From Methanogenium marinum (GTDB lineage: Archaea; Halobacteriota; Methanomicrobia; Methanomicrobiales; Methanomicrobiaceae), in contig NZ_JAKELO010000002.1 of NCBI RefSeq assembly GCF_028912405.1, forward strand, positions 248,001-312,000: 64,000 bases of DNA, read 5' to 3'. A program made the translations under genes and the position numbers. This document shows, piece by piece, positions 1 to 64,000 of this stretch; within the stretch, counting starts at the first letter, position 1, and the number at the start of each line of letters is the position of its first letter. The notes under the pieces were generated by a model. That model saw only the letters and a program-made list of their open reading frames with translations, searched no databases and was not told the DNA's origin.

Positions 1-622
1 CGAAGTATATTTGCCGCATAAAATTGCCGGTCCAGACACAGACATTTAATCTTAAGCCCAAAATTGTGAATGATATCAATGCACTGTTGAATTCCATCCA
101 GGTTTTTCATCTCTTTTGTCCAGGGAATTACTGCAAGAGTGAAATGTTTATCCTTATCGACAACGCTGAGGGTCATATATGCGTAAAAGTAGTTCGTTGA
201 GGCCTTTCCTTTTTACACCGACAACATACGAAAGCATATGTACCTTCTCTCTCTCCAGAGTATGGATCGTCTGTCTTGTCAATGGCAAAACTGTAGGAAC
301 GTCCGTTTTGAAGTATTTTCATTGCAGGTTCAGCAAAGATTGCAGAACTCTGCCTCATTAGCTCTTCCAGATTAAGCTGATGAAGTGTATTCAGGCATGT
401 TACGTGGGAGGGTAATCCCCCGTGCATCTTGCCAAAACCTGAAATAGAATTATTGCAACTGGAAAGTGCCACGCAGCCTTCAAGTATGGCATCTGAATCA
501 GTTCGACCAATTCTGGGAAACAAAATATGGTTGTTGATTATACGTGCGACACAGGTCAGATGAGGACTGTCGTCTGTTTGTTTAGCCCCAAATTTGGGCT
601 TATTTTTTGAGAAAACTGCCAT
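1..622 (-). pseudogene. ISH3/IS4-like transposase fragment, frameshifted and cut by window edge
   Basis: ORF 173..622 contains YSFAIDKTDDPYSG, matching YQFAIDLTNDLYYG of the intact transposase at 45820..46974; a second frame over 1..178 continues the family (YMTLSVVDKDKHFTLAVIPW...CLCLDRQFY). Confidence 0.8.
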
Positions 623-791
623 ATTTTGAGAATTATGTTCACATGCAAACCTTCCGGTACGTCAATCTTGCTAATTTTCCTTTGGGTATGAGATATGTCT
701 CGGAATTGAGTCTTGAAGATGATGGGAAAAATGGGAAGTAGTTAACTTTCAGATACTATTCCCAGAACTGATGGGAAAAAATGTGGTGATT

Positions 792-1423
792 TTAAAGTAC
801 TGAGGAACGGTCAAAGTTAAATTGGGATTTCGTATATCTTGTAATGACGAAAAATAAACTTATCCCCAGGCGGATCAGACTGCCGATAAAAAAAGCGGAT
901 ACAACTGCTATGAGGCCATAGCCAAGCAGGAGGGAAGTAATTGCTAAATAAAAAATAATTATTTTTTCAATCACACGGGATATCAGTTCATATTCCATCT
1001 GCTCAAAGGCCCTGTAGAATGAGCAAAGAAACTGATTGAAAAAGAGTTGGTTACAGAGTACGCGCCGGCAATGTATACCGCAATAATTGTCTCCTGGGGA
1101 TATCCCAAGAAATTAATCACTACCACAATTATGGCAATGGTTAAAATGGAAAGAACCACTTTAATTGCTGATACTGTCCCAAAATACCTATTTACATCTT
1201 CTTTCCGTTTTGCAACCTCACGTATGGTCAGTTGGGTTAACCCTATGTCGGAAAGAAAGGCAAACAACAGTGCAAATGCCAAAGCAAAAGAATATTTTCC
1301 AAATTCAACGTCCCCCAGTTCCCGTGCAATATAGACGAAAAGGAGAAATGCCAAAATTTTTGTTACAAGTTCTGCGGATGCTAGTGAAACCGTATTTTTA
1401 ATGAAACCCCTAACTGCAGTCAA
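792..1423 (-). pseudogene. Polysaccharide flippase (Wzx-like), frameshifted and truncated
   Basis: ORFs 983..1423 and 792..998 are consecutive parts of one flippase N-terminal half; frame changes at A5 run 1039-1043; C-terminal half missing. Confidence 0.75.
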
Positions 1424-2415
1424 TCCAGGTCACCAAAAATAGATCTATTGTCAGATTTTACACTGTTGAATATTTCCAAATCGACTAACACCATCATGCG
1501 TACTAATTCATTAAAGGCCACATCAGGCTCCCACCCAAGGATCTTCTTTGTCTTTGACACATCCCCAAGCATGAAATTAACTTCAGCCGGCCTGAAAAAC
1601 TTCGGGTCTACAACAACATAATCCTCGTAGTTCAGCCCGACTTCACTAAAGGCAATATCAACAAAATCACGCACCGAGTGCGCTTCCCCTGTTGCAACTA
1701 CATAATCATCCGGTTCATCCTGCTGGAGCATCATCCACATCGCCTTCACATAGTCCCCGGCAAAACCCCAGTCCCTCATGGCATCAAGATTTCCCAGTCG
1801 AAGTTCCGTGTCCAGCCCATTATGAATCCGGGCGACGCCATTCGTGATCTTCCGGGTGACAAATTCAATACCCCGCCGGGGCGATTCATGGTTGAAAAGA
1901 ATACCATTACAGCAGAACATACCATATGTCTCGCGGTAATTCACCGTCGCCCAGTGTGCATAGACCTTCGCAACGCCGTATGGAGAACGAGGACAGAAAG
2001 GAGTGGTTTCACGTTGCGGCATCTCCTCCACATTGCCGAAAACTTCAGCACTCGATGCCTGGAACAGCCGTGCATCGGGACAATGCTGCCGCACTGCTTC
2101 GAGTACGCGAAGGACTCCAAGTGCGGTCACCTCTCCGGTCGCCACAGGGTCACCCCAGGACGCAGCGACAGAGGATTGCGCAGCAAGATTATAGACTTCA
2201 TCGGGCTGTATCTCATTTACCGCAGTGTCCAGCGAAGTCTGGTTAGTGACATCTCCATGCAGGAGAGCAATATCACTAAGAATTGGCTCAAGGAGTGTAA
2301 GATTAGAGATTTCCCTCACAAGACCATACACATCATACTGCTTATCGAGAAGAAGTTCAGCCAGATATGAGCCATCCTGACCATTGATACCAGTGATTAA
2401 TGCGGTTTTTGACAC
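1420..2415 (-). CDS. GDP-mannose 4,6-dehydratase paralog (NAD-dependent SDR family)
   Basis: [24 protein letters not shown]; very similar to adjacent gmd; altered GLVREISN loop. Confidence 0.85.
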   Translation of the reverse strand: MSKTALITGINGQDGSYLAELLLDKQYDVYGLVREISNLTLLEPILSDIALLHGDVTNQTSLDTAVNEIQPDEVYNLAAQSSVAASWGDPVATGEVTALGVLRVLEAVRQHCPDARLFQASSAEVFGNVEEMPQRETTPFCPRSPYGVAKVYAHWATVNYRETYGMFCCNGILFNHESPRRGIEFVTRKITNGVARIHNGLDTELRLGNLDAMRDWGFAGDYVKAMWMMLQQDEPDDYVVATGEAHSVRDFVDIAFSEVGLNYEDYVVVDPKFFRPAEVNFMLGDVSKTKKILGWEPDVAFNELVRMMVLVDLEIFNSVKSDNRSIFGDLD

Positions 2416-2541
2416 TACGATTGCCTACCTGTCTTTCATACTATTTGTTCACAAACCATTAAAAAGGGATTTAACATATTTTTCCCTTCTTTAAACAGAT
2501 TTCAGTTATAAATTCGATTAATCATATCTAATTTATTGGAG

Positions 2542-3516
<975 letters not shown>

Positions 3517-3520
3517 TTAA

Positions 3521-3838
3521 TCATAATCTGTTATAGTCATCCTCAAAGCGTACAATATCGTCCTCTCCTGTATACTCCCCGATCTGAACCTCGATCAACT
3601 CAAGAGGCAATAAACCAGGATTTTCCAGACGATGGATTGTTCCTGAGGGAACAAATGTACTTTCACCATTTCTGAGTAGGTATTCCTTGTCGCCGACTGT
3701 CACCAGTGCCGTCCCGTGGACCACCACCCAGTGCTCACTCCGATGGTTGTGCATCTGAAGGGAGAGTGAGCTGCATTGTTCCTCAAGAAATTCCATTTCA
3801 TCCATGATATGGTGGAGAAAGATTCCTTCACGCTTCAC
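3521..3838 (-). CDS. Chimeric ORF: HEPN (DUF86/HepT-like) N-terminus fused to ManC C-terminal cupin
   Basis: GTG start overlapping MNT stop; N-term MKREGIFLHHIMDEMEFLEEQCSSLS is HEPN-like; rest SLQMHNHRSEHWVVVHGTALV... matches ManC C-terminus at 36006..37358. Confidence 0.75.
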   Translation of the reverse strand: MKREGIFLHHIMDEMEFLEEQCSSLSLQMHNHRSEHWVVVHGTALVTVGDKEYLLRNGESTFVPSGTIHRLENPGLLPLELIEVQIGEYTGEDDIVRFEDDYNRL

Positions 3839-4157
3839 ACCAGATCACCTCACTCTCTATGTACGGGCGAAGATAGGGATTTATACCACCAGTGGTCACC
3901 AGATCCACTTTCCTGCCAAAGAGATCTTCCAGGTACTGGATAAGATCCATGAAATTTTGGAATGTAGCGTGTCCCCGTGCAAATTCGACAAGAATATCGA
4001 TATCACTTGCATCTGTCTCCTCACCCCTGGCAACAGAGCCGAATATGCCGATTTGCTTCACGCCAAATGAACCCCAAATAAAAGCGAATCTCTCCTTAAG
4101 TCGCCTAAAATCGTCTGATCTCTTTTTTTTATGGAGGATGGTGGTCACGTAGATCAA
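3828..4157 (-). CDS. mntA: MNT-type nucleotidyltransferase antitoxin
   Basis: IGIFGSVARGEETDASDIDILVEF (GSxARGxxxxxSDIDILV motif); true start may be internal. Confidence 0.85.
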   Translation of the reverse strand: MIYVTTILHKKKRSDDFRRLKERFAFIWGSFGVKQIGIFGSVARGEETDASDIDILVEFARGHATFQNFMDLIQYLEDLFGRKVDLVTTGGINPYLRPYIESEVIWCEA

Positions 4158-4384
4158 TAGAATCTAGGATATAAAGACATAAATACATGTCTGCACAGTA
4201 TATCGCGAAACGTTCCCGTTTGGTATTCCATTCGTACCTCTCCCGTGATTTTGTCAATAGGCTCACCATACTATTTCTAAAAGGCCAAAAAAACAAAAAA
4301 CACCTAAAAAAACAGGGGGGATAACCCCCATTTCTGTCATTCGTCAGGCAGTTCACTTCAGGTCGTTTTAGCTCAACTCAACTC

Positions 4385-4807
4385 AACCCGGCTCAGGCTT
4401 CTCGTCAGCCCATATCTCAACCGCTTCCCGAAAATAGCATCGTCCGCATAGGATGAGATGCGGACTTTGGTGCGGGAGAGCATCACATAGTACGTCTCGC
4501 CGGGTGGCGTCGTGGCACTTCAGCTTGCGGGAGTTGGTGTCCTTCTCTGTGTCACGGAACTGCGCGTTTCGTCGATCACAGTGGCGAGCGTGTTGTCGTC
4601 CATGAAGTGGGCGGCAGCGGTGTTGAAGGCAGCGATGGATTCAACCGCAAGAGAGACATCGCCCAAAAATGTGGTGATTCGATATTTGTATACAAAAATG
4701 TGCATTTTCCGGGAGGATGTCGGGAGAATAAAATATATCAGAACCGGCCGGAGAGTGATCTTCTTTTCACCACTATCTGTGGTATTCCTCATCTTTATGG
4801 CTGACAC
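4385..4807 (-). pseudogene. Decayed gene of unknown function; C-terminal peptide shared with 37630..37755
   Basis: Minus strand: ...GETYYVMLSRTKVRISSYADDAI / REAVEIWADEKPEPG across a stop and a frameshift. Confidence 0.5.
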
Positions 4808-5244
4808 TTCATTGGAAATTCAAAACAGAGCAATGGAGGTACATCGTTTTGGTACGGGACTGCCGTCTCCCGGTTCAATCCCTCGATCTCCTGATTTGGA
4901 AACCTATGTCCTTCTGTTCTATTTTACCGTGTTCTTCTTTTCCGGCAAACACTTCTCCGGAAATCTGCAGAACTGCCCCATCCGGTTTCCGGGGTATTCG
5001 GATTGATTTTTCTCATGATGTCTCGTCCACCTGTGCACGGCAAAAAGGTGCACACAGAAAAGAAAAAGGAAAAAAACGAGCATACAGATGAAGGGGAAAT
5101 AGTACCAGTGAGATTGTTCCGATATTTGGCATCTGATAAAAGATGAACAACCCATCGTCAGGATGGATACAGATTCAGAGAATCACGAACAAACAGGCAG
5201 GAAACCTGTGACCTGAGTCGTGGATAAATGAGACAGACACCTAT

Positions 5245-6015
5245 TCATACAAACCTTTTCGGCTCATTCAGGAATGACAAATCGGCAGAACCGGAGACCA
5301 GATCATAGATTTCCATACCGTGCCGAAACACCGTCCCATGCAAAATCCCCTGTTCCGGTATATCCCGTGCGGCTATTTCCCTGATTGGGGCGGCCGACAC
5401 GTACCGGGGATTCTGATTCCAGTTGATCCCATTCGGGTTCTCATCCCCTTCCTTTTCCTGAGCATAGTACGCCCCGCCCTGCATCTCCTCATACACCGCA
5501 TACTCACTATCAAACAGGGTCGAAACAAGATTCGCCATGACGAGCACCTCTTCACCCGAATTGATACTTACATGCCCATACCCGGGGGGAATCAGAACAC
5601 ATTCTCCGGCAGATGCGGCAACAGCAACCACATCCAGGAGACCTTTTTGCTGGAGAAGAAAGTGTGCCTCCCCCGCGAGCACCTGGTACAGTTCGGGGTA
5701 GCCGAGACCTGCCGGGTCTTCCGGATGGTAGTGACCCTTTGTCTTGACATATTCACCGCTGAGAACCATCGGTGGGATGACCGTGATATCGTACCGTATA
5801 TTTTGTCGGGAAAGAATCTCACGATCCGTTTCATTCATCGCAAGATCGCGGTACATATAGTAGAGAGGGGTGGCCGAATCGAGTTCGACACTATCCGGGT
5901 CTGCCAGTACACATTCCATATCACCAACTGTTCGGACAGATGGTTCAGGAAGGAATCCTTTCCAGTAGCGGTCCATACCCAATAGTTGGGCAGGAATAAT
6001 ATTTATACTACCCAT
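5245..6015 (-). CDS. pgiA: Cupin-type glucose-6-phosphate isomerase
   Basis: TKGHYHPEDPAGLGYPELYQVLAGEAHFLLQ cupin PGI motif; PPGYGHVSIN. Confidence 0.88.
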   Translation of the reverse strand: MGSINIIPAQLLGMDRYWKGFLPEPSVRTVGDMECVLADPDSVELDSATPLYYMYRDLAMNETDREILSRQNIRYDITVIPPMVLSGEYVKTKGHYHPEDPAGLGYPELYQVLAGEAHFLLQQKGLLDVVAVAASAGECVLIPPGYGHVSINSGEEVLVMANLVSTLFDSEYAVYEEMQGGAYYAQEKEGDENPNGINWNQNPRYVSAAPIREIAARDIPEQGILHGTVFRHGMEIYDLVSGSADLSFLNEPKRFV

Positions 6016-6111
6016 TTTGAATTGGTATTTAATGGTATTTCATTAACAGCCGCATAAGACCCTCACTTATGTTACCCTCATAGTATTAGATTGAAATGAG
6101 ATTGTCTGGTC

Positions 6112-6399
6112 TTAATAGTCCTTTAAAAATTTTTTATAGCCGACTTCCCTGTCAAAAATACGCAAAAGCAATATAATTTTTTTCTCATGGATTGTATATA
6201 ATATTCTTACTTCCCCAACTCTCAGCCGATATAATTGTGGGGTTGTGCCTTTTACCTGAAGAATATCAAGATTAGGTCGGGCCGTATAAGGATCTTCTTT
6301 CAGTTCTTCTGTAGCGACACGAAGTTTATTCTTAACATAAGAATCATATTTATTAAGTTATTTTAAGAATCGCTTACTGACCAGGATATCAAAGGTCAT
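6112..6399 (-). pseudogene. RelE/ParE-like toxin with an in-frame TAA at codon 14
   Basis: 96-codon frame MTFDILVSKRFLK*LNKYDSYVKNKLRVATEELKEDPYTARPNLDILQVKGTTPQLYRLRVGEVRILYTIHEKKIILLLRIFDREVGYKKFLKDY*; ATGA overlap with antitoxin. Confidence 0.8.
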
Positions 6400-6581
6400 A
6401 CTTTTTCCCAGTCCAGCGGCACAAACTCTTCATTCTCCAGGATGTCCTCAACTTTTTTATTTAATTTCTGAATGCAATAATACCGTAACAGCATATCTAC
6501 AATATCGTTATACGTGTCCCCTTTGTTGCCTATTGCCTTCAGAGAATCCCTTGTCTCTGGTTTTACCGTAATTGAAACCAT
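6396..6581 (-). CDS. Antitoxin of RelE-type module
   Basis: 61 aa, MVSITVKPETRDSLKAIGNKGDTYNDIVDMLL; translationally coupled to toxin pseudogene. Confidence 0.7.
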   Translation of the reverse strand: MVSITVKPETRDSLKAIGNKGDTYNDIVDMLLRYYCIQKLNKKVEDILENEEFVPLDWEKV

Positions 6582-7119
6582 ATTTTCACTCCCTTTAGCA
6601 CCTTTGCAAATTCAATTCTAAGTTATCCCCTATTAAATATATGCATCATTTCCCCATCTGAAACTAAAAAATCATTCATGATATTCTGAATAGTGCGACC
6701 ACAGCTCTGTAAAAAAGAAGACTATAGGTATCAACAACCCATCTCACCCGCCCGCATGACCCATCACACATTGAGGAGGAACAAATCCCTTGTTATTCTT
6801 TTCCAAAATCAGAGGAAAATACTGATCGAATATATTTCCTAAACTTTGGTTCATGGGACTATTGAGTTCACTTATTTATCATCCATGAAACAGCGATTAT
6901 CTATATGATACCGAGGGAATACTAAATGGAAATTACCATATGCGTGGGAAATAGCATAAAATAGTAACGATACCTTCATTCATGGATTTATATTTATTTT
7001 ATCTGCAATTTTTTTACTTTTATCAAAATATTCCTCAAATAAATTTGTCATTTCATCGATAATTTTATAGTAAATAATGGCCATGACAATTTATGATACA
7101 CGTGAAAAAATAATTATGC

Positions 7120-7773
7120 TCATTTTTGAGCGCCCTCACAGAAAAGAAAATAACCATTCATTCTTTCAGTCGTTTCAGCCACTCTCTCTTCCAGATACGT
7201 ACTGTCCATCATATACCGGACCATGCACAGATTTTTTGCACCGGCACGGAGGACATCTCTCAGATTTTCTGCATTGATACCCCCGATTGCAACAACCGGA
7301 ATATCGCCTGCCATCTCTATTGCCTCTTGTAAGAGGACAGTTCCTGTTACAGGGTCGGGTTTTTTCTTTGTCGGCGTCTTAAATATCGGACCAAATCCGA
7401 TATAGTCCGGATTTAGCCTGACAGCATCTTCTACCTGGGCCAGATTATGGGTTGATAGTCCAAATTCGCCCACCTTTCCCCCGCAGATCTTTTTTGCATC
7501 CAAAAGGCCAATATCATCCTGACCAAGATGAAGGCAGTCTGCACCACAAAGAAAAGCAAGATCTGCCCGGTCATTCATGACAAACCGCGTATCTGTGCCA
7601 TCCGTTACCGCCATAATCTCATCTGCAGCGAGAAGAATCTCTCTGTCACTGAGCTCTTTTTCCCTCAGCTGAAGATACCTGATATTATTATCAACAGCAA
7701 CCCGGGCAATTTTAGCATATGAGACAGATGGATTTGTTATTATCAGATACAGCCCAAAATCCCGTTTACTCAC
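7120..7773 (-). CDS. thiE: Thiamine-phosphate synthase
   Basis: RYLQLREKEL, FVMNDRADLA, DCLHLGQDD, IGFGPIFKTPTK, VAIGGI motifs. Confidence 0.95.
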   Translation of the reverse strand: MSKRDFGLYLIITNPSVSYAKIARVAVDNNIRYLQLREKELSDREILLAADEIMAVTDGTDTRFVMNDRADLAFLCGADCLHLGQDDIGLLDAKKICGGKVGEFGLSTHNLAQVEDAVRLNPDYIGFGPIFKTPTKKKPDPVTGTVLLQEAIEMAGDIPVVAIGGINAENLRDVLRAGAKNLCMVRYMMDSTYLEERVAETTERMNGYFLFCEGAQK

Positions 7774-8537
7774 TTTAAATCCTCAATGATAAGCTTTGCG
7801 GCCTTTTCTCCGGAAAGCAGCATCCCTCCGAATATGGGCCCCATCCGTGGAGAACCAAATACTCCGTTTGCCGCCATACCGCATACATACAGTCCGGGAT
7901 AGATCTGTTTGGTATTCTCAACCGTCTCTGCCTCACCCTCAGTTACATTCATAGAACGCTCCCCTGAGACTGTTCCTGACGGCGTGTTGAGCGTGATATT
8001 ATTCTTTTTTGCAACCTTCTCTGAAACTTCGCACGGGTGACCAGTTGCATCAACCACCATTTTTGCCCGGAAAGACAGTGGGTCGACATGCAGGCCTTCT
8101 CTTACTACGGGCTCCCAGTTGACAACAACTCCCGATACTCTGTTGTCCTTAAACACAACATCCTCAACACGCATGCCGTTGTGAATCAGAACTCCCGCCC
8201 GGGATGCCCGGTATATCAGTGCAGATGTCGCAAGAACACTGTCACATATGACAAGGTTGTCATTGTATCTCTGATAAGGAATGCCAAGTTCATCAAGAAG
8301 GTAAACTGCTTCATTCTGAAGAGCAATCGAGGTAAACAACATGGCACCGCCCCACATGCCTCCGCCGGGGGCAAGTTTGCTCTCAAACATAGAAACCGTA
8401 TAGCCCGCTTCTGCAATTCTTAATGCGGCAATGAGTCCTGAAGGCCCAGTTCCCGTGATAGCCACATCCATGTCCAGATTTTCCTGAAGTCTTTGAAACC
8501 AGGTATCAGTAATTGCTTTCGTTACTTCCAAATCCAT
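7770..8537 (-). CDS. thi4: Thi4-family thiazole synthase (archaeal, His at donor position)
   Basis: TGTGPSGLIAALRIAEAG; FGSPRMGPIFGGMLLSG; GLHVDP at the site occupied by Cys in suicidal Thi4. Confidence 0.93.
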   Translation of the reverse strand: MDLEVTKAITDTWFQRLQENLDMDVAITGTGPSGLIAALRIAEAGYTVSMFESKLAPGGGMWGGAMLFTSIALQNEAVYLLDELGIPYQRYNDNLVICDSVLATSALIYRASRAGVLIHNGMRVEDVVFKDNRVSGVVVNWEPVVREGLHVDPLSFRAKMVVDATGHPCEVSEKVAKKNNITLNTPSGTVSGERSMNVTEGEAETVENTKQIYPGLYVCGMAANGVFGSPRMGPIFGGMLLSGEKAAKLIIEDLK

Positions 8538-8594
8538 TATCGTATCCTCCCTGAATCAAGGCGGATAATGCGAGAAGCTGCGACCACTAAAAGG

Positions 8595-8695
8595 AGCTCC
8601 CTACGCCGGCATTATCCGGATCAGGTAAAATGGGTATAATCTCAGCCGTAACAGTCAGATGAGAATTGTCTCTTCTGGCTGCCGCAGCACCCCAT
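8595..8695 (-). promoter_or_regulatory. TPP riboswitch (THI element)
   Basis: Minus strand GGGGTGC...GGCTGAGATTATACCCATTTTACCTGATCCGGATAATGCCGGCGTAGGGA; matches THI box consensus (CTGAGA, ACCTGATC, GGATAATGCC, GTAGGGA). Confidence 0.95.
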
Positions 8696-8760
8696 TATAC
8701 CAACCGATTTCAGGGAATAAATAATTTCTGAAAGAGAGAAGAATTCATATGTCTAGCATC

Positions 8761-8800
8761 CCCGCAAGGAGTCCCCGGTCTTTAGGCCGGGGTAGTTGAC
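8761..8800 (+). mobile_element. Orphan IS200/IS605-type right-end / omegaRNA 3' hairpin
   Basis: CGCAAGGAGTCCCCGGTCTTTAGGCCGGGGTAGTTGAC: 8-bp stem and TAGTTGAC tail typical of IS605 right ends; no tnpB nearby. Confidence 0.65.
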
Positions 8801-8955
8801 TATACGAAATAACCCATATGTAAAAAATAGAGACAAGCCATCAGTATGATTAAATATCTGATTACAACCGTACATGAGAATACATATTACCATATTTCCA
8901 CAATTTAGCGAAGTGCCGATAATTTATTGTATTAAAAAGAGAGAATGCTAACACG

Positions 8956-10773
8956 ATGGAATATATAAAATTTTGTAGCGAACACAAATATTTCATATGT
9001 GCCTTTTTCATCTTATCACTCTATTTAGCACCGTTCTATATCCTTGGCGATACCGCACCCACATTAATCCACGACAATCTTGATTCTAATATTGTCTGGT
9101 ATACAATCCTCGCTGATAGCGGTCAGTCCTTTGGGCTGATGGATGCAACCATTCCACAACTCATGAATGGAATACCCCGTAATTCCTTTGGGTCAGAGTA
9201 TAGTGTGATTCAGTGTCTCTTTCAGTTTTTTGAACCCTACACCGCATATATCATAAATCTTACACTAATGCATCTCTTTGCGTTTATCGGGATGTATCTC
9301 CTCCTCTCACGACATCTCCTGTCCCATAAAGACTCAATTTTTATCACCGTAGGCGTTTCACTTGCATTTGCTCTGCTCCCCTTCTGGCCATCCGGGGGGC
9401 TGAGTATTGCAGGTATGCCCCTCCTCCTCTATGCATTCCTGAATATCCGAAATAACCAATGGAAAATAACAGATTGGGCAATTATCGGACTCATGCCCTT
9501 CTATTCAAGCTTTGCACTCACCGGTTTTTTTGTTCTGGCTGCATTAGTGCTTTTCTGGTTGTATGATCTGTTCCATACACGAAAACCAAATTACGCATTT
9601 TTCCTTGCCATCTGTCTCGTTTGCCTTATGTACTGCCTCGTAGAATATCGGTTACTGTATAGCATGTTCTTCGACACCGGATATGTCTCGATGAGGACAG
9701 AGATGATCCGGGGGGCCGGTTCAACAGATTTTTGGAGCGCAATCGCACATAGCAAAGCCAACTTTATTTATGGTCAATACCATGCCGTAAGCCTGCACAA
9801 GTACGTTATTGGCCTCTCTGTTGCCTGTGCCTTTCTTGTACTCCTGTTCAAAAGAAAGAGATGCGATCTCCTGATACTATTGGTTGGTTTATGCGCTGTA
9901 ATCTCTCTTTTTTATGGATTTGCATATTCGGACCTATTATCAATTCTCCAGAATATCCCTCTCTATAATTCATTCTCGATAATAAGATTCCATTTCCTGC
10001 ATCCATTACTCTGGTTCATCATTTTTGCGCTCGCTCTGAAGATAATTTACTCAAATATTCAGTATGGCAGGCAAATTGCAGTAATCTTCCTTATTTTGCA
10101 GATTGGATTCCTCTTCTCGTTGGGAAGCGTGGGGAATATCAACACAGAATCATATCAATGTGGGGGCCTTGGTCTTTTACAAACAGAACAATTAAGTTTT
10201 GATGAATTTTATTCCCCGGAATTATTTGCAGAGATTAATGACTCAATTCAGCTTCCCAGGGAGTCGTATAGAATTGTTAGTATCGGAATGCACCCTGCCA
10301 TCTCACAATATAATGGGTTTTATACCCTTGACATGTATCACGTAAACTATCCACTGTCATATAAGCATTCATTCAGGTTAATTATAGAGAAAGAACTCGG
10401 GAAAAACGAAAACCATCAGGAATGCTTTGATACCTGGGGCGGTCGTTGCTATATATTTGTCAGTGAACTTGACGGTAATTCCATGTATACACGAGATATA
10501 AATGGTTCCGTTCAGAATTTAGAGATAAACTCTCAGGTTCTCTATGACATGGGAGGACGGTATATATTTTCCGCAGTGGATATTCAGAATTATCAGGAAA
10601 ATAATCTTGATTTCATCGGTACATTTGAAAGAGATGATTCGCCGTGGAAAATACGAGTATATTCTGTTAAAAAACCAGCAGATAATACTTCAAATAGTAT
10701 CATTTCTTCTGCTGATGATGAAAATCTTCAAAACAAACAGCAACCCTCACACCCTGTTGAACACCCATCATGA
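8956..10773 (+). CDS. Large multi-TM protein (DUF6044/YfhO-like, putative GT-C)
   Basis: 605 aa, many hydrophobic segments, DTAPTLIHDNLDSNIVWY near N-terminus. Confidence 0.6.
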   Translation: MEYIKFCSEHKYFICAFFILSLYLAPFYILGDTAPTLIHDNLDSNIVWYTILADSGQSFGLMDATIPQLMNGIPRNSFGSEYSVIQCLFQFFEPYTAYIINLTLMHLFAFIGMYLLLSRHLLSHKDSIFITVGVSLAFALLPFWPSGGLSIAGMPLLLYAFLNIRNNQWKITDWAIIGLMPFYSSFALTGFFVLAALVLFWLYDLFHTRKPNYAFFLAICLVCLMYCLVEYRLLYSMFFDTGYVSMRTEMIRGAGSTDFWSAIAHSKANFIYGQYHAVSLHKYVIGLSVACAFLVLLFKRKRCDLLILLVGLCAVISLFYGFAYSDLLSILQNIPLYNSFSIIRFHFLHPLLWFIIFALALKIIYSNIQYGRQIAVIFLILQIGFLFSLGSVGNINTESYQCGGLGLLQTEQLSFDEFYSPELFAEINDSIQLPRESYRIVSIGMHPAISQYNGFYTLDMYHVNYPLSYKHSFRLIIEKELGKNENHQECFDTWGGRCYIFVSELDGNSMYTRDINGSVQNLEINSQVLYDMGGRYIFSAVDIQNYQENNLDFIGTFERDDSPWKIRVYSVKKPADNTSNSIISSADDENLQNKQQPSHPVEHPS

Positions 10774-10900
10774 AGATATTAGGAATGTGTTTCGTCATTG
10801 TCACTCTGCACAGTATATACCAATCGTTTCTCCATTCAGTCCACTCCAAAACATATTTTCCCTGCATCCGATTGAACCCATACAAAAAACGTGTTCGAAG

Positions 10901-11257
10901 TCACATAAGATCTAAATTAAACACCACCACTCCCAAAATAATTAATAGTACTGATCCAATCACCCTTGAATTCACGTTCTCTTTCAGAAAAATCGCTGAA
11001 AAGATAACCACTACAACAAAATTCAACCCTGTAAGTGCATAAAATACTTTGAGGTCCATCTCCCGGAGCGCCAGCACGGTTGAAATGGTAACAAGGACAA
11101 AAATTCCATATGCACACATAATCGGCAATTTCACATAATCACCGATAAATCCTCCATATTTCCCATCACGCCCTGCTGCCCACTTTAAAATCGTCTGCGA
11201 GATACCAGTCAGAAGCACTGATACCATTGCAAAAACGAGACCTCCGGTTGGTATCAC
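10901..11257 (-). CDS. SMR/EamA-like small membrane transporter subunit
   Basis: 118 aa, 4 TM; AYGIFVLVTISTVLALREMDLKVFYALTGLNFVVVVIFSAIFLKE. Confidence 0.75.
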   Translation of the reverse strand: MIPTGGLVFAMVSVLLTGISQTILKWAAGRDGKYGGFIGDYVKLPIMCAYGIFVLVTISTVLALREMDLKVFYALTGLNFVVVVIFSAIFLKENVNSRVIGSVLLIILGVVVFNLDLM

Positions 11258-11661
11258 TGAACATCACTTTCCCGGTCTGAATCATTACCAGAAGACTGAT
11301 CGGTTCTGAATTCCCGTGATAATACTGCAATACCAAGAGATATCAACAAAAGACCGGCAATATTTCCTACCGTAATTCCTTCACCAAAGAGCACCGCCGA
11401 GGCTATGAGGACAACAAAATTAACAAGACTCATAAAGGGATAGGCTAATGAAAGCGGGTAATGTTTCAGTGCCTGTTGCCAGACAATTGCCTGAAAAAAC
11501 ATGCATACGAGAGAGAAGAGGTAGAATACATTTGTTATAAGACTGAACGGAAAGGAAGATGCAACTGATATACTCATTGCTGCATATTTTCCTAAGATAC
11601 CGGCCATTGCCTGGAACATAATCGCAAGAAAAATGAAGAGATAATTTGAAGAGAAAATCAT
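11254..11661 (-). CDS. SMR/EamA-like small membrane transporter subunit
   Basis: 135 aa; ALKHYPLSLAYPFMSLVNFVVLIASAVLFGEGITVGNIAGLLLISLGI; overlaps 10901..11257 by 4 bp. Confidence 0.75.
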   Translation of the reverse strand: MIFSSNYLFIFLAIMFQAMAGILGKYAAMSISVASSFPFSLITNVFYLFSLVCMFFQAIVWQQALKHYPLSLAYPFMSLVNFVVLIASAVLFGEGITVGNIAGLLLISLGIAVLSREFRTDQSSGNDSDRESDVQ

Positions 11662-11662
11662 T

Positions 11663-12598
11663 TTAACAATATTTCTCCCCTATCACGTACTGTTGTCCAT
11701 AGGTTACTTCAACAAGAACTCTTCGTAAATATTCTCCGATAATACCAAGAGACAGTAATATCATCCCCGATAGAAATGCCAGAGCAACCATGAGAGAACT
11801 CCATCCCATAAGACCAAAGGATGGATCGATTATACTTCGTATGAATACATAAATTCCATAAAATATGCTGAGCATACTGGTACAAAATCCTAATGCACTA
11901 ATGAGTGTCAATGGAAGAACGGAGTGGTTAATGATGAGGTTTAATGAGAGTTTTAGATACCTTATAAATGAATAATTTGACTGTCCGTTTTTTCGGGGAT
12001 TATGCTGAACGTAAACGTCAGCAGCATTTTTCATCGATGTACTTTCACGTATCACTGCAGGCAAAAAGATAAATGAACCTTTAAAATAACAGGCATTTTT
12101 TATTACATCTTTTGAAAAAATGGCAAAACTTGACAGATACACTGAATCAGGGATATCTAAGAATGTATGCATTAATTTTTCAAATAGAGAACTGAAAAAA
12201 TTTTCCACCCTGCTGTGTTGTTTCAGAATATATTTTCCATAAACGACATCATATCCCTCTTTAATCTTATTAATCAATACGGGAATCTCTTCAGGAGGGT
12301 GCTGAAGATCATCATCCATGATGACGACATAATCTCCGGTAGCATAATGAAACCCACATAGTGTTGCATTATGTTGTCCAAAATTTCTCAGCAAATGAAT
12401 AATTCGTGTATTTTTATTTCCCTGATGTATTTTTTGCAACATCTGCCAGCTATTATCTGAACTGCAGTCGTCGACAAGAATGATTTCATAATCTATGGTT
12501 ATTTTTGAGAATACAGCAGAAAGTCTGTCAGTTAGTTCAGTCAACGTATTCTCACTGTTGTACACAGGAATAACAACTGAAATTTTTTGATTTTCCAT
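11663..12598 (-). CDS. GT2 polyprenyl-phosphate glycosyltransferase (ArnC/GtrB-like)
   Basis: SVVIPVYNSENTLTELTDRL, EIILVDDCSSDNSW, DYVVIMDDDLQHPPEEIP, C-terminal TM pair. Confidence 0.88.
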   Translation of the reverse strand: MENQKISVVIPVYNSENTLTELTDRLSAVFSKITIDYEIILVDDCSSDNSWQMLQKIHQGNKNTRIIHLLRNFGQHNATLCGFHYATGDYVVIMDDDLQHPPEEIPVLINKIKEGYDVVYGKYILKQHSRVENFFSSLFEKLMHTFLDIPDSVYLSSFAIFSKDVIKNACYFKGSFIFLPAVIRESTSMKNAADVYVQHNPRKNGQSNYSFIRYLKLSLNLIINHSVLPLTLISALGFCTSMLSIFYGIYVFIRSIIDPSFGLMGWSSLMVALAFLSGMILLSLGIIGEYLRRVLVEVTYGQQYVIGEKYC

Positions 12599-12945
12599 TA
12601 TACACTCCCTTCAGGATTTCCGGCAGGCGTTTTTAAAATGGTCAGATGGTCACCTGTCTGATTCCATAAATGGCTCCCGAATGTACCTGGTTCATCAATG
12701 GTAATTTTATCATTGTTTGAGTGATAAACCGAATGGTAATACGAATCAAATGGGTTTTTTGTGGGAAATCGTGACGTTGAGACGACAAAATAATTATTCC
12801 ATTGCTTTAAACAAACATCCGGTGCTTTCCGGATGGGAGTAATCATTTGCCTGGTTACGGGCGGGCACATTGAACGGAGAAAATCTATTCCATTCGCATC
12901 CGATTCATATGGGCGTTCACCTTCAGCAAAGCATATGCACTTCAA
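12598..12945 (-). CDS. Hypothetical protein, possibly a truncated gene
   Basis: 115 aa ORF directly abutting the GT2 gene. Confidence 0.35.
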   Translation of the reverse strand: MKCICFAEGERPYESDANGIDFLRSMCPPVTRQMITPIRKAPDVCLKQWNNYFVVSTSRFPTKNPFDSYYHSVYHSNNDKITIDEPGTFGSHLWNQTGDHLTILKTPAGNPEGSV

Positions 12946-12978
12946 AATTATCCCCCCTATTTTGAGGACACATAGATT

Positions 12979-13725
12979 TCATTCATACATTTTCCTCATA
13001 ACTATTTTTTCATCCGTTAAACGAAAACCCAAATGAATATAGATGTTAAATACATCCAGATTATGACTGGATATCGAAGTATAAGCTGTTTTCATTCCCT
13101 TTGAAAAAGCATAATTCAGATAATCATTTACCATACTAACCATGAATCCATATCCTTTGTATTCCTCTGAAACACCTCCTAACATCATATACGTATCATA
13201 AGATTCGTTTTTTATCATTGAAAATCCAATGATGTCCCCCTTTGTTTTCGAAATATAAACATATGTTTCATATTTTTCATCGTGAAACGAATTTAAGAAC
13301 CAATTCTTATAACGCAGCCCGGAATACTTTTTATCGAATTTTGGATCTAAGAAATAGCGGTCGGTATCAAATGTTGTGGTAATAATTTTTATTACTTCAT
13401 CCACTGCTTTTAGATCGGAATAATCCAGTTTCTGCAATACACAATGCCTGGAATAAAGAAGAACCGGAGATGTTTGAGTAAGTACTTTCTTTAATTCATA
13501 CTGAGATTCCATATAATTAAAGCCGCATTCTTCTAAGTAGTGGATTTTTTTAAAATCGTTGTTATTTAATTTGATAAAACTCATAAATGCATTATCAGTA
13601 TAACAGCTCTCATCTACCTCCTTTAATTCATTTTTATTGAAATAATCGGTGTTTTGAATCTCGAACACATTTTTACTAAATAATTTGGTATCCCATTCAA
13701 CCAGAATTTTTTGCATACGCATCAT
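12979..13725 (-). CDS. GNAT acetyltransferase (WecD/PseH-like)
   Basis: DIIGFSMIKNESYDTYMMLGGVSEEYKGYGFMVSMVNDYLNYAFSKGMKTAYTSISSHN acetyl-CoA binding region. Confidence 0.7.
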   Translation of the reverse strand: MMRMQKILVEWDTKLFSKNVFEIQNTDYFNKNELKEVDESCYTDNAFMSFIKLNNNDFKKIHYLEECGFNYMESQYELKKVLTQTSPVLLYSRHCVLQKLDYSDLKAVDEVIKIITTTFDTDRYFLDPKFDKKYSGLRYKNWFLNSFHDEKYETYVYISKTKGDIIGFSMIKNESYDTYMMLGGVSEEYKGYGFMVSMVNDYLNYAFSKGMKTAYTSISSHNLDVFNIYIHLGFRLTDEKIVMRKMYE

Positions 13726-14194
13726 TTTATACTCCTAAGCTACACCACATAATAAACATTTGCACAAATCATTGGCCACACACAATTTTTATTATTAAAA
13801 AATCAAAATAGTATTGCCGCCAGACAGTGCCTGAACCATCCATTCCAGGCAGAAATTCCAATTATATAATGCATTGTCCATGAATATTATTGGAAATTAG
13901 AGGGCCGGTAGAAATGTTCATTTTCAGAAGATCCGGCTAATAACCAATCCATTGAAAAAACATCAGTAATGCCATTCTTGCCTGTTGTGACAGATGGGTA
14001 ATTTTGCTCAGACATTCTGCTCCTGCAACGTCAGGTCCCTCGCTCACCAAATATTCTTTCAACGGTCACAATAAGATTTGATTGAATGCATCTGCCCCTG
14101 ATTATCGCACAATCAAATGGTGCTGGCTGCACTATTTATAGACATTTATCCCCTTTCTGATATGGATTTTTTTTAATCATTGCAATCCTCTGTA

Positions 14195-15292
14195 TTATGC
14201 CACAAATTCTGCCTCCACTATCTCATCCTCAGATATGGTTTTTTTTGCTCTTTTTCCTATAACCGTTTTTATTGAACGGGGACTGATACCCGTCCCGGGC
14301 CTTTTAAACGTGACCATCCCCTCTGTGATTATCGTTCCCTTCAAAATTTCTCTCTTCGCAACGATGCTCCGGCGTGCAAACATCCGTGCCGGCATCTCAC
14401 TTTCGAGAGGCCGTTTCTCAGAAATTCCTATAATATCCTGTACAAATGAAACCCGCTGAACAAACATTCTCAGATCATCAGGGTCCATTGCATGGTAGTG
14501 ATCATTTCCCGGAAGGGATTTATCGAGAGTGAAATGTTTTTCAATCACCATTGCCCCCAGAATGAAAGCCGTTGTAAGAACTGACATCGTAGAATCAGGA
14601 AGGGTATGGTCTGAATACCCGATGGGATAATCCGGGTATCTCTTCCTGAGATGGGAGAGCATCCCGAGATTCGCATCTCGATATGCTGTCGGATAATTCA
14701 GGATACAATGCATAAGAACAATCTCCTCATTTCCTTCCTCCCTGATTGCCTCCACAGCCTCGTCAATCTCATCAATGGTCGATGCACCGGTTGAGAGAAA
14801 GACCGGTTTCTTCTTTTGGGCAATATACCGGATGAACGGGATATTCGTGATATCAGAGGACGATATTTTAAAAACCGGCATGAGTTCGTCCAGCACATCC
14901 ACCGCCTCGAAATCGAATGGTGTCGATAAAAATACGATATTATTCTCTTGTGAGAAATGGGCCAGTTCCTGATAATCCTCCTTCTCAAAGGAATCAAATT
15001 TTTTGAACAATTCATATTGAGAGGAAGTGGGTTCCTGAGCAGTGTCCCAGTATGCAGGAGAATATTTTGATGCCAGTTTTTCCGCTTTATAGGTCTGAAA
15101 TTTTACTGCGTCAGCACCTGCCTGTGCTGCTGCAGTGATCATCTTCTTTGCTGCGTCTATCGGCTCAATCTGTTCTTTTCCTGCAATATCGTAGTAATTT
15201 ACTCCTATTTCGGCGATAACAAATGGTTTGGCATCTCTGCCGATGGCATACGTTTCAAATTCAACTGGCATCATGTCTTTTCCACTCCTCAT
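14195..15292 (-). CDS. neuB: Nonulosonic acid synthase (NeuB/PseI/LegI family, SAF domain)
   Basis: FVIAEIGVNY, DAVKFQTYKAEKLASKYSPAYW, IGYSDHTL, EKHFTLDKSLPGNDH, SAF domain. Confidence 0.92.
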   Translation of the reverse strand: MRSGKDMMPVEFETYAIGRDAKPFVIAEIGVNYYDIAGKEQIEPIDAAKKMITAAAQAGADAVKFQTYKAEKLASKYSPAYWDTAQEPTSSQYELFKKFDSFEKEDYQELAHFSQENNIVFLSTPFDFEAVDVLDELMPVFKISSSDITNIPFIRYIAQKKKPVFLSTGASTIDEIDEAVEAIREEGNEEIVLMHCILNYPTAYRDANLGMLSHLRKRYPDYPIGYSDHTLPDSTMSVLTTAFILGAMVIEKHFTLDKSLPGNDHYHAMDPDDLRMFVQRVSFVQDIIGISEKRPLESEMPARMFARRSIVAKREILKGTIITEGMVTFKRPGTGISPRSIKTVIGKRAKKTISEDEIVEAEFVA

Positions 15293-16955
15293 GGCTATTC
15301 AGTATTAAACTGAGCACCCTTCCAAGATTCCCTTTTAAATCAAACTTTAACAGTTTTTTATTCATTTCCTGTCTCAACGGATAGTCATCAATTAATCTCT
15401 TTATCGCAGTTGCAATATCATCAACCGATACCGTATACGCAAGGCCCAGAGAGAGAGGCCCATGAGAGTTATGAACAAAGAGATGCCGAACTTCCCGCTC
15501 GTTCTGTGATATTGAGATACATGGTGTCCCAACACTCGCAACTTCATAAATAGTTCTGCCGTTGGAGGTGAGCACAATATCTGCTTCCCCCATCTCTTTT
15601 GCCATGAGACGAACGTTTTCCTTCACATCAACCCGGAATCCTTTCTTCCGGAGCTCTGACACATATGCATAGAGCTTCTCTTTGGGCTGATACCCTTTCC
15701 CAAGGATGACATTGATTGCAATCGCCGTTAAATCCAGATTTTCGAGGGCATGGAGTGTTCGTGACGTCAGATCATTGGGGTCGGTTCCCCCAAATGTTAT
15801 CAGGATGTTGTTTACGTCAGGAACAGGTTTTTTTGTGGGGAAAATATAGAATTCATCCCTCAGGCATTCATATTTGTAGCCATAATAATGATTATCCGGT
15901 GGATAACTATTCTCATAGAGAGCATTGATCACAATATTGGCGTATTCGGCCCCCTCTCCAAGATCTTCAAAATTCACCACAAAATACCCTTTGTTCCGGA
16001 GGTTCTGGATATACGCTGGCTCCGTGTCAAGGATATCATTAATGATGATATCCGGCTTTGTTTCATCCAGAATCGAGAACATCTCATCATCATCTGAATA
16101 TGTTTTGACAGGATACAAAAATTCATGAACTTTCTGTATCCCCAACTCCTTTGTCCGATTCATCAAAAATATGATATTATGGCGAAAAACAAGCCTGTTT
16201 GCCAGGGTAAGTGCCCGGTAAATATGGCCCAACCCAGTATCATAGTCACCATCAACGATGTACACAATATTTTTTCGGTGGAGTATATTTTCAGCCGATT
16301 CCCAGTCCTGATACGTATCGATATCAATTCCTTCATTCCGTGATACTTCAAATATGGTGAACGAACTGCCGATTCTGCTCTTTTCAGAAACAACACCCCT
16401 TCTGGAAATGACCACAGCACCGGTTTCCTGGTATATGGGATCAAGATATTGCCGGTTTTTTCGTTCTTTGTAGAGTGGTACAAACTGTTCTCCACTTTTT
16501 ATCCAAAACAGATGAGGTTCCGCTTTTACACTCAGTATGGTATCATACTGTTCACGATACATCAGATCAATCATTGTGTCAAGAGTTAACGTTGAGAGCA
16601 GAGGTGATGTTGGCTGAATCGTAGCAACGAATTCAAATTGCTGATTATTCTCATCTTCGATGGATGTCAGAGCATGATAAATAACAGGATCGAGAGGAAC
16701 CTCATCTTCAGCAAGTTCTTTTGGTCTTATAATTACCTGTGCACCAAAAAGGCGGGAAATTTCGGCGATTTCATCATCGTCTGTTGTTACAACAACATCA
16801 TCAATATATTTTGATCTCAGTGCTGTTTCTATAGCATAACCAATAAGAGGTTTATTCGCAAGCAACCGAATATTTTTTCTTGGAATCCCTTTACTACCGC
16901 CTCTCGCAGGGATAATGGCAACCATTTTTTTGTGCTTCTGTTTCATCTGACTCAC
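15261..16955 (-). CDS. Fused CMP-nonulosonate cytidylyltransferase and PseG-like UDP-sugar hydrolase
   Basis: N-term VAIIPARGGSKGIPRKNIRLLANKPLIGY; C-term YIVDGDYDTGLGHIYRALTLA...LITFGGTDPNDLTSRTL. Confidence 0.9.
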   Translation of the reverse strand: MSQMKQKHKKMVAIIPARGGSKGIPRKNIRLLANKPLIGYAIETALRSKYIDDVVVTTDDDEIAEISRLFGAQVIIRPKELAEDEVPLDPVIYHALTSIEDENNQQFEFVATIQPTSPLLSTLTLDTMIDLMYREQYDTILSVKAEPHLFWIKSGEQFVPLYKERKNRQYLDPIYQETGAVVISRRGVVSEKSRIGSSFTIFEVSRNEGIDIDTYQDWESAENILHRKNIVYIVDGDYDTGLGHIYRALTLANRLVFRHNIIFLMNRTKELGIQKVHEFLYPVKTYSDDDEMFSILDETKPDIIINDILDTEPAYIQNLRNKGYFVVNFEDLGEGAEYANIVINALYENSYPPDNHYYGYKYECLRDEFYIFPTKKPVPDVNNILITFGGTDPNDLTSRTLHALENLDLTAIAINVILGKGYQPKEKLYAYVSELRKKGFRVDVKENVRLMAKEMGEADIVLTSNGRTIYEVASVGTPCISISQNEREVRHLFVHNSHGPLSLGLAYTVSVDDIATAIKRLIDDYPLRQEMNKKLLKFDLKGNLGRVLSLILNSHEEWKRHDAS

Positions 16956-17070
16956 TCCGGTGAAGATATGTGTGAATGAAATTCGAACAAGGGGAGGATA
17001 CGTATCATTTGAACAGGGATTTTGTATTCTGCCTGATTCATATCAAATAAAATGTTCATCAAACAGTGCC

Positions 17071-18072
17071 TCAACGAATCATGTTCGGCTCGCTTTCCCC
17101 ATCATCCCCATATTCTTCATGAATCCGGTCCGCAATCTGAGGTCCTGTGAGATTGTTTTCCTTCAGAAGATACTGATAATCTCCAACGCGTTGAAAGGCA
17201 TCAGGAATGCCAATTTTCACCTGTCGGGGCCTATATGAAATTTCGCTCAGGTATTCTGCTACTGCGCCGCCAAGGCCACCAATCACCGAATGTTCTTCAA
17301 CAGTCACAACGAGATCTGTTTGACAACACACGTCTTTTATCATCGCAGTATCAAGCGGTTTTATCGTGTGCATGTCGATAACGGAGGCTGAGATCCCGTT
17401 ATCACTCAGTATTTCAGCAGCAACAAGAGATTCATGCACCATGGTGCCGGTTGCAATAATCGAAATATCGGTCCCTTTTCTGAGAAGAATTCCTTTCCCA
17501 AATTCAAATTCGTAATCTTCATCATAGACAATCGGATTTCTCAGTGCACCACTCAGACGAATATACATTGGCCCTTTGTGATGTGCTGCTTTTTTTATGG
17601 CCTTCACCGTCTCCAGTCCATCAGCAGGTGAAACGACCATCAGATTCGGGATGGCTCTCATGAGCGAAAGATCCTCCATACCATAATGAGTATTTCCGGA
17701 CATCCCCATGGCAAGGCCACTTCCTGTTCCGATAACCTTGACATTGGATTTCATATATCCAAGCTGGATGCGAATCTGTTCATAAGAACGCATGGCGAGG
17801 AAATTGGAATACGTTGTCACAAAGACATTCTTTCCTTCCTTTGCCATCCCTGCAGCAACACCCACCATATTCTGCTCTGCAATTCCGGCATTGATAAACT
17901 GATCGGGGAATTTTTCCCTGAATTGCGTAAGGCCGGTAAGCGTTGTTAAATCCGCAGTCATCACTACCAAATCATCATCCTGAGCAGCAATCTCTCCCAT
18001 AATCGCTGCAAACGACCCACGCTGGCCAAGTTTTGAATAGAAACGTACATTGAATGGATTAGGATTAACCAT
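17071..18072 (-). CDS. Transketolase, C-terminal subunit
   Basis: FINAGIAEQNMVGVAAGMA; VVTVEEHSVIGGLGGAVAEYLSE. Confidence 0.9.
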   Translation of the reverse strand: MVNPNPFNVRFYSKLGQRGSFAAIMGEIAAQDDDLVVMTADLTTLTGLTQFREKFPDQFINAGIAEQNMVGVAAGMAKEGKNVFVTTYSNFLAMRSYEQIRIQLGYMKSNVKVIGTGSGLAMGMSGNTHYGMEDLSLMRAIPNLMVVSPADGLETVKAIKKAAHHKGPMYIRLSGALRNPIVYDEDYEFEFGKGILLRKGTDISIIATGTMVHESLVAAEILSDNGISASVIDMHTIKPLDTAMIKDVCCQTDLVVTVEEHSVIGGLGGAVAEYLSEISYRPRQVKIGIPDAFQRVGDYQYLLKENNLTGPQIADRIHEEYGDDGESEPNMIR

Positions 18073-18074
18073 GG

Positions 18075-18794
18075 TTATTCCCCACTCCGTATCTCCTGCA
18101 TGGCCAGATCATACTGTTTCTGAGACAGAGTGGAATGGTGCCACTCCTTGTTGTTCTCCATGAATGAGACCCCCTTCCCTTTTACCGTATCAGCAATGAT
18201 AACCTGTGGTTTTCCGTTTGACGAATGGCTACATACAGAAAAAGCATCATACAATTCCTTTACATTATGCCCATCAACCTCGGTTACGTCCCAACCAAAA
18301 CTTTCCCATTTGGCTTTAAAATTATCCAGATTCATAATTTCACAGCACGGGCCATCGTACTGCAATTTGTTACTATCAACTATTGCAATCAGATTGGACA
18401 GATGGTAATGTGATGCAAACATAGCACATTCCCATATCGAACCTTCATCACATTCTCCGTCTCCAACAAGAACATATGTACGATAGGACTTTTTCTGCAT
18501 TTTTCCTGCAAGAGCCAGTCCGGCTCCAAACGGCAACCCCATCCCAAGGCTGCCGGTTGAACATTCAATACCTTTCTCCATATTGAGTATCGGATGACCG
18601 GGCAAACATTCCCCATTGACTTCAAATTTCAGCAGTTCATCTTTCGGGAAAAAACCTGCTTCCGCAAGGGCAGTATAATAGGCAAGAACCCCATGTCCTT
18701 TACTCAGAATGAAACGGTCCCGCCCATCCCATTCAGGATTCTTTGGATCAAAACGCAGTATACCCCCATACAGGGTTGCCATAATCTCAATCAT
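18075..18794 (-). CDS. Transketolase, N-terminal (TPP-binding) subunit
   Basis: DRFILSKGHGVLAYYTALAEAGFF; VLVGDGECDEGSIWECAMFASHYHLSNLIAIVDSNKLQ. Confidence 0.9.
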   Translation of the reverse strand: MIEIMATLYGGILRFDPKNPEWDGRDRFILSKGHGVLAYYTALAEAGFFPKDELLKFEVNGECLPGHPILNMEKGIECSTGSLGMGLPFGAGLALAGKMQKKSYRTYVLVGDGECDEGSIWECAMFASHYHLSNLIAIVDSNKLQYDGPCCEIMNLDNFKAKWESFGWDVTEVDGHNVKELYDAFSVCSHSSNGKPQVIIADTVKGKGVSFMENNKEWHHSTLSQKQYDLAMQEIRSGE

Positions 18795-18846
18795 AGACAG
18801 CCCCCGCCTAAGTGTGATCCATTTGTTCCGGCGGAATGAGCCATTT

Positions 18847-19404
18847 TTATCGCTTGCTCTCGCATCCGTCCAGCCATTTTTTCAATAGAACAAATGGAAT
18901 TATCGAGTTTATCACTTTCAACAGTATTCTCCATGTACGTGTACCCCCACCGACCCGGATTACCTGACTCAGAACATATGACAAATAATAAAATCGGATG
19001 TCAAAAACGAATGCAACACAAGGTATCCCGTTTGGATATTCTGCCTTTTCGGTCACACACATCGTCAAATAATCATTTTTGACGTCTCCCCCATGTTTTA
19101 TCATGCCAGTTTCGGTCATACCCGGCGCTATTGCATTACCCCGTGATAGATGTTGATGGAATAGTTTTCCCGTGATTGTTTTTTGTAGCCCCACAAGGAC
19201 CGCCTGACAAGAGATATATGCTGGTTGTCCGGGTTCACCATCAATACCTGCTATAGGCGACAGATATATAATACTATCGACAAACCGACTGTCCTGTGGC
19301 CTGAATAAAGAAAATAAAATTCCGTGAATTGGAAAATTCAGGCATTCCCCTAAACCCATTAAATCATGAATATTTGGTTTAATGACGATTAAAAGACAAA
19401 TCAA
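18847..19404 (-). pseudogene. Decayed SDR (FabG-like), no Rossmann N-terminus, YxxxK changed to YxxxQ
   Basis: SPIAGIDGEPGQPAYISCQAVLVGLQKTITGKLFHQHLSRGNAIAPGMTETGMI; codon CAG at catalytic Lys. Confidence 0.75.
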
Positions 19405-19486
19405 GAATTTTTAGCCATTATCCACCGGAATAACGATTCATTTGAGCAAAGATATCATTAAATATTCAATCGCACTACCAATATAA

Positions 19487-20785
19487 TCACTGATATTTAA
19501 GTATCACCCAACGCACCAATCTGGACAACGGCAGAATTCCATCCCAGGGGAGATCATAATCATGAATTGTTCCGGGAATGACAATCCTGTCCACACCCAG
19601 ATATGTCGCTTCACGTGCAAAACTCTCTCTTTTTTGTGGATTGAATATGGAAACAGACAACGCCTGAATTTTTCGGGTAATCAATTCGGGAACAGTATCC
19701 AGCGACTCAACTTCTTTAAGGAAAATACATTTCCCATGAACAGGATCTTCTAACCGGAAATCGTTATCAATTAAAATTGTCCAGCTTAAATCATCAGAAG
19801 CAATGACTGATTTATCATCGGACAGCAAATATTTTGCACGAATGTTTATGATATTCGCAAGTATTCCTGCATCCGTGGGCTGTATCCTCAAATCTCCCGG
19901 AAGATTCTCAAAACACCTGGCCAGCTGTTCCCCAATTGTTTGCAGCTGAAATGAACTTTTTTCAAAGAATAACACCTGAGGCGAAGAACAGGCCATCTGA
20001 TTGAAATATGCAATATCTTTTGCCATTTTATCTAACGATTTTTCAAACAGGTCACTCTCAATAAATTCCCTGTCAAACACACCGAACGAATATTTTGGGC
20101 CATAAACAATTGTTTCACAGTGGTCTTTTTGCGGCAATGCCAATATTGACTGTATCGCTTTTGAACCGCCGTACACCAGTCTGCAATCAGCGTTGAGAGA
20201 GAAATCACTACTTATTGTATGATTCCTTCCTTCAAAAGAGACGACAGAGATTGCTTTTACGATATCAAGCCCGGAATAATGAGAATTATCATAGGTAACT
20301 TCAACGCTTGCAAGTTCCTGTAAAAACTGCAGAAGAATGTCTTTATTCTCTTCGGGAACTTTAACAATACTCCCGTTCTTTGAAAGAATTGTCTGAACAA
20401 TGGAAATAATTGCCAAAGTAGGAATATTCGCTGCAACCCATAGGGCGACAACTCCCCTTGGCTGGGCAGTCATTTTAAACCGATTTTCCACGTCAACAAA
20501 AGAATCAGGATAGGAGAGATTTCCATAATTTATCCGGCAGATTTGTTCGAGATTTCTCTTTCTCAGCCACAAAGACAGGTAGGTTATGCCCTGAATTTTG
20601 GTAAGGTGTGGATTTTGTATGATCTTCTTTCCCAGTGCTGATAATATCTCAATTATTACCGGCAATGGCAATGCATGAAGGGCCCGGCGATTGGTGTTGA
20701 CAACCTGCGATATATCTGCGAAATTATCCTGATTCTGCTCAGAAAACTCCCCATCAAGTAAATAGCATTTTACCACTGAATTCAC
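19487..20785 (-). CDS. luxC: LuxC-like acyl reductase
   Basis: FKMTAQPRGVVALWVAANIPTLA; YFNQMACSSPQVLFFEK active-site Cys region. Confidence 0.88.
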   Translation of the reverse strand: MNSVVKCYLLDGEFSEQNQDNFADISQVVNTNRRALHALPLPVIIEILSALGKKIIQNPHLTKIQGITYLSLWLRKRNLEQICRINYGNLSYPDSFVDVENRFKMTAQPRGVVALWVAANIPTLAIISIVQTILSKNGSIVKVPEENKDILLQFLQELASVEVTYDNSHYSGLDIVKAISVVSFEGRNHTISSDFSLNADCRLVYGGSKAIQSILALPQKDHCETIVYGPKYSFGVFDREFIESDLFEKSLDKMAKDIAYFNQMACSSPQVLFFEKSSFQLQTIGEQLARCFENLPGDLRIQPTDAGILANIINIRAKYLLSDDKSVIASDDLSWTILIDNDFRLEDPVHGKCIFLKEVESLDTVPELITRKIQALSVSIFNPQKRESFAREATYLGVDRIVIPGTIHDYDLPWDGILPLSRLVRWVILKYQ

Positions 20786-21897
20786 TCCTTAAACGTATCT
20801 CCGCACCCACGGATCTCTGCTTTTTCGATGCGTGATGCAAATCTGAAATAGGTGCCTTTCCGCCCGCAGGGGCAGTCATCAATACCAACCACATACCCCA
20901 GATCTTCCGTCAGGACTGCCTGAGAATAATAGCTGTCTGATAATACACTCAGAATTTCAATCATTCCGGTTTCACCAACAGAGCATGGCTGAAGGGTATA
21001 CGGGTTCCTGATTATTACCTGAGAAATATTCGGCACATGTTTATTTCCGCATTCACAGTCTACGAAAATAATGCCCGTCTGTTCTGCCATACCATAAAAA
21101 TCCAGGATATTACGTTTATCGGTATTAAATACGGAAGACATGGATTCAGAAAAGTATTCTTTTGAAACCTGTTCATCTTTCAGCTTTTTCCAGCCCCCGC
21201 TATGGAACAGCGTAATGTCACTGAAATTGAAATGAATGTCTTTCTCAATTATCTGTTGGTAAAAGACAGACCAGATGATATAGGTAAAACCAAATGCGTA
21301 CACATCTTTCCCGGAATATCTTTCAATAACGTCCTGTATCACCGGTTCATTTAATACCAGTTTGCCGTTCTCTTCTTTAAGAAGATAATACGTCTTTTTT
21401 GCATAGATGCTAAGCCCCCTCACACCCGCAGTCCGTGCGGTAAATTCAGAAACAGAACTATTGACACCTTCATGATCGATAACCAGGAATACTTTCCGTT
21501 TATTTCCAAGATAATCCGACAGAATCTGTTTTAATGATTTCATCTGGTTTAAAACAGTTTTTTTATTTAATGGAACTCTGCTTGCAGTATCACTTGTCGT
21601 GCCACTGGAACGCAGCATTTTCACAATCGCTTCCTTTTCACACGTTGATAGATCAAAATATTTGAACATCTGAACAGGAATGAATGGGATTTCCTCAATT
21701 TTTGTAATTGCGTCAATGTCAGTGCCCTGTTTTGAAACCAGATTTTTGATGTGAGTATTGTTTTGAACAGCATTTTTCAGCTGAATTTTGAGTATATCGG
21801 TTAAAGTCTGATTTTTTGTTTGATCTTCCAATAGATATGGTGGTTGAATCAATAACTCATTAATATCTGAATCCAGTATTTTCTCAGAATCAGTCAT
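20782..21897 (-). CDS. luxE: LuxE-like acyl-protein synthetase
   Basis: FIPVQMFK; MLRSSGTTS; TLFHSGGWKKL; DFYGMAEQTG; 4-bp overlap with luxC. Confidence 0.9.
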   Translation of the reverse strand: MTDSEKILDSDINELLIQPPYLLEDQTKNQTLTDILKIQLKNAVQNNTHIKNLVSKQGTDIDAITKIEEIPFIPVQMFKYFDLSTCEKEAIVKMLRSSGTTSDTASRVPLNKKTVLNQMKSLKQILSDYLGNKRKVFLVIDHEGVNSSVSEFTARTAGVRGLSIYAKKTYYLLKEENGKLVLNEPVIQDVIERYSGKDVYAFGFTYIIWSVFYQQIIEKDIHFNFSDITLFHSGGWKKLKDEQVSKEYFSESMSSVFNTDKRNILDFYGMAEQTGIIFVDCECGNKHVPNISQVIIRNPYTLQPCSVGETGMIEILSVLSDSYYSQAVLTEDLGYVVGIDDCPCGRKGTYFRFASRIEKAEIRGCGDTFKE

Positions 21898-23359
21898 GTA
21901 AAATCATCTCCTTTATCTTATTCCGATCTACTTTCCCTGACGAATTCAACGGAAATTCTTTGAAAACAAATACGTTCTTTGGAACTTTATACGAAGGCAG
22001 TTTTTTGTTGCACAAAGAAAAAATGCTGTCATCAATCAATTTTTTGTCATCACTATCAGTCTGAACCACGGCAACAACGCCCTCGCCCATTATCTCATCC
22101 GGCATCCCGACTACCACACATTCCAGTATGCTATTGAGACTGAGGATGACATCCTCAATTTCATACGGGGATATTCTGTATCCCCCGGATTTCAGGATGT
22201 TTTTTGAACGGCCAACGATGAATATATACCCATCAGAATCTACTGTTGCAAGATCTCCGGTGTATAATCTCCCGTTCTTTAAAACATTGGATGTTTCAAC
22301 AGAGTCTCCATAATATCCCTTCATGATATTATTGCCCCATGCCGTGATCTCTCCAATATCACCCGGCTGGACCCTATTTCCATCTGTATCAAGAACTTCA
22401 AGTGTTACTCCGGGAATCCCTTTGCCAATCGACCCCATTTTTTCTTTAATCAAATGAGGAGGCAGATAGGAGAGACGTGAAGTTCCCTCGGTAGCTCCGT
22501 ACATTAAAAAAAAATCCTTGTCAGGGAACGAGTCTACCATTTTCGTGATATATTTATTCGGGAGTTGCCCTCCGGACTGTGCAAAATAGCGTAAAGACGG
22601 ATACTCTCTTTCCAGCAATGGTGATTTATTGATCAAAATCTGATACGTGCTGGGAACGCCGGCAAATCCTGTACACTTGTGCGTATTTATATCCTTAATA
22701 ACAGAACCCAGAAATGGCTTATTATGCAGGTAAATACTGCCGCCAGCCCGGATATGGGTATGGAGTAATGAAGCACCAAAACAGTAAAAAAATGGCAGAA
22801 CAACATAAATCCGATCATCTTCTGTTAACCGCAGATATTCAATTATTGAATGGGTATTCTCACAGAGATTATTATGGGTCAGCATCACTCCTTTTTTGGT
22901 CCCTGTGCTTCCGGACGTGTAGATTATTACCGCTACTTCATCGCCGGACTGTTCCGGATACAATTCAGTTTCAGTCTGATTCTGCAGTTCCTTTTCTAAA
23001 GATTCTGAGTATATGTCATCACAAATCCATGGAAATTTACTGCGGTATTTTTCCTGAATGAAATAGGCATCTAACGAAGATTTTGTGATAACATCCTCAA
23101 AATCTTTGTCTCCAATCTGGGTTTCAATAAGAACAGCAGTATTCCCACTTTTGATTATAGCGAGATAGCAGATGATAAAAAAATCATTATTTTCAGAAAG
23201 AAGGAGCATATTTTTCCCATGGGAGTATTTCTGCTGAATGAAATGTGCCAGATTATTTATTTTATCATACATTTCATGATAACAAATCTCTGTGTCACCG
23301 ACGAGGAACGGACTGGATGAACATTTTTTGCCTTCAAATAAATAATCTGCAAAATTCAT
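21890..23359 (-). CDS. AMP-dependent acyl ligase
   Basis: VIIYTSGSTGTKKGVMLTHNNL; YGATEG; YTGDLATVDSDGYIFIVGRSKNILKSGGYRISPYEIE; NSSGKVDRNKI. Confidence 0.93.
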   Translation of the reverse strand: MNFADYLFEGKKCSSSPFLVGDTEICYHEMYDKINNLAHFIQQKYSHGKNMLLLSENNDFFIICYLAIIKSGNTAVLIETQIGDKDFEDVITKSSLDAYFIQEKYRSKFPWICDDIYSESLEKELQNQTETELYPEQSGDEVAVIIYTSGSTGTKKGVMLTHNNLCENTHSIIEYLRLTEDDRIYVVLPFFYCFGASLLHTHIRAGGSIYLHNKPFLGSVIKDINTHKCTGFAGVPSTYQILINKSPLLEREYPSLRYFAQSGGQLPNKYITKMVDSFPDKDFFLMYGATEGTSRLSYLPPHLIKEKMGSIGKGIPGVTLEVLDTDGNRVQPGDIGEITAWGNNIMKGYYGDSVETSNVLKNGRLYTGDLATVDSDGYIFIVGRSKNILKSGGYRISPYEIEDVILSLNSILECVVVGMPDEIMGEGVVAVVQTDSDDKKLIDDSIFSLCNKKLPSYKVPKNVFVFKEFPLNSSGKVDRNKIKEMILHD

Positions 23360-23360
23360 G

Positions 23361-23618
23361 TTATTCTGCCATGTATTTATGAATAATCTCTTTAATTAAT
23401 CCGAAATTTTCCATCGCAATGATGTCGTCCATCTGAAATTCCAGATCAAAATGATCTTCATATTCAGAGACTAACTGAAGGTGTTTTAAGGAATCCCATT
23501 TATCAAAGGAATTATATGCAGTCTCATCATTCACTTCAAATTCTTCAGCACCCATTACTGTACAGAATATTTCTTTAATCGTTCTTTCTGATTCATTCGT
23601 CATTTTCATAATCCCCAT
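23361..23618 (-). CDS. Acyl carrier protein
   Basis: 85 aa with WDSLKHLQLVSEYEDHFDLEF phosphopantetheine site. Confidence 0.92.
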   Translation of the reverse strand: MGIMKMTNESERTIKEIFCTVMGAEEFEVNDETAYNSFDKWDSLKHLQLVSEYEDHFDLEFQMDDIIAMENFGLIKEIIHKYMAE

Positions 23619-23970
23619 ACATTATTGCAAATGCGATTGCTTTGTCTTCACAATGTGAAAGACTGATTTCCGTCTTTAGCTTTTCATATCCTTTAACCTT
23701 TATCCATATGTGAGGAACGCCATTTCTGTCATTCAGAATTTCAATTTTTTTGTATGGCACCGGCTTTAATCCATATGCATAAAGGGCTTTCATTACCGCT
23801 TCTTTCCCCGCAAATCTCCCTGCTAAATGAGAGGACGCATCTTCCTTTGAAAAGCAGTAATCGAGTTCATCGCCGGAATAATTCTTTTGTAAGAATGAAT
23901 ATTCCTCATTCTTTACAATAGTAGTAAAGCGATGAATGTTCACAATATCTGTTCCAACAGAGATCTGCAT
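23593..23970 (-). CDS. acpS: Holo-ACP synthase (AcpS-type PPTase)
   Basis: VGTDIVNIHRF; HLAGRFAGKEAVMKAL; EISLSHCEDKAIAFAI. Confidence 0.93.
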   Translation of the reverse strand: MQISVGTDIVNIHRFTTIVKNEEYSFLQKNYSGDELDYCFSKEDASSHLAGRFAGKEAVMKALYAYGLKPVPYKKIEILNDRNGVPHIWIKVKGYEKLKTEISLSHCEDKAIAFAIMYGDYENDE

Positions 23971-23994
23971 ATTATTTTGTCCTCTTCTCCGAAT

Positions 23995-25212
23995 TCAAAC
24001 GACAATACAGGGTTTCATAAAATGTAATAATTTTTCATTAATGTAATCTTCTTCTTTTAATCCAATTCCTGCAAAAACGGGCAATCTCAGTAACCGTCCG
24101 CTTACATCTTCGGTAATGGGGAGATCACCTTTCACACACCCATACTGCCGCCCCATCGGAGAAGAATGCAGTGGGATATAATGAAAAACAGCATGAATGC
24201 CCTGGTTTTTAAGTTTCGCCATCATTTCGTTGCGAACCGTTTCGGTTTCAAAAAGCACATAGAATAAATGGGCATTGTGTTCAGCATATTCAGGTACAAC
24301 AGGAAGTCGAATACGTCCTTCCTCTTCAAGGGGTTTTAACGCATCATAGTAGGCATGCCAGACCGCGAGTCGCTTTTCCTGGATCTCATCAAGGTGTTCA
24401 AGCTGTGAATATAATAAGGCTGCCAGAATATCACTTGGCAGATAACTTGAACCAATATCCACCCAGGTATATTTGTCCACTTCTCCACGGTAAAACTGAC
24501 TGCGATTCGTACCCTTCTCTCTTAAAATCTCTGCACGTTCATTGATTTTGGGGTCGTCTGTATTTATTAAAAGAGCACCCCCTTCTCCACAGACATAATT
24601 CTTTGTCTCATGGAAACTGTAACAACCAAAATCACCAATTGTCCCAAGATATTTTCGTTTATACCGGGCATTCACTCCCTGTGCAGCATCCTCAACCACT
24701 GACAGATTATGGGCGTCTGCTATATCCATAATTTCATCCATGTCACATGAAACTCCGCCATAATGAACCGGACATATTGCACGGGTCTTTTTCGTGATCT
24801 TACGTCTGATCTCCCCGGGGTCAATATTCATGGTATCAGGGGAAATATCTGCAAAAACAGGTGTTCCACCAGCCAGGATAATAGCATTCGCAGTCGACGG
24901 GAATGTATATGATGGAAGTATTACTTCATCCCCGGATTTGAGATTAAGTAAATAGAACGCAAGCTCAAGGGCACTCGTACCTGAAGTTGTTAAAAGAGCC
25001 ATTCGTGCACCAAAGCATCTTTCAAAAAATTGCTGCACAAGCTTTGTATATTTGCCATCACCGCTTATATGACCACCCGACTGAGACAACCAAATAGCAT
25101 CTTCAATATAGGAAAGCTCATTCCCTGTCAGATAGGGGCGGTTAAATGGAATTTCCATTTTTCCCACGGATTTCATTTTATATGGCGATATGCCCTTGAT
25201 TACAGACTTCAT
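23995..25212 (-). CDS. wecE: DegT/DnrJ/EryC1 aminotransferase, WecE/RffA-like
   Basis: IPFNRPYLTGNELSYIEDAI; LLTTSGTSALELA; VEDAAQGVNARYKRKYLGTIGDFGCYSFHETKNY PLP-Lys motif. Confidence 0.88.
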   Translation of the reverse strand: MKSVIKGISPYKMKSVGKMEIPFNRPYLTGNELSYIEDAIWLSQSGGHISGDGKYTKLVQQFFERCFGARMALLTTSGTSALELAFYLLNLKSGDEVILPSYTFPSTANAIILAGGTPVFADISPDTMNIDPGEIRRKITKKTRAICPVHYGGVSCDMDEIMDIADAHNLSVVEDAAQGVNARYKRKYLGTIGDFGCYSFHETKNYVCGEGGALLINTDDPKINERAEILREKGTNRSQFYRGEVDKYTWVDIGSSYLPSDILAALLYSQLEHLDEIQEKRLAVWHAYYDALKPLEEEGRIRLPVVPEYAEHNAHLFYVLFETETVRNEMMAKLKNQGIHAVFHYIPLHSSPMGRQYGCVKGDLPITEDVSGRLLRLPVFAGIGLKEEDYINEKLLHFMKPCIVV

Positions 25213-26138
25213 GCAAAAACACCCATTATTTTTTCCGGCTCATTCAGGAATGACAGGTCTGCTGATTCAGAAACCAGGTTATAGATCCCCATTCCATGTT
25301 TAATCGTCATCCCATGCATAACGTCCAGTTCTGGCGTATCTCGTGCTGAGAGTGCTCTGATTGGAGAGGCCGAAAGATAAACGGGATTTTGAGTCCATAC
25401 GTTTCCACTCCCGTTTTCCTTCTTTTTCTGAGCATAGTATGCCCCACCATGCATCTCCTCATACACTGCATACTCACTTTCAAACTGATTCGAAACCAGG
25501 TTCGCCATGACGAGCGCCTCTTTCCCCTGGTTGATACTCACATGCCCATACCCCGGCGGGACAAGAACGTATTCACCAGCAGATGCAGCGACTGTCACCA
25601 CGTCTGAAAGATCCTTTCGCTGAAGAAGAAAGTGGGCCTCCCCTGCAAGCACCTGGTAGAGTTCAGGGTAGCCAATGCCAGAAGAGGTATCAGGATGATA
25701 GTGTCCTTTCGTCTTGACGTATTCCCTTCCGAGGACTACCGGGGGAATGACCGTGATGTCATACCGTATGTTCTGACGGGAAAGAACCTCACGATCAGTT
25801 TCATTCATCGCAAGATCGCGGTACATGTAGTAGAGGGGGGTGGTCGAATCCAATTCAACGCCATCCCGGTCTGCAAGTACACATTCCATGTCACCAACAG
25901 TTCGAACAGATGGTTCAGGAAGGAACCCTTTCCAATAACGGTCCATGCCCTGCATATTGTTACACGCAATATATATATACTCCCCATGCGGGTCATTATT
26001 TAATATTATACTACACTTAAGGTCAAAACAAATTACTTTATCTAAAATATGGCTAAATTGGGAGTTTTTGATCTCTCCGGAAAAATGTCTGAAAAAAAAG
26101 AACGGAGTCTGAAACCGACCATCCGCAGTAAAAATCAA
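25209..26138 (-). CDS. Cupin-type glucose-6-phosphate isomerase, second copy
   Basis: Closely similar to 5245..6015 (MDRYWKGFLPEPSVRTVGDMECVLAD); true start probably MDRYWKG, internal. Confidence 0.85.
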   Translation of the reverse strand: MIFTADGRFQTPFFFFRHFSGEIKNSQFSHILDKVICFDLKCSIILNNDPHGEYIYIACNNMQGMDRYWKGFLPEPSVRTVGDMECVLADRDGVELDSTTPLYYMYRDLAMNETDREVLSRQNIRYDITVIPPVVLGREYVKTKGHYHPDTSSGIGYPELYQVLAGEAHFLLQRKDLSDVVTVAASAGEYVLVPPGYGHVSINQGKEALVMANLVSNQFESEYAVYEEMHGGAYYAQKKKENGSGNVWTQNPVYLSASPIRALSARDTPELDVMHGMTIKHGMGIYNLVSESADLSFLNEPEKIMGVFA

Positions 26139-26481
26139 CCCCTAAAACAATAATCCACCAAAATATCTATGGCTCTTCTCTTCGTTTTTTGTCATACTAT
26201 GTCTCAGAAATTAAAGCAGAACCGAATTTACCTTTTGGCTTCTGTGAAATGTTCCGGTAACAGAGGAATTGTATCTCCCTCCTATACTCAGCAGTATGAT
26301 TTTCACAGAGCCAAACTATAAATACAACCTCGTTGAATTTAAGCTCATCAATTTCGCATGCACTTCAAACGTGGCATAAAGAATGATATATATGTGCACA
26401 TCAATAAACCAACAATTTAATTATTTTACCTAAAATGATTGAACCGTAAATATATGCAATTTCAGCCAGTCCGGACCTATT

Positions 26482-27969
26482 ATGATTATTGATGATTTAA
26501 AGCGTCTTGCTAAAAATTCTCTCGGGTTTTCCATAGGAACATTGCTATCCCAGGCAATTGGATTTTTCCTTCTTCCGATATACACACGATATCTTACTCC
26601 GGCAGATTATGGAATTCTTTCAATGGCCGGGGTTGTTACCAGCATTTTGATGATATTTTTACTATTTGGACAAAGAGGTGCAATTGGTCGTTTTTATTAT
26701 GATTATCACCATGATCCTGACCAGTTAAAGGATTATCTCAGCACAATTTGTCTGGCAGTGGGTTTGATATCATTAACAGCATGCATTATTATCAGTTTAC
26801 TTGGAGAATCTATTTTTTCAACAATAATCCCTGATGTCCCATTTAATCCATACCTTATTTTGGCTATATGGACTGCATTACTTGGCATACCCCTTAATTT
26901 TGCATTTATTCTTCTCCAGGTGAGAGAGCGGTCCTTTACATACAGTGCAATAAATGTGGCTCAGGTCCTGGTTGTAACAGTCCTGATAATATTTTTTGTT
27001 GTTGTATTGGAAGAAGGGGCACTGGGGAGCCTAAAGGGTCAGTTCTTTTGCAGCATAATCTTCTTATTCGTAGCACTTTTCTACCTGAAAAAGGATATTG
27101 CAATAACATTTGATCTCAATAAATTCAAAGAATCGTTTCGATTTGGTATTCCACTGATTCCCCATATGCTTGCTGGTTGGATCACCACTCTTACAGACAG
27201 GTTATTTTTAAACCTTTACTGTGATCTCTCAATAGTTGGCCTCTATTCCCTTGGGTATAAGTTTGGATCGATAATGAACATTATTACAACTTCTATCAAC
27301 TTTGCCTGGGCTCCGTTTTTTATGTCAAAAGCAACCACTGAGGGGGAAAAGGCAAAACCTTCCTTTTCGAAAATAACAACATATTATATGGCACTAATTA
27401 TATTTGTTGGACTGGGAATGGTATTTTTTTCAAAAGATGTGATCCATATCATGACCGTTCCTGCTTATTATGACTCATATCAGGTAGTTCCGTTCATTGT
27501 TCTTGCATTTATTCTGAATGGCATGTATTACATGGTCGTAAACCAGATATTTCTTTTAAAGAAAACAAAATTATTAGCCACCATTACCTTCTCAGGAGCT
27601 ATTTTTAATGTCATATTGAATATCCTTCTGATTCCCCGATATGGGATGATTGGAGCCGCTGTTGCAACAGCAATCACGTTCCTTTTCACATTTATCGGAG
27701 TATTTATCGCTTCAAACAGATTGTTCCCCATAAAATATGAATACGCAAGGATTGGTAAAATAATCGTTATTGGAATTGTGGTGTATGGTATTTCACTCGT
27801 TCTTCCGGAATATGATATTCCGGGCGATATCATACTAAAATCTCTGCTTATACTTCTGTATCCTGTGGGACTGTTTATTATTCGTGTCTTTACGGATGAA
27901 GAAATTAAACAGGGAAAAGAGTACGCGACAAAAACATTGAATCGGATCATCAAAAAAACAGATTCCTGA
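26482..27969 (+). CDS. Polysaccharide flippase (Wzx-like, MOP superfamily)
   Basis: KNSLGFSIGTLLSQAIGFFLLPIYTRYLTPADYGILSM; 495 aa multi-TM. Confidence 0.9.
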   Translation: MIIDDLKRLAKNSLGFSIGTLLSQAIGFFLLPIYTRYLTPADYGILSMAGVVTSILMIFLLFGQRGAIGRFYYDYHHDPDQLKDYLSTICLAVGLISLTACIIISLLGESIFSTIIPDVPFNPYLILAIWTALLGIPLNFAFILLQVRERSFTYSAINVAQVLVVTVLIIFFVVVLEEGALGSLKGQFFCSIIFLFVALFYLKKDIAITFDLNKFKESFRFGIPLIPHMLAGWITTLTDRLFLNLYCDLSIVGLYSLGYKFGSIMNIITTSINFAWAPFFMSKATTEGEKAKPSFSKITTYYMALIIFVGLGMVFFSKDVIHIMTVPAYYDSYQVVPFIVLAFILNGMYYMVVNQIFLLKKTKLLATITFSGAIFNVILNILLIPRYGMIGAAVATAITFLFTFIGVFIASNRLFPIKYEYARIGKIIVIGIVVYGISLVLPEYDIPGDIILKSLLILLYPVGLFIIRVFTDEEIKQGKEYATKTLNRIIKKTDS

Positions 27970-27989
27970 AAGGTGAATGGTGTTCTGAT

Positions 27990-29719
27990 TTAGGTATTAT
28001 TTCGGTCTTTTTTCCCATCCACCATCTTTTTAATGAGCTGTACCACCCGTTCCGTTGATTTGCCATCAATTTTATACAGATATTTCCCAACGTAAGATTC
28101 TCTGTTATCAGCAAGTTCAGAGTCATCTTTCAGTAATTTTTCAATTGCAATAGAAAGATCATTTTCCTTGTAGACTCCCAGAGCCACACCTTCTTCCACA
28201 TAATCTATCACATCCGGCTTTCCGCTGAGATTGAGAACAATGACGGGTTTATTCAGGGCTACTGCTTCCATCGCAGTTGTTGATTTTTTCACTATCAGAA
28301 GATCACAGACAGTGAGTTGTTCATATGTATCTGAATCCCTGGGAAGGATGATTACATTTATATGATAATCCTTCAGGGCATCCATAATCATATCTGTATA
28401 TTTTTCACCCTCTCCGGGGTGCTGTTTCAGAATTAGTGTTACATCCGCCAGATTTTCCAATGCTCCAAAAATGGCTCTGGAATTTGCATTATTTTCCTCA
28501 TCAGAGAATGCGTGGCACTGCGTTGTCCATAAGACTATCTTGTGATTTTTGGGTATATTGTATCTTTCGAGAAATTGCTCTTTGTTGTACATTTCATGTG
28601 CATGATATAGTATATCATATCGGGGCTGGCCGGTGACAACGACACTATTTTCAGGATACGTGCTTAGATTTGTTAAAATATCATTATAATATGGGCCAAA
28701 TACTGCAGTTATATCTGGTATTGGATAATATGGGGATTTAATAGATCCATTTGTAGACAGTTCATCTTTAGAATGCATGTATCCGTCATGTGAAGGAGTG
28801 ATAATTCCATGCTGTACTGCTAAAACAGGAATATTTTGTTTTTTTCCTGCTACAATAAGTGATAATTCGAATATTCCATATTCGTATTGCATTAAAATTA
28901 AATCAGGATTTTCGGATTCTGTCAATTTTTTTGCCATTTCTATCTGTTGGACTATTGGACCAAAAATCCCAAGAAAATAGTCTGATAATTTTTCTCTTAA
29001 GGGGGAATAATTAATTCCGGTGTTTTCTATCAAAGCATTAAAAGAAGAACTATTATTAATTTTACCCCATAATTCATTAAAATAATTATTTGCTTTTTGA
29101 CTTTTTTTCCATGCATCAAAGGAGAGATAGATTTCAAACGGTTTGTGTATGATATTTTTCTGACTTTTTCTTTTATCGACAATAATTTTTAAACCTGAAA
29201 GAGAATTGTCCACAGGATATGTAGTTACTATTTCGTAATCGGGATCATTTTTTAGCATTGATACTGTTGAATCAAAAAAGGCGTCCGCTTTTTTAAAAGA
29301 TTTATTTGATACATCTGTTATTGTTCTCCATTCAATATTTTGAGCAACAACCAGTATTTTTGTTTTTTTCGAGACGTTGTTGGTATTATATAATCGTACA
29401 TTCATTCTACACAATTCCGTAAAAATGGATTCATATAGATAATAAATAAAACGGTAACAATAATTTCGTTTTAGGATAGCAATATTTCGCCCGATCCACG
29501 TTGCCTGCCGAATGGCATCTGGTCTACAGGAAAAGGTATTGATATAATTTTTAAAATTGAAATTAATAAACCACCAAAGTGCGATATCATCATATGTTGA
29601 TAATTCAATCAGGGATTTCCCCCAATTATCTTCGATTTTGGAATAGTGCTCAGATAATTTTTTAACTCATCTTCATTTGCTATTTTTTTTACACTACCAT
29701 CATCTCTATTCACATTCAT
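27990..29719 (-). pseudogene. CDP-glycerol glycerophosphotransferase-like GT-B, with one homopolymer frameshift in N-terminus
   Basis: ORF 27990..29414 extends in frame to 29651; ATG at 29719 (MNVNRDDGSVKKIANEDELK) joins it if T6 (29658-29663) becomes T7. Confidence 0.65.
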
Positions 29720-30233
29720 CACACTCCCTATGTAAATGCAAACTGTTTCTGCACATAGAGATTTGCTGGATTATTGGCTGAATCCCCGGAAAAATTTTCA
29801 GTATTCTCATTTTAATCACCCCGCAATCCACTCATCAGATTCCACGGAATTCTTTCCGGGAACAGCCATTTCTCAAGGCATAATGATGAGTAATACATAA
29901 CAGCCATTTTTATTATATTTAAATGTTTGCCATTAAAGACCATGTAAGAAGAGCTATTATACATAATTTTTTGAAATGAGAATGTTTAATATTCACTACA
30001 AAAATCTGAAAACGATAACGAAAAGTAAAACGGACTCAAAACCCAATCGCCATACAAGAACAGGCTTCATACCACCAATGAGAAACGATCAAAAGACCAT
30101 TTTATGAGGACACGTGGTCCTGGGTAAGCATATCCCACACCTCCCGGAAGATACAGCAAATCCCCTGCATTGAATCTTTGAAAGAGAGCAGGAACACAGC
30201 TATTATACCAATTCCAGAGAAACGTATTAAGGA

Positions 30234-31904
30234 ATGACACCACGAAACAGACCCGGAACCTGCCTGATATGCAGGGCAGTGATAAGTAAAAAATTGGGCC
30301 TGCAACACGGTGAAAAATGTATTCAGTCATCTGGATGGCCAATAGGATCATCCCCGTCATTTATCATCAAAATCGAGGACCGGCATGACCCTACTTACTG
30401 GCTGATGATTCTCGCGCAGCATGACGCACGACTCAACGATATTGACTCCCTGATACGGGATGTCTGGGTAGAATGCTGCAACCATCTCAGCGCCTTTACC
30501 ATCGGGAAAGAGACCTACATGCACACCGATGAAGAGATGAACATACCGCTTGCCGACCTCATTAAGAAGGGTAGTCTGTTCTACTACGAATACGATTTTG
30601 AATCCACAACAGAACTCAGACTCAAGGTGGTGGGCGTAACACCGGTGATGCCACCAGAGGGGAGAATCTGCCTGACTGCAAGAAATAATCACCCGTCGTA
30701 TCCATGCAGTATCTGTGGGAAGAAAGCGGATTTCTATGTGAGCAATTCTGAAGAGGAGGAGGCAGGGCAATACTGCTGCCTGGATTGTACCCTCCATCTT
30801 GATGGTGTGTATGTACAACTCATCGAGAACTCCCCCAGAACCGGTATATGTTGCTACAGTGAGAATCCGGATGTTGCAATCAACTGGTATCCCCCAGGAT
30901 GGACCGTAGATGACTTCCAGTCCAAAGAGATTCAGAAGTTTATGGAATATCTCCGGAAAAACCAGGAGACAGATGGCACAACCCCGGACAATTGCCAATG
31001 TGATGATGAAATGGTGGACGACATGGTATCCGCGGTATCTGCAGATATCGGGGACGAAATAACAGCGTTCATCAAAGAAGAACAGGCATCACACGACGGT
31101 GAAGCGATTGCTCTTGCAGAAGAGATTGTTACAACATTTTCCACCATGCTGTATGGCTATCACAAAAAGAAGATCGGGGAGTGGGATGCACCACTCATAC
31201 ACACCACTCTCCTAAATGATGTGGCACAAAACCCGAGTCTTCCGGATGACTGGCTGGATAATACTGTTCCCATTCTCTGTCGGTTCCTCGCGTACATGGA
31301 GAAATACGGCAGACTGCAGAATGCTGCAGCACTGATCACCGAATTACAGGAGACAGAGCCCCTCTTCCGGGAAACCGTAATAGGTTACAGGGGTGCCGGG
31401 AACCAGTCCGGCTCCATTATGGAGCAGGAGAGGACAAACGAGACAGAAGGTGATGAATTTGCTGCAAAGGGCACCCACACCGCACAGGAATCAATCCCGA
31501 TGGCTCAGACAACCCCGGATTCAGAAGAGGAGAATATCATTTCTGAGAGTCTGTCCGGAAACAGCCAGAATGCATCAGGAGAGGAGGCCAGCCGGCACCA
31601 GATGATTTTCGACCAATGTGTGGATTTCTGCAACCGCCTTGAAAATGAGGGTATAACAAAACGCTGCAGGGAAATTGTCACCAACATGACCACTCATCCG
31701 GAAGATCCACTATCACGGGGAGGCAGCACCCTCTGGAGTGCAGCCATTGTCTACATGGTATGTAAGGATGAAGGCCTTATCGGGCGGGCAACGGGAGGGT
31801 GTCCTCTTGCACAGGATATCTGTGAATATTATGATCTCAAACTCACGTCCGTCCGGTCAAAGGTAAGCGTGCTGAATAAACGTCTCGCAGAATGCACGGA
31901 ATAA
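30234..31904 (+). CDS. Multidomain zinc-ribbon protein with PRiA4_ORF3-like and DUF6398-like regions
   Basis: CLICRAVISKKLGLQHGEKC; FIIKIEDRHDPTYWLMILAQHDARLNDIDSLIRDVWVECCNHLSAF...YEYDFESTTELRLKVVGV; CSICGKKADF...YCCLDC; C-term CVDFCNRLENEGITKRCREIV. Confidence 0.65.
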   Translation: MTPRNRPGTCLICRAVISKKLGLQHGEKCIQSSGWPIGSSPSFIIKIEDRHDPTYWLMILAQHDARLNDIDSLIRDVWVECCNHLSAFTIGKETYMHTDEEMNIPLADLIKKGSLFYYEYDFESTTELRLKVVGVTPVMPPEGRICLTARNNHPSYPCSICGKKADFYVSNSEEEEAGQYCCLDCTLHLDGVYVQLIENSPRTGICCYSENPDVAINWYPPGWTVDDFQSKEIQKFMEYLRKNQETDGTTPDNCQCDDEMVDDMVSAVSADIGDEITAFIKEEQASHDGEAIALAEEIVTTFSTMLYGYHKKKIGEWDAPLIHTTLLNDVAQNPSLPDDWLDNTVPILCRFLAYMEKYGRLQNAAALITELQETEPLFRETVIGYRGAGNQSGSIMEQERTNETEGDEFAAKGTHTAQESIPMAQTTPDSEEENIISESLSGNSQNASGEEASRHQMIFDQCVDFCNRLENEGITKRCREIVTNMTTHPEDPLSRGGSTLWSAAIVYMVCKDEGLIGRATGGCPLAQDICEYYDLKLTSVRSKVSVLNKRLAECTE

Positions 31905-32345
31905 GAATAAGAATAAGATCGGATATCATCCACCAGGGAACAGGCAGGGAGACAGGGTCTTCTTTTACCTACTTTTTTCGGCCGGATACCCCTTTTTTTG
32001 CATATGCAGATAATTACCGAACAGCTAACAGCGAAATAAATTGAGGGAAAAATAGATGTGCCCTCCTGTTTTTGAGGGGGCTGACGGGTTGTCAATTCGT
32101 TCTGCAACCATTTTTCTTCCAGCATTTTGGACTATTAAATACATTCCCTTCCTTTTACGGACTTTAATGTGAACACCAGAATGCGGCCTAACTCATTTGT
32201 TAGTGACCCATTTGTTAGTAACTCACTTATTATGGTGGTGCCTGTCTTCATGCAAAAAGTGTTCTTCACCAGAAGGGAACCGCCTTCTTTGGTAATAACA
32301 GCAACTTCAGAAATATATATATTGCCCTGAACATGATACTGATTC

Positions 32346-32531
32346 ATGCAGTCTTCACCACAGCAGTATATCGTCGATGAAAAAGGAAACAAAATATCCG
32401 TGATTCTGCCATTTTCAGAATATCAGCAAATGCAGAAAGATTTACATGACCTTGCTGTTATTGCAGAGAGAAATAATGAAAATACCCATACCTTAGTTGA
32501 GATGAAAAAACGGCTCGGAAATAGTTTATGA
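32346..32531 (+). CDS. Antitoxin (RelB/Phd-like)
   Basis: YIVDEKGNKISVILPFSEYQQMQKDLHDLAVIAERNNE; ATGA overlap with downstream toxin frame. Confidence 0.8.
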   Translation: MQSSPQQYIVDEKGNKISVILPFSEYQQMQKDLHDLAVIAERNNENTHTLVEMKKRLGNSL

Positions 32532-32794
32532 CAGTATATTCTGTTGAATTCAAATCCGATGTTGAAAAGGATTTGAGGAAGATTGATACAATACATATCG
32601 AATCAATTTTTACCAGAATTGAACAATTATCTTCTGAACCTATTCCTCACGAATCTTAAAGGATATCCGGTTCTGATAATTTTTACAGAATTCGTTCCGG
32701 CAATTATCGAATTATTTATCTGGTCAGTAATGATGATGCCATGGTCACCATATATTATATACGTCACAGGAAAGTTGCATACAGACATTTTTAA
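32528..32794 (+). pseudogene. RelE-like toxin with an in-frame TAA at codon 44
   Basis: 89-codon frame MTVYSVEFKSDVEKDLRKIDTIHIESIFTRIEQLSSEPIPHES*RISGSDNFYRIRSGNYRIIYLVSNDDAMVTIYYIRHRKVAYRHF*. Confidence 0.88.
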
Positions 32795-32978
32795 GATGAT
32801 ATTTGTTATACCCATTACAGCAACACAATAGTACGAAAAAACAGGCAAGAAGCCCATTGACTATGTGTGAAGGCGCAAGTAGTTGACAATAGGTATCTAC
32901 CATAAGAACGGAATACTCATTCAGAAAGGCAGGGGCGAAGGAGAGAGCCCTTTCCAATAGGGAGAGATAAATAATTTC

Positions 32979-33449
32979 ATGATTGTTGTTGGGATTGATC
33001 CGGGGATAGCACGGGTCGGGTATGGCGTTCTTGACAAAACCGGCCGGTATCCGACTCCACTCACCTATGGCTGCATTGAGACGAAAAGCAGCCTCGCACA
33101 GTCAAAACGCCTGCGGGAGGTATACGAGAGAATCTCGCAGGTTCTTGATGAGTACAACCCGGAATGCGTCGCCATTGAACAACTCTTCTTCTCCCGGAAC
33201 ACCACATCTGGCATGCAGGTCAGTGAGGCACGGGGCGTCCTCCTTCTCGCCGTCGAGCAGCGGGATATTCCGATTGCAGAGTACACGCCCAACCAGATCA
33301 AGCAGGCGGTCACCGGATCAGGACGTGCCGACAAACACCAGGTGCAGGAGATGATGCGCCGGCTCCTCCGGCTACAGGAGATTCCCCGCCCGGACGATGC
33401 TGCAGACGGCCTTGCGGTCGCTCTCTGCCACATAAATATGATGCGATAA
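32979..33449 (+). CDS. ruvC: Holliday junction endonuclease RuvC
   Basis: VVGIDPGIARVGYGVLD; AIEQLFFSRNTTSGMQVSEARGV; YTPNQIKQAVTGSGRADKHQVQ. Confidence 0.96.
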   Translation: MIVVGIDPGIARVGYGVLDKTGRYPTPLTYGCIETKSSLAQSKRLREVYERISQVLDEYNPECVAIEQLFFSRNTTSGMQVSEARGVLLLAVEQRDIPIAEYTPNQIKQAVTGSGRADKHQVQEMMRRLLRLQEIPRPDDAADGLAVALCHINMMR

Positions 33450-33450
33450 T

Positions 33451-34035
33451 ATGATAGCACACCTCTCAGGAATTCTGGCATCCACCGGAGACCGGTGGGT
33501 GGTGATTGACGTTGGCGGAATCGGCTACCGGGTGCAGGTCACTCAGCCCGCACTGCAGAGTCTCCAACAAACGGAAGGTCTTGTCCGGGTGCACACCCAT
33601 ATGGCTGTTCGTGACGATGACATTCAGCTCTATGGATTCCTCCACCCGAGTGAACTGGAACTCTTCCGAATTTTAATTGGGGTCTCCGGAATAGGTCCCC
33701 AGATAGCAATGAACATCCTCTCCCAGATCTCCTTTGCAGATTTTGCCATTGCAATTCTCAGTGACGACGAGAAAGTCCTTACCCGTATACCGGGAATCGG
33801 GCAGAAGAGTGCAAAACGTTTGATTCTGGAACTCAAAGACAAGATGAAGAAACACCCCGGGACTACCACCGGTGGCAAACGAACAGCAGAAGAAGGCGAC
33901 GCGGTGAGCGCCCTCATCTCACTCGGGTTTTCACCACGGGAGGCACAGGAAGCAGTCGACGCTTCCCTGCCTATCCCTGACCCGACCGTGCAGAATATTA
34001 TTCGTGCGGCTCTGGCCCGTCTCCGGGAGCACTGA
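33451..34035 (+). CDS. ruvA: Holliday junction DNA-binding protein RuvA
   Basis: [62 protein letters not shown]. Confidence 0.96.
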
Positions 34036-34040
34036 TACCT

Positions 34041-35057
34041 ATGAAAGACGATTCCATGCAGGAGAGACTCCCTTCCCCCGCACTGTTATCAGAAGAAGCA
34101 GACGATGCCACCATCCGGCCGGCACATTTCGATGAGTTTGTGGGTCAGGCACAAATAAAAGAGACACTTGCGATAGCCATCGCAGCAGCAAAGACACGGG
34201 GCGAGACCATTGACCACATCCTCTTCTCCGGCCCGCCCGGTCTCGGGAAGACAACACTCGCACAGATTGTCGCCCGGGAGATGGGAGTGGCTATCCGGAG
34301 CACCACGGGTCCTGTGCTGGACAAGCCCGGCGATCTTGCCGCCCAGTTAACGGCGCTCTCACACGGTGACGTCCTCTTCATTGATGAAATTCACCGGTTA
34401 AACCCTGTTGTCGAGGAAATTTTGTATCCTGCAATGGAGGACTCCTGTATTGACGTGATGATCGGTGAAGGCCCGGGTGCACGGTCGGTGCAGCTCCCCT
34501 TAGAGGAGTTCACCCTCATTGGTGCGACAACGAAGGTCGGCCTTTTGGGCTCTCCTTTGCGTGACCGGTTCGGATTTATATTCCGCCTCACCCTCTACGA
34601 GGTAGCCGATCTCGTGAAAATTGTGCTCCGCAGCGCTGCAATCATGCAGACACCAATCACCCAGGACGGTGCACGAGAGATTGCACAGCGAAGTAGAGGA
34701 ACACCCCGGATAGCCAACCGTCTCTTACGGCGGGTGCGTGATTTCGCACTGGTCCGGGAGGACGGCACCATTGACACGGAAACAGCAGACCGTGCACTGA
34801 CCATGCTCGGGATTGATTCTCTGGGCCTTGACAATATCGACCGGAAGATTATCTCGGTGATTGCCCATGACTTCGGCGGCAGCCCGGTGGGTGTCAAGAC
34901 GATTGCAATAGCGATTGGAGAGGAGGTACGGACGGTTGAAGAGGTCTATGAGCCATATCTGATTCAGATAGGGTTTATTAAGCGGACGCCGCAGGGGCGG
35001 GATATTACTGAGGCTGCACGCAGACATATTGAGTCGGCATCACCGGCCCCAGGATAA
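34041..35057 (+). CDS. ruvB: Holliday junction helicase RuvB
   Basis: [64 protein letters not shown]; Walker A/B. Confidence 0.97.
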
Positions 35058-35312
35058 TGGTGTGTGCCTACGTCTGCTTTGAATGTGAACATTCCATTGA
35101 CAACTCTGACTGAACGTTCTGAAAAAGGCATTTGAGGAGCGACTAGTTCCCCGGAATCCTGATGATAAACCGGCATCTGTTCTTCCAGAGAGGATAAGGA
35201 CTGAAAAAGAGCAGCGGGCTATAGAGGAGAAGGCCAGGAAAAAGGAGTTGAAGGGTCGGAATAAACTCAAATACCGCAAAAAAGGCATAGATATTACAAA
35301 AATCCGCCGGGA

Positions 35313-35612
35313 TTAATATTTCCGGTATATTTTCTTCCGGTGACCTGCCTCAATCACATGAATCACCATCACATTGTCCTCAATATTAAGAATCACGCGG
35401 TACCTTCCCACACGAAGAGAATAAAACGGAGGATTTTTGTTGCCTTTTAATTTTTTGACGTATTTTGTGGGATTATCTTCACGAGAAAGGGATTTTAATT
35501 CCAGATAAATTTCTTTGGCGATATTTTTCGGAAGCTCGCGAAGACTCTTTTTTGCACGCTTTGTCACCAGAACAGAATAACTCATATCAATTAAGACCCA
35601 GTTCTTCTGCAA
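35313..35612 (-). CDS. relE: RelE-type toxin (intact)
   Basis: YSVLVTKRAKKSLRELPKNIAKEIYLELKSL...LKGNKNPPFYSLRVGRYRVILNIEDNVMVIHVIEAGHRKKIY. Confidence 0.88.
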   Translation of the reverse strand: MQKNWVLIDMSYSVLVTKRAKKSLRELPKNIAKEIYLELKSLSREDNPTKYVKKLKGNKNPPFYSLRVGRYRVILNIEDNVMVIHVIEAGHRKKIYRKY

Positions 35613-35847
35613 CGTCTTCTAAGGAATAAACTCTTCCTGCTTTTATATCGGCCAGTGATTCTTCTATTGCCTGTATCGTTGCATCGCTTAATGGTTCATC
35701 GTCAACGCAATCTTCAACAAGGCGCTTAATTACATCTTCATAAGACTCCTTCGGATGCACCTTTAACTCCGAGAGTTTATCCCTCATGTCCGTGCTTATC
35801 CTGATTGATGTAATGGCAGACATATGCGAATATATGTGCATATACAT
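35587..35847 (-). CDS. Antitoxin of RelE module
   Basis: MSAITSIRISTDMRDKLSELKVHPKESYEDVIKRLVED; overlaps toxin; likely start is internal Met. Confidence 0.82.
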   Translation of the reverse strand: MYMHIYSHMSAITSIRISTDMRDKLSELKVHPKESYEDVIKRLVEDCVDDEPLSDATIQAIEESLADIKAGRVYSLEDVAEELGLN

Positions 35848-36005
35848 AGATATACCTAATGGACAATCTCATTTTAGAATTTGGGCTCATCTCCAGATTT
35901 CTGAACTCTGAATTGCTAATAAAGTCAAAAATCCACGTTGATTTCTATTTCTGATTTTAATCAACGGTATTCTCAAAAAAAAGGAAAATACAGTAAAACG
36001 ATAAT

Positions 36006-37358
36006 TCACTCCCGCTCAAAATCATCATCAAACCGCACAATATCATCCTCACCCACATATTCCCCGTTCTGCACTTCAATCACATCAAGCGGGATGAGGC
36101 CGGGGTTCTCCAGTCGGTGTTTGGTGCCCGAGGGGACAAAGGTGCTCTCGCCTGGCCGGACAAAGAATTCATTGCCGTTGTTTGCGACGAGAGCTGTTCC
36201 TTTGACAACAACCCAGTGTTCGCTCCGGTGGTGGTGGAGCTGGAGACTGATGCGGCGTCCTGGCATGACGGTTATCCGTTTTATTTGGAAGGTATCCCCC
36301 CGCTGAAGGATGGTGTATGTTCCCCAGGGGCGGTGAACGGTTGTGTGGAGTTCGCAGCGTTCGTCCCCTTGTTCCTTTAGGAGGCCCGCTATTTCCCCGA
36401 CTCTCTGTGACTCCGACCGGGGGCAGACGAGAAGGGCGTCCGGAGAGTCGATGATTGCGAGATCATTGATTCCAATGGTTGCAACAAGCCTGTCTGAGAT
36501 GATCAGATTGTCCCTGCTCTCGATGCAAAGGTGTTCGCCACGAATGGCATTCCCGTCCTCACCTTTGGAATGAACAGAGTACAATGCTTCAAAACTTCCG
36601 ACATCACTCCAGGGAACGGAGAGGGGGACCACTGCGGCAATGTCTGTCTTTTCCATGATGCCGTAATCTACTGAGATCTTCGGAGTCTCCTGAAACGCCT
36701 CATCTCTGGGAAGGGTGAACGCCTGTGCAACCTCTGGGGCATGTTTTCTGCATTCGTCCATAAAATGGGGTGCAGAAAACAGAAACATCCCGGCATTCCA
36801 CAGGTAGCCATCACGCAGATAGGACTCTGCAGTCTCGCAGTCCGGCTTTTCAACAAAGGCATCCACAGCGAATCCTCCGTCAATGGCTGCACCGGGACGG
36901 ATATATCCATAGCCGGTGTGGGGGGAGTCAGGTGTGATGCCAAAGGTGACCAGATACTTCTCTGCGAGTTTTTCTGCTGCCCCGAATGATGATTTATAGG
37001 ACTCATCTGGGGTGATAAGCTGATCGGATGATATTATTGCAACCTTTGCGTCCGGATCTTTCCTGATAATGTTCGTTATGCCATAGGTGATGGCAGGCAG
37101 GGTGTTTTTTCCCTGCGGTTCAGAGAGGATATGGCAGGTTACATGCATCTCTTCGAGTTGATCTGCTACGAGAAACCGGTGCACCTCATTGGTTACGACG
37201 GTAATTTCATCCGGTTCTGAAAAGATAAGAGACCGCTTCACCGATTTTTGGAAGAGGGATTCTGAATCGATGAGAGGGATGAACTGTTTTGGGTAGTGGG
37301 TCCGGCTTAGGGGGAAGAGCCGGGTGCCGGAACCGCCTGCGAGGATGAGGGTTTTCAT
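36006..37358 (-). CDS. manC: Mannose-1-phosphate guanylyltransferase / mannose-6-phosphate isomerase
   Basis: LILAGGSGTRLFPLSRTHYPKQFIPL; FVEKPD; C-terminal cupin LQLHHHRSEHWVVVKGTALV. Confidence 0.95.
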   Translation of the reverse strand: MKTLILAGGSGTRLFPLSRTHYPKQFIPLIDSESLFQKSVKRSLIFSEPDEITVVTNEVHRFLVADQLEEMHVTCHILSEPQGKNTLPAITYGITNIIRKDPDAKVAIISSDQLITPDESYKSSFGAAEKLAEKYLVTFGITPDSPHTGYGYIRPGAAIDGGFAVDAFVEKPDCETAESYLRDGYLWNAGMFLFSAPHFMDECRKHAPEVAQAFTLPRDEAFQETPKISVDYGIMEKTDIAAVVPLSVPWSDVGSFEALYSVHSKGEDGNAIRGEHLCIESRDNLIISDRLVATIGINDLAIIDSPDALLVCPRSESQRVGEIAGLLKEQGDERCELHTTVHRPWGTYTILQRGDTFQIKRITVMPGRRISLQLHHHRSEHWVVVKGTALVANNGNEFFVRPGESTFVPSGTKHRLENPGLIPLDVIEVQNGEYVGEDDIVRFDDDFERE

Positions 37359-37629
37359 TACACATCGAACCCATATTGAGGGATATTCCTTTTTAAATGA
37401 TGGATGGATCGGTATCAGTCAACCTGACAATCAACAAAAAAATATTCTGATTCTTATGAAAGGAGATTTACTGAGAGACTTCTCTCACAAAACTCAGATA
37501 GAATTAAATATACAATAAACAATAATGAATGTTTTAAATCATAATTTTGATCAAACAGTGGTAAAGAAAAGGGATGGACGAAACCCTTTTCTGGTGTTTT
37601 TCTGCCATTTCAGAGATCCCTATCGGTCC

Positions 37630-37755
37630 CATGATTGATTACGACAGTTCAGATTTTCCGTCAGCCCATGTCTCAAACGTGGCCCGGATGGCATCATCCG
37701 CATGTGATGAAATGCGGATCTTGTTGCGAGAGATGGAGATATAGTATATTTCATG
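37630..37755 (-). pseudogene. C-terminal remnant similar to 4385..4500
   Basis: Minus strand EIYYISISRNKIRISSHADDAIRATFETWADGKSELS*. Confidence 0.5.
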
Positions 37756-38000
37756 GCATTATAACATTTTATTTTGTGAGAACTAAGGCCTTTTGCAGAT
37801 TTGCGAAACTGTTTTCATCCAATGGCGAGGTCGTTGTCAGCCATTAGACAGCAGATTGAAAGCTGAAACAGTAGATCCATTGAGATGGTCACCAGTTAGA
37901 CAAAAGGCAAACACAGCGACTAACGATGAAGTGGAATTTCTTCTTATTCAGGCAAGTCATAGTGTTCTCATTTGTAGACGACGACCTAAGAATAAAATGG

Positions 38001-39054
38001 AGAGGATTACAATTTTCCAATTTTTTGAAGACCAAAAATATGGATACAAATTCTAACTTTGCCTAATCACTCATTTCAGACAATATTTCACTATTTTTCA
38101 TATAGCTATCGCTCTAAGCTCCCTGTTTTTGAATCGTCATCATCTGATACAGATTATAAAAATGCAGAGAATGTATTCTTCACTCTTGCTCTGCCAAGTT
38201 CAGTCACTTTCATCGTTCCTGACTTAAATACCGTTTTTAGAACAACAAATGGTCTTTCTCCTTTGGACCTCTTCCGGGTGATTCTTTCATTACTGAGTTT
38301 ATCCCGGATTCCAATTGGATGGTTTCTTGCTCCTCTTTTCATAGTGGCATTGTACCCTTTGCATTTCGCTCCCTGGTATCCTCTGTCACGATAAACAACC
38401 TCTCCCATTTCGGAGAGATCTACCTGGCTGTCATGAACAGATGCAGTTGTTGTAGAAATTCTTCGTATCAGATCATAGTCCTGATCCATAATTGCATGGA
38501 GTTTGTATCCAAAATGGGATTTTCCACCTTTCTTTGTCCATGTGCCATCTTTGCTTCTTCTTGTCTTTGCCTCACCTCCCTGAGGGGTATCAGAAGAGGC
38601 ATGACCCGAATCGGAATGGATGAATGTTGCATCCTGGATCATGCCTTTCTTGATCGTAAGGCCTTTTGTATCCAACTGGCACTGTAGTTCATCCCAAATC
38701 GCACTATCTTTTCCGGATTTAGATATCCTTTCACTAAAAGAGCCAGATCGTGGATCGGTCGGGTATTTTATCGGGTAATCCAAGAAACTGCCTGAATGAA
38801 ATCCAGTTATTTGCCTGTCTTTCAAGTTCAGGATCAGAGAGGCCATGCCATTGCTGCAGAATAAGCATCTTGATCATAAGGATTTCATCCAGATTCGGAC
38901 GGCCACCTTTGTCAGTTTTATTTGAATACAGGTCTCCGAGAATTGGGCGAAATTGTTCCCAGTCTATCAGTTTCTCAACTTCACCTAATTTATCGCCCAA
39001 CTCAGCAATACGTCCGTATTCAGACTTAATTGCAAAATTAATGAAAGTGCTCAT
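38001..39054 (-). mobile_element. IS5-family element; transposase in two frames (38734..39054 and 38154..38846)
   Basis: IDWEQFRPILGDLYSNKTDKGGRPNLDEILMIKMLILQQWHGLSDPELERQANNWISFRQFLGLPDKIPDRSTIW then ERISKSGKDSAIWDELQCQLDTKGL...FGYKLHAIMDQDYDLIRR; frame switch at 38736-38739. Confidence 0.88.
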
Positions 39055-39238
39055 GAATTAGGGATCGATCTGGTTCAATAAAGTACTTCCGGTAAAAAAG
39101 GGTTTATAGAAATTCTCTTCAAAATATTTTTCTGATGTTCTTTGAAGAGAATTTAATTCAGACATATGCCCACATGTTACAGATTTTACGAATAATATAT
39201 TTATATAATGATTGGCCCACACATCCAACATATATGAA

Positions 39239-40426
39239 TCAAATTGTTTCCAAGAGAGATTTAAACTGTTTTTTTGCGACTTCAACACTGAAATCTATTT
39301 CAGCCCGAATTCGGGCATTCCTTCCAAGCCTATGCTGAAGATCACGATCCTCAAGGATTTTTTTGATACCTTCTGCCAGACATTCTGGATCATTTTCATC
39401 AACTACGAATCCACATTCATATTTATTGAAATACCATGAAACAAATGAATCCTTGGGAGCATGTACAAGTATTGGCCTGCCCGTCGCTAAATATTCACCA
39501 ATTTTCCCTGGTGCAGAGGTCCTAATTACATCCGGATAGGGCGATAAAAATGCCAGTGGGAGAAAGAGAATATCCGCACTTTGTTGTAGTGAGGGCATCG
39601 TACTGACCGGTTGGTGTCCATGGTTGATTACCGGCCCACAGATACTATTGGCTTTTAATTTTATTGGAGACTGAGTTGTGTAGATATGCAAGTTCAGTCC
39701 AGGTATACTTAAAAGTTCAATTGCCTTGATTAAATTCCGGAAGGCATCATAATGTGCCTCATATATGGCCCCTGTATAAACAATCCGGGCTTCTGATCCC
39801 TGTTTTTCTGAAAAAGCCTCATTATTGCCTGCATTGTATTTAGATAGATCACAGGGATTATGGATAACAATCGATTTTGCCCCATAACGTTTATGATATT
39901 CCTTCTGCATGCATTCATTCGGAACAATAATTCCATCCGCCTCGTTAAACATAAGTCTTTCATATTTCTCTGCAAAGGCCTGTTGTATGGGGCACATACA
40001 TTTGGAATAATAATCAAATGCGTATATGCAGAATGGGACACCAAGTTTTTTGCTGGCTAAATAAACTGCAGGTAAATCAAACAGATTGCCTGTACACGCA
40101 ACAATTGACAGACATTTTTCGCGTTGGACAATTTTGATAATCTGATTGGTGCGGAACCTTAACATATTTTTTAAGATAGCCTCTGATTTTAAAACAGAGG
40201 CACTCTTTATTAAACATCTCATGATCTGGAAATCAGGTTGGAGACGATAATATCGGGCCAGGAGAGGAGAAGAGTAGTTCCCCTGCAATTTATATTTATG
40301 ATAATTGCTCTGAGTAATCAGGCAGTATTCCTGAGGATCTAAATCACGCAGGAAAAGGTCAAGTACCATTGACTGTCCTGAATGCGCTGGAGGAAGGGCT
40401 GCTGAAACCAAAGCAAATTTCTTCAT
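39239..40426 (-). CDS. Glycosyltransferase (GT4-like)
   Basis: PGKIGEYLATGRPILVHAPKDSF; EADGIIVPNECMQKEYHKRYGAKSIVIHNPCDLSKY. Confidence 0.85.
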   Translation of the reverse strand: MKKFALVSAALPPAHSGQSMVLDLFLRDLDPQEYCLITQSNYHKYKLQGNYSSPLLARYYRLQPDFQIMRCLIKSASVLKSEAILKNMLRFRTNQIIKIVQREKCLSIVACTGNLFDLPAVYLASKKLGVPFCIYAFDYYSKCMCPIQQAFAEKYERLMFNEADGIIVPNECMQKEYHKRYGAKSIVIHNPCDLSKYNAGNNEAFSEKQGSEARIVYTGAIYEAHYDAFRNLIKAIELLSIPGLNLHIYTTQSPIKLKANSICGPVINHGHQPVSTMPSLQQSADILFLPLAFLSPYPDVIRTSAPGKIGEYLATGRPILVHAPKDSFVSWYFNKYECGFVVDENDPECLAEGIKKILEDRDLQHRLGRNARIRAEIDFSVEVAKKQFKSLLETI

Positions 40427-41526
40427 ATTTCAGGACACTTCAACATATTATGATAGCCAAGCACGATCTTAACAACGGTATCACTTACGTTATCAACGAG
40501 ATATTCTGGTGGCACTGCCCATTGGCCCCTGTTTTCAAGAACACATGCAATGCATCTCATAATATCTTCTGGCTCTGCTCCACTCAGAATATTGCTACCG
40601 CATTCAAGGGTCTCTGGCCTCTCAGTTACGTCCCGCATGGTTACATTAGGGACATTAAAAATGCAACATTCCTCCTGTACTGTCCCACTGTCACTAAGGA
40701 CACATCTTGCGTTTTGTTCGAGATTAATAAAGTCAAAGAAACCGAAAGGGGCATGGAATTGGATGCCGGGATGATCGTTTTCAAGCCCGAAACGGTGCAT
40801 CTTATCTTTTGTTCTGGGATGAAGACTACAGATAATTGGCATCTGATATTCTTCATATATTGATTGTAATCCTTGCATCAACGCACGGAGTCGTTCTTCG
40901 ACATCTACATTTTCTGCCCGGTGCAGGGTTACAAGGAAGTACTCCCTTTTTTTCAGTCCAAGGCGTTGAACAATATCTGACTGTTCAATGGTATCGTTAT
41001 AGTAAGCGATCACTTCATTGATGGGATTTCCTATTGCAAAGATCCGTTTACTGACAATTCCTTCCTGAATCAGGTTGGCACGGCTTCGTTCGGTATAGGG
41101 AAGGAGTATATCACTGGAATGGTCAATAATCCGCCGATTGACTTCTTCGGGGACGCGGTCGTCGTAGCACCGGTTTCCTGCTTCCATGTGAAAAACCGGG
41201 ATCCCGAGTCGTTTGGCAACAATTGAACATAAACTGCTGTTTGTATCTCCGAGGATGAGCACACGATCAGGTTTCTCGGAAAGCATGATCTCTTCACATC
41301 CGGTTAAGATTTTGCCGACCTGATCTCCAAAGCTTTTCCCCTGTACGCCGAGAAAATAATCTGGTTGTCTGAGATTTAGGTCTTCAAAAAATATGTCATT
41401 CAAATTTGGGTCGTAATTCTGTCCGGTATGAATGACGATGTGGTCACAGAGTTTATCGAGTTTTGGAATAATTCTGCTCAGGCGTATTATTTCAGGTCTC
41501 GTGCCGAGGATTGTCAGCACTTTCAT
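40423..41526 (-). CDS. wecB: UDP-GlcNAc 2-epimerase family protein
   Basis: TILGTRPEIIRLSRIIPKL; FHMEAGNRCYDDRVPEEVNRRIIDH; SDSGTVQEECCIFNVPNVTMRDVTERPET. Confidence 0.92.
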   Translation of the reverse strand: MKVLTILGTRPEIIRLSRIIPKLDKLCDHIVIHTGQNYDPNLNDIFFEDLNLRQPDYFLGVQGKSFGDQVGKILTGCEEIMLSEKPDRVLILGDTNSSLCSIVAKRLGIPVFHMEAGNRCYDDRVPEEVNRRIIDHSSDILLPYTERSRANLIQEGIVSKRIFAIGNPINEVIAYYNDTIEQSDIVQRLGLKKREYFLVTLHRAENVDVEERLRALMQGLQSIYEEYQMPIICSLHPRTKDKMHRFGLENDHPGIQFHAPFGFFDFINLEQNARCVLSDSGTVQEECCIFNVPNVTMRDVTERPETLECGSNILSGAEPEDIMRCIACVLENRGQWAVPPEYLVDNVSDTVVKIVLGYHNMLKCPEI

Positions 41527-42581
41527 CGAAGCAATTCCCCTTCAGAAGAGTTCTGGTCTTCGAGCAATAGGCCATATTTTTTCAATAATTCTCTGGTTTC
41601 TTCCTTTGACATGAGGTTGTCGGCAGAGCCATACTCATGTGAGATAGATGGAGTCGATTCCATATCATCATTGATTTCAGGAAGGATAGAACAGATTACG
41701 TAATAATTTCCTCTCTCTATGGTTCTGTGTGCTTCTTCTTCTGAGACAAGGGACTCATGAATTTTTTCTCCGGGCCGTATGCCTGTTATGACCGTTTTGA
41801 TCGGACGATCTCCTATAAGAGCATCGGCGAGATCCGTAACTTTGCAGGAGGGAATCCGTGGGATATAGGTTTCACCTTTTCTTCCATAGCGTACAGCCTC
41901 GAAGATTGTATCAACAGCCTGATCGAGACTAAGAAGAAACCTTGTCATGTCACTTGTTGTGATGGTCACCGGTCCGCCGTTGCGAATCTGTTCATGAAAC
42001 AAGGGGACGACTGATCCTCGTGATGCGAGGACATTGCCATATCGGACACAGATAAAACGAGTATCCGGACAGTCGAGGTTGCCATGGATAAAAATACGCT
42101 CCTGAATCGCCTTGGTCATTCCCATGACATTCACGGGTTTGCATGCTTTGTCTGTTGAGATGCCCACAACAGTCTCAATAGGCAGATTATGTTCCCTGAT
42201 TGCACGGATGATATTTTCAGGGCCCGTAATATTGGTTTTTACCGCTTCGTAAGGGAAGTATTCACATGAAGGCACCTGCTTTAAAGCGGCTGTATTAAAA
42301 ACTACATCTACATTCTTCAATGCAGAACATACACTGTGAAAATCACGGACATCTCCAATGCGGAACTCCAGACACCGCCTAAAGTTGTTGTAGATAACTT
42401 CGTCGGTGACAGCGTTGCGGTTCATATATTCTACCCGCAATGCATGCTGTTTTGCCTCATCTCTTGAAAATACGATGATTTTTTTGATATTTCCAATTTC
42501 TCCTGAGAGCAATCTTCGGATCAATATCTTTCCGAGGGATCCTGTTCCGCCAGTAATAAGTATTGTTTTATCTGTCAGCAT
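41523..42581 (-). CDS. UDP-GlcNAc 4,6-dehydratase/epimerase (FnlA/CapE/WbvB-like)
   Basis: ILITGGTGSLGKILIRRLL; ISTDKACKPVNVMGMTKAIQERI. Confidence 0.9.
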   Translation of the reverse strand: MLTDKTILITGGTGSLGKILIRRLLSGEIGNIKKIIVFSRDEAKQHALRVEYMNRNAVTDEVIYNNFRRCLEFRIGDVRDFHSVCSALKNVDVVFNTAALKQVPSCEYFPYEAVKTNITGPENIIRAIREHNLPIETVVGISTDKACKPVNVMGMTKAIQERIFIHGNLDCPDTRFICVRYGNVLASRGSVVPLFHEQIRNGGPVTITTSDMTRFLLSLDQAVDTIFEAVRYGRKGETYIPRIPSCKVTDLADALIGDRPIKTVITGIRPGEKIHESLVSEEEAHRTIERGNYYVICSILPEINDDMESTPSISHEYGSADNLMSKEETRELLKKYGLLLEDQNSSEGELLR

Positions 42582-43506
42582 GGTTCTTCCTCATAAGATG
42601 ATATGGAGTTGGATCGTCATGTATCTGTTCAATCATTTTTGACCATGATGGGATGTTAATATTTGTATATTGTCTGAATTTTTCACCCATAAGACTTCGG
42701 TCAGATATTACCGTTTCATCAGGCAACATAGTAACATCCAATTCTAATTTTCCATTGATTAATGCTAGAAGATCGTATTTACTAATAGGTTCGGATGCAA
42801 CGTGCCATACGCCATGTATTTCTGGAAAATCTGATATAATTATAGAAATTATTTCAGCCAAAGCATTTGTCGTCAAACCACTGAATATTGCTTTTTTATA
42901 TCCTTTGACTGTATTTCCACTTTGATCGAGGAACCATTCCAATAAACCATGTGATGTTCTCAATTCACGCCCGATAATAGAGGTCCGGAGAGTAAGGCAT
43001 CCCGGGTAATCCACCTCTCCCAGAAATTTTGTCCTGCCGTACAGGTCTTCTGCATCCGAGGGCTCGTTTTCGGTGTAGTTACCCTTTGAGCCAGAAAAGA
43101 CACAATCGGTGCTCATATGGATGAGGCGAATATCATTGTTGATGCAAAAATTGGCAAGTTGATGAGGAAAGAGGGCGTTGATTGTAATGCTCTGGATTGG
43201 ATCCTGTGCGGCAGGCAATTGTTTTACAATACCAATACAGTTGATAATTACGTCAGGATTAATCATTTTACTTGCATCAATAACGCTACCAAATTGCTTT
43301 GCCTCGACATTTCCTATTAACTGAATATTGCTTAGAATTGGATGATTTTGATATGCTTTTTCGTTGCCACGAACGGTTCCCGAAACATCATATTTGCTGC
43401 CCAGTTTCTGCAATAACTTATGCCCTAACATTCCGCTAGCGCCTAAAACAAGTATTTTCATGCGACTTACATCCATTAAATTTACTGACAAGATTTCAAT
43501 CAACAT
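42568..43506 (-). CDS. RmlD/WbvR-like sugar nucleotide reductase
   Basis: KILVLGASGMLGHKLLQKLG; HMSTDCVFSGSKGNYTENEPSDAEDLYGRTKFLGE. Confidence 0.88.
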   Translation of the reverse strand: MLIEILSVNLMDVSRMKILVLGASGMLGHKLLQKLGSKYDVSGTVRGNEKAYQNHPILSNIQLIGNVEAKQFGSVIDASKMINPDVIINCIGIVKQLPAAQDPIQSITINALFPHQLANFCINNDIRLIHMSTDCVFSGSKGNYTENEPSDAEDLYGRTKFLGEVDYPGCLTLRTSIIGRELRTSHGLLEWFLDQSGNTVKGYKKAIFSGLTTNALAEIISIIISDFPEIHGVWHVASEPISKYDLLALINGKLELDVTMLPDETVISDRSLMGEKFRQYTNINIPSWSKMIEQIHDDPTPYHLMRKNHADR

Positions 43507-43555
43507 CTTTTTTTTTGAATGAGATTAATTAAGATGCCTCAAACATAAAGACAGC

Positions 43556-44754
43556 TCAATCCATCCGGATACCAGTATATGTTCCAGACAAAATATTATT
43601 ATATGTTTCAATTACATTAGGTTTAATTACTGAAATATCAAGTCGTTTTGTTGCTGTCTGAAAATTTATTTCAGATGCCTTGTCAACAAGTTCATCGTCA
43701 CTTATTGCTTTAGAGATCTTTTTGCGATAATTTGTGGATTATCTGGTGGTACAATGAATCCTGTTTCACCGTCAATTATCCATTCACTCGCACATGACGT
43801 GTTGGTTTGAATTGGAAATGTCCCCATCATTATTGCTTCAAGTAAAGATGTGCTTATAGCATCGGTAATACTCAATCCGATATATACCCTGGATTTTCCA
43901 AAAATTCCCATAATTTCCTCGTGTGAACATGGGGGGATGATTTTTATCGGGACATTTATACGCTCAGATAAATTATTTGCTTCTCTTTTAACTTCATCTC
44001 CAGCACTATATATTGCGATTATATAGCCACTTAACTCTTCTTTGCATAATTCAATTGCTTGCAGACCCAGAAGAGCTCTTCCTGCCCACCCCTGATTGCC
44101 TTTTAATAGAATTAAACGTCGCGATGACGTTGGGTTATTTTGTCGTATTTTTGAATATTTATTGACTTCAAATCCACCGGTGTTAGGTAATATTGGAAGT
44201 AATTTACCTTTTAACCCCATTTCCATAGCTAATAATCCATCTCTTTTACATTCACAGGAATAATAATCGCATTTCTCTAATATCTCTTTTATTTTGGATT
44301 CATGTCCAGAAACATTTCTAAAATAATATATATCACTGCCCCAATTTGTTGCAATCCAAATAGGAAAGTCAGAATCAAATCGTTTTTTCGCTTCAAGAGT
44401 TAAATAACCTGCAGATTGGAATTCCATTGAATGAATGATATCTGGTTTTATTTTTTTTATGACGTTTTCAAGCTGATCAACGCGGTAATTTGGGTTAATA
44501 AATTTTTTTGCCGTTTTTGCCATCCAGGATAGATAATGTGAGAATACTGGAATTCCTTTGTATTGTACGTTTTTATTCAGGTTCCTGAGATATCCATAAA
44601 AGGAGTGATATAAGGTTAGATTTTTCAAGTCTTTATGCGAGGAGCCATAATCCCTGCTTGGAAATAAATGGATATCCCATCCTTGTTTATCCAATTGAGA
44701 TATCCATCGTGCTGTGTGGATACTATCTGACATCGCGATGAACAAAATACGCAT
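43556..44754 (-). pseudogene. Glycosyltransferase (GT4-like) with C-terminal homopolymer frameshift
   Basis: ORF 43702..44754 ends IIAKRSLKQ*; adding one base to T5 (43719-43723) restores IIAKKISKAISDDELVDKASEINFQTATKRLDISVIKPNVIETYNNILSGTYTGIRMD*. Confidence 0.7.
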
Positions 44755-44865
44755 ACCTATTCCTTTCTTTTATTACAGTTATAAATGATATAATTTCAGT
44801 TTCAAAATATCGTATCAATTTGTGCACTCCTTGCATTTGTTATAAAATTCAAGTCAGGGGGATCT

Positions 44866-45775
44866 TCAGACTCCCTGTCCTGATTCAAGCAGAATGCCCC
44901 GTGTTCGTTGTATGCCAACCTCTTTCTTTGCATTCTGTATGAGGGAAAGTGCTTCATCAATCCCTATCTTCCGTACCATAGTGAGGAATGCCGGAACCAC
45001 GGACTGCTTTTTTGGTATATAGCTTTCATCAACAAAGAGCTCTTTGTATGTCAGCAAATGCCAGATGATCGTCAGATTTTTTCGTGCGAGTGCTACAATT
45101 GCTTTCTTGTATCCGGATCGCTTCTTTATCCGTTCAAAGAACGTCCACAGTTTTGTCCCTTTCATTCTGGCACAGGAATGTGCAATTTCAACGAGAATCC
45201 ACCACAGATGACGATTCCCTCGTTTGGTGATCGACCCGGTTCTGAGTGTCCCCGCTGACTGGTAGATGCTGGGTACAATTCCCGTCCATGCTGCAAGTTT
45301 CTTGCCGGAAGAAAAATCACTGACATCCCCGATCTCAGAGATTAAAACAGATGCGGCAATATGCCCCACCCCAGGAACCGAGCGCAAGATCTTCAGTTCA
45401 TCCTGATGATTCCAGGTGATATAATAGTTGATCCTGCTCTCGGCATCTTCAATCTCAGACGTAATCAGACGAAGGAGATTCAGGGCACATTATAACATAA
45501 ATCGTTCCCGTTGGGACAACGAATATGAAATTGCCTCACGTATTTCTTCTTATTTCTTTTAGATATTCTTCGGGATGTGCCTGAGGATTTCATCAATATC
45601 CATCCCCTCAACAAGACCGTTCATGATGCGGGTGCCGGTCTTTCCGAATATGTCGGTCATTACATGGGACAAACGGATCTGTGATGCATCAAGGATGTGG
45701 TGGATCTTGTTTTAGGCGACAGTTCGCTGCTGAACAAGCAGTTCACGATACCGGGTGCAGTACTTCACTAAATTC
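44866..45775 (-). pseudogene. IS110-family transposase with several in-frame stops
   Basis: LKILRSVPGVGHIAASVLISEIGDVSDFSSGKKLAAWTGIVPSIYQSAGTLRTGSITKRGNRHLWWILVE; upstream frame has TAA stops (RTVA*NKIHHILDASQ, NI*KK*EEIREA). Confidence 0.85.
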
Positions 45776-45819
45776 CCTCCAATAGAAAAATCAGAACTCG
45801 CTTCAACACCCTCTAAATT

Positions 45820-46974
45820 TCAAACAGATGATCTTAACACAGGAATTTCTGTGACTGGCCTCAACACTTTTCTTATACCTTCCCAGACCAGCATCCGGAA
45901 CTGATCAAACCGGAACAGATTCTCTTCAACTGTCCTTGGCCCCCTCTTTATGGGAGAAAAATAGATCCGCTGCAACACGACCCAGATGTTCTTGAGCAGC
46001 AGAGATATTATCGCATGTAGATATCGAACAGTCACATTTCTGGACGATGTTTTACATTTTACGCTGTTTCTAATGCGATAGGATGCTTCAATGGCAAACC
46101 GTGTTTTATATGTGTTGTAGATCCTTCTCGGTGTCCAGTCCAGCCCATGAACAACATATCCCAGATTGACATTCCCGTACTTTCCCATCTTTCCCTGTTG
46201 GTAATGAACATCAATGGCAACATCCATTTTAAGAGGTTTACCCTCCCCTTTCATTGTATATTGGGCAAATCTGGCCTTTTTGCCATTAAGGAGTGTCTTC
46301 GTTTCTACACTATGTTTCTTCACCGGCACAATGTGAGGAATTCCCTCATCATGAAGAAATCTAAATACTTCCTTCGAGTAGAATCCTCTGTCCAGGCAGA
46401 GGACTTCAACATTAATGTCAAGTTGTTGGATGGTCTCCATACATTTCCTGACATATTCGACCATCTTAACACCTTTTTTCACCGGAAACACGGCAAGCGT
46501 CAGCCGTTCTCTTTTCCGGATGATGTAGATGGATACATACGAATAGAAATACGTTGTGGATTTCTTTGGTCTGCTGCGAATAACGTAATCTGCGTTTGTA
46601 TCGACGATTTTTCCATAATATAGATCGTTTGTCAAATCGATTGCAAACTGGTATTTTTTACCCTTTTTTTGAAGGGAATCTGCAGCATATGTAAGTATTC
46701 GAGAATTAGCACTTTCCAGAGTTGACAGATCAAATTTGGACAGGTGGTGTCTGATAGATGTTTCACACGGTACTTTCTGAACAACATTCCCGATTGAATG
46801 GATTGAGAGACGATTCACTGACATTCCGGTGATAATCTGAAAAAGAGTATTTTGGCTCAATTGGCCGTTTATGGGAATATTGAGATTACGATTCAATGCG
46901 TTTACAGCAAGATCAGAACATTCTTTTGATTTAAAAGTATGTACAATAGTGCGGGCGTTTTGATATTTGGTCAT
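45820..46974 (-). mobile_element. ISH3/IS4-like transposase, intact ORF
   Basis: YQFAIDLTNDLYYG; LCLDRGFYSKEVFRFLHDEGIPHIVPVKKH; YKTRFAIEASYRIRN. Confidence 0.85.
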
Positions 46975-47100
46975 ATTGGGCGCCCGCAGGGCATATAGAT
47001 CTTTTCTTTTGCTGTTGTTATTACCTAATATTCAGATTTGCAAGAATTTATCTCGTTCACAATGGTCTTTTTGGCTTCAATTTTTAGCTAAGTACTGAAC

Positions 47101-47445
47101 TATGAAACGCGGTGCCAGAGATCACCCGATTGGTATCAGGGATAAACTTCGTAATGAAAGAATTACTCGGAAGAGGTCCAAAGGAGAAAGGCCATTTGCT
47201 GTTCTGAAAACGGTATTTAAGTCAGGAACGATGAAAGTAACTGAACTTGGCAGAGCAAGGGTGAAGAATACATTCTCTGCATTTTGTTATAACCTCTACC
47301 AAATGAGAACGATTCAAAAACAGGGAGTTTAGAGCGATAACTATCTGAAAAGGATTGAAATATTGTCTGAAATGAGTGATTAGGCAAAGTTAGAATTTGT
47401 ATCCATATTTTTGGTCTTCAAAAAATTGGAAAATAGTAATCCTCT
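47101..47445 (+). mobile_element. 3'-end fragment of the same IS5-family element, inverted relative to 38001..39054
   Basis: MKRGARDHPIGIRDKLRNERITRKRSKGERPFAVLKTVFKSGTMKVTELGRARVKNTFSAF; non-coding end matches 38001-38160 inverted to AGAGGATTAC. Confidence 0.9.
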
Positions 47446-47683
47446 AGTATATATCAAGGATCTAAAGTCCACAAAATTAATTTGCTATTCACGAGGTAAC
47501 AACAACCATAAGGACGAGGCTTGCAAAAACTTTCAATAATCTGAAAAATAATTCATATACAAGGAAACGTATGAAATACAAAGCTAGAGTAATTTACGAG
47601 AATTCAATACTTAATGGTAGCATTGCTGCTATTTTAAGAGATTTTTTTCGCTTTCTTTCAATATCAAGTCATCAATTAGTCAT

Positions 47684-48268
47684 ATGAAAAATTATTATCT
47701 TTTGTTCCGAAAAATGCCCACAGAAAGGAAACTTCATTTTGGTTGTGGCTTCGATTATAAAGAAGGATTCATTAATCTTGATATGGTTAAATCAGCAGAT
47801 TACTATTTCGATGCACGAAATAAGCTTCCATTTAGAGATGGTACTATCGAATATATTTATAGCTCCCATTTTGTTGAACATCTGAATAATGAGGAGCTCA
47901 TGAGACATTTCAAAGAATCTTTCAGAGTTCTCCAAACAGATGGGATTTATAGAATATGCATACCAGATTTTGTAAGTGCGATTAAAGCTTACATTACAAT
48001 GGATAATGAGTGGTTAGAAAGTGCTAAAAGAGACTGGGGCTTTGATTATTTATTTGCTCCCGCTTATCTTCTTTCTCATGCAGAATATCTGGATCGTGCA
48101 CTGCACGAGTTCGGCACCCATAAGATATTCCTTGACTACAAAAAAACAAAAAAAATGCTGATTTATTCAGGATTCCAGGAGGATAATATTAACCTTATGT
48201 CTTATGATCCATCTATAGACAGGAAAGAAAGGAAAATATATTCAATCTACATTGAGGCAAAGAAATAA
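47684..48268 (+). CDS. SAM-dependent methyltransferase
   Basis: RKLHFGCGFDYKEGFINLDMVKSADYYFDARNKLPFRDGTIEYIYSSHFVEHL. Confidence 0.85.
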   Translation: MKNYYLLFRKMPTERKLHFGCGFDYKEGFINLDMVKSADYYFDARNKLPFRDGTIEYIYSSHFVEHLNNEELMRHFKESFRVLQTDGIYRICIPDFVSAIKAYITMDNEWLESAKRDWGFDYLFAPAYLLSHAEYLDRALHEFGTHKIFLDYKKTKKMLIYSGFQEDNINLMSYDPSIDRKERKIYSIYIEAKK

Positions 48269-48354
48269 TAATTAAACGATAAATCCCACCCTCTAGACCA
48301 ATATTTAAAGTGATAATTTCCATTCAAGTAGTGAAACTCCAATCTCTTCTTAAA

Positions 48355-49224
48355 CTAATATTTTCTTTCGTTTTTTTGAGAAGAACACTTATTAAACGGG
48401 CAAACCTCAAGCAGATGATTAAGATCAATATTAATTGTATATGGGTTAAAAGAATCATAAATATCTGAAATCGTTGTTTTTTTGGAGATGGTGAGAGGTT
48501 CCCTCTCTAATCTACCAACAGACAGAAAATAATCTAAAAATTTAAAGCCATTGCCCACAACATTCTCTGATAATTTCACCCATGTTGATGGAATACCATA
48601 CGCATCAGAAGCAATTATGCCATGTAAGGAACTTGATGCAATACGCTTACAACCACAAATATCATCAACAAAATCATTGATACCTCCCTGTATGTTAATT
48701 ATTTTGACATCCGATCGACCTTCAAATTGTTTTAACAAAGGACTGTTTTTATCAATATAATGAGGAACTATCCCCAACTCATATTTTTTATTAATATTGG
48801 GACAATAAAAAATAGGATACAGTAATGCAGGGTCACCGTATACCTCTGGACATTCAATACCTTGCTTAATAATTAGATCCCTTGTCAGAGGACCCCTCAC
48901 AGCACAAATAGATCTTGGTTCGGTCATAAATTTTCCTGATGCTGAAATAAACCCAGATCCCCAAATTACTGCATTTCTATCAGAGCATCCATCCAGAATA
49001 CTTCCAACAACTCGGAATACAGGTTTATTTTTGATATTTATGTGAGGTCTTGCTAAAGTAGGCCATTTCCCAGAGATATTATGTATTAATATAGGGTTAA
49101 GTGCGTCACCCCAATTATTTAAGTCACCATCACTCCAATATGCCAATATTGCATCAGCATTAAAAATTTCATTTTTAGCATCTAGCAGATAACTACTAAC
49201 GTTTTTTTTAATAGATTTCATCAT
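48355..49224 (-). CDS. Polysaccharide pyruvyl transferase family protein
   Basis: NNWGDALNPILIHNISG; AVRGPLTRDLIIKQGIECPEVYGDPALLYP; SSLHGIIASDAYGIPSTWV. Confidence 0.9.
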   Translation of the reverse strand: MMKSIKKNVSSYLLDAKNEIFNADAILAYWSDGDLNNWGDALNPILIHNISGKWPTLARPHINIKNKPVFRVVGSILDGCSDRNAVIWGSGFISASGKFMTEPRSICAVRGPLTRDLIIKQGIECPEVYGDPALLYPIFYCPNINKKYELGIVPHYIDKNSPLLKQFEGRSDVKIINIQGGINDFVDDICGCKRIASSSLHGIIASDAYGIPSTWVKLSENVVGNGFKFLDYFLSVGRLEREPLTISKKTTISDIYDSFNPYTINIDLNHLLEVCPFNKCSSQKNERKY

Positions 49225-49428
49225 AATTTTATCTCTGAAAATTTTTCATATATCCTATAAGACAAATCCCGGCACAGGTAACAAAACCAATGGATAAATT
49301 ATTTTTACAATTGTATCAATTATTTTCATTTTAAGTTTATCCCTATAATATATCGCAAGAGAGAGCCATCAATTATTGCGCAAATATTCATAACTATGGT
49401 ATTTGCAGTTCGAATTAAAATATATTTT

Positions 49429-50430
49429 TCATATTGCAAAAATTCGTTTCATTTTTGCAAAAGGAGAACGGATTATTAACCATAATATGGCAAAAGATCT
49501 ATGCAACAATAGCATGCAAATCAATTTTAAAAAAATCGGCATACTGGCTCTATTTGTTTCAAAAAAATTCTTTTTGCATTCATATGGTGTTGATATGGAT
49601 TTGAGATAATTATAACAATGATCCCATTTAACATTCTCAAATTCTTTATTATATATATAGTTGGTTGTTTCGTTCAATTTATCTAACCCATAATACCTAG
49701 AATTAGCCCAATCCAGAGCATATTTTTCATCATTACTTAATTTCTTAGAAAAAGAAAACTCTGTGTTTTGTCTATAGATGGCCATAACATCAGGGACAAA
49801 TAATGCACCGCCACCCAATGAACCAAATACAGTGTTATTCGTGTGCTCTCCTTTAAGCTTTAAAGTCCATTTCGGAGGATGGATTATATTTTCAATTCCA
49901 CATGCACGAAGGACCGTTGAGACTGTTGGAATAAACCCAGCACCTATAATTATTACTTCACTTGTTGAAATGATTTTAATATTATTTGGGTATTTGTAAT
50001 TTAATTTTTGTTCAATAATACCATATTCATTCTTTATATAAACTGGATGAAAACAAATATTACATTCGGGGTGTTTTTCCATCGCATCTATCTGCTTTTG
50101 GAGTTTGCAAGGGTCGATCCAGTAATCATCCCCTTCGCAAAGAGCAAAATATTTGCCTTTTGCTTCCATATATGCATTTGGGAAAATCTGTTCACCTTTT
50201 GAATACTGATTTTCAGTCTGATAAATTGGTTTAATTAAATTAGGATATTTCATTTCATACTCCCTGACAATATCTGCCGTTTTATCTGTGGAAGCATCAT
50301 CATGTATAATAATTTCAAAGGAAAAATCGGTTTTCTGCATGAGAAAACCTTCAATGGAATCTCGAATGTATTTTTCATGATTATAAGTAATACAACAAAT
50401 ACTAACTAGTGGGTCTTGAGTTTCATTCAT
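49429..50430 (-). CDS. GT2 glycosyltransferase
   Basis: PLVSICCITYNHEKYIRDSIEGFLMQKTDFSFEIIIHDDASTDKTADIV; CEGDDYWIDPCKLQKQI. Confidence 0.9.
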   Translation of the reverse strand: MNETQDPLVSICCITYNHEKYIRDSIEGFLMQKTDFSFEIIIHDDASTDKTADIVREYEMKYPNLIKPIYQTENQYSKGEQIFPNAYMEAKGKYFALCEGDDYWIDPCKLQKQIDAMEKHPECNICFHPVYIKNEYGIIEQKLNYKYPNNIKIISTSEVIIIGAGFIPTVSTVLRACGIENIIHPPKWTLKLKGEHTNNTVFGSLGGGALFVPDVMAIYRQNTEFSFSKKLSNDEKYALDWANSRYYGLDKLNETTNYIYNKEFENVKWDHCYNYLKSISTPYECKKNFFETNRASMPIFLKLICMLLLHRSFAILWLIIRSPFAKMKRIFAI

Positions 50431-50454
50431 GATTTTTGAGTCCTTTTAATTTTT

Positions 50455-50766
50455 TATTTAATGTCTTAAATAGCAGAAACTGTGCCTATTTTTATAATAA
50501 ATAGTTAATTACCAAATAGAATAATGTTCCCAAAAAAGCAATCACAAAAAGATAATAATACTTCAAAAGGTAAAACCAAACCAGTTATGTAAATCAAAAT
50601 GCCTATCAAAATGACCAAAAATATAGTTGGATCAAAATATCCAGTCATAGGAACAACACTAATGTTAGCGCGATACCTATCTGAATCCCTCAGCGAAAGA
50701 GCTGCTCCATGAAATTCCAGATGATCCCGATGCTTGTTTTATGGCGGAGATTAACGGGATTCATAT
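50455..50766 (-). pseudogene. Wzx flippase remnant
   Basis: Minus strand MNPVNLRHKTSIGIIWNFMEQLFR*GIQIGIALTL, then stop-riddled hydrophobic sequence. Confidence 0.5.
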
Positions 50767-51324
50767 ATTAGAGTCATCAAATAAACTTCCATATCGTTCA
50801 TTTTCGGGAGTTAACAAAAATTTTTCATAAGTATTCAAAACCTCATTTTTATCCCTCTCACCAATTCGATTATTTCCGATATAGATGCCCCAAGGAGCTA
50901 AATCCTTAGTTACAACAGAATTTGCTCCAATTGTTGCACCTTCACCAATATTTACTCCAGGAAGCACAACGGAATTTGCTCCAACAATACAGTAATCTCC
51001 AATGGATATTGGTGCACTTTCAATATTCCTAAATTTATTCGCTACCGTTGAATTACCAAATCCCCAATTTTTAAAATCATCTGTTGCGGTTAATATTCTA
51101 CATCCTTGGGAAATAGCAGAGTAATTACCCACGGTTAATTTACTACCTCCAGTTATAGAGGTAAAATTTGCAATATGAACATAATTTCCAAATTTCATTG
51201 TTTCTTTTGCATAGATTAGTACAAAATCATCAATAATAACGTACTTTCCAAAAACAATATTTTCAATACCAATGATTTTTGTATTTTCAAATGTTTTTAC
51301 ATATGGATTATTTACTAGATTCAT
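50761..51324 (-). CDS. Left-handed beta-helix (hexapeptide) acyltransferase
   Basis: ISIGDYCIVGANSVVLPGVNIGEGATIGANSVVTKDLAPWGIYIGN. Confidence 0.88.
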   Translation of the reverse strand: MNLVNNPYVKTFENTKIIGIENIVFGKYVIIDDFVLIYAKETMKFGNYVHIANFTSITGGSKLTVGNYSAISQGCRILTATDDFKNWGFGNSTVANKFRNIESAPISIGDYCIVGANSVVLPGVNIGEGATIGANSVVTKDLAPWGIYIGNNRIGERDKNEVLNTYEKFLLTPENERYGSLFDDSNI

Positions 51325-52424
51325 ATTATAACCTCTTTCATAATTGAAATGATTTTATTTTGATTAATCTCCTCTAATTCCACATATATTGGTAAACATA
51401 ATATTCTGCTTGCAATATCTCTGGAAATCATTTGAGCCTTTTGCGGCTGAAGGTAATCAAGAGTATCAAGGGATGGATAGAAATACCGTCTTGGGAAGAT
51501 ATTATTATTATTATTTAACTCTTCTTTTACCTTTAACAGTTCGTCTTCTGTCTTGAAAAGAACAGGAAAGTAACTATAATTGTTATTGCTATTTGGATTA
51601 CGCTCCTGCATTTCAACAACGTCTTTCAGTCTGCTTACATAGTGATCCCATACTTCGGCACGATGTTCGATAATTGAATCAATCTCATCTAAAACACACA
51701 AACCCATTGCAGCCTGAAATTCATTCATTTTAGCATTAATACCTTCACTGATGACAGAATCGGGACCATTTATGCCAAAATTGATCAGCAATTTTGCTTT
51801 TTCGAGATCTTCTTTTCTCTTAAAAACAATTGCCCCGCCTTCACAGGTATGGAACAATTTTGTTGCATGAAAACTCAGGATTGTTGCATCCCCGTGTTTC
51901 AGGAGGCTTTCCCCTTTGTAATTCACTCCAAAGGCATGTGCACCATCATATATTGTTTTCAGGTTATATTTTTTTGCAATACCATCAATAGCTTCAACTT
52001 CACATGCGTTGCCAAACACATGAACTGGAACAATAGCGGTCGTTTCCGGAGTTATTGCCTTCTCGATATTTACGGGATCTATGCAGAACGTTTTTGGATT
52101 AATATCAGCAAAAACAGATTCAATACCTTCCCAAACCAGTGAACTTGTTGTTGCTACAAAACTAAAGGGGGAGGTAATCGCCTGACCGGTAATACCCAGT
52201 GTTTTGTATGCAACCTGCAACGCCATCGTACCATTTGTTACCAAAAGGAGATTTTCAACGCCGAGGTACTCTTCAAGTCGTGCAGTCAACTCCTTTACAA
52301 ATTCTCCATTATTCGTAACCCAGGCAGTTTCGAATAATCTATCAATACGTGCATCTAACTTCCCCCGGTCAGGCAGATGCGTCTTTGTGACATTGATAAT
52401 TTCAGAATTCATACTATCGTTCAC
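51321..52424 (-). CDS. DegT/DnrJ/EryC1 aminotransferase (VioA-like), copy 1
   Basis: VTKTHLPDRGKLDARIDRLFETAWVTNNGEFVKELTARLEEYLGV; DGAHAFGVNYKGESLLKHGDATILSFHATKLF. Confidence 0.9.
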   Translation of the reverse strand: MNDSMNSEIINVTKTHLPDRGKLDARIDRLFETAWVTNNGEFVKELTARLEEYLGVENLLLVTNGTMALQVAYKTLGITGQAITSPFSFVATTSSLVWEGIESVFADINPKTFCIDPVNIEKAITPETTAIVPVHVFGNACEVEAIDGIAKKYNLKTIYDGAHAFGVNYKGESLLKHGDATILSFHATKLFHTCEGGAIVFKRKEDLEKAKLLINFGINGPDSVISEGINAKMNEFQAAMGLCVLDEIDSIIEHRAEVWDHYVSRLKDVVEMQERNPNSNNNYSYFPVLFKTEDELLKVKEELNNNNNIFPRRYFYPSLDTLDYLQPQKAQMISRDIASRILCLPIYVELEEINQNKIISIMKEVII

Positions 52425-52452
52425 TTCATTGTCGGTCTCTGTGTCTGCTTCT

Positions 52453-53619
52453 TCATGTAAATAAAGATCGTCTCACAAAGGTCCTTTCAGAACTCTCATC
52501 AGCCTGAAGTTCACCCTCAAATTGATATTCAGCCAGTATAGTATTACAAATCATTTCTATATCATTTGGATTCAACCATGCATCTATTGGTAAACACAAT
52601 ATTCTGCTTGCAATATCTCTGGAAATCACCTGAGCATTTTGTGGCTGAAGGTAATCAAGAGTATCAAGGGATGGATAGAAATACCGTCTTGGGAAGACAT
52701 TATTGTTGTTTAATTCTTCTTTGATTTGTAACAGTTCATCTTCTGTTTTGAAGAGAACAGGGTAATAAATATAATTGTTATTGATATGTGGATTACGCTC
52801 CTGCATTTCTACAACGTCTTTCAGAAGGCTCGCATAATGATACCAGACTTCAGCACGATGGTTAATAATTGCACCAATTTCATCCAAAACACACAGACCC
52901 ATTGCCGCCTGGAATTCATTCATTTTGGCATTGATACCTTCGCATACAATTGAATCAGGACCGTTTATACCAAAATTGATAAGCAATTTTGCTTTTTCAA
53001 GATCTTCTTTTCTCTTAAAAACAATTGCCCCACCTTCAATGGTATGGAAAAGTTTCGTTGCATGAAAACTCATAATTGTTGCGTCCCCGTGTTTTAACAG
53101 ACTTTCCCCTTTGTATTTCACTCCAAAGGCATGTGCGCCGTCATATACTGTTTTCAGCCCATATTTTTTTGCAATGGCATCAATAGCTTCAACTTCACAT
53201 GCGTTGCCAAACACATGAACCGGAACAATTGCGGTCGTTTCCGGAGTGATTGCCTTCTCAATATTTACCGGATCTATGCAGAACGTTTTTGGATTAATAT
53301 CAGCAAAAACAGGTTCAATACCACCCCATACCAGTGAACTTGTCGTTGCTACAAAACTAAATGGTGTAGTAATTGCCTGACCGGTAATACCAAGTGTTTT
53401 GTATGCAATCTGCAACGCCATAGTACCATTTGATACCAAAAGAAGGTTTTCAACGCCCAGGTACTCTTCAAGCCGTGCAGTTAACTCCCTTACAAATTCT
53501 CCATTATTCGTAACCCAGGCAGTTTCGTACAATCGGTCAATATATGCATCAAACTTCTCCCGATCAGGCAAATGCGTCTTTGTGACATTGATATTTTTAG
53601 AATTCATGTTATCGTTCAC
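52453..53619 (-). CDS. DegT/DnrJ/EryC1 aminotransferase (VioA-like), copy 2
   Basis: Nearly same sequence as 51321..52424, divergent C-terminus LPIDAWLNPNDIEMICNTILAEYQFEGELQADESSERTF. Confidence 0.9.
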   Translation of the reverse strand: MNDNMNSKNINVTKTHLPDREKFDAYIDRLYETAWVTNNGEFVRELTARLEEYLGVENLLLVSNGTMALQIAYKTLGITGQAITTPFSFVATTSSLVWGGIEPVFADINPKTFCIDPVNIEKAITPETTAIVPVHVFGNACEVEAIDAIAKKYGLKTVYDGAHAFGVKYKGESLLKHGDATIMSFHATKLFHTIEGGAIVFKRKEDLEKAKLLINFGINGPDSIVCEGINAKMNEFQAAMGLCVLDEIGAIINHRAEVWYHYASLLKDVVEMQERNPHINNNYIYYPVLFKTEDELLQIKEELNNNNVFPRRYFYPSLDTLDYLQPQNAQVISRDIASRILCLPIDAWLNPNDIEMICNTILAEYQFEGELQADESSERTFVRRSLFT

Positions 53620-54688
53620 TATAATTTTTATCGATCCAATCCCGGTATTCTCCAGTCCGAATGCGATTGATCCATTCCATATTATTCAGATACCAGGAAA
53701 CCGTTTCCCGAAGCCCCAGTTCAAAAGAAACTGAATGGCTCCATCCAAGTTCTTCCTGTATTTTCGTGCTGTCGATAGCATATCGCCGATCATGGCCAGG
53801 CCGGTCTTTCACATAGGTGATTAAGGAAAGAACATCACTCTCTTCTTTCCCTGTGATCTCGGCGTATACCTTACACAACGTCTGAACCACGTCAATATTG
53901 GTCTGTTCATTGCCACCACCAATATTATAGGTACTTCCAGCCAGACCGGATGTGATAATTTTCCAAACACCTTCATTATGGTCCCGCACATGAACCCAGT
54001 CACGCACATTCTGGCCGTCACCATACACGGGTAAAGAATTCCCCTCACTCATATTTAGAATCATCAATGGAAGCAGTTTTTCCGGAAACTGAAATGGTCC
54101 ATAATTGTTGGAACAGTTGGAAATCGTAACTGGTATTCCATATGTGTGAAAATATGCTGAAACCAAATGATCACTCCCTGCTTTACTGGCACTGTACGGA
54201 CTTCTTGGATCGTAGGGGGAATCTTCAGAAAACAGTCCAGTTTCTCCCAGGGAACCGTAGACCTCATCTGTTGATACATGATGAAACAACACATCCTTCC
54301 GATTTTTCCAGTATGCACGGACTGCCTCAAGAAGAGTGAATGTTCCCAGAATATTTGTTTTGATAAACTCTGCAGGACCTTCTATCGAACGGTCCACATG
54401 ACTCTCTGCTGCAAGATGAATGACCGTATCAATATCATATTCATTCAGAGTCACTGCTAACAGTTCAGAATCATTGATATCACCATGCACAAACGTATAT
54501 CGATCGTTGCCATATTTTTCTTCAATATCAAGAAGACTTTCCTGGTTTCCTGCATACGTCAGTGCATCCAGATTGACAATTGTTCCCGTGAAATTATTCT
54601 TAGAAAAAAAGGAACGGATCAGGTTGGAGCCAATGAACCCACATCCACCCGTCACCAGAATCGACTGAAGTTTTCTCGGTGAATTCAT
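53609..54688 (-). CDS. rmlB: dTDP-glucose 4,6-dehydratase
   Basis: [81 protein letters not shown]. Confidence 0.95.
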
Positions 54689-55569
54689 TTACACGTCCTT
54701 TTATAATCATCAACAATCTCAAGAAGATACTCACCATATGAAGACTTTCTCTGCTGCTCCCCTAATGTACGGAATGCATCAAAATTGATGTAACCCATTC
54801 TGAAGGCAATCTCTTCGATTGAACTGATCATTAACCCCTGTCGTTCCTGAATGGTCTTTACAAACATGCCTGCTTCAAGCATACTTTCTGGCGTTCCGGT
54901 ATCAAGCCAGGCAAATCCTCGTCCCATCATTTTTACGGAAAGTTCGCCCCGTTCTAGATATATCCTGTTGATATCGGTTATTTCAATCTCACCTCTTGCA
55001 GAAGGTTTGAGATTGGCAGCGATATCCACTACCTGATTATCATAAAAATATAGTCCTACTACTGCACAATTAGATTTGGGATGTTCAGGTTTCTCTTCAA
55101 TTGAGATCGCATTCATATTCTCATCGAACTCAACAACACCAAATCGATGCGGGTCATGTACCGGATATCCAAACACAATCGCACCACTTTCCATTTGTGC
55201 TGCCTTCTGAAGCATTGGTCTGAGCCCGGCACCATAAAACACATTATCCCCGAGAATAAGACAGACTGAATCATCTCCTATAAACTCACGCCCAAGGATA
55301 AACGCATCCGCAAGACCCCGTGGCGCTTCCTGCACAGCATAGGTAATATTCAGTCCAATAAAAGACCCATCACCCAGCAGTTTCTCCATATTCGGCGTAT
55401 CTTCAGGTGTTGAAATAATTAAAATGTCACGAATTCCTGCCAGCATCAGTGAGGAAAGAGGATAGTACAGCATTGGTTTGTCAAACAGTGGCAGAAGATG
55501 TTTTGATACAACACGTGTTGTAGGGTTCAGTCTTGAACCACTACCTCCTGCGAGAATTATTCCTTTCAT
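54685..55569 (-). CDS. rmlA: Glucose-1-phosphate thymidylyltransferase
   Basis: [53 protein letters not shown]. Confidence 0.95.
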
Positions 55570-55685
55570 ATTTATTTTCAGCCTGACATTAATTATATCT
55601 GATCAATTAATAGCTTTCTTTCAATACGACTTAGAGCCTGATCAATGATACAAATACAGAATATATGCCAGAACATAATGAAGCA

Positions 55686-57566
55686 TCAATTAATATTGGA
55701 ACTCTCCTGAGAGAATATTTCATCTCTCTGACCCAGATACAAATTGCAGTATTCTCCTTTTAAATCCATTAAAGTCTCATGAGAACCAATTTCAACAAGT
55801 ATTCCATTTTTTAGCACACAGATTTGATCAGCACCCAGAATAGTTGACAAACGATGAGCGATAGTAATCACCGTCATATTTTCAGAGAGTTTCTCAACAG
55901 ATTTCATAATCCTCTGCTCGGATATATTATCAAGAGAACTGGTTGCCTCATCAAGAAGCAAAATATCAGGCTTTCTTAAAATAATACGTGCAATGGCAAT
56001 TCTTTGTCTCTGACCTCCGGACAGTTTGATTCCCTGATCACCAATTATAGTATTATAGCCATCGTTCGTATCCATAATGAAATTATGAGCATCGGCAAGT
56101 GTTGCCGCCTCAATTATTTCCTCATCAGTGCAATCCAGACCAAATCTGATATTCTCCTTTATTGTGTCATGATAAACAAAAGTCTCCTGACCAATATATC
56201 CAAGAGAATTCAGATAGTCAGCGGGATCAATATCATTTAAATCTACACCATCCACAAATATCCCACCTGAACAAGGCCTGTAGAGAAGTGCCAAAAGATT
56301 TGCAGTTGTAGTCTTTCCCGAACCTGAACTTCCGACAATTGCCACCTTTGTATTCTTCTTGATCTCCAGCGACAGATTGTGAATGGTATCTTCCGAACTG
56401 GTATCATATCTAAATGAGACATCCCGGAATTCGATTTTTTGATCAAATGATAATTTTTTTTGTTCTGATTTTTCTGATGTCTTAGACCACGGGGATTCAT
56501 TCATTTCATCCTCAGAAAGAATAGTATAGACCAGTTCAAGTGCTGGAAGATACTGCACCAAACTAGACAAATTACTTTGTGTAGCAGTCAAAGTCGGCAC
56601 AAGACGGTATAATGCAAGCATGAACGTTCCAAATATCCCGATATACGGAATGAAATTACCACCGGTGAAAAAATAAAGAAGAATTCCACCCAGTGCAATG
56701 ATTGAAAACATGATACAATCATTAGCAATGGATGGAATCTTGGCCAATGCATTTACATTAATATATGCCTTTAAGAGCTTGTTTACAGCAGATTCATACT
56801 TATGTTTCCAGACTCCAACGGAACCCGTAATGAATATCGTTTTGATTCCGGAAATAAACTCCTGATACACCACAGATTTTTCCATTGAAGAACAGGTCAG
56901 TACTCCACTGTTCCTGTAAACACGTGAAAATAACTGTTTTTTTATAACAAATGCATATACAGCACCAAGCACCATGACACCTAATGTCAGCCAGAATGAG
57001 AGATAAAAGAGGAATAACAGATATAATAAAGATAACAATGAATTTCTCATCAGTTCAACAAACTGACTGACAGCCCTTCCAGACTCGTTGACAGCACCCT
57101 GACCTAAATAGAGAAGATCACCCTGCTTTTTTGAAGCAAAATAGTTATATGGTTTACTTTGTATTGTATCAAAAACCCGTCTGTCCAGGGAATCACGAAC
57201 TGTTGCAAAAAGATATGCTCCCCCATATGCAACAACCGAATAAAAACCTACAATCACAAATGTTGTTATTAGAAGCATAAACGCCGATGCAAAAAAAGGA
57301 TCTACAGAAGAAGGCAAAAGATAATCGTAAAATGCATCCAGAAATTTTGGTTGATTTTCAACACCAAGCCCATAATTAATTATTGGGTAAACCAATGAGA
57401 TTCTGAATACTTCAAGAAAACTTAGAACAATAACAGCTATCAGGTAGAGAGTTATTATTTTCTTAAAAGGACTGAAAAGATAATGCATTATCTTAACAGA
57501 ATCACTTATTATTGACATTATATGAAATACCTGTAAAAAATATAGCAATCCTGATATTTTAAACAA
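55686..57566 (-). CDS. ABC transporter, fused permease/ATPase (MsbA/PglK-like)
   Basis: VAIVGSSGSGKTTTANLLALLYRP; KLSGGQRQRIAIARIILRKPDILLLDEATSSLD. Confidence 0.93.
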   Translation of the reverse strand: MFKISGLLYFLQVFHIMSIISDSVKIMHYLFSPFKKIITLYLIAVIVLSFLEVFRISLVYPIINYGLGVENQPKFLDAFYDYLLPSSVDPFFASAFMLLITTFVIVGFYSVVAYGGAYLFATVRDSLDRRVFDTIQSKPYNYFASKKQGDLLYLGQGAVNESGRAVSQFVELMRNSLLSLLYLLFLFYLSFWLTLGVMVLGAVYAFVIKKQLFSRVYRNSGVLTCSSMEKSVVYQEFISGIKTIFITGSVGVWKHKYESAVNKLLKAYINVNALAKIPSIANDCIMFSIIALGGILLYFFTGGNFIPYIGIFGTFMLALYRLVPTLTATQSNLSSLVQYLPALELVYTILSEDEMNESPWSKTSEKSEQKKLSFDQKIEFRDVSFRYDTSSEDTIHNLSLEIKKNTKVAIVGSSGSGKTTTANLLALLYRPCSGGIFVDGVDLNDIDPADYLNSLGYIGQETFVYHDTIKENIRFGLDCTDEEIIEAATLADAHNFIMDTNDGYNTIIGDQGIKLSGGQRQRIAIARIILRKPDILLLDEATSSLDNISEQRIMKSVEKLSENMTVITIAHRLSTILGADQICVLKNGILVEIGSHETLMDLKGEYCNLYLGQRDEIFSQESSNIN

Positions 57567-57589
57567 CTGTTACCAAAAAATTCCAGCAA

Positions 57590-58410
<821 letters not shown>

Positions 58411-58475
58411 ACCCATATATGATAGTTATATTCACTTTAAATATATTGATATTGTGCGTTTCTTCAGATGAATAC

Positions 58476-59732
58476 TCAATAAATTACTTTTTGATCATCC
58501 ATCCTACGGTAAATTTCCAGAATCTCCCCTACAACATTTCCCCATGAATACTGTGATGAAAACTCAGTAATTTCAGAAACGTCCCATCCCCTTCCAAACG
58601 CGTCAGTAATTGCTGCAGCAAGGCACTCCGGATCACGTGGGAAACATAATATTCCATTTTTGTCGAGCAGAATCAGTTCCTCACTTCCTCCGTTATATGT
58701 CCCAACAACAGGTTTACCACAGGCCATCGCCTCTATCTGCACAATTCCAAAACTCTCATTCAGACTCGGCAGCACAAACACATCACAGGCATTCATCCAC
58801 ACAGGAATCTCTTCATGTGGCTTACCCCCGGCGAGAAAGACATACTCCTCCAGCTGGGCCCCTTTTATCTGTTCCTCCAGTGCTGACTGCAAAAAACCAG
58901 AACCAACAATGACACAGAGTATATCTTTCCGCTGTTTTGCGAGGCGCTCCATCGCTTCGATGAGATACTTGTGCCCCTTCACGTCAAAGAGATTTCCAAC
59001 GGTCAGGATTATTATTTTATCCAAGGGCAGATCCAGTTTTTTCCTGCATGCATCCCTGTCACGTGGGTAAAAAAGATCTTCTGAGAACCCGTTCGGGATC
59101 ACCGTGATCGGGGTTGTGATGTGAAGTTTCTCCAGACATCCCTGATTCTTTTTGCTTACCGTAATTATCCGGTCCATACTATTGAGAACAGATTCCACCC
59201 GTTTTTGCCAAATCTGGTCACGGAAGGGAAGTTCGTAGACATCGTATCCATGTGCTGTCACAACACAAGGAACATTATATTTCTTCTTCAGTTCCTGTGC
59301 AATTTTGGCAGAAGGCCACACAAAATGGGCATGAACAAGGTCAAACACTATCTTCTCTTTTTGTATCAGAGCCTCAACGGCAGATGCACGGGTATCAAAA
59401 TACATACGACTGACATTTAATTTCCGGTATACGGGCCACGGAATGTAGAGGGAACGGGGATAATAAACGCGGACATTGTCATAGGCGTAATTATGACAGA
59501 GTCTGTCATCCAATAAACGCCCCGCAGAGAAAAGAACAGGGGCGATGACAATCACTTCTTTAAAATTATGTTTCAGTGCATCAACCTGATTTTTAACAAA
59601 AACGCTGCCGAAGTAGGATCCATCTTCATTTGGATAATTCGGAGTGATGACAAGAAGGCATTTGTCGGTGAAATCACTATCACATGTGGTATCATTAGGT
59701 TCTGACATTCCATCCATTATTGTTCCAGCCAA
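58476..59732 (-). CDS. Glycosyltransferase (GT4)
   Basis: LILTVGNLFDVKGHKYLIEAMERLAK-like region; VFVLPSLNESFGIVQIEAMACGKPVVGTYNGGSEELI. Confidence 0.93.
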   Translation of the reverse strand: MAGTIMDGMSEPNDTTCDSDFTDKCLLVITPNYPNEDGSYFGSVFVKNQVDALKHNFKEVIVIAPVLFSAGRLLDDRLCHNYAYDNVRVYYPRSLYIPWPVYRKLNVSRMYFDTRASAVEALIQKEKIVFDLVHAHFVWPSAKIAQELKKKYNVPCVVTAHGYDVYELPFRDQIWQKRVESVLNSMDRIITVSKKNQGCLEKLHITTPITVIPNGFSEDLFYPRDRDACRKKLDLPLDKIIILTVGNLFDVKGHKYLIEAMERLAKQRKDILCVIVGSGFLQSALEEQIKGAQLEEYVFLAGGKPHEEIPVWMNACDVFVLPSLNESFGIVQIEAMACGKPVVGTYNGGSEELILLDKNGILCFPRDPECLAAAITDAFGRGWDVSEITEFSSQYSWGNVVGEILEIYRRMDDQKVIY

Positions 59733-60098
59733 AAAAACCTGAATCTCTTATCCATACGACACTCACCCATCCGAAAATATCAATATATAGATTATATTTC
59801 ATCAATATAACAAGAGATCTTCCCTTGAACTATCGTAAATCATCCCACTCACAGACCTGTTGCTCTGCCGGTGGATCTAATCCATACACAGTAAAATCCC
59901 CCGCCACAGTCTTACATTCGTTGAATCTTTGTGCAGAAGCAGATTCTTACATACCCATCAGACAGACCACGCCCCGGGTATTACAACACCCCCTTATATC
60001 CCCAGAGGATTCAGTTCATCTTCTGATAGGTACATCACATCAAACCACACCTCACCAATATAATACGATTTAATGATTTCCGGCGACGACAATACATT

Positions 60099-61574
60099 GT
60101 GTTACCGTCCCGCAGTTTCACCCGCCTGATGAACATCGACCCCATCCGCCGCCAGAGCCTCATCAGCCTCGCCTCCACACTTGGCCTGACCATCGCCGGA
60201 TTCATCGCCACAATGTATTTCGCCCACGCACTCGGGAAGGCAGCATACGGGGCATATGCACTCTTCCTTGCATACTATGGCATTTTCAATCTCATAGGCG
60301 ACGGGGGCTTTGGCGGCGCGGCAGTAAAGCGTATCTCTGAGGGACATGAACCAAATGAATACTATTCTGCATTTTGTGCCCTGAGAATTGCACTCCTGAC
60401 GGTATCCATTACCGCCGTCATTGCAGTACGCCCGCTCTTAATTGACCTTGACGCATCAGGGATGGTCTTCTGGCTGTTCATTGCCCTTGTTGCCGGCGTG
60501 TTTCCGGGCATCATATCAACCGGCATATACGGCACCGGTATGGTTGGCGTGCAGCAGACAGCTGGCCTCATTAACAATATCGCTAAAGTGCTGTTTCAGA
60601 TCCTTGCTGTTTTTCTCGGCTTCACTGCAGCAGGACTTGCCGGTGGCTTTGTCGCCGGAATGCTTGTGGGCGGGCTTGTCTCTCTGCCATTTTTGAAACT
60701 CCATCTCACCCGATTCAACAGCAGACACATAAAAAATCTCTTCACCTTCTCCTTCTGGATATTTCTCTCCGGAAGCGGTGCTATTGTCTTCTCATATGCC
60801 GACACGATTCTTATCGGCTACTTCCTGTCCACCGCCGACGTCGGTATCTATCAGATTGCCTTCCAGTTGACTGCCGCTGCAACCTTCACAACGATGGCCC
60901 TCAGGACAACCCTATATCCAAAGATCAGCCGATGGCACGCGGAAGGCTCCCTCAGCTGCATCAGCCACTCTCTTGAGCGGGCCATTACGTATTCCCTCCT
61001 CCTCGCGGTTCCGGTCGCGGTCGGCGGCTGGATCCTCGGCGACCGTCTCCTCTACTTCTTCTATGGCGCAGGCTTCGCCGAGGGAGCAGATGTCCTCGGC
61101 ATCCTTCTCCTCGTGCAAATAGTCAACGCCTTCATGTTCCTTCTGACAATGACCCTCAATGCCATTGACCGCCCAAAGGAATCCTTCTACGCCACCGGAA
61201 CCGCAGCGGTCGTGAACATCCTCCTGAATCTCGCCCTCATCCCCATCTTTGGGATCAAAGGGGCAGCAATCGCCACCCTCGCAACGATGATCGTCAATGC
61301 AATCATCGCCCACCACTACCTCTCACAACAGGTATCAGTGCGCATCGAGCGTGGCCCCACCCTCCACATTCTCCTTGCAGCAGGCGTGATGGGCCTTGTT
61401 ATCCTTATGTACAGAATACTCATCCCCCTCTCCAATGCTTTCATCGTCCTCGGAGCCGTCGTCCTCGGCGGTCTCGTTTATGGACTTGTGCTCCTCAAAG
61501 CCGACCCGGGCCTCCACGACGAAATTCAGGAACTCGTGGTACAGCTCGGGGTACCCTGGCCGAAATGGCTTTGA
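60099..61574 (+). CDS. Polysaccharide flippase (MOP superfamily)
   Basis: RRQSLISLASTLGLTIAGFIATMYFAHALGKAAYGAYALFLAYYGI; likely start is internal Met (MNIDPIRR). Confidence 0.9.
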   Translation: MLPSRSFTRLMNIDPIRRQSLISLASTLGLTIAGFIATMYFAHALGKAAYGAYALFLAYYGIFNLIGDGGFGGAAVKRISEGHEPNEYYSAFCALRIALLTVSITAVIAVRPLLIDLDASGMVFWLFIALVAGVFPGIISTGIYGTGMVGVQQTAGLINNIAKVLFQILAVFLGFTAAGLAGGFVAGMLVGGLVSLPFLKLHLTRFNSRHIKNLFTFSFWIFLSGSGAIVFSYADTILIGYFLSTADVGIYQIAFQLTAAATFTTMALRTTLYPKISRWHAEGSLSCISHSLERAITYSLLLAVPVAVGGWILGDRLLYFFYGAGFAEGADVLGILLLVQIVNAFMFLLTMTLNAIDRPKESFYATGTAAVVNILLNLALIPIFGIKGAAIATLATMIVNAIIAHHYLSQQVSVRIERGPTLHILLAAGVMGLVILMYRILIPLSNAFIVLGAVVLGGLVYGLVLLKADPGLHDEIQELVVQLGVPWPKWL

Positions 61575-61686
61575 GGCCCATTTCATTGACACGAATGCCG
61601 GATACATTTTCAATAAGACTCTTTTCCATATTTCTGAAGTCTGAATTTCACCAGATTATGTTGCGTTCTAAACTACAACTGGAGCA

Positions 61687-61710
61687 AGGGGGGTGCTTGC
61701 CCACCCCCCT
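61687..61710. terminator. GC-rich hairpin (9-bp stem)
   Basis: AGGGGGGTG-CTTGCC-CACCCCCCT. Confidence 0.5.
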
Positions 61711-61740
61711 GCGACTCATCACATTTCAGGAGGAGGGGTC

Positions 61741-61767
61741 AGGGGAGGGGGATTTTCCCCCTCCCCT
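61741..61767. terminator. GC-rich perfect hairpin (11-bp stem, 5-nt loop)
   Basis: AGGGGAGGGGG-ATTTT-CCCCCTCCCCT. Confidence 0.55.
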
Positions 61768-61876
61768 GTTAATGATCTCATGCATTAATTGAATCCACAC
61801 GTTTGTCCAATCTTCAAAATAGTGCAGGAAAAAAATCCTGATCGTAATATACTCACATCACCGTGTTGATCTGATA

Positions 61877-62062
61877 TCACCCAATTTCAGGATGCCACGG
61901 GGCGCCAAAATGGTCTTCATGCGTAATGAAAAACCAGTCATTGGCAGACATGATGTGAAGTGCCCGGTCATCAATTGAGAAAAACATCAATTCACTCTGC
62001 ACAACAATGAAACCTTTCTCAGGGCGGTATACATCCTTCGCCTTGGTGAGGGACGCGGATCT
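61877..62062 (-). pseudogene. C-terminal gene fragment of unknown function
   Basis: SASLTKAKDVYRPEKGFIVVQSELMFFSIDDRALHIMSANDWFFITHEDHFGAPWHPEIG* without an upstream start. Confidence 0.45.
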
Positions 62063-62071
62063 TCCTTTCGT

Positions 62072-62115
62072 AGATTATAATCGACGATTCGTTGCAGAAT
62101 CATCGATTATAGTCT
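62072..62115. repeat. 19-bp imperfect inverted repeat, 6-nt spacer
   Basis: AGATTATAATCGACGATTC-GTTGCA-GAATCATCGATTATAGTCT (17/19 match). Confidence 0.85.
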
Positions 62116-62347
62116 ATGATATTGCCAGAAATCGTCGAACATACTGGATAATTTGCTCATACATTTTCAAAAAACAGGATTCTGATGAGTAAAATGGATC
62201 TCAGAATTATGCACAGATGGCCGGGGAAAAACAGGAGCACGCCAAAAATACTTGGGAATATTCCCGGAAAAAATCCGAAATAGTTCGGGAACATCAGGAA
62301 TATTTTCTAATCTCTTCTCACCGTCAACCGAAAACCACCAGACATTT

Positions 62348-63796
62348 TCAAACCCCAAAGGGATGCCCGTTCTTATCTCCTCTCCCAATCCCCTTATACA
62401 CAAAACCTTCCGCAATCCATGCATCCGGATCAACAATATTCCGCCCGTCAACAACCACCGGATGCACCTGCCCCGAAAGCACACAGCACCGCACCGGATC
62501 AAGCCCCCGATACTGCGAATGTCCGGTGAGAATCGCAACCACATCAGCACCCTCGAGCACCGCATCCACATCCTGTGAGATGGGAACACCCCGATACGTG
62601 AGTACATAAGGATCATGGACAGCAACCTCAGCGCCTTCACCGAGGCAGAGATCCCGATACACCTCAGACGGCGTATTCCTCGCATCATCTGAATTGTTCA
62701 GAAACGCCCAGCCTAACATCGCAATCTTTGCACCACGGATATCCTTTCCCACGCGGGCCAGTGCATCCTTTGTCAGGGTCAACATATGCGCAGGCATAAA
62801 GTCATTAATCCCGCGGGCAAGCACAAAGAGCGACTCCCGCCCCTCCGGGTAGTCCAGCGGCTCTGCTGCAACGACAGAAACACCCCGTTCAAGATGATAC
62901 GTGTCCTTCGTCAGACAGTGCCCGCCGACCCCAGCACCGGGCCAGAGGATGGCACGGGTAATGCCCTCGCCCTTGAGAGAGTCAACACCCGTCCGGACAT
63001 CATAGAAATTGATGCCCATCACCTCACAGTAGAGAGCTAACTGATTCGCTGCAGCAATCTGCAAATCGCGGAAAGTGTTCTCCGCAGTCTTTGTCACCTC
63101 TGCTGCAGTCGCACTCATCGGAATCAGGCTGCCTTTCGTTAAGACCGGGCCATAGAGTTCACCGGCACGCCGGGTGCACACGTCATCAATCCCGCCGACA
63201 ATCCGGTCATGCTCACGGATGTTTTTGAGCAACCGGCCCACCATCACCCGCTCCGGGGCATGGGCCAGGCCAAAGTCCTCGCCTGCGACAAGTCCTGACT
63301 CCTCCTCGAGAATCTCACGGGCCATCCCCATCGTCGTCCCCGGCGTGATCGTTGACTCGAGGACAACAAGGGTGCCCGGTGTAAGATATCGTCCCACATT
63401 CCGTATACCTTCAATCAGGGGGGTGAAGTTTGGGATGAGGTCCTTTGGATTTGCAAACGGCGTCTGGATGGCAAGCGTCACTGCATCACACGCTGCAATC
63501 TTCGAAAAATCTGCGGTGCATTCAAACTTCCGTGTACCGCCAACTTTACCCACAACCTTCGCAATCAATTCCTCAAGGCCCGGTTCCTCCCCTTTCAGGG
63601 GACTAACACCTGCGTTGAGCATCGCAATCTTATACCCGGAACTCTTCGAGTCCCGCTGGAACCCATACACAAAATCAAATTCCGATGCGTCCGCAAAGAG
63701 CACTGCCGCAGGAATTCCCACATAGCCCATGCCGATGACGCCGATTGTTTTGATGGGTCCACGCTCGTTGAATACCTGCTGAAGTTTCCCGTTCAT
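62348..63796 (-). CDS. wecC: Nucleotide sugar dehydrogenase (UDP-ManNAc dehydrogenase-like)
   Basis: IGVIGMGYVGIPAAVLFAD; ESTITPGTTMGMAREILEEESGL; AENTFRDLQIAAANQLALYCE; GVGGHCLTKDTYHL. Confidence 0.92.
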   Translation of the reverse strand: MNGKLQQVFNERGPIKTIGVIGMGYVGIPAAVLFADASEFDFVYGFQRDSKSSGYKIAMLNAGVSPLKGEEPGLEELIAKVVGKVGGTRKFECTADFSKIAACDAVTLAIQTPFANPKDLIPNFTPLIEGIRNVGRYLTPGTLVVLESTITPGTTMGMAREILEEESGLVAGEDFGLAHAPERVMVGRLLKNIREHDRIVGGIDDVCTRRAGELYGPVLTKGSLIPMSATAAEVTKTAENTFRDLQIAAANQLALYCEVMGINFYDVRTGVDSLKGEGITRAILWPGAGVGGHCLTKDTYHLERGVSVVAAEPLDYPEGRESLFVLARGINDFMPAHMLTLTKDALARVGKDIRGAKIAMLGWAFLNNSDDARNTPSEVYRDLCLGEGAEVAVHDPYVLTYRGVPISQDVDAVLEGADVVAILTGHSQYRGLDPVRCCVLSGQVHPVVVDGRNIVDPDAWIAEGFVYKGIGRGDKNGHPFGV

Positions 63797-64000
63797 ATTC
63801 CCATCGTCCCAGTGATCTCCTCACAGACCCGGACATTCTCCACACCCTGCTCCGGTGACACGGGAAACGGCGTTCCCATCCGGGCACACTCAATAAAGGT
63901 CAGAAGTTCTGTTCTCAGAGGTTCAACCTTACCCACCATCACCTTCTCCGTGATATTCTCCTGCACATAGCGTTCGGCTTCCTGGTGATAATGCTCAGGC
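63793..64000 (-). CDS. Gfo/Idh/MocA-like oxidoreductase, C-terminal part (cut by window end)
   Basis: Minus strand PEHYHQEAERYVQENITEKVMVGKVEPLRTELLTFIECARMGTPFPVSPEQGVENVRVCEEITGTMGI*; ATGA overlap with wecC. Confidence 0.7.
   Translation of the reverse strand, partial: PEHYHQEAERYVQENITEKVMVGKVEPLRTELLTFIECARMGTPFPVSPEQGVENVRVCEEITGTMGI

Follow-up and report, generated by a model that had tools for sequence, protein, structure and literature searches.

The thi4–thiE locus

The window, i.e., the whole stretch of 64,000 nt of Methanogenium marinum DNA that was analysed, carries on its minus strand thi4 (7770–8537, ATG at 8537), encoding a sulfide-dependent ADP-thiazole synthase of bacterial type (TIGR00292, 292.9 bits; cut-off 148.3), in which His is found at the position of the active-site Cys (LHVDPL; alignment to 4y4n). 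It is overlapped by thiE (7120–7773, minus strand; thiamine phosphate synthase, TIGR00693, 158.8 bits; cut-off 145.1), the second thiE of the genome and of cassette type, where cassette stands for the unit riboswitch–thi4–thiE. Identity of the cassette ThiE: 67–75% among archaea, 55% to the bacterial locus L073, 43% to the bacterial locus L009, and only 31–37% to the other thiE of the cassette-bearing archaeal genomes. Stop codons and deletions disrupt the cassette thiE of L005/L006 (apparently Methanogenium sp. CSMAG_280), where both thi4 and its riboswitch have stayed intact. The divergent neighbour of the window cassette (8956–10773, plus strand) codes for a membrane protein of the DUF6044 family, complete in length (PF19510, 671.5 bits).

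The TPP aptamer

A TPP riboswitch upstream of thi4 had been proposed in the preliminary description, and the proposal stands: RF00059 matched at 8581–8704 of the minus strand (flanks included; conserved core 8693–8599) with E 1.4e-9, the core letters are kept, and homologues precede thi4 in 10 other Methanomicrobiales genomes (52.9–68.1 bits; 9 of the 10 reach the gathering score). The match in the window was obtained in a permissive Rfam scan at 52.7 bits, 1.6 below the gathering score of 54.3; since the score lies below that limit, no match is reported with Rfam default settings. The aptamer upstream of thi4 is the single TPP match (n = 1) in the whole 2.24-Mb genome.

All core blocks of RF00059 (GGGGUGC, GCUGAGA, ACCUGAU, GGAUAAUGCC and CGUAGGGA) are present in the window aptamer; the ligand-binding core (CUGAGA, ACCUGAU, L5 and CGUAGGGA) is kept there and is nearly invariant across the archaeal alignment. 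Helices P2, P3, P4 and P5 showed pairing in 90.4% of cells, slid controls in at most 55.3%. The position 5' of the thiamine genes thi4–thiE is that expected for members of RF00059. Helix P1 is not recognisable in the window aptamer, 5/5 model pairs being non-standard in the RF00059 alignment; the corresponding numbers are 2–5/5 in the archaeal relatives shown versus 0–3/5 in bacterial thi4 loci. P1 is variable within the TPP riboswitch class and is no strict criterion of membership. Switching based on P1 was considered and rejected, P1 being too weak. Homology is hardly doubtful at E 1.4e-9, so that the element is here called a divergent relative expected to work like a TPP riboswitch; reading it as a TPP riboswitch is right, with TPP as the predicted ligand.

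The expression platform

The coordinates and letters given in the preliminary description for the aptamer segment, the anti-strand and the Shine-Dalgarno (SD) region are all correct on the minus strand. The P5/L5 segment CGGAUAAUGC (= CGGATAATGC, 8618–8609), one partner of the anti-strand, is perfectly complementary over 10 bp to the anti-strand GCAUUAUCCG (= GCATTATCCG, 8571–8562), the putative antisequestor/sequestor strand. The SD region GGGAGGAUA (= GGGAGGATA, 8551–8543; spacing from GGAGG to ATG 8 nt) can pair with the same strand (UAUCCGCCU/GGGAGGAUA); the one G·A mismatch described earlier was confirmed, and one U–G wobble is found besides. The resulting SD-sequestering hairpin, UAUCC-G-CCU ... 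GGG-A-GGAUA, spans 8543–8567 of the minus strand.

When the whole aptamer was compared with the platform, 1 of 300 shuffled platforms yielded a complement as good as the 10-bp one; when only P5 was compared with it, 0 of 100 shuffles did. Helices of P5 with the anti-strand measure 9–11 bp in 11/11 archaeal sequences, a length seldom reached by shuffles, and in the alignment the first 9 nt of the anti-strand, GCAUUAUCC, are unchanged in all 11 within a fast-changing linker. In the same 11 sequences, pairing of the anti-strand with P5/L5 is possible in 98.2% of cells versus 27–48.2% with the partner slid by 1–3 columns; for the anti-strand:SD hairpin the values are 92.0% and, slid, 40–60.9%. Double (compensatory) changes were seen in neither platform helix among the 11 archaeal sequences, the columns of which hardly vary, since aptamer, anti-strand and SD are each constrained; the sole changes of pair type are A–U to G–U at one P5 pair and U–G to C–G at one hairpin pair. 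The support for both helices comes from invariance and from the controls.

The antisequestor and the SD sequestor are mutually exclusive and both are conserved; for this reason a translational OFF switch on thi4 is well supported by conservation, the effect of the ligand being predicted from the alternative pairings. At low TPP levels, the anti-strand GCAUUAUCCG would pair with P5/L5 CGGAUAAUGC, the binding pocket would be broken, the SD would stay open, and Thi4 and ThiE would be made. When TPP is plentiful, P4/P5 would fold around the ligand and the anti-strand would be freed to close the hairpin on GGGAGGAUA, whereupon translation of thi4 would drop. This agrees with the switch model put forward in the preliminary description, both pairings being conserved in two archaeal families (11 genomes) and the modelled folding of most relatives being in accord with it. 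Both TPP binding and the direction of the response in the window are read from the sequence and are to be understood as predictions.

Directly after the aptamer, the linker contains a UUUU run (8589–8592, minus strand; alignment columns 35–38), which may serve as an archaeal signal for pausing or termination. Archaea are known to terminate transcription at U-tracts, and the run is invariant in 11/11 archaeal leaders within an otherwise variable linker; it could thus be the site at which a transcriptional TPP riboswitch pauses or terminates, the downstream hairpin being secondary. Four U are, however, short for an archaeal terminator, and this reading would explain neither why the anti-strand is invariant nor why it can pair with the SD. 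The thiC riboswitch of E. coli is in favour of such a mechanism in so far as it illustrates that bacterial TPP switches are able to act at both levels (PMC5234074). On the whole, control by transcription is considered unlikely, and the translational OFF switch is retained.

Promoter and predicted transcript start

A TATA-box-like element, TTTATTCC, lies at 8714–8721 of the minus strand, exactly 20 nt 5' of the aptamer GGGGUGC, and a YTTATAYC-like 8-mer is found at exactly this distance in 11/11 archaeal cassettes. In the methanogen Methanolobus psychrophilus, promoter elements/TATA were predicted ~19–22 nt from the start site (PMC5378194). From these two distances the transcript probably starts at the aptamer/P2 edge, which would explain the missing P1 and would exclude a 5'-flank helix of the minimum-energy fold.

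The helix in question joins the 5' flank UCCCUGAAAUC (8716–8706) with GAUUCAGGGA (8557–8548); it is present in the minimum-energy structure of a 191-nt segment and could as such be the real, long-range mask of the SD. Nevertheless, the flank falls in the interval from the TATA-like element to the predicted start and is probably untranscribed promoter DNA, and L004 and L005 (flank UCCAUGAAAUC) lack one G–C pair of the helix. The helix, weakened in relatives in this way, was rejected as a highly improbable SD mask, and the hairpin closed by the anti-strand is preferred.

Just upstream of the promoter, a strong hairpin, CTACCCCGGCCTAAAGACCGGGG (8772–8798, minus strand), was observed; it resembles IS200/IS605-type ends and is single-copy in the genome at ≤3 mismatches.

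Modelled folding

In modelled folding, the probability of the ligand-free anti-strand:P5 pairing was 0.88–1.00 in 10/10 archaeal relatives. When P2, P4 and P5 were made to form, pairing of the anti-strand with the SD reached 0.71–0.86 in 8/10; for the bound state of L003 and L123, the anti-strand was not predicted to close the SD. In the 11 archaeal sequences together with L009 (12 in all), SD accessibility dropped on average by 0.20 versus 0.046 with shuffled platforms (100 shuffles; sd 0.039, largest 0.148).

The window is the weakest case for the ligand-free state among the sequences modelled: with a 6-nt leader and no ligand, the model gave just 0.04 for anti-strand:P5 and 0.23 for unpaired SD. 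The ON fold was favoured by 0.1–0.8 kcal/mol at 37 °C with leaders of 2–6 nt and by 4.4–6.5 kcal/mol with leaders of 10–26 nt; for a transcript beginning at the edge of the aptamer, the window RNA is predicted to be nearly isoenergetic in its ON and OFF folds. This near-zero balance at short leader length, as modelled, is a real weakness of the switch model at the window locus. Riboswitches can operate kinetically.

Almost isoenergetic folds would also fit a relic, i.e., a transferred bacterial aptamer no longer functional in the archaeon, and so would the loss of P1 in the Rfam alignment (5/5 pairs non-standard) and the decayed cassette thiE of L005/L006. The letters of the binding core, the anti-strand and the SD hairpin are nevertheless kept across two families despite change in the linker, and the cassette thi4 is intact in 10/10 genomes whose assembly covers the whole gene; a relic is quite unlikely, and a functional switch is preferred.

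Distribution in Methanomicrobiales

The RF00059 element was found in 11/232 genomes of the order, each time upstream of a cassette-type thi4: 3 in the genus of the window (one of them L005, identical with L006, apparently a Methanogenium sp. MAG), 2 in another genus of the family, and 6 in a single genus belonging to a second family (one of them L008, identical with L122, which appears to be Methanocorpusculaceae archaeon UBA425). In the second-family genus, cassette-type thi4 occurs in 6/25 genomes; the other 19, many of them incomplete, show no thi4 of any type. The distribution of the riboswitch–thi4–thiE cassette in the order is patchy. TPP matches in L086 (G226) and L087 (G371), distant archaeal MAGs of the phylum, were left out as likely contamination; their contigs look bacterial (LacI-type regulator, transposase).

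Origin of the cassette and loss of the native thi4

In the protein tree, the 10 cassette Thi4 form one clade (100/99) nested in bacterial Thi4 (95/97); native Thi4 of the family, including those of four species of the window's genus, are separated from them by a branch of 1.41 with 100/100 support. The nearest Thi4 outside the cassette clade are bacterial (54–61% identity); native thi4 of the same family show 45–48%. The designation archaeal thi4 used previously holds in that the gene resides in an archaeon; by tree and identity the gene is of bacterial type and was probably acquired with its switch.

A TPP riboswitch precedes thi4 in 10/18 bacterial loci scanned. In L009 (Spirochaetota) and L073 (Neomarinimicrobiota), a TPP aptamer and a GCATTATCC platform are followed by thi4–thiE and then by a putative thiC (an open frame named from its sequence). 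The 9-nt anti-strand of the archaeal cassettes is identical in both loci; the SD of L009 is GGGAGGATA, and in L073 AAGGAGG faces CCCCCTT beside the anti-strand. With L009 and L073 carrying it, the platform is not an archaeal peculiarity. Two other candidates were set aside: 7/8 matches of the platform pattern in other Spirochaetota lie outside a TPP context and were dismissed as chance, and the Parabacteroides complement GCGUUACC, which sits in a different hairpin, was not counted as the same platform.

The 9-nt anti-strand that L009 and L073 have in common with the archaeal cassettes would be expected as well if the bacterial loci had got the cassette from methanogens. This direction is already disfavoured and very improbable: the archaeal cassettes are a single clade within a wide bacterial Thi4 diversity, the bacterial operons additionally contain thiC, and many bacterial thi4 genes of this group are preceded by TPP riboswitches.

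In a congener (G012), an intact native thi4 adjoins htpX (L133). At the syntenic site beside htpX in the genome of the window (L132, ~2641–3035; G000:C2, ~1732140–1732530), a decayed remnant of native thi4 was found: part of the N-terminus (83 aa, 45%) and a piece of the C-terminus, RMGPIFGAMFLSGRHAAKLAIEHL, in different frames and with the middle gone. The remnant indicates that the native thi4 was lost in this genome and that the bacterial-type copy alone remains; the loss presumably came after the arrival of the cassette.

From the gene tree, the shared platform and the remnant, it is most likely that the complete cassette crossed from bacteria, aptamer, platform, thi4 and thiE entering Methanomicrobiales together, and displaced the native archaeal gene in the window genome. 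Taken as a whole, control of thi4–thiE by a translational OFF TPP riboswitch, bacterial origin of the entire cassette and displacement of the native thi4 here form a reading in which we have considerable confidence. That a riboswitch-controlled operon (aptamer, anti-P5 platform, thi4, thiE) reached archaea from bacteria, functions there with archaeal ribosomes, its archaeal promoter being fitted to the edge of the aptamer, and took the place of the native thi4 is judged rather probable.

Comparison with known systems

Euryarchaeal TPP riboswitches have been on record since 2007 (PMC2258182), so that the class is not new in archaea; the open-access literature searched yielded no report of the riboswitch–thi4–thiE cassette or of native thi4 being displaced by it. 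The more interesting addition to the earlier reading is the cross-domain transfer of a switch with its gene. As a candidate the cassette is compact and its switch readable, and sister species occur both with and without it; it offers a way of asking whether an RNA control element from bacteria still works after transfer between domains.

The window element shares all conserved core letters with the RF00059 TPP riboswitch (THI element) and differs from typical members by a score below gathering, an unrecognisable P1 and a long P3 insert. The bacterial operons L009 and L073 resemble the window in the aptamer, the GCATTATCC anti-strand before the SD and the order thi4–thiE; unlike it, they contain thiC and a short P3, and L009 is without the archaeal TATA element at that place. 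The window Thi4, as a TIGR00292 member with His for the active-site Cys, is similar to the sulfide-dependent non-Cys THI4 (PMC8454699; PDB 7rk0, 4y4n) and, unlike native Methanomicrobiaceae Thi4, falls in the bacterial branch.

With the thiC riboswitch of E. coli (PMC5234074), the window has in common the proposed OFF logic and a mutually exclusive antisequestor and RBS sequestor; the antisequestor of thiC is an anti-P1 stem (PMC5234074), whereas that of the window pairs with P5/L5, P1 being degenerate. In fungal and plant TPP riboswitches (PMC2258182), as proposed here, a P4–P5 segment pairs with a control site and comes free on TPP binding; the control site is the 5' splice site in the eukaryotic riboswitches (PMC2258182) and the SD-masking anti-strand in the window. 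Anti-P5 platforms like the one seen here have otherwise been described from the TPP riboswitches of eukaryotes.
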